Shown here: piece by piece, positions 1 through 21,550 of the stretch | Layout: every line of letters starts with the position of its first letter | How positions within the stretch are numbered: the stretch's first letter is position 1 | DNA from: a virus | Length of the DNA stretch: 21,550 bases | Direction: 5' to 3' (one strand) | Virus record (IMG/VR): IMGVR_UViG_3300047553_000019 | Coordinates: 1-21,550 of that record | Program-made: the position numbers and the translations under genes | The notes under the pieces: model-generated | Database searches by the model: none | The model's input: only the letters and a program-made list of their open reading frames with translations | What the model was told of the DNA's origin: nothing

Positions 1-60
1 CTTATGGATGCAGTCCTTTACTTGGAGAAACTAAAACAAGAATTAAAGAAAAGTATTTAA
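1..60 (+). CDS. C-terminal end of an unidentified plus-strand gene (partial)
   Basis: The first frame is open from base 1 and ends with TAA at 58-60, giving 19 residues rich in Lys, Leu and Glu (ending LKQELKKSI), which look like the end of a helix. The start lies outside the window. The next plus-strand gene begins 16 bases later, so this is probably the previous gene of the same operon. Too little is visible to assign a function. Confidence 0.55.
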   Translation, partial: LMDAVLYLEKLKQELKKSI

Positions 61-76
61 TCATAAAACAAATAAC

Positions 77-331
77 ATGGCAACAACAAAAAATGAAGAT
101 TTCTTAGGCAGATGCCAAACAATGAAATCAGCTTATGGTTCTTTTAAAAAAGTATCATTCGGACCAGATGACTTAAAGAAAATGAACGAATGGGCTAAAA
201 ACAACAAAGGTTGGGTGAATATCCTAATCAAGACTAAAAAGACAACATCTCCGGATCAATCAGACTTCTATTGTCAAATGGACACATGGAGTCCAGACGG
301 AGGTAATTACAAAAAAGACTTACCATTCTAG
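77..331 (+). CDS. Small conserved-looking protein of unknown function (84 aa)
   Basis: A soluble protein of 84 residues with no signal peptide or membrane segment. It is basic in the middle (FKKV, DLKKMNEWAKNNKGW) and ends with aromatic and acidic residues (FYCQMDTWSPDGGNY). I do not recognise a family. The ATG at 77 is preceded by an A-rich leader (AAACAAATAAC) as expected for Bacteroidota. The gene sits between the partial gene and the 60-aa membrane protein, with a single base between its stop and the next ATG, so it belongs to a plus-strand operon that is separate from the structural genes. In tailed phages an oppositely oriented operon beside the late genes is usually early or replication-related; that is inference only. 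Confidence 0.7.
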   Translation: MATTKNEDFLGRCQTMKSAYGSFKKVSFGPDDLKKMNEWAKNNKGWVNILIKTKKTTSPDQSDFYCQMDTWSPDGGNYKKDLPF

Positions 332-332
332 T

Positions 333-515
333 ATGAAACTAATTTTACAAATGCTTGGCAATATTATTGCCTTATTAGTAGTCCTCTATTTACCATTTGC
401 ATTTATAGTAAATACCTGGAATCCTACTGAATGGAATGTTTATATAAGATGCTTATATGTTCTTAGCTTTGTAGCTGTTGTAACATATGGCTTCGAGCAA
501 TACAAGAAGAAATAA
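333..515 (+). CDS. Small two-helix membrane protein (60 aa)
   Basis: The protein has two hydrophobic stretches, about residues 3-27 (LILQMLGNIIALLVVLYLPF) and 37-53, separated by a short polar turn with Trp and Asn, and a basic end (EQYKKK). This predicts a small inner-membrane hairpin protein. The ATG lies one base after the stop of the 84-aa gene, so translation is probably coupled. It is the last gene of the plus-strand operon, since a rho-independent terminator follows about 35 bases downstream. The function is unknown. A holin-like role cannot be excluded from topology, but the lysis genes are on the other strand. Confidence 0.65.
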   Translation: MKLILQMLGNIIALLVVLYLPFAFIVNTWNPTEWNVYIRCLYVLSFVAVVTYGFEQYKKK

Positions 516-548
516 TTTGTGTTTTGTAGTTTATAGTTTAAAGTGAAA

Positions 549-574
549 GGGTAGTAGAAATACTACCTTTTTTT
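549..574 (+). terminator. Rho-independent terminator of the left plus-strand operon
   Basis: The hairpin GGTAGTA-GAAA-TACTACC is a perfect 7-bp stem with a GAAA tetraloop, with one extra G at its base, and is followed directly by seven T on the plus strand. It lies about 35 bases after the stop of the 60-aa membrane protein. Confidence 0.85.
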
Positions 575-590
575 ATGCAATAATGAACCG

Positions 591-627
591 TTTATCAATC
601 ATATTCGGCTCATAATTGATTGATAAA
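591..627. repeat. 11-bp perfect inverted repeat, 15-base spacer
   Basis: TTTATCAATCA at 591-601 is mirrored by TGATTGATAAA at 617-627. There is no T-run after it, so it is not a terminator. It could be a protein-binding site or part of an attachment or origin region; nothing in the window decides this. Confidence 0.6.
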
Positions 628-663
628 TGAGTCTTATATGAACGATAATGTGTATTTTATAGA

Positions 664-717
664 ATAATTGCACTATCAAATATGCATTACATGGCATAAT
701 TGCACAATCAAATGTGC
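664..717. repeat. Pair of 22-bp direct repeats, each partly palindromic
   Basis: ATAATTGCACTATCAAATATGC (split here as ATAATTGCAC + TATCAAATATGC) at 664-685 recurs at 696-717 with two substitutions, 32 bases apart, close to three helical turns. The second copy contains the perfect dyad GCACA-ATCAAA-TGTGC; in the first the dyad is imperfect. The spacing and symmetry fit two sites for a DNA-binding protein. Confidence 0.6.
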
Positions 718-738
718 TTTTTATGTCACATTATGAAC

Positions 739-766
739 AAAAAAGCCCCTCGTAGAAACGAAGGGC
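739..766 (-). terminator. Second minus-strand terminator
   Basis: Read on the minus strand, GCCCTTCGT and ACGAGGGGC pair over 9 bp (one G-U wobble) around a 4-base loop (TTCT), followed by six T. On the plus strand the wobble becomes an A-C mismatch, so the structure favours leftward transcripts. It lies 170 bases beyond the first terminator of that operon. Confidence 0.75.
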
Positions 767-908
767 GTACATGCAATAAAAATCAAAGTCAAATTCAAGA
801 AAACTATGTCATGTAAAATTAATAAGCTTATTTTAATCTACCAAATAATTTATACCTGATATGATATAAATGTATATTGATTTAACACTTTTATAACTTA
901 TAGGGTAT

Positions 909-939
909 AAAAAAACTGCCTTTTTTAAGGGCAGTCTTT
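909..939 (-). terminator. Minus-strand terminator after the 88-aa gene
   Basis: On the minus strand ACTGCC pairs with GGCAGT around an A/T-rich loop that can add two more pairs with a bulged base, followed by seven T. It lies about 30 bases after the stop of the 88-aa gene. Confidence 0.75.
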
Positions 940-968
940 AACCATAACCAACACAACATGAGAGCCTC

Positions 969-1235
969 TTATTGACTACGATTGGTTTTATCGTAGAACT
1001 TAGTTAATACTGATCCGTAGAGAACAGCTTGAAGTCTGCTTACAAAGCTATCCATAGACTCATCCACATGGAAAAAGTCCTCAGATTGCATATAGATAAA
1101 ACATCTATCAGCATCTTCATCGTCAGGTACTACACTCTCTACTAGATGTACATTGATATACGAGTCTACTGGTTCGTAGCTTTCCTCGTACTCATAGCTG
1201 TCATCCTCCGTAAGTTGTGTTATGTGCATTAACAT
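969..1235 (-). CDS. Acidic 88-aa protein, FlbD-like in layout
   Basis: The protein begins MLMHITQLTEDD, has a very acidic and Tyr-rich insertion (residues 10-25), then YINVHLVESVVP, then FIYMQSEDFFHVDESMDSFVSRL. The order I-x-x-L-T, I-N-x-x-x-I/V-x-x-V, a beta strand, then V-x-E-S plus a helix, matches the layout of FlbD-like small proteins, which have a general pattern of LT...(I)N...I..V.......V.ESV.EV. Similar small proteins occur in Bacteroidota phages as far as I recall; the function there is unknown. Its start overlaps the end of the 51-aa frame by 35 bases, and a terminator follows. The FlbD resemblance is inferred from pattern only. Confidence 0.7.
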   Translation of the reverse strand: MLMHITQLTEDDSYEYEESYEPVDSYINVHLVESVVPDDEDADRCFIYMQSEDFFHVDESMDSFVSRLQAVLYGSVLTKFYDKTNRSQ

Positions 1236-1356
1236 TTAGTACACTATTTTTAAGTACAGTTAGTCTTAATTCCCTAATAATCAATTGCAATTTTGCTTCC
1301 AAATACTGCTTTTCTTTCATTAATTCAGCAATTTTAACATCTGCTTCTCTACTCAT
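1201..1356 (-). CDS. Small coiled-coil protein (51 aa)
   Basis: An ATG at 1356 opens a frame to TGA at 1201-1203. The product starts MSREADVKIAELMKEKQYLE and continues as one predicted amphipathic helix with heptad-like Leu and Ile spacing to about residue 40, then a polar tail. It follows the terminator of the phosphoesterase gene by about 30 bases and its last 35 bases overlap the start of the 88-aa gene in another frame, which suggests translational coupling. No family is recognised. Support is positional and compositional, so a non-coding leader remains possible. Confidence 0.5.
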   Translation of the reverse strand: MSREADVKIAELMKEKQYLEAKLQLIIRELRLTVLKNSVLNVNAHNTTYGG

Positions 1357-1384
1357 ACAAATTTACTATTTAATTATTTTAGAT

Positions 1385-1425
1385 AAAAAAGTGCATACTC
1401 AATTGATTATCAATTAAATACGCAC
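1385..1425 (-). terminator. Long hairpin terminator ending the structural/lysis operon
   Basis: On the minus strand, arms at about 1425-1409 and 1407-1391 can pair over up to 17 positions with three G-U wobbles, and six T follow (1390-1385). The pairs nearest the loop will not all form. On the plus strand these wobbles become mismatches, making the terminator strongly directional. It lies about 20 bases after the phosphoesterase stop. Confidence 0.85.
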
Positions 1426-1447
1426 TCTAGTTTTTAGAACTACTGCC

Positions 1448-2155
1448 TTACTTCGTCTTGGGAAGTCTTATTATTTTACTTCCTAAAGGCATCGGAACAA
1501 ATATAGCGATTCTTCCACCATCTAAAACAACTCCACAACCTAATGTTGGTCGTTTGGGGAAAGGTTTAGAATACTCCATTGCGTAGGCGTTTATATCGAT
1601 TCCGCAGCCTACATTCATACCGAATATCATGTCTTTATCTGAGCTACTATATAGTACACCTCCAAAGCTATGGATATGACCTATAACGGTAGATTGTCTA
1701 GCATCTCTTGCTCTATTGATAGCACCTGCCTGTCCTGAGCTACCTGTACCATGAGTGTACAAAACACCGTCTATTTCCCATTCTAAAGCCCATTTCCAGC
1801 CTTTTGGTGCATCCCAAGCATCTTCATAGGATTTAATAAATCGGTTCGGTAATCCAGTCGTTTGAGCCTTTCTTTTATGCAAAGCAGAATGGTTCCCTAT
1901 GCATACTTTTACATTAGGGAACCTCTTATACCAGATGTTTAATTGTTTTTGTGCTTCTTCTGATTCTTTAGAAGCTGAATGTCCATTAGGATTGGACTCG
2001 TGATAGCTGATAGCGTGGTTATCTACTTCGTCACCAATGTGGACTATTTCAGAACATTGGAACTTGTTGAATACCTCGTAGCAGAACTGTAGATACTGTG
2101 GGTGGCAAAATGGGAAATGTGTATCTCCGATGATGCCTACATTTTTTTTGCTCAT
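1448..2155 (-). CDS. Calcineurin-like metallophosphoesterase (235 aa)
   Basis: A two-metal phosphoesterase with every motif of the family in order: GDTH (D11, H13), GDEVDNH (D42), GNH (N88, H89), THG (H135) and GHIH (H160, H162). These are the residues that bind the catalytic metal pair, so the enzyme should be active on phosphomonoesters, phosphodiesters or nucleic acid; the substrate cannot be read from the sequence. There is no signal peptide, so it acts in the cytoplasm. The length is normal for phage members. It is the last gene of the late operon, 20 bases after the endolysin stop and just before a strong terminator. The start ATGAGCAAA has an A/C-rich leader and no obvious ribosome site. 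Confidence 0.85.
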   Translation of the reverse strand: MSKKNVGIIGDTHFPFCHPQYLQFCYEVFNKFQCSEIVHIGDEVDNHAISYHESNPNGHSASKESEEAQKQLNIWYKRFPNVKVCIGNHSALHKRKAQTTGLPNRFIKSYEDAWDAPKGWKWALEWEIDGVLYTHGTGSSGQAGAINRARDARQSTVIGHIHSFGGVLYSSSDKDMIFGMNVGCGIDINAYAMEYSKPFPKRPTLGCGVVLDGGRIAIFVPMPLGSKIIRLPKTK

Positions 2156-2175
2156 TATGTTGGTTGTTGGTTAGA

Positions 2176-2637
2176 TTACTTATATGGTGCGTAAGCTGTT
2201 CTTCCGTTTGTTTTGATTGCTCTTAATACTTGCTTTCTATTTTTACCTGCATTGTAAGAAACATGCACCCAATCAGGCTTATTGTTATCTCCAAACTCCC
2301 AAATCAATTGGTCGAACTCTAAATTGTCTTTAATGTAGTTAAAGATTTGAGTATTGTTCTTACCACTCATGCCATCCATATCAATGTCAGCAGCCTTGCC
2401 TTCACAATGTTGTGAACTTAATGATCCACCGATAAAGTGGTTTAAGTTCTTACTTCTATATCCTGAAGAGATATTTAAAGGACCTTCGTTAAAAATTCTT
2501 ACAGGCTCAAGTACTTTCTCGCAAAGCACTTTTAAGTTAGCCTGATGTTCTGGAGTAGGATCGTTAGATACTCCATGTCTTTTTGCTGATTCACTTCTTG
2601 TAAACTCAGCTAAGTCGAAATGTGCAGATAATTTCAT
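2176..2637 (-). CDS. M15-family peptidase, endolysin (153 aa)
   Basis: A single-domain zinc peptidase of the M15 type (peptidase M15_3/D-Ala-D-Ala or L-Ala-D-Glu endopeptidase group), which cleaves cross-linking or stem peptides in peptidoglycan. The sequence shows SSGYRS (about 57-62), SQHCEGKAADID with zinc ligands H77 and D84, the probable catalytic Glu in LIWEF (E114) and the third ligand in WVHVSY (H125). It has no signal peptide, so export would depend on a holin, and a holin candidate is encoded two genes upstream. The ATG is one base after the stop of the 28-aa membrane peptide, giving a tightly coupled cassette. The length is complete for the family. Confidence 0.92.
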   Translation of the reverse strand: MKLSAHFDLAEFTRSESAKRHGVSNDPTPEHQANLKVLCEKVLEPVRIFNEGPLNISSGYRSKNLNHFIGGSLSSQHCEGKAADIDMDGMSGKNNTQIFNYIKDNLEFDQLIWEFGDNNKPDWVHVSYNAGKNRKQVLRAIKTNGRTAYAPYK

Positions 2638-2638
2638 T

Positions 2639-2725
2639 CTATATCATTTTAGCAAAGAAATATACGATAAGGCTTAACCACATAATAGTTGCACCAATCA
2701 ATATTCTCTTTTCGTAATTAGTCAT
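2639..2725 (-). CDS. 28-aa single-span membrane peptide in the lysis cassette
   Basis: An ATG at 2725 overlaps the last bases of the holin candidate in another frame, and its TAG stop at 2639-2641 is one base before the endolysin ATG. The peptide is MTNYEKRIL followed by an almost unbroken hydrophobic stretch (IGATIMWLSLIVYFFA) and a short KMI end. The short basic N-terminus suggests the N-terminus stays in the cytoplasm. Exact packing between two functional genes, with an 8-base overlap upstream and a 1-base gap downstream, argues that it is translated. A role as antiholin or pinholin-type helper is conceivable but not shown. Confidence 0.6.
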   Translation of the reverse strand: MTNYEKRILIGATIMWLSLIVYFFAKMI

Positions 2726-2933
2726 TCTTTTTAAATATTTTTTCTACTGATGTTAAGCCTAAACAGCCAAACGCTAACAAAGCTACTGATTCTACAAGAA
2801 TTGGACTTGGAGCTGTATGCTCGTCACTAAAGCTATTATGATACATAGTAACACAAAGTGCTACAGTACACAATAAACCACATATTCTTTTCATGCTTAA
2901 TTGACCTGATTCGTCACAAAAAAATTGTTTCAT
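2718..2933 (-). CDS. Putative holin, two membrane helices (71 aa)
   Basis: The protein starts MKQFFCDESGQLSMKRICG, a polar N-terminus like that of small Bacteroidota phage holins (FF-x-D-x-G-x-x-S-x-x-R), then has two hydrophobic segments at about 17-32 and 44-62, and a basic end (EKIFKKND). Holins of this size collect in the inner membrane and open it at a set time to release the endolysin. Position next to the M15 peptidase supports the role. Cys residues at 6, 18, 22, 27 and 57 are numerous for so short a protein. A membrane protein is certain by hydropathy; the holin role is inferred. Confidence 0.7.
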   Translation of the reverse strand: MKQFFCDESGQLSMKRICGLLCTVALCVTMYHNSFSDEHTAPSPILVESVALLAFGCLGLTSVEKIFKKND

Positions 2934-2934
2934 A

Positions 2935-3318
2935 CTATTGTAATTGACTAAATTGTAAAATGATTATAAATATTAACATCAGCTTACTTGCTGCGCGTAC
3001 TTTGTCTATTTTTCTTTGATTTTGCTCGAAATCTTGGTATAAAGATTTGTTAATTGAGTACTTATATTTCCAATTATAGAAGCTATCTTTTTCAATAGTT
3101 CTAACGCTGAGTAAAGAGTCATTCTTTTTAAGTTTTAATTGTAAATTATTTATAGAGTCATGATATGACCTATAAAGATTATTGATTGTATCAGCTTGTC
3201 CTATGGTTATAATCACCACAGAATCCTGACCTATCTTCTTAGTTTTTGGGTATTGCGAGAATGTTAAAGTTGGTACCAGTATCAACACCAACGCTATCAA
3301 GCTTAATCTTAACTTCAT
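2935..3318 (-). CDS. Exported protein with C-terminal membrane helix, spanin-like topology (127 aa)
   Basis: Residues 1-22 form a signal peptide (basic MKLRL, a hydrophobic core, then LTFSQ as the likely cleavage region). A polar periplasmic stretch with predicted helices follows (NNLYRSYHDSINNLQLKLKK and beyond), and a hydrophobic helix ends the protein (KLMLIFIIILQF, about 112-124). Two anchors around a periplasmic rod resemble a unimolecular spanin, which joins inner and outer membranes in lysis, but no lipobox Cys is present, so the outer-membrane anchor would have to differ. The first 80 bases, which encode the signal peptide, overlap the end of the 110-aa gene in another frame. Function is inferred from topology and position only. 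Confidence 0.6.
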   Translation of the reverse strand: MKLRLSLIALVLILVPTLTFSQYPKTKKIGQDSVVIITIGQADTINNLYRSYHDSINNLQLKLKKNDSLLSVRTIEKDSFYNWKYKYSINKSLYQDFEQNQRKIDKVRAASKLMLIFIIILQFSQLQ

Positions 3319-3571
3319 TTAATTCTGTTTTTAGGGCTATAGTCTCTTGTTTCAGTTCAGTTACCTTACTAACGGTTTGCGTTACTATTGCCTCTTTGGC
3401 TTTATCTGCTTTTACTTGAACTTCCTTGTTCTTAGACAAGGTTTGATGAAACTCATCTAATAACTTTTGTAGTTCCTTGTCTTCTTTTGGAGACTGATCT
3501 GGTTTGTCGGTTACCTTGTGACCAACTACTAAAACACCAGATAATAAGAAAATTAAGAAGGTAGCTTTCAT
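3239..3571 (-). CDS. Exported or anchored coiled-coil protein (110 aa)
   Basis: A hydrophobic N-terminus (residues 4-17, FLIFLLSGVLVVGH) is followed by a charged region rich in Lys, Glu and Gln that is predicted to be a long helix or coiled coil (about 28-92). There is no lipobox Cys. The N-terminal anchor plus periplasmic coiled coil is the layout of an inner-membrane spanin, and the next gene overlaps its 3' end by 80 bases, as in nested Rz/Rz1 pairs. The start overlaps the last base of the 101-aa gene (TAATG). The family is not recognised, so the spanin idea rests on topology and gene order. Confidence 0.6.
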   Translation of the reverse strand: MKATFLIFLLSGVLVVGHKVTDKPDQSPKEDKELQKLLDEFHQTLSKNKEVQVKADKAKEAIVTQTVSKVTELKQETIALKTELNEVKIKLDSVGVDTGTNFNILAIPKN

Positions 3572-3876
3572 TATTTAACTGACTTTTTAATTGCCCCTAA
3601 AGCATCTAAAGTCTCGAGCTTAGTCGTAGTCGATGAAAGGGCTGTTTTACATTCTATTAACGCCTGAGTTTTTAAGCTATCTCTAAACTCAAGATTCTTG
3701 ATTCTGTATTCCTGGTCGTCTATTCTACTATTGAAATTACTCCTAATATCTACATATAATGCAGAGATTCCTACAATAACTAGGAATAGAGTTCCCACAA
3801 TGGGATTTTTAGCGAAATCTTTAAAGCTAATCGGAAGAGGATTAGCACTCACATTTAAGCCTTTTTTCGGAGCCAT
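3571..3876 (-). CDS. Membrane protein with single span and coiled coil (101 aa)
   Basis: A 25-residue N-terminal part (MAPKKGLNVSANPLP...) precedes one hydrophobic span (about 26-44, IVGTLFLVIVGISALYV) and a helical, charged tail (SRIDDQEYRIKNLEFRDSLK) that probably forms a short coiled coil. It lies between the 198-aa membrane protein (3-base gap) and the 110-aa exported protein (1-base overlap), within the lysis part of the operon. I do not recognise the family; a role in lysis or membrane assembly is an inference from position. Confidence 0.65.
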   Translation of the reverse strand: MAPKKGLNVSANPLPISFKDFAKNPIVGTLFLVIVGISALYVDIRSNFNSRIDDQEYRIKNLEFRDSLKTQALIECKTALSSTTTKLETLDALGAIKKSVK

Positions 3877-3879
3877 CTT

Positions 3880-4476
3880 TTATTTTTTACCAATTTTAAG
3901 GTAGAAGCTACCTGAGTAGCCAATACCACCTGTTTTATATAAATCTAAACTAAGCCCCATTAGAGCCTTATTTTTGGTATTTAGCATCAAAGAAGGACTT
4001 ACTACTTGTAAGCCATTAAGTGGTCTAAAATCGCCTCTAAAGCCCAAATAAATGGTATTCTTAGGTTTCTCTACATAAAGTTGCTTGGTAATGATGGTTT
4101 TTTCAGTCAAATTAGCCATAAAAGACCTAGAAAGTATCTTATTTTGGCTTATAGTGTCTGTAATCACAAAAGTATTACTATCTTTTTTAATAGTATCTAC
4201 ATACGCCTTAACTGCAAAATAGTCGTTTAAGACTTTAACTGTGTCATGTATAATATGTTCCACAGTATCGGTTAAAATGATATACGATTGTATATCTTTT
4301 CCTTGTTTGTATTTAACCAAAGTTTTTTCCTGGAAAACTGTGTCATGAATTTCTGCAACTTTTTTATAGTTGCTGAGATTTTTAGGACTTCTTACATAGG
4401 TAGCATCCTTAAAAAACAATAGCCATAATACGATTAATACTATGGCTACCAATAAAATGTCCTTAATTCGGATCAT
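3880..4476 (-). CDS. N-terminally anchored periplasmic protein with beta-rich C-terminus (198 aa)
   Basis: An N-terminal membrane helix (about 6-22, ILLVAIVLIVLWLLFF) is followed by a long polar region with repeated D-T-V/I motifs (HDTVFQEK, LTDTVEHIIHDTVKV, ITDTIS) and a final section of alternating residues (TIYLGFRGDFRP, GLSLDLYKTGGIGYSG, FYLKIGKK) that looks like several antiparallel beta strands. The strands resemble the last part of an outer-membrane barrel. The start overlaps the stop of the 46-aa gene (TAATG). A bridging role between membranes is possible in this neighbourhood, but no family is recognised. Confidence 0.65.
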   Translation of the reverse strand: MIRIKDILLVAIVLIVLWLLFFKDATYVRSPKNLSNYKKVAEIHDTVFQEKTLVKYKQGKDIQSYIILTDTVEHIIHDTVKVLNDYFAVKAYVDTIKKDSNTFVITDTISQNKILSRSFMANLTEKTIITKQLYVEKPKNTIYLGFRGDFRPLNGLQVVSPSLMLNTKNKALMGLSLDLYKTGGIGYSGSFYLKIGKK

Positions 4477-4616
4477 TATGCTTCTTTTACTTCTTCTTTA
4501 GGAGCTTGTTCTTGAGCAGCCTTTTGTAAGATGTTTAAAATAGGTTGAGCATACTTAAATGGAGTTTCCAATAAGATAGCTTCTAACTGTTGTAATTGTT
4601 CGTTGCTTAATGTCAT
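4476..4616 (-). CDS. Small helical protein (46 aa)
   Basis: An ATG at 4616 opens a frame ending in TAA at 4476-4478, where the last A is also the first base of the next gene's ATG. The product begins MTLSNEQLQQLEAILLETPF, continues as a second helix (AQPILNILQKAAQEQA) and ends in a charged tail (PKEEVKEA). It has no membrane segment. The stop-start overlap supports real translation. It sits after the 113-aa fiber-adjacent gene, 32 bases downstream. The function is unknown. Confidence 0.65.
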   Translation of the reverse strand: MTLSNEQLQQLEAILLETPFKYAQPILNILQKAAQEQAPKEEVKEA

Positions 4617-4647
4617 ATGATTATTTTTTACAAATTTAAGGAAATTG

Positions 4648-4989
4648 TTATATAGTTGGGTTATTAAAAGGTAAAGGTAAAACGATAATTGGAGGATTGA
4701 TTATGTTTTCAATTTGATTAGCTAAACCTAAATCAATAGAAGCTACATCTAAACCAGCATCTAACCAGCCACAAACTTGCTCATAAGTTAAGTCTGGGTA
4801 AGCAGTAAAGTCTGTTGCACTTGGAGTAGCACAACCCATTGTTCCGTAAGAAGAAACTAAAATAGGTTCTCCGCCTACATATTGTTCAGCTTCTCTTGTC
4901 CAATGTACAGTTACTACTACATCAGTTAAACCATCTTCTGTTGGCTTAGTGTCCATTTGGTTTATAATCCATTTGTAAGTTATACTCAT
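4648..4989 (-). CDS. Fiber-adjacent phage protein of unknown function (113 aa)
   Basis: The sequence MSITYKWIINQMDTKPTEDGLTDVVVTVHW, followed by a short beta-rich core (GEPILVSSYGTMGC), then DFTAYPDLTYEQVCGWLDAGLD and a Pro-rich hydrophobic tail (NPPIIVLPLPF), matches a widespread group of small phage proteins that I recall encoded beside tail fibers in many phages, including marine ones (I believe catalogued as DUF7936). In those the pattern ITY.W.I..L......G..DVV..VHW and P.L.....v.gW is shared. Start and stop of neighbouring fiber overlap by 4 bases (ATGA). A role in fiber or tail assembly is plausible from position. The family function is not known to me. Confidence 0.7.
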   Translation of the reverse strand: MSITYKWIINQMDTKPTEDGLTDVVVTVHWTREAEQYVGGEPILVSSYGTMGCATPSATDFTAYPDLTYEQVCGWLDAGLDVASIDLGLANQIENIINPPIIVLPLPFNNPTI

Positions 4990-7900
4990 TTTATTTTAGC
5001 TTTTAATTCTTCAATTTGTAATTGTTGCTCTTGAATTGCTTTGACTAAAGCTGCAATTATTGGTCTATCTGTTAAACCTATAAATTTATCTTCTCCTTCT
5101 CCAGATTCTACATAGGCTTGTGGTATAAACTCTTTTACTTGTTGAGCAATAAATCCTAATTCTTTATCAGTATCATCTGAATCAAATTTCATTCTATACA
5201 AAGTAGGCTTTATTCCCATTATTGCATTTAACCCAATTGTGGAATCTTCTAAATCTTTCTTTTTATTAATGTCTGAAGTAGCAGTATAAGCACCAGAGGA
5301 AGCGTTTATTGATGCAATATTACCAACACCATCATTGTATAGTATTGCATTAGTGTTCCCATACCAACCAAAAATATTTGTACTTGCTCTATTTGCAAAT
5401 CCTAAAAATGAAGAGCCACCCAATGAAACAATTTCTTTATAAACTTGTAAAGAACCTGCTCCTGAAATTGCATTAACTGAAGTTCCCCCAATTAACACTA
5501 CACCCCCATTTGTAATACGCATTCTTTCGGTAGCACTTGTTCCAAATCTTACATCAGAACCATTAATCATAATAGGTTGATAGCTTCCATACAATGAGTT
5601 GTCAGTTCCATGTATTGTAGACATACCAGAACTAAAAGCACCTCCGTTATCTATTCTTATTCCATAGGAAGCTCCAGAAAACCCACCAGTACCTTGTCCT
5701 GCACCTACTGTTTGAAATACAGTAACTGGACTACTTGTACCAATTCCTACATTACCAGCGTTAGTAATATTAAATGTGTTTACAAAAATTGAACCATTGA
5801 ATTGCCAAAATGATAGTTTACCTACTGCTTGTTGTATTGTAGTAAACGAACTACCACCACCTTGAAGATATATAAATGGTGCTCCAGATGCTTGGTTTGT
5901 ATCGCTTGCAGTACCAGTTAAATTTAAAGGACCAGTAAATCTACCAGTACCAGTAACATCTAATTTATAAGTATCGTTAGTGTTACCTATTGAGAAATTA
6001 CCGCTTGTATTTAATCTCATTTTCTCAGTCCAGCTTCCACCTCCAGCAGTACCAGTTAAGAATCTAACATCACTACCAGATAAAGCTAATGTTCTAATTC
6101 CAGTTGTAGGACCATAAGAAACTATTTCAGATGTTGTGCTACCATCACTATTTAAGTTAAAGCCTAAACTTGATGTAGTAGTTTTATAAATCTGAACATT
6201 ACCAAAGAAGTTATTGTTTCCGTAAATATCATATTGATAACGAATATTACCTTGTCCGTCTGCTAAAATAATATTATTAGAAGTTGCTGGGTCAAGTCCA
6301 GTTACTCTACCTATGATTGTATTATAAGAACCAGTTGTTACCCCAGATGCATAAGTTGTACCAGTTACATATCTATTAGCTATGTCTATATTATTAGAGC
6401 CAGTAGTTATTCCAAATCCAGCACCATTACCATAAAATATATTTTGTGAGCCAGTTGTTACATCTCTACCAGATGCCCAACCTACTGCCGTGTTATAATT
6501 ACCAGTAGTTAAATAATATAAAGCACTTGAACCAATACCAGTATTAGCTGCTCCAGTTGTAGCATTCATTAAGACGCTATCTCCCAAAGCAAGGCTACTA
6601 TTTGCAGTTCCAGCACCAGCCCATAATCTATTTGAACCTGCTACTGTTAAATAATTAGATCCTAAATTTACATTACTTGTTGCACCAGTATATGGCACAT
6701 AGCCACTTAAAGAAGGAATATCGCTTGTTAAGGCTAAAGTTCCATTTGCATCTGGCATTACATAAGTTCTTGGACTTGTTGTAGAAACTATTGAACCATC
6801 AAATGTGAAATTTCTACCATCATTCGAAAAGTAAAAAGTAACTGTATTCCCAAATCCAGCATACATTGAAGTATAAGCTGCTCCAGTCCATAAACTATGC
6901 CCACTTGCTTGTCGCATATTAACTGCTCCAGCAAATCCTCCAGATGCTTCAACATTTAATCCTCCTCCAGTTAAAGTCCAACCACCTAAATTTACATTTG
7001 TAGTTGCTCCATTATAAGGAACATATCCGCTTAAAGCAGAACCATAGTTAGGAATATTGAAAACTCCAGTTGTTGAGTTATAAGTTGCCGCACCACTTGT
7101 GCCAGTTGTCGTTAAGCTAATTGCACTTCTTGAACGAGCATCTGTATAATAAAGATTAGTTCCTTCTGCTATGTTTGTAGTTGTACCAGCACTATTAACC
7201 CATAATCCAGTTGCAGATTTATATTGTAAAATATCATTGTTAGCCAATGAAGTAAACAACACATCTGAACACTCTTTTAATTCTTGTGTATTTTGAATCT
7301 TAACCAAGATTGAGCCGTTGCCACCACTTACCTTAACTACATATCCAATCAATACTAAGTGTGCTGGACTAACTGGCTTTACATTCGTAAATTGACCAGC
7401 AGTTTCACTAAGCCAAAGAATATCCCCAGCCGTATAACCAGTAGTATTTAATCCGTTTACATTACCGCTAATTGTAATAAATCCGTTTGAGCCGTTTGTG
7501 ATAGTTTCAGTAACCACTCCTAAAGTAGCAGCTGAAGTAGTTTCGCTTGATGCGTCAGCTAAAGCAACAGTAGGTAGGTTACCAGTTGAACCATTAATAT
7601 AAACTACTTGACCATCTGTTAAAGTTGAGCCAGTATTATTATGAATTAAAACTACTTCCTCTTGACCTACTTGTAAAGTTGTCGCACCAGTTCCAGTAAT
7701 TACTTTTGGAGTTAAATAAGTATCATCCCAAGACAAAGTACCTACGCTTGTAGGAGTTCCAGTTGGAGTTGTATCTAACCCTAAGTAACCTCCGCTTAAT
7801 CCGTATTCGCCTAAGTTTACATTAGATGTAGCACCAGTGTAAGGCACAAACCCTGTCAATGAAGGGAAAGTAGTTAATCCACCAGCTCCGTTAATATATT

Positions 7901-8372
7901 GACCACTTGTACCAGCAAATCCTATATTTATAGTTCCGCTTGTTGTGATAGGGGAACCAGTTATTGTTAATGCATCACCACTTTCAGTTATTGCAACGCT
8001 AGTTACAGTTCCAGTAGAACCACCTGCTTTTTGCCATATTGTACCAGAGTAGATTACTTGGTCTCCTACTGCAAAAGTGATTGCACCAGCACCGAAGTTT
8101 GTAGTACCAGCAACATTACATAAATAAACATCTCCTTGATTACCAGTTCCGTTAGCTAAAGTAGGAGTATTAGTAGCTGCGTTCCAAGTTCCTTTATACT
8201 CCATTACGGAGTTAGGCAACTGAGATACTAAGATTTTAGCATTGCTATCAAGCTTTGGAATACCATTAGCCACATTTATGCCTAATGCTCCAACCACTCC
8301 ACTTGTACCTGTTAAAACACCTTCTAAATTCCTTACTTTAGCTCCACCTGTTATTTGTAATTGATTCGACAT
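4986..8372 (-). CDS. Tail fiber/spike with C-terminal S74 intramolecular chaperone (1128 aa)
   Basis: A long, Gly/Thr/Ser-rich, low-charge protein typical of trimeric fibers. Three copies of VPYTGATxNVNLG lie at about 175-188, 450-463 and 558-571. Residues 603-705 hold repeats of the form TTGxxNTxxGxxA, like the beta-roll of YadA-type heads. The end (about 1030-1128) is a peptidase S74 chaperone of endosialidase: TSDINKKKDL, then GLNAIMGIKPTLYRM, ELGFIAQQV and a final helix (ALVKAIQEQQLQIEELKAK). By analogy with the family, the chaperone directs trimer folding and cuts itself off at the TS-D site near S1033. It should bind the host surface. The gene overlaps the 113-aa gene by 4 bases. Confidence 0.92.
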   Translation of the reverse strand: MSNQLQITGGAKVRNLEGVLTGTSGVVGALGINVANGIPKLDSNAKILVSQLPNSVMEYKGTWNAATNTPTLANGTGNQGDVYLCNVAGTTNFGAGAITFAVGDQVIYSGTIWQKAGGSTGTVTSVAITESGDALTITGSPITTSGTINIGFAGTSGQYINGAGGLTTFPSLTGFVPYTGATSNVNLGEYGLSGGYLGLDTTPTGTPTSVGTLSWDDTYLTPKVITGTGATTLQVGQEEVVLIHNNTGSTLTDGQVVYINGSTGNLPTVALADASSETTSAATLGVVTETITNGSNGFITISGNVNGLNTTGYTAGDILWLSETAGQFTNVKPVSPAHLVLIGYVVKVSGGNGSILVKIQNTQELKECSDVLFTSLANNDILQYKSATGLWVNSAGTTTNIAEGTNLYYTDARSRSAISLTTTGTSGAATYNSTTGVFNIPNYGSALSGYVPYNGATTNVNLGGWTLTGGGLNVEASGGFAGAVNMRQASGHSLWTGAAYTSMYAGFGNTVTFYFSNDGRNFTFDGSIVSTTSPRTYVMPDANGTLALTSDIPSLSGYVPYTGATSNVNLGSNYLTVAGSNRLWAGAGTANSSLALGDSVLMNATTGAANTGIGSSALYYLTTGNYNTAVGWASGRDVTTGSQNIFYGNGAGFGITTGSNNIDIANRYVTGTTYASGVTTGSYNTIIGRVTGLDPATSNNIILADGQGNIRYQYDIYGNNNFFGNVQIYKTTTSSLGFNLNSDGSTTSEIVSYGPTTGIRTLALSGSDVRFLTGTAGGGSWTEKMRLNTSGNFSIGNTNDTYKLDVTGTGRFTGPLNLTGTASDTNQASGAPFIYLQGGGSSFTTIQQAVGKLSFWQFNGSIFVNTFNITNAGNVGIGTSSPVTVFQTVGAGQGTGGFSGASYGIRIDNGGAFSSGMSTIHGTDNSLYGSYQPIMINGSDVRFGTSATERMRITNGGVVLIGGTSVNAISGAGSLQVYKEIVSLGGSSFLGFANRASTNIFGWYGNTNAILYNDGVGNIASINASSGAYTATSDINKKKDLEDSTIGLNAIMGIKPTLYRMKFDSDDTDKELGFIAQQVKEFIPQAYVESGEGEDKFIGLTDRPIIAALVKAIQEQQLQIEELKAKIK
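6660..7850 (-). repeat. Three dispersed coding repeats in the fiber gene
   Basis: Copies of the 14-residue module (F/Y)VPY(T/N)GAT(S/T)NVNLG are encoded at about 7850-7809, 7025-6984 and 6701-6660. Each probably marks the border between a shaft segment and the next domain, and gives places where homologous recombination could swap segments. Confidence 0.75.
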
Positions 8373-8387
8373 CCTATATTAAGTTAA

Positions 8388-9572
8388 TTATTTAAAAATT
8401 GCTCTAACAAATTCATCTGATTCCAATGCTCTTCCTGATGCAAAGGTAAGAACTCCTGTATTTGAGTTAAATGTCACATCTTCACCTGTTGGTGTGCCAG
8501 TACTTAAGATTGATCTAACCTCTACGCCACCTCTTGTAACAGATATACAAGTATATCCAATAACTGAAGTAAATGATACTGTTTCTTCTCCACCAGCAGC
8601 CGTATATGTTAACATTCTTACAGATGATAGATTTACCATAGAGTCTCCGTTTGTAGGTGCTTGAGTTCCTGATATTGTATAAGGTCCTGAGCCTTGTAAA
8701 GATAAACTATAAGTAGAAGTATTTTCAACAGGACCAGCTATAGAAATGTTTGTAATATTAGCAGTTCCGTTAAATATACTATATCCATATGTGCCTGAGC
8801 CATTGCCATTGTCATTGTCAATACTGAACTTAATAACCATTGGCGTTCTGTTTAGTTGCAATTGTAATAAGCTCAAATATGTATAACCTGTTAAACTTAT
8901 AAATCCATCACAAGTGATATTCCATGTTGAAACATCATTTTTATATTGTTTAAACCATGAAGAACATTGGCTAGTCACCTCTATTTGCTCTGTAGACACA
9001 TCAAATGTACAGTTTGTAGAAGCTCCTATAGCTGCATAATAATAAAATGTAGTAGTTGCATAGCTATCATTTTCTCCTTGCGTATATATAGTAGATGTTC
9101 TGCTAGTTGAGTTATAAGAATAAAATTCAATAGCTATTCTATCTGTTTCGTTCAATGAAACCAATGGCATAGATATTGAAGTGATATATTCTGTTTTTTC
9201 TAAAGCAGTAAAAGCGGTATTTGAAGATGTCGCTAATAAGGTAAATGCAGTACCATTATATTTATATATTTTATAATTAAATCCTGGACTGGTATCTAAA
9301 TCTGCTCCAACTGAAAAATAGTTTTTGAAATACCATGTTCCAGCAGGTAATGTAGTTTGACCAGGATAGTTAAGGTTTGTAATAAAACCAGCAATTCTGC
9401 CATTACCAGTCTTAGAAAAGTTTGCACTACTACCTGTATTTTCAGTTTCGCCAAATTCATACCAAATCTTAGTATCAATTGTACCCATGTCAACACTACC
9501 ATTAAAATAATATTTAGCGTTACTTCCTTGTGCGTATAAGACTATATTTGTTCCGTTAACTACTGATGACAT
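8388..9572 (-). CDS. Tail-tip protein with second tail-tube-like domain (394 aa)
   Basis: The protein shows three parts. Residues 1-20 (VVNGTNIVLYAQ) resemble the first strand of the tail tube protein. Residues about 25-183 form a beta-rich domain (QTTLPAGTWYFKNYFS, LNETDRIAIEFYSYNS) of jelly-roll or lectin type by appearance. Residues about 184-300 resume the tail-tube pattern: TNCTFDVS, CSSWFKQYKNDVSTWNITCDG, LNRTPMVIKF and TYSLSLQGSGPYT, parallel to TSCSLSFS, KSWSLTTDG, NRTAVTVKF and TYSVSFTGTGALT of the tube protein. The last 85 residues form a small module common at the end of phage tip proteins (GGVEV.......TGEDVTFNSNTGVLTF). It probably sits at the tail tip, perhaps in carbohydrate binding. 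The assignment is inferred. Confidence 0.75.
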   Translation of the reverse strand: MSSVVNGTNIVLYAQGSNAKYYFNGSVDMGTIDTKIWYEFGETENTGSSANFSKTGNGRIAGFITNLNYPGQTTLPAGTWYFKNYFSVGADLDTSPGFNYKIYKYNGTAFTLLATSSNTAFTALEKTEYITSISMPLVSLNETDRIAIEFYSYNSTSRTSTIYTQGENDSYATTTFYYYAAIGASTNCTFDVSTEQIEVTSQCSSWFKQYKNDVSTWNITCDGFISLTGYTYLSLLQLQLNRTPMVIKFSIDNDNGNGSGTYGYSIFNGTANITNISIAGPVENTSTYSLSLQGSGPYTISGTQAPTNGDSMVNLSSVRMLTYTAAGGEETVSFTSVIGYTCISVTRGGVEVRSILSTGTPTGEDVTFNSNTGVLTFASGRALESDEFVRAIFK

Positions 9573-9573
9573 A

Positions 9574-11517
9574 TTAGAAAGTTGTTTTTTGTAATGTGTA
9601 TTTATTTACTTTAGTACAAGTTATTTCAGTATTTGAAATTTGTAACAAAGTTGCATTTGTTTGGTCGGATGGGTAATTAACTGTGCTATTACCAATCATA
9701 TAAGACTTATTGCTAATATTTATTACAGCAGGATCATTGTCTTGTGCAAATAATAACTTAGAAGCATCTAATATTGGGTAACTGGTATTTGCTGTATAAA
9801 AGCTAGTCAAATCACAATCAACATTGATAATGTTTTGACCATAAGTGTTTACATATTGCTGAATCAATAGCTCAGGCAAACTCAAGAAACTATCAGTTTC
9901 AAATAAACCATATCTGTACCATTGAGTAGCGATAGACTTGTCACTCAATAATAAAGCACCCTTAGCTGATGGGTAATAAGAATCATATCCACCAACGCCA
10001 TATGGAAACTCTATTTTGTGTACATATTGCTCATTCTCTATTATAGATCCAGAAAGCTCATAACTAGCTATTTTAGACTTAATTTTAAGCACAAAATTAG
10101 TTAGGGTATTAAATGTACTAACGCCCTCACTAACCCTGTATTTGAAGCTTAAAGTGCCATTTACTAATGGAGGGAAAGGTTCTGTTTTTAAGTCTAATGT
10201 AAAGTCTTCTGCTGCTCCTGTAGTTTTAGGATTATAAACAGTATAAGATGTGCTACCAAGCTGCCATTTGCTTTGGTTATTCAAATAGTAAGTGGTAGTA
10301 CCATCCGTAATAGTCATATCTATAAAACCAATAGGTTGGTCAGTAGATGTAGCTCCTATTAAAATGTTTAAATTAAGGGCATCACCAGGAGTCACATTTG
10401 GTTGAGATGCAGCCTCTAATTCAACTGATGCTGTACCTGCTGGTCCACCTGGAGTTGTTACTAATTCAAAGTAGTAATAATCATATGTAGCATTGTATTG
10501 TAGTAAACAAGTTGCATCTCCTGTGGAATCTCTAGTCCAAAAAGTAGCCTCTGTTCCATCATTATCTCTTAAATCACCATTAGGCAGATAGTTTTCTGCT
10601 GGTACGACATTGCCTTCTGCTACAATTTTATAAAAACCTTTATTAATAATCTTTACCTGACTATTATTTATGAAGTATAAATTAGAGGTATTATTACAGT
10701 AGTATTGTATTACTGAAGATGTATTAATTTGATTGCCATCTCCATTATCAACTCTAGCACCAAGTGAAGTATATTCTGTATAATATGCATTAGTTTCTGC
10801 AAATTCATTTATTGCTATAATCCACCATTTGCCTTTAGCCTGAAACACTCTACAACCAAAAGATTTTGCAATATTTGATATTACATCTAAACAATTAGTA
10901 TAATTATATTCATCTTGTAAAAAGTTCCTATAATTCATATATGTTTGTGCAAACGGATCTCTCCAAGATGCATCACCTCTATCAGCCATACCAAGTGCAA
11001 AATAAGAGCACATTGTTATTAAATTCCTATCGTTCTTAAAATCAATTGAATTAAAGCAACGAAGCAATATATTTAATAATGAGTTAGTATCATTTACACC
11101 TAAATTACCAATATGCGGAGTAAATGGAATATCCTTTAACATACCTAATCCATCAGTAGCATTAAATGAAGCTATCTTTCTACCTGTTGAATACGATATT
11201 TGAACATTGTCATTAATTAAGAAACCAACCCAATTTATAACATTATTAATGTACATTTCTATGTACATAAATCTATCATCAATATCAGTAAAATCGATAA
11301 TGTCCGATAAGTTATCTGTAAAGTCTATACTAATGTCTAACTGAGAAGCTAATATAGGCTCATATGGATCGTCTGAGTTTGGTATATATTGTAAGCTTAC
11401 ATCAATGCCTTGCAAGGTTATAATGCTTCCAGTATAGCCTTCTTGCCACAATTTAAGCTCAACTAACTTGTCTGCTTTTGTGGCGTATGTTATAGAATAT
11501 TTTTGTCCGTATGCCAT
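9574..11517 (-). CDS. Tail-tip/baseplate hub-like protein (647 aa)
   Basis: It follows the tape measure, the usual position of distal tail and hub genes. Residues about 60-132 (SIDFTDNL, DRFMYIEMYINN, NWVGFLINDNVQISY, ASFNATDGLGMLKDIPF) look like a hub domain I associate with Bacteroidota siphophages. Residues 205-240 (TNCLDVISNIAKSFGCRVFQ, KGKWWIIAINEF) continue it. From about 305 to 480 there is a beta-rich, CBM-like section starting NYLPNGDLRDNDG. No lytic enzyme motif is visible. The product is predicted to close the tail tube and carry the tip protein and fiber. The start overlaps the tape measure stop (TAATG). The family name is not certain. Confidence 0.75.
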   Translation of the reverse strand: MAYGQKYSITYATKADKLVELKLWQEGYTGSIITLQGIDVSLQYIPNSDDPYEPILASQLDISIDFTDNLSDIIDFTDIDDRFMYIEMYINNVINWVGFLINDNVQISYSTGRKIASFNATDGLGMLKDIPFTPHIGNLGVNDTNSLLNILLRCFNSIDFKNDRNLITMCSYFALGMADRGDASWRDPFAQTYMNYRNFLQDEYNYTNCLDVISNIAKSFGCRVFQAKGKWWIIAINEFAETNAYYTEYTSLGARVDNGDGNQINTSSVIQYYCNNTSNLYFINNSQVKIINKGFYKIVAEGNVVPAENYLPNGDLRDNDGTEATFWTRDSTGDATCLLQYNATYDYYYFELVTTPGGPAGTASVELEAASQPNVTPGDALNLNILIGATSTDQPIGFIDMTITDGTTTYYLNNQSKWQLGSTSYTVYNPKTTGAAEDFTLDLKTEPFPPLVNGTLSFKYRVSEGVSTFNTLTNFVLKIKSKIASYELSGSIIENEQYVHKIEFPYGVGGYDSYYPSAKGALLLSDKSIATQWYRYGLFETDSFLSLPELLIQQYVNTYGQNIINVDCDLTSFYTANTSYPILDASKLLFAQDNDPAVINISNKSYMIGNSTVNYPSDQTNATLLQISNTEITCTKVNKYTLQKTTF

Positions 11518-13655
11518 TATCCTCTTCTAAGGGTTAAAGATTTTTCACTTCTGTTTAAAGCCAATACAAGGTCTTGTCCTCTAAGTACAAACTGACCACT
11601 TCCTCCTCCACCAATCATATCTTTCAGTTTATCTAAAGGAGCAACTACTTCAGGGTTTGATTTAGCACCTGGATATTCACCCATTAAACCATATGTAGGA
11701 CCAGATATGATACCACCATTTGCAAACTTTTTAACTCCATCACCTGAAGGAGCACCTTCTGACATTGATGATATTCTAGCTTTTAAGAAAGAACCTACAG
11801 CTACTAAGGCAACACCTGCTGCAATAGCTGCATATGGATTACTAAATGCTTTTTTAAACGCATCCATAGCAACACCATAAGCAATTAACGCCTTACCAAT
11901 TGCAGATAATCCATTTGCTAAAATATCTAAAAATGCTCCAAATGGATCAAATTTACCTCCAGCTAAAGCTTTACCTATATTCTCTCCTAAAGTAGATAAA
12001 GCATCACCAAGCATACCTGATACGATACCGCTAATTTGTTTAGCAGTTGAATCAAAAGTATCACCCAAAGCCTCAATAGCTGCTTCTGAATTTCTGATTT
12101 CTTTATCTATTCTTGATAAGTCTACTCCAGTTCCGTCTTCAATAGCCTTTGCTCTTAATTGCTTTAACTGCTCAATATACTGCTCGTAGTCTGAAATCTG
12201 TCTTCTGATCCAACCTTTATCTAATTTAAGTCTTACTTCATTAGCTTTTTTAGCTGCATCAATATCATCATTTAAAAATCTTTGATTAATTCCTAATAAC
12301 GCATCAGCAATCTTTTTTCTACCGTCTGCAATTAAATCTGCTTCAGCTTGTAATAACTTACCTTCCTCTTCTCCTAATTTAGCTTGAACCTTAAGCGTTT
12401 CATCTGCCAACCATTTAGCAGAATTTAAAATATCTTGATCTCTTTTTAGTCTTATATTCTTTATAAACTCAGCACTTTTGCCTTCTGCTTGAGCTTGTCT
12501 AATATCTAAATCAGCTTGTCTTTTTATTATCTCTTGCTCATAGGATGCAAACATTATAATGTTATCCTTATAATATTGCTGTTGTGCTCTCAATAACGCA
12601 ATAGAATTATCTTCTATTTTTGTTTTTCCCTTCTTCCCTTCTTCTTTAAAATCTTTTAATTTCTGTTCTGCAGTGATATTATCATCTAATATTTTTAGAT
12701 ATTTTTCTTTCTCTACATTAAGAATCTTTTGCTCTTGCTCTATACCAGTTAAAATATCTTCAGACTTTTTCATTGCACCAAGCAACATTGGGAACTGAAT
12801 CATTGCTGTTGGAAGGTCATTTATAGTCTTGCCTAATCTTTGAGTAAAAGACATTTGGTCAAGAGTAAGAGCTTTAACCTCTTTATATGCTTTAATTTCT
12901 CTGGCTTGTTGTTGAGTCTTAGCCTTATCTCTTCTAGTGTCAATATCAAATTGCTTAATAGCTAATTCATCTAAAGCTTTACCTGCTGCTTTAGCCATAG
13001 CATATTGCCATAATACTTGATTTAATTGCTTATATGCTGTTTCAGCTTTACCTAATGCAATTTCTTCTTCTGAGTAAACTTTTAATAATCCAGGATATTC
13101 ATCTTTTAAAGCTTTTGCAGCTAATATCCTTTCTTGCATTGGTCTATTAGCATCTGTTGCTACTCTATATAAGGACTGCATTTCTGTAGCCTGATTAGAA
13201 TACATAGTTGCAGCTTCTTTAGAAAAATCTGTATTTAATTTGATTGCATTACCAAATTTTATTAAACCAGAATCTATAGCAGTAAACAATGCAATAATAG
13301 CAGATGCAGCTAAGTATATAGGACCAGTTAAAGCAGCGAAACCTCCAACTAATGCTGGCAAGTTGTTCTGAATACCTCTAAATCCGTATGGTAAATCCTG
13401 AATAACTAATGCAAGATTTGTCCATTGCTGATTAGTTTGTTTTAGGTTATTACCTGCTCTATTAGCTGCTGCTCCTGCTGAATTAAATGCTTTTTCAGAG
13501 TCGTTAAGGAGTTTAGTTGTTCTTCCTATTTTCCCATTAAATATCTCTACCTCTTTACCCAATACCTTAGATAAAGCATCGGACATGGCTTTTGCGTTCT
13601 TATTAAATATTTCTACATCTAGGTCGACCTTGACCTTTATAATTTCTTCTGCCAT
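11517..13655 (-). CDS. Tape measure protein (712 aa)
   Basis: The role is to set tail length and help DNA or protein pass the inner membrane. Supporting features are gene position after the chaperone pair, a Lys/Gln/Glu-rich helical middle (about 140-545), hydrophobic segments at about 98-128 and 578-625, and the C-terminal FANGGIISGPTYGLMGEYPG followed by EVVAPLDKL, a very common tape measure ending. At about 0.15 nm per residue, the usual rule for siphophages, the tail would be near 105 nm. The ATG lies one base after the stop of the frameshifted chaperone (TAATATG). The final 20 residues are basic (RSEKSLTLRRG). Confidence 0.92.
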   Translation of the reverse strand: MAEEIIKVKVDLDVEIFNKNAKAMSDALSKVLGKEVEIFNGKIGRTTKLLNDSEKAFNSAGAAANRAGNNLKQTNQQWTNLALVIQDLPYGFRGIQNNLPALVGGFAALTGPIYLAASAIIALFTAIDSGLIKFGNAIKLNTDFSKEAATMYSNQATEMQSLYRVATDANRPMQERILAAKALKDEYPGLLKVYSEEEIALGKAETAYKQLNQVLWQYAMAKAAGKALDELAIKQFDIDTRRDKAKTQQQAREIKAYKEVKALTLDQMSFTQRLGKTINDLPTAMIQFPMLLGAMKKSEDILTGIEQEQKILNVEKEKYLKILDDNITAEQKLKDFKEEGKKGKTKIEDNSIALLRAQQQYYKDNIIMFASYEQEIIKRQADLDIRQAQAEGKSAEFIKNIRLKRDQDILNSAKWLADETLKVQAKLGEEEGKLLQAEADLIADGRKKIADALLGINQRFLNDDIDAAKKANEVRLKLDKGWIRRQISDYEQYIEQLKQLRAKAIEDGTGVDLSRIDKEIRNSEAAIEALGDTFDSTAKQISGIVSGMLGDALSTLGENIGKALAGGKFDPFGAFLDILANGLSAIGKALIAYGVAMDAFKKAFSNPYAAIAAGVALVAVGSFLKARISSMSEGAPSGDGVKKFANGGIISGPTYGLMGEYPGAKSNPEVVAPLDKLKDMIGGGGSGQFVLRGQDLVLALNRSEKSLTLRRG

Positions 13656-13656
13656 A

Positions 13657-13944
13657 TTACTTTATGGGTTTAACATTTTCATATTTTTTAAGAACCTCTT
13701 TAAGCTCTTCTTGATCCATTACTCTTTGTTTCACAAAGTTACGATTATCGCAATCAAGTTCCATTAAGTCAGTAGGCTTTACTTTTTTGCCTTTAGGTAG
13801 TTGAACATTAATTAAAAGTGCAGTCTGCCATCTTGCTCTTAGCCATTCTTGCTCCTCTTTATGTCTATATCCATACCACACAAAATCTAACTCAGCCATC
13901 GTCATATCCCAAAACAAATGGGGAAGCACTTGGCACTCCCCCAT
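13657..13944 (-). CDS. T extension of the tail assembly chaperone (GT form read by -1 frameshift)
   Basis: This frame has an ATG at 13944 but is open further upstream to the A-run at 13983-13975, where it is in the -1 phase of the 123-aa chaperone gene. Read from the slip it continues KLEWIDIERYTMGECQVLP, then FWDMTMAELDFVWYGYRHKEEQEWLRARW. The pattern F-W-x-M-T-x-x-E-L-x-x-x-x-x-G-Y followed by a helix rich in Arg and Trp is that of the T segment of phage tail chaperones. The fused product would be about 228 residues (122 + 106). Independent translation from ATG 13944 is unlikely, because that codon lies in a 10-bp hairpin. The extension binds the tape measure and recruits tube subunits in lambda-like phages. 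Confidence 0.85.
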   Translation of the reverse strand: MGECQVLPHLFWDMTMAELDFVWYGYRHKEEQEWLRARWQTALLINVQLPKGKKVKPTDLMELDCDNRNFVKQRVMDQEELKEVLKKYENVKPIK

Positions 13945-13945
13945 T
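13917..13945 (-). other. Hairpin over the internal ATG, downstream of the slip site
   Basis: On the minus strand AATGGGGGAG (13945-13936) pairs with CTTCCCCATT (13926-13917) over 10 bp with one G-U pair and a 9-base loop. It begins about 30 bases after the slippery run and buries the ATG at 13944. The distance is longer than the usual 5-9 bases for a frameshift stimulator, so hiding the start may be the main effect. Confidence 0.65.
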
Positions 13946-13970
13946 GTATATCTTTCAATATCAATCCACT

Positions 13971-14342
13971 CTAATTTTTTTTTACTCCACTACCTTTTTG
14001 TTTCTTAGTTGGCGTATCTTCTATTCCACTTGTCATGCTTTCTGTTAAAGCTACTAAGACATCTTGGAATTTTTTACCAGATATTCCACCCATATCATCA
14101 ATCCAATCACACGCATCTAAATCAGTGAATTTAGGTGTTATGCCTTCTTTATACAAAGGGTATTCTGCTGCTGCTCTTAATAAATTGGCGATAGCATCTA
14201 ATGAATCTGGTCCATTTAATGCATCTCCAATATCGGCTGGTCCAATTTTTTGTAATTGACAAAACCTTTTTAAAGACCAAGTGCAAAATCTCAATTGTAC
14301 TTTTTCTCCAGAACTTAGTTCTAGTTCGTAGTGCCCTCTCAT
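13971..14342 (-). CDS. Tail assembly chaperone, short (G) form (123 aa)
   Basis: The protein lies between the tail tube gene and the tape measure, the place of gpG-type chaperones. It starts MRGHYELELSSGEKVQLRFC, a short beta region, then has helical parts with SLKRFCQLQK and DSLDAIANLLRAAAEY, and ends in a flexible basic tail (KKQKGSGVKKN). The last codons before TAG are AAA AAA AAT inside a run of nine A, so a share of ribosomes should shift into the T frame. Chaperones of this type coat the tape measure during tail assembly and are absent from the finished tail. The start is ATG 14342 with a leader rich in A and C. Confidence 0.85.
   Translation of the reverse strand: MRGHYELELSSGEKVQLRFCTWSLKRFCQLQKIGPADIGDALNGPDSLDAIANLLRAAAEYPLYKEGITPKFTDLDACDWIDDMGGISGKKFQDVLVALTESMTSGIEDTPTKKQKGSGVKKN
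13975..13983 (-). promoter_or_regulatory. Slippery A9 run for -1 frameshifting
   Basis: The message reads GTA AAA AAA AAT TAG in the zero frame, so a canonical A-AAA-AAA heptamer is in phase (13983-13977) just before the stop. In the -1 phase the frame is open through the stop to 13657. Confidence 0.85.
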
Positions 14343-14363
14343 ATATGTTGTTGTTTTTGGTTA

Positions 14364-14801
14364 TTAGTTAGTAGCCTGAGTCAATGCTCCTGTTCCAGTG
14401 AAAGATACTGAATAAGTTACTGGAGACTCCATGTCAGCAGTGATATCCATACTTTCAATGAAAGCTTGACCAGACCAGATTAAGTCACCTGTTACTGGAG
14501 TTGTTCCACTAACTGTAGTAAACTTAACTGTTACAGCAGTTCTATTTGCGATTGCAGTCATTAACTCACCTGTAGTGTAGTAAGAAGCTGTAGCAGCAGG
14601 ATCAACTGTAGCTAAACCATCTGTAGTCAAAGACCAAGATTTAACACCGCCAATATGATCTGTCCATCCACCGCTTTGTTTATCTGTGCTATCTGGTAAG
14701 TCTACAGAAAAGCTTAAAGAACAAGATGTAGCGTGTGCTACTACTTCTGTTCCAACTAATACAACCAATGAGGTTCCGTTAAATACACCTGTTGTTGCCA
14801 T
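14364..14801 (-). CDS. Major tail tube protein (145 aa)
   Basis: A small, beta-rich, low-charge protein starting MATTGVFNGTSLVVLVG, with TSCSLSFSVDL, GGVKSWSLTTDGLA, NRTAVTVKFTTVSG, GDLIWSGQAFIESMDITAD and TYSVSFTGTGALTQ. These are the strands of the TP901-1-type phage major tail protein, which stacks as rings to form the tail tube through which DNA passes. The length agrees with the family. It lies between the tail terminator and the chaperone pair, as expected. The leader AAAATAAAATAAAATG lacks a ribosome site in the E. coli sense, typical of this host group. The protein is expected to be one of the most abundant virion proteins. Confidence 0.88.
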   Translation of the reverse strand: MATTGVFNGTSLVVLVGTEVVAHATSCSLSFSVDLPDSTDKQSGGWTDHIGGVKSWSLTTDGLATVDPAATASYYTTGELMTAIANRTAVTVKFTTVSGTTPVTGDLIWSGQAFIESMDITADMESPVTYSVSFTGTGALTQATN

Positions 14802-14822
14802 TTTATTTTATTTTACTTTTTT

Positions 14823-15251
14823 TTATAATATTTGATTCACAAAATGTTCCATTGTTATAATTCTCCTAAATACATAAGACTGGTCGATATAGTCAAATGT
14901 AGCATAGTTTGCTCCCATTTTTCTAGTAACTATTTTAAAATCAGGGGAAGTGCTTGGATAATCATCAGGATAAACACCAATAATGCCTAATAATTCATTA
15001 GCCCATTGATCTACTGATTTTTGACCTACTTCACCTGACTTCTGAGTCTTATATACTATGTCAAATTGGATAGTAGCATTGAAGCTATAGCTTTGTTTGT
15101 CACTATCCTCTGGAGCAGTTTGACTGCTTATAATCAAAAACGGAGGATTAACATTATCTGGAGCTATTGTATCATAAACTCCTAACGAAAAAGATTCGCT
15201 AGTCAATTTATCAAAATAACCCTTTCTTATAGCTAATCCGCAGTCTTTCAT
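14823..15251 (-). CDS. Tail terminator / tail completion protein, DUF3168-like (142 aa)
   Basis: The layout is a first helix (MKDCGLAIRKGYFDKLTS), a short strand with APDNVNPPFLIISSQ, a long strand QSYSFNATIQFDIVYKTQ, a helix with SVDQWANELLGIIG, and final strands KIVTRKMGANYATFDYIDQ and YVFRRIITMEHFVNQIL. This follows the DUF3168/gp17-like tail completion fold, which caps the tail tube end and joins it to the neck. Position between the HK97 gp10-like gene and the tail tube is exactly where that gene usually lies. No catalytic residues are expected. Identification is by pattern and gene order. Confidence 0.75.
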   Translation of the reverse strand: MKDCGLAIRKGYFDKLTSESFSLGVYDTIAPDNVNPPFLIISSQTAPEDSDKQSYSFNATIQFDIVYKTQKSGEVGQKSVDQWANELLGIIGVYPDDYPSTSPDFKIVTRKMGANYATFDYIDQSYVFRRIITMEHFVNQIL

Positions 15252-15275
15252 TTACACAAATTTAGCGAAATATAT

Positions 15276-15743
15276 TTATATCTTTATTTTCTTTATTTTC
15301 TCTATCATGCTTCCAATTAGCTCGTCAGCAGAGTTAAATAGGTATGGTCCAGGTCTTCTAATTACCTTGTGCAAACCGCTTCTTTTAAACTCTCCAGCGT
15401 ATGCTGTAAGGCTAGAATTGTCTAATCTTTTATAACTAAGCATTGGTGCCCTTCCTGTACCAAATTCCACAAATGCAGCATAGTTAATTAAATGACCTTT
15501 AGCATTGCTTACATTTGGTAAACCAGCTTTAATCATTGAAGATCCATTAGATAGTTTTGTTGCTCTTATTGATGACCTTAATGCACCTGTATCTACAGCA
15601 ACTCTAGATTTTGCTCTATTCTCTATTTGTTTAGCTGTTTCATATATTATATTAGCAGCTTGAACGGTCATTGTATCAGGGGCTTGAGCAAATTTCTTAG
15701 AAATAGAATTAAGCCCATTTACCTTAACATTAAATCTAGCCAT
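15276..15743 (-). CDS. HK97 gp10-family head-tail (neck) protein (155 aa)
   Basis: The motifs are those of the family: MARFNVKVNGLNSISKKF at the start, a long helix AANIIYETAKQIENRAKSRVAVDTGALRSSI, then INYAAFVEFGTGRAP at about 85-100 and a final helix (ADELIGSMIEKIKKIKI). V-D-T-G-x-L-R-x-S-I and Y-A-x-F-V-E-F-G-T are the hallmarks. The protein acts in the neck during joining of head and tail. The start overlaps the end of the head closure gene by 8 bases, so the two are probably translated together. Confidence 0.9.
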   Translation of the reverse strand: MARFNVKVNGLNSISKKFAQAPDTMTVQAANIIYETAKQIENRAKSRVAVDTGALRSSIRATKLSNGSSMIKAGLPNVSNAKGHLINYAAFVEFGTGRAPMLSYKRLDNSSLTAYAGEFKRSGLHKVIRRPGPYLFNSADELIGSMIEKIKKIKI

Positions 15744-16062
15744 TTAATAAAGTTGAACAACCAATTATAAAATATTTATTCTCATCTCTTTCATTTATAA
15801 CTGAGTTAATCATATATAAATTACTTTTGTGACTGATAATCAACTTGTTATCAAATGTTTTAGATGTGGTATATCTTATTCTAAAATTGATGTCATTAGC
15901 TAAAGAGTCTTTACCAGATATATCTGTTTTATTCTCGGTATCATTAGCAATCTGAGCCCAACAAGTATAATAGTCCGCAAGGGTGTTTACATATCCTCCA
16001 GCCCCATCGGATACTCCTGTTTTGCTTTTAAAAGTAATTCTATTATGTAGTTTACCTATCAT
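15736..16062 (-). CDS. Head closure (head-tail adaptor) protein (108 aa)
   Basis: It begins MIGKLHNRITFKSKTGVSDGAGGYVNTLADYYTCWAQI, the signature of the phage head-tail joining family (Phage_H_T_join, SPP1 gp16-like): L-x-x-R-I, then D-G-x-G-G-x-x-x, then W-A-x-I. The second half contains FRIRYTTSKTFDNKLIISHKSNLYMINSVINE, two strand pairs that complete the barrel, ending with the D/E-N-K-Y-F stretch. These rings close the portal channel after packaging. The ATG overlaps the final base of the connector gene stop. Confidence 0.9.
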   Translation of the reverse strand: MIGKLHNRITFKSKTGVSDGAGGYVNTLADYYTCWAQIANDTENKTDISGKDSLANDINFRIRYTTSKTFDNKLIISHKSNLYMINSVINERDENKYFIIGCSTLLNG

Positions 16063-16607
16063 TATAATATGTAGTTAATACGCTTATAAGGCTTCATAAG
16101 CTCATAAGCAGTTGTTATATTAGCATTTGGTTGTGTATCTTCAACACTTGATTCTCTGTACTCGTAAAGGTCAGCAACATACTTTAAAAGTGCTGTTTTC
16201 ATAGTCTTAGGAGTGGTAGAATACCCACAAGTGTAAGTAAATCTATATTCCATAGCATTGTTAGCTACCATATAAATCTTCTTGGTTGTATCACCTAAAA
16301 CATTATAATCTCCAACAGGCATTACTACCCATTCTTCATTGTTCCAGTATTCTACAACGCTAATCGTTCCTGTAGGTACATAAGGAAGTTCTATAAACTC
16401 GTCTACATAAGCTACAACCTTCAATGTTCTTGTAGTCATAGCAACACCTGCATATTGCTCAAGTCTTGTTTGTGCAGTAGCTATCAAAGCTTCGATTAGA
16501 TCGTCATCTTCGTCATAATCAACTCTAAGGTAATTCTTAGCTTCTACTAAAGTAACAACTTCTGCTGTAGGGGCTACTGTTGTTGTAATATCTCTTACAA
16601 TTTGCAT
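16062..16607 (-). CDS. gp6-like head-tail connector protein (181 aa)
   Basis: The sequence VVTLVEAKNYLRVDYDEDDDLIEALIATAQTRLEQYAG (about 19-56) is the standard start of phage gp6/gp15-type connectors: S/T-L-x-E-A-K-x-x-L-R-V-D-x-D-x-D-D-x-L-I. It is followed by beta regions (FIELPYVPTGTISVVEYW, RFTYTCGYSTTPKTMKTALLKYVADLYEY). The dodecameric ring binds under the portal. It is the first gene after the capsid terminator, with its own 90-base leader, so it may be transcribed from a separate promoter as well as by read-through. Confidence 0.9.
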   Translation of the reverse strand: MQIVRDITTTVAPTAEVVTLVEAKNYLRVDYDEDDDLIEALIATAQTRLEQYAGVAMTTRTLKVVAYVDEFIELPYVPTGTISVVEYWNNEEWVVMPVGDYNVLGDTTKKIYMVANNAMEYRFTYTCGYSTTPKTMKTALLKYVADLYEYRESSVEDTQPNANITTAYELMKPYKRINYIL

Positions 16608-16622
16608 CCTATATCTTTTTTA

Positions 16623-16630
16623 CAAAAATA
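16623..16630 (-). promoter_or_regulatory. Candidate Bacteroidota -7 box upstream of the connector gene
   Basis: TATTTTTG fits the TAnnTTTG -7 consensus of Bacteroidota promoters and lies 16-23 bases before the connector ATG, just after the capsid terminator. A convincing -33 TTTG box at the normal spacing is not visible, so support is weak in this AT-rich DNA. Confidence 0.3.
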
Positions 16631-16648
16631 GTCAAAATTTAACGCATT

Positions 16649-16677
16649 AAAAAAGGGGTAGTTTTTGGCTACCCCTT
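16649..16677 (-). terminator. Rho-independent terminator after the capsid gene
   Basis: On the minus strand AAGGGGTAG pairs perfectly with CTACCCCTT (9 bp) around a 7-base loop (CCAAAAA) and is followed by TTTTTT (part of it overlapping the stem). It begins 22 bases after the capsid stop. Partial termination here would give more capsid message than downstream message, and would also protect the 3' end. Confidence 0.88.
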
Positions 16678-16698
16678 ATATTTTAGATTAGTCTAAGA

Positions 16699-17865
16699 CT
16701 AAGCAACATTACCGAAATCACCATATACAAACGCACCAGCGTAGTAGATTGGGAATGCGATACGAGCTTCAACTCTTACAGTAATCATGTTCTCTGTAAA
16801 GTTGTTACCATCAAACTCAGAGAAACGAACAGAAATTCCATCTCTTTGCATGATTTGAGCACCCATAGACCAGTCACCTACTAAGAACTTATCAGCAGCG
16901 ATAGCTGTAGAAGTGTAAACTGGGATACCAGCGATAGATAACTGACCATTGTTAGTAACAATAGTAGAACCTGGTAAAGAGTAAGCACTATTTGTATTCT
17001 TAGTATTGATGATGCTAGCCCAATCTGTAGGGTTAATCAAGATACCAGTTGCAGTATAGTTAGAAGCTTCAACTTGTGCGATAGATTGAACTAATTGCTC
17101 AACATCTACAGTAGCAGCACCAGCGAATGCAGAAGCAACACCAGTTAAACCTTGTAAGTTAGGAGCAGTACCGTTACCGCTTAATAATTGAGCATCTTCA
17201 GCTACTAAATACTTCTCTAACAATCTTTGTTGTAAGAAAGAAGTCATAGCAGGAACATCGTCTAACATTTGACGAGAGATTCTAACATAACCAGCGATAA
17301 CTTGTGCAGGAGCATTAGTCATAGTGATATCGAAATCAACTTGAGCTTTTGCACTACCTTGAGTTTGAGCTGCTGGAGCACCTTCACCACCTGTTTCTAG
17401 AGGGAAAGTAAATAAACCTTGAGAAATTGTACCTACTGGTAACAAACTTCTTACATGCACCTTACGAGAAGGTAAGCCATAAACTTGGTTAGCATAAGCA
17501 CGAGGAATATCACCTGTTAAGCTAGCAGCTTCAGTCATGTTACCTACAGTCTTTGTGTCCATTACAAATGCGTGGTTCTTAATTTCACCAGCACCTAATT
17601 TGCCTAATACATCGGCATTCTTTTCAATTGCTTCAGCTAAAGCACCATTGAAACCTTTTACTTCGTTTTGATTCATTTTAATACGATTTGATTTTGCCTC
17701 TAATTTGTCTGCAGCATCTTTAACTACAGCAACTTGAGATTTTAATTCTTCTAATTCAGATTTAACTGCATCTACAGCAGTTGCGTTTTCAGCTTTCACA
17801 GCATCAAATTCACCTTTAATTTCGGTTTTGATACCTTCGAAAGCACTTTTAATTTCTTCTACCAT
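16699..17865 (-). CDS. Major capsid protein, HK97 fold (388 aa)
   Basis: An N-terminal charged coiled coil (about 1-65, EEIKSAFEGIKTEIKGEFD) is the delta domain that acts as built-in scaffold and is removed by the protease; the cut should lie near residues 95-115 by analogy. The mature part shows typical HK97 pieces: VRSLLPVGTISQG, APAQVIAGYVRISRQMLDD, EKYLVAEDAQLLSGNGTAPNLQGL, GILINPTDWASI, IAGIPVYTSTAI, FLVGDWSMGAQIMQRDGISVRFSE and the end TVRVEARIAFPIYYAGAFVYGDF. The start shares one base with the protease stop (TAATG). A strong terminator follows. It builds the icosahedral shell. Confidence 0.96.
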   Translation of the reverse strand: MVEEIKSAFEGIKTEIKGEFDAVKAENATAVDAVKSELEELKSQVAVVKDAADKLEAKSNRIKMNQNEVKGFNGALAEAIEKNADVLGKLGAGEIKNHAFVMDTKTVGNMTEAASLTGDIPRAYANQVYGLPSRKVHVRSLLPVGTISQGLFTFPLETGGEGAPAAQTQGSAKAQVDFDITMTNAPAQVIAGYVRISRQMLDDVPAMTSFLQQRLLEKYLVAEDAQLLSGNGTAPNLQGLTGVASAFAGAATVDVEQLVQSIAQVEASNYTATGILINPTDWASIINTKNTNSAYSLPGSTIVTNNGQLSIAGIPVYTSTAIAADKFLVGDWSMGAQIMQRDGISVRFSEFDGNNFTENMITVRVEARIAFPIYYAGAFVYGDFGNVA

Positions 17866-18638
17866 TAGTTGAAAATTTTAAATGATTGTAAATATTTGTT
17901 TATCTCGATTTCAATAGAAACAGTCGGGTTATCTTCTTCTTCCAATGCCTCATCTACTGATTCACCTTCTGGTTGCAATTCAGATGGTTCTTCTACAGGC
18001 GGTTGTTCTTCTGAAGGAACTGACTCTTCGTCTTCCATTTCTGCAAGATATTGTTGTAATTGCTTAAGTTTTAATTCTAACAAACCGAATGTTTCATCTG
18101 TATAAAATCCATTCTTTAAAGACTTGATAGTTTTACCCATCTCATCAATAAGAGTAGATTTAATTTCAGACTTAACCATTACTGTTGGTGTATTAGAATT
18201 AGCTCCCCATAAAACAGAGGAACCCTCAAACAATCTAATTTCAGATATTTCATTATAACCTGACTTAGCTTGAGATTTCACAGTCTGGAATCCAATGCTA
18301 TGCTCAGTTATATGACCATCCTTATACAACTCATAAGTATCTCTACCCAAAGTTGTATTAGGCATTTTAACATAAGCCTTTAATCCAAAGTTATCTTCCA
18401 TCATGTCAAATGGCTTTGCGATAGGCTTTTCTGTAGAGTGGTTGAACAAATGCCAGATTCTATTCTTAGCTTTTGGACCATTCTCTTTTAATGATTTAGT
18501 AAATGCACCAGGAGTGATTACATCACCATCGCTGTCTACATTACCAAATGCGGAGTAGTAAACTACTATTGTTCTTGAGTCATCCGACATATCAATCGGT
18601 GCACCACTTACTCCTTTTCTGTTATAAAAATTACTCAT
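17865..18638 (-). CDS. HK97-family prohead protease, peptidase S78 (257 aa)
   Basis: It removes capsid delta domains during head maturation. The core shows VVYYSAFGNVDSDGDVITPGAF, the catalytic His in LFNH, a GRDTYELYKDGHITEHSIGF segment with the catalytic Ser after EH, and EIRLFEGSSVLWGANSNT. The ATG at 18638 is preferred, because its leader (AAACAAATAAAT) looks like others here. A longer frame from TTG at 18656 would overlap the MuF gene by 8 bases and add 6 residues. Beyond the core is a helical stretch (LLELKLKQLQQYLAEM) and a very acidic, Pro-rich tail of about 50 residues, which may serve as extra scaffold or be trimmed. Confidence 0.93.
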   Translation of the reverse strand: MSNFYNRKGVSGAPIDMSDDSRTIVVYYSAFGNVDSDGDVITPGAFTKSLKENGPKAKNRIWHLFNHSTEKPIAKPFDMMEDNFGLKAYVKMPNTTLGRDTYELYKDGHITEHSIGFQTVKSQAKSGYNEISEIRLFEGSSVLWGANSNTPTVMVKSEIKSTLIDEMGKTIKSLKNGFYTDETFGLLELKLKQLQQYLAEMEDEESVPSEEQPPVEEPSELQPEGESVDEALEEEDNPTVSIEIEINKYLQSFKIFN

Positions 18639-18648
18639 ATTTATTTGT

Positions 18649-19479
18649 TTACGCAATATACACAGTACAACATCTACAGTTACAATTATTTATTGCTCCC
18701 CCTGATGCATCGTGTGCGTATTGCATTTGTACTACCCCTAAGTTTGGTGTGTTAACCATAAATGGCTGATTCACCAATATTCTCGTTCCTTTAGTGTCAG
18801 GATTAGTTTGTCTATCCAAATCTAAATGCCACATTCTAGGATAACCCATATACTCTGAGTGTACCCATTGCTTTAACAATGGCACCACCGAATATTGAGT
18901 TGCACCAAATGCACCTGTGCTTAAAGCCTGATGCGATTCAGTACGAGCAATCAATAGACTTCTTGAAGTATTAATCTTACCATCTCTAAGTGACTTTATA
19001 GCCAACTCATTGATTTGTCTTTCAGTAAGATTATTCTCTTGTCCGTATCGTATAGCGTTATTAATTAACCTAGCAATCTCTGTTTCAGTTGTATTTTCTA
19101 TACCATACATCTTAGTACCACTAATTGCTGTCCAATAAGACAACATAAACGCTAACCATTCGTCAGCAATATTTAGAGGATCAAAGTCTATAGACTCTTC
19201 TTTTTTAAACTTGTCAAATATCTTTTGATAACGCATTGCGGTATAACCGCCTACATTCTCATACAAATTTCGTAAAATATTATTAATCGATTGTGAGTCG
19301 AATAATGATTGTCTGTTATTTACCGTTTGCTGTGCTCCCATTTGAGCAACTAAGTCAGCAGCCTTATCAAAATCCTTCTGCAATACTGCCTTAATTTGAG
19401 GCTGGTATTCTCTGATTGATTTCCTTGCAATCTTTTGTTGCAAAGCAAATTGCTGTGAAGGATAAAGTATTTTAGCCAT
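18649..19479 (-). CDS. MuF-like minor head morphogenesis protein (276 aa)
   Basis: The N-terminal half is helical and charged. The C-terminal half (about 130-272) is a phage Mu F-like domain: SRSLLIARTESHQALSTGA (R179-T-E181), LKQWVHSEYMGYPRMWHLDLD (W205, H218), NQPFMVNTP and finally the Cys-rich NCNCRCC (266-271). In Mu and SPP1 relatives this protein is packed in the prohead near the portal and is sometimes ejected with the DNA. Here the gene lies between the 133-aa protein (1-base overlap) and the protease. No toxin domain is fused to it. Confidence 0.9.
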   Translation of the reverse strand: MAKILYPSQQFALQQKIARKSIREYQPQIKAVLQKDFDKAADLVAQMGAQQTVNNRQSLFDSQSINNILRNLYENVGGYTAMRYQKIFDKFKKEESIDFDPLNIADEWLAFMLSYWTAISGTKMYGIENTTETEIARLINNAIRYGQENNLTERQINELAIKSLRDGKINTSRSLLIARTESHQALSTGAFGATQYSVVPLLKQWVHSEYMGYPRMWHLDLDRQTNPDTKGTRILVNQPFMVNTPNLGVVQMQYAHDASGGAINNCNCRCCTVYIA

Positions 19480-19880
19480 TATTTCTTAGCATCAATCTTT
19501 TCTATCATTTTACCTGCTGCTGCAAATATAGAAGTCAATCCATTTTGAGCTGCTCTTTGTCTAATGGCTCTTAGTCCTTGTCTATCTACAGTCTTAAAAT
19601 CAGAAGTATAGATATATCCATAGTGACCTTTAGTCTCAGCATCTTCTGATGTATCAACTCCTAAAAACCACTTAGCAAATTCGCCCCATCCATTCTTCTC
19701 GATATAAGCATTCTCCATTTCTACAGAAGGTCTTTCCCAAGAATCTGGTTCTTTAACATCACCACTTTCAATCAAAGAATTTGCGTGAGCAATTCCTTTA
19801 GGATTTTTCTTGTTGATAGCCTTTTGACTTTGCAAATCTTCTAAAGCCTTTATTAAGTTGTCAAATGATTTTAGTTCCAT
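19479..19880 (-). CDS. Head-associated protein of unknown function (133 aa)
   Basis: The first part is helical and charged (MELKSFDNLIKALEDLQSQK). The second part holds SWERPSVEMENAYIEKNGW, GEFAKWFLGVD, ETKGHYGYIYTSDFKTVDRQGL and AIRQRAAQNGL. This order, namely W..., a W-containing helix, F-L-x-V-D, K-x-x-Y, a D-x-x-x-V-x-R-x-G-L turn and a helix with A-A, resembles a small domain found next to, or fused with, portal and protease genes in other phages. The gene sits between portal (5-base gap) and MuF (1-base overlap). Role unknown; a DNA- or portal-contacting factor is a guess. Confidence 0.65.
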   Translation of the reverse strand: MELKSFDNLIKALEDLQSQKAINKKNPKGIAHANSLIESGDVKEPDSWERPSVEMENAYIEKNGWGEFAKWFLGVDTSEDAETKGHYGYIYTSDFKTVDRQGLRAIRQRAAQNGLTSIFAAAGKMIEKIDAKK

Positions 19881-19885
19881 ATTAT

Positions 19886-21550
19886 TTATTTTGAAGGATC
19901 GTAAGCCCAGTTTTTTAATGATATATCTCTTTTAGAAGGACAGCCCATAGAAACTTCTGGTCCTTGCTCTGCACCTTTCATTCTACTCACAAAGCTAATT
20001 GTTCTATTAGCATCTTCTATATCGTTAGCAGTCCATTCTTCTTTTTTCTTAGAAAGCAATCTTAGGTTTCTTTCTATTGGACTTCTATCTAAAGATGCCT
20101 TCTTTGAGCATTCTGTTTTTGACCAAGCTTCCAACTCAGAGTAACTCATGTTAGTTACTTCCTTGTATTTGGCATAAACTTCATCCAACTTTTCACTCTT
20201 GCTCAAAAAAAAACCTTCACTTTTAACAGGAGGGATATTGTAATCACCTTGCTGTTGAGCATTGCGTGGATCTTGTAACATAGTCAACTCGTCAATAGGT
20301 AAGTAACCTGCAGGAATAAATATCTCATTCATTGTAGGACTTTCGATAGTCTCATAACGCATAGCCACACGCTTCTCGTTAGGAGTAATCCACCAAGATT
20401 GAGATAAGATACCACTCAACTCCTTCATGTCTTCTTGTAACTCTGGGAATACTGTTAAATCGAAATCGATGTAAGTATCTCTTCCCATTTCGTTACCGAA
20501 GAATCTATTCATCGCATCACGAATAGCCACTAACTCAGGAAGTACAACTTGCGTTAACATTTCCTTCTTAGCTTCCTTCATGTTGTTATAGGTCTTGTTA
20601 TCAGGATCGTTAAACAACGCTGAGTTTACTCCATACACATTACAAAGTTCTCTAAGAGTGATTTTCTCAGATTCTAACAACTGTAAATCTACAGGAGATA
20701 ATCCCATGTTCAACCAACCTAATTCCGCACCTGCTATTAATATTCTACCTGCATTCTGAACGATACCACCTTGAGTTTTAGTTCCGTACTGATTGTAGAA
20801 ATCTTCTTTTAACTTACCTGCTGCCTCTGGTCCGAAATCATTGTTGCCTTCTTTAGCATACAAAATACCTTTAGGACCTTGATTCTGCAACATACCAACA
20901 GATGTATCTTTTGCATCATTAGAACGCTGTACTGTTCTGTAGGCTGCTTGTAAAGGTGATAGTCCGTATAGCTGTTGTCCGTTAGTGTCAAAGTAAGGGT
21001 TGAAGTACTTAAGATGTATCACATCCTTCGCTGGTAAAGTATCCCATCCTACTAAAGTGAATGTGTACCCTTCAACCCCATTAATGGTACCATCAGAAAT
21101 GATACCCATATATTGGGATGGGAGACATACTAATTCTTGTACCTTGCCATTGGACAATCTGTTCGCCCAAACATAAGTGTTACCAGTAATTAGTTTATAC
21201 CCAATCATATTCTCGATTAATTCTGAGAAAGATTGGTATTCATTAGGTTGTTGTAACAAGTCATTCAGTGGAGAATCAGCTACCTCTTCTATTGCCTTAA
21301 CTCTAACAAGTTCTGCTTTTGCTAAGTCAGCAGTAGAGGAAGCGTTAGCAATCATAGATTTATACTGATTAAATGCTTTTTTGTTTTTAACGCTGTAAAC
21401 ATAGAAAGGAACAGTTGACACTGTCTTGGCTATTCTTTTAACGATAGCATATACTTCGCTGTTATTACAATAATCATTAACAAACTTCTTATCGTTAATA
21501 TCAGGATAAAGTATTCTACCCTTAATTAAACCTGCGAAGTCAGCTAGTGG
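19886..21550 (-). CDS. Portal protein, HK97 type, with extra C-terminal module (start outside window)
   Basis: The frame is open to the last base: 43 codons lie upstream of the GTG at 21421, so that GTG is not the true start. The visible portal core shows NDLLQQPNEYQSFSELIENM, YKLITGNTYVWANRL, VCLPSQYMGII, KDVIHLKYFNPYFD, QLYGLSPLQAAYRTVQ, GPKGILYAKEG, SEKITLRELCNVYGVNSALF and FDLTVFPELQEDM, as in HK97-type portals that form the DNA-packaging ring. After a linker with a T9 run (20213-20205), residues from about 425 (counted from 21421) form a separate module: EAWSKTECSKKASLDRSPIE, RNLRLLSKKKEEW, DANRTISFVSRMKG. That part is not portal-like. Terminase genes probably lie just beyond the edge. 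Confidence 0.93.
   Translation of the reverse strand, partial: PLADFAGLIKGRILYPDINDKKFVNDYCNNSEVYAIVKRIAKTVSTVPFYVYSVKNKKAFNQYKSMIANASSTADLAKAELVRVKAIEEVADSPLNDLLQQPNEYQSFSELIENMIGYKLITGNTYVWANRLSNGKVQELVCLPSQYMGIISDGTINGVEGYTFTLVGWDTLPAKDVIHLKYFNPYFDTNGQQLYGLSPLQAAYRTVQRSNDAKDTSVGMLQNQGPKGILYAKEGNNDFGPEAAGKLKEDFYNQYGTKTQGGIVQNAGRILIAGAELGWLNMGLSPVDLQLLESEKITLRELCNVYGVNSALFNDPDNKTYNNMKEAKKEMLTQVVLPELVAIRDAMNRFFGNEMGRDTYIDFDLTVFPELQEDMKELSGILSQSWWITPNEKRVAMRYETIESPTMNEIFIPAGYLPIDELTMLQDPRNAQQQGDYNIPPVKSEGFFLSKSEKLDEVYAKYKEVTNMSYSELEAWSKTECSKKASLDRSPIERNLRLLSKKKEEWTANDIEDANRTISFVSRMKGAEQGPEVSMGCPSKRDISLKNWAYDPSK

Follow-up and report, generated by a model that had tools for sequence, protein, structure and literature searches.

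A conserved A-run as a candidate RNA polymerase slippage site joining two putative tail assembly chaperone frames in Bacteroidota-type tailed phages

Among the textbook examples of ribosomal recoding is the tail assembly chaperone frameshift of the lambda type. The G/GT pair of phage lambda lies between the tail tube and tape measure genes and consists of two overlapping frames, from which a short and a fused product are made by a switch in the -1 direction on the slippery heptamer GGGAAAG. A set of tail assembly chaperone frameshifts of the lambda G/GT type was reportedly described by Xu, Hendrix and Duda in 2004. Structures that stimulate ribosomal frameshifting are usually found 5–9 nt downstream of the slippery site. 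A pair of products can also arise from one gene by transcriptional slippage. Runs of nine A's slip with high efficiency in bacteria, and the dnaX gene of T. thermophilus, with a run of nine, yields its product pair by added A's (PMC5009743). In C. rodentium tssM1, a poly-A run (A11) ahead of the stop gives a longer variant through transcriptional slippage, with 20–25% switching, and both forms are needed in a tail-like machine (PMC4256274). A change of shift direction among orthologues is regarded as a sign of transcriptional realignment (PMC3711429).

The locus described here appears to be the known lambda arrangement in variant form, with a long A-run that is most likely used by RNA polymerase and a conserved hairpin that covers the first internal start. 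It has the gene position, the overlapping frames, the -1 direction and the predicted short and fused products of lambda G/GT, but its site is a run of A9–A11 rather than a heptamer, the length of the run and not the phase of a heptamer is conserved, and the hairpin is 27 nt away. With dnaX it would share slippage of the polymerase on a run of nine and a product pair from one gene; the switched product of dnaX is the short one, however, whereas the locus studied here is a phage structural gene whose switched product is fused. The resemblance to C. rodentium tssM1 lies in the poly-A run before a stop and in a longer variant made by slippage, while tssM1 is a cellular secretion gene with a longer run, with no conserved hairpin found nearby and with an efficiency that was measured there. 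An annotated counterpart is the PHG11b_38/39 pair of Flavobacterium phage 11b, which together with its metagenomic relatives has a homologous gene pair, an A9 run and a -1 switch, but with another codon phase of the run, a stop a few codons later and different hairpins.

The minus strand of the window, a 21.5 kb IMG/VR virus record, encodes a structural module of a tailed phage, in the order probable portal, capsid (Pfam Phage_capsid, 1.6e-39), tail completion protein, tail tube, the two frames, probable tape measure and more tail genes. The tape measure assignment draws on the evidence in Table 1, on a further weak match to a tape measure PHROG and on a local DNA match to the corresponding gene of Riemerella phage RAP44; that phage shares a piece of the tape measure gene and has no annotated chaperone pair adjoining it. 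Two overlapping frames thus lie between a major tail protein and a tape measure gene, and the neighbours agree with the lambda G/GT position given in the initial annotation. Elsewhere in the window, a nine-T run on the coding strand (20205-20213) lies inside the probable portal gene (19886-21421) and is another possible slippage site. A long tail fibre-like protein (4986-8372) has a C-terminus that by eye resembles an S74-type intramolecular chaperone, and three small adjacent or overlapping genes (2935-3876; 127, 110 and 101 aa), which by eye have probable membrane or signal segments, are possibly lysis genes.

We infer from gene order and size that the two frames encode tail assembly chaperones, and their function is likewise read from gene order. 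Named chaperone families gave no sequence similarity above cut-off (Phage_TAC_6 reached E 0.081, below it), the tail protein family phrog_2115 was matched at E 0.0027 in some relatives only, the second protein has unnamed PHROG matches (phrog_16333, 2e-11), and a low-confidence AlphaFold model had no significant match to a named fold.

Table 1. Coordinates of the two frames, the switch site and neighbouring features in the window
Feature	Coordinates	Strand	Evidence
Major tail tube protein, upstream neighbour	14364..14801	-	Pfam Phage_tail_2, 3e-12; phrog_1407, 3.8e-26
Upstream frame, putative first tail assembly chaperone (G-like), 123 aa, ends VKKN	13971..14342	-	443 relatives confirmed in IMG/VR; place between tail tube and tape measure
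Slippery run, nine A (GTA AAA AAA AAT), candidate frame-switch site	13975..13983	-	A9/A10 in complete relatives
-1 frame segment, putative second chaperone domain (T-like), run to stop	13657..13977	-	462 relatives confirmed; coding signature ahead of first ATG
TAG stop, upstream frame	13971..13973	-	sequence
Conserved hairpin ACAAUGGGGGAGUGC-CAA-GUGCUUCCCCAU(U)UGU	13914..13947	-	15 pairs, one bulged U; 12 contiguous pairs from ATG
First in-frame ATG of second frame, in hairpin stem	13942..13944	-	sequence
Probable tape measure protein, downstream neighbour	11517..13655	-	length and place; phrog_30292, 9.5e-17 (unnamed)

Read on the minus strand, the upstream frame ends in GTA AAA AAA AAT TAG with nine A's, as first described, and the -1 frame is indeed open from the A9 run to its stop at 13659-13657. 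The heptamer A_AAA_AAA (13983-13977) is in phase as claimed; it does not stand directly before the stop, since one codon, AAT, separates it from TAG. Whether the frames are joined by stepping back one base or by adding one A, the computed product has 228 residues, the size predicted earlier. The ATG at 13944, taken in the initial annotation for the only internal one, is the first of five in frame, with the others at 13905, 13899, 13764 and 13719. The A9 run by itself proves nothing, because about 1.2 such runs are expected by chance on the minus strand of the window.

The comparison rests on two groups of relatives. Group 1, the close relatives, comprises 183 sequences with the same junction, the window included, and was drawn from at most 80 matches per scan, out of 28, 462 and 443 confirmed. 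Group 2 is a sister group that includes Flavobacterium phage 11b and numbers 78 loci in which the second frame is complete, 43 of them non-redundant; its second protein is about 25% identical to that of group 1. These relatives are not independent events, and their relatedness inflates all counts given below. In a search of cultured phages, neither protein had a match at E 0.01; at E 10, the Cellulophaga phages phi10:1 and phi39:1 surfaced as cultured relatives, and matches to APSE phages were disregarded as chance. A scan of bacterial genomes with the second protein found no match. When 395 Bacteroidia genomes were searched with HMMs, three matches were obtained. One Bacteroidia-class genome has a chaperone pair whose A9 occupies the same place in GC-rich surroundings (L273), and another has a pair with A_AAA_AAC (L274). 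A further locus (L275) was set aside because its upstream part resembles a fragment of another gene fused to the second frame.

The second frame evolves as an extension of the first, with coding constraint from the run onward in 113 group 1 and 56 group 2 sequences. Over the nine codons between the run and the first ATG in group 1, diversity in the -1 frame is 0.022 at the first codon position, 0.036 at the second and 0.180 at the third. In group 2, both other frames contain stops in 56 of 56 sequences over the 21 codons ahead of the first ATG, and the -1 frame contains none. Upstream of the run, the -1 frame is closed by varying stops, mostly within a few codons, and a separate start at a conserved position ahead of the -1 segment is absent from all close relatives. 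Phage phi10:1 has an ATG-ATG just 5' of its run, and this does not count against a join of the frames elsewhere. Because the -1 frame is constrained as coding sequence from the run onward and is without a conserved separate start, a programmed join of the two frames appears nearly certain. This constraint between the run and the first ATG also bears out the earlier proposal that the second part is made mainly by frame switching.

The initial annotation had pointed to related phages as the place to look for a conserved run, and the run is kept. Group 1 has A9 in 121 sequences, A10 in 60 and A8 in one aberrant contig (L148), which is the single exception among complete close relatives. A pattern scan that allowed at least seven A's returned A9 and A10 only in the 80 contigs read, one of them cut by the contig end. 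In group 2, the distinct sequences have A9 (68), A10 (24) or A11 (1), the shorter runs being cut by contig ends. A/T runs of at least nine occur elsewhere in the sequence of the relatives 12 times in 961 kb. All complete loci of both -1 groups, L148 excepted, therefore carry a length-conserved homopolymer of the kind known from slippage sites, about nine or more. All 226 Lys codons within the run are AAA, whereas elsewhere in the gene pair the count is 1216 AAA to 892 AAG. The position of the run relative to the codons varies, being 1+6+2 or 2+6+2 in group 1 and 0+9+0, 0+9+1, 1+6+2 or 1+9+1 in group 2, and in one locus (L191) an AAG on the 3' side is offset by a GTA on the 5' side so that the length is retained. 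Judged from these alignments, the A-run is under selection for length.

The hairpin downstream of the run is likewise conserved in group 1. It had been described as a 10-bp hairpin 30 bases downstream; the hairpin is present but longer, with 12 contiguous and 15 total pairs, and its first pair follows the end of the run at a distance of 27 nt, the ATG at 30 nt. Its folding score is z = -2.95, with 1 of 200 shuffles as good, and no Rfam family matches it. Among the 113 non-redundant sequences of group 1, the hairpin codons GGG GAG TGY CAA GTG CTT CCC CAT TTG TTT show synonymous variation only as TGC/TGT, while most flanking codons vary freely. The TGC/TGT change accompanies GTG/ATA on the opposite arm, so that a C-G and a U-G pair become two U-A pairs. 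There are 14 hairpin sequence types, two of them with a mismatched apex and two without the outermost pair. Since 11 of the 15 pairs never vary, the covariation count is only modest, being reached by 16 of 500 shuffles, and the synonymous silence is the stronger evidence for the hairpin. In group 2, the expected conservation of this hairpin does not hold. Different stem-loops occur elsewhere, a weaker one about 20 nt past the run and a large one 50–62 nt past it, and they show compensatory changes such as G-C to A-U. At some group 2 loci (for example L191:1498-1821), the large stem-loop about 60 nt past the run has 5' arm codons that differ by clade and a 3' arm with the same codons (EFQIR). 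A downstream structure is thus kept in both groups, but neither the same structure nor the usual stimulating distance.

The first in-frame ATG falls within the structure in both groups, in the stem in group 1, as the initial annotation had said of the ATG at 13944, and in the apex region in group 2. This placement fits a role of the hairpin in blocking independent starts. A transcription pause or partial terminator is a possibility for the group 1 hairpin. A terminator scan flags it as one of 4 such sites in a 2-kb stretch (1.0 expected); a terminator role was rejected in view of its short U-tract and of the lack of one in the sister hairpins. Our confidence in any one function of the hairpin is low.

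Under the main reading, to which we give a probability of about 0.6, RNA polymerase slippage on the A9 run is the main mechanism of the switch. Ordinary reading of the gene pair would give the 123-aa short chaperone. The polymerase would slip on the nine A's, so that part of the mRNAs gain one A or lose two, and ordinary translation of these altered mRNAs would pass from the first frame into the second. The run would therefore be a programmed frame-switch site yielding two proteins from one gene pair, with the 228-aa fusion as the minor product, and the fusion would act like lambda gpGT in linking tape measure and tail tube during assembly. We infer both the part of the polymerase and the ratio of the products.

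Four features of the run favour polymerase slippage. At least nine A's are kept though a ribosomal heptamer needs just seven, the codon phase of the run varies while its length does not, and runs of nine (PMC5009743) and of eleven (tssM, PMC4256274) slip efficiently in bacteria. The direction of the shift also differs among relatives, being -1 in groups 1 and 2 and, as computed from the A8 run, +1/-2 in phi10:1 and phi39:1. The direction is thus not fixed among orthologues, with few independent cases (two relatives). The homologous A8 junctions of these two Cellulophaga phages lie at about 4003-4010 (L188) and about 3941-3950 (L187). The A9 at the same place in the GC-rich context of L273 is a further point for the polymerase. 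Transcriptional slippage, offered in the initial annotation as an alternative, is accordingly preferred here over the heptamer shift on length, phase and direction; of the programmed -1 frameshift proposed there, the -1 join stands on conservation and coding constraint, and a lambda-type ribosomal shift is disfavoured on the same three properties of the run.

A suggestive hint comes from two contigs of neighbouring datasets, L148 and L149 (IMG/VR 3300012734_000187 and 3300012733_000129), which have A8 and A9 where the near-identical L127 has A10. These are the sole indels over 3.5 and 2.2 kb and fall only in the run, and both frames of L148 as assembled read straight through. The run is covered by 39 near-identical pairs, and none without L148 or L149 shows an indel there. 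If the datasets behind the two contigs are transcriptomes, the differences in run length would be slippage seen directly. L384, another contig of the same dataset, has a plain A9.

Several observations weigh on the other side. Ribosomal -1 frameshifting on A_AAA_AAA, as in lambda G/GT, stimulated by the hairpin from a distance or indirectly, is an unlikely but serious alternative: the in-phase heptamer is always present, so that ribosomes could do all of the switching, the gene position is that of lambda G/GT, and a strongly conserved downstream hairpin is more typical of ribosomal frameshifting. The Lys codons of the two frames may also hold part of the run in place. Distant relatives have classical heptamers, A_AAA_AAC in L274 and GAAAAAG in L272, which are ribosomal-type sites whose runs are too short for the polymerase to slip on; the wider gene family therefore includes ribosomal shifting. 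These sites, the plain A9 of L384 and the restriction of the other direction to two relatives all count against the polymerase. However, seven A's would be enough for the ribosome, yet at least nine are kept across codon phases, and the direction flips in the A8 relatives. The first pair of the hairpin, moreover, lies outside the usual 5–9 nt, and the sister clades have a different hairpin at other distances. The initial annotation had already noted that the hairpin is farther away than is usual for a stimulator, and at 27–30 nt from the run a stimulator role is not supported. The missing near stimulator lowers the standing of the site as a ribosomal frameshift, although some known sites need none.

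Slippage of polymerase and ribosome on the same run, with a length of 9–10 serving both, is rather improbable; the sequence permits both at once and the comparison excludes no mixture, but no evidence requires two mechanisms. Hardly credible, and already contradicted by the comparison of sequences, is the absence of any programmed switch, with re-initiation after TAG producing the second protein from a start of its own, at 13944 or a later ATG: an in-frame ATG does lie 26 nt past the stop, the annotators of phage 11b began the gene at an internal ATG and the annotated gene of phi10:1 begins just upstream of the run, but the -1 frame is constrained as coding sequence 5' of the ATG, back to the run, on which ground internal initiation is rejected as the main route, the ATG lies deep in the best-conserved section of the hairpin, and in group 2 the first in-frame ATG comes some 27 codons downstream, inside a conserved hairpin and with conserved coding sequence before it.

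Polymerase slippage on the A-run, the preferred reading, would have consequences beyond the window. Hundreds of related Bacteroidota-type phages retain the run. A large and mostly uncultured group of such tailed phages may make its chaperone pair through polymerase slippage, with a hairpin of each clade's own round the first internal start, outside the reach of the ribosome, so that the second domain is made only as a fusion; for this wider statement we see slightly less than an even chance. In phage 11b, the annotated start of PHG11b_39 (L335:1183-1437; NC_006356.2 18274-18528) is the internal ATG, about 27 conserved codons are missed and the second chaperone gene is annotated too short, as the second gene of the same pair probably is in other phages too. 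Frameshift predictors based on heptamers will misread these sites if the reading is correct. With the ratio set at transcription, the balance between the short and the fused chaperone would be open to control by the polymerase, by temperature or by phage factors.
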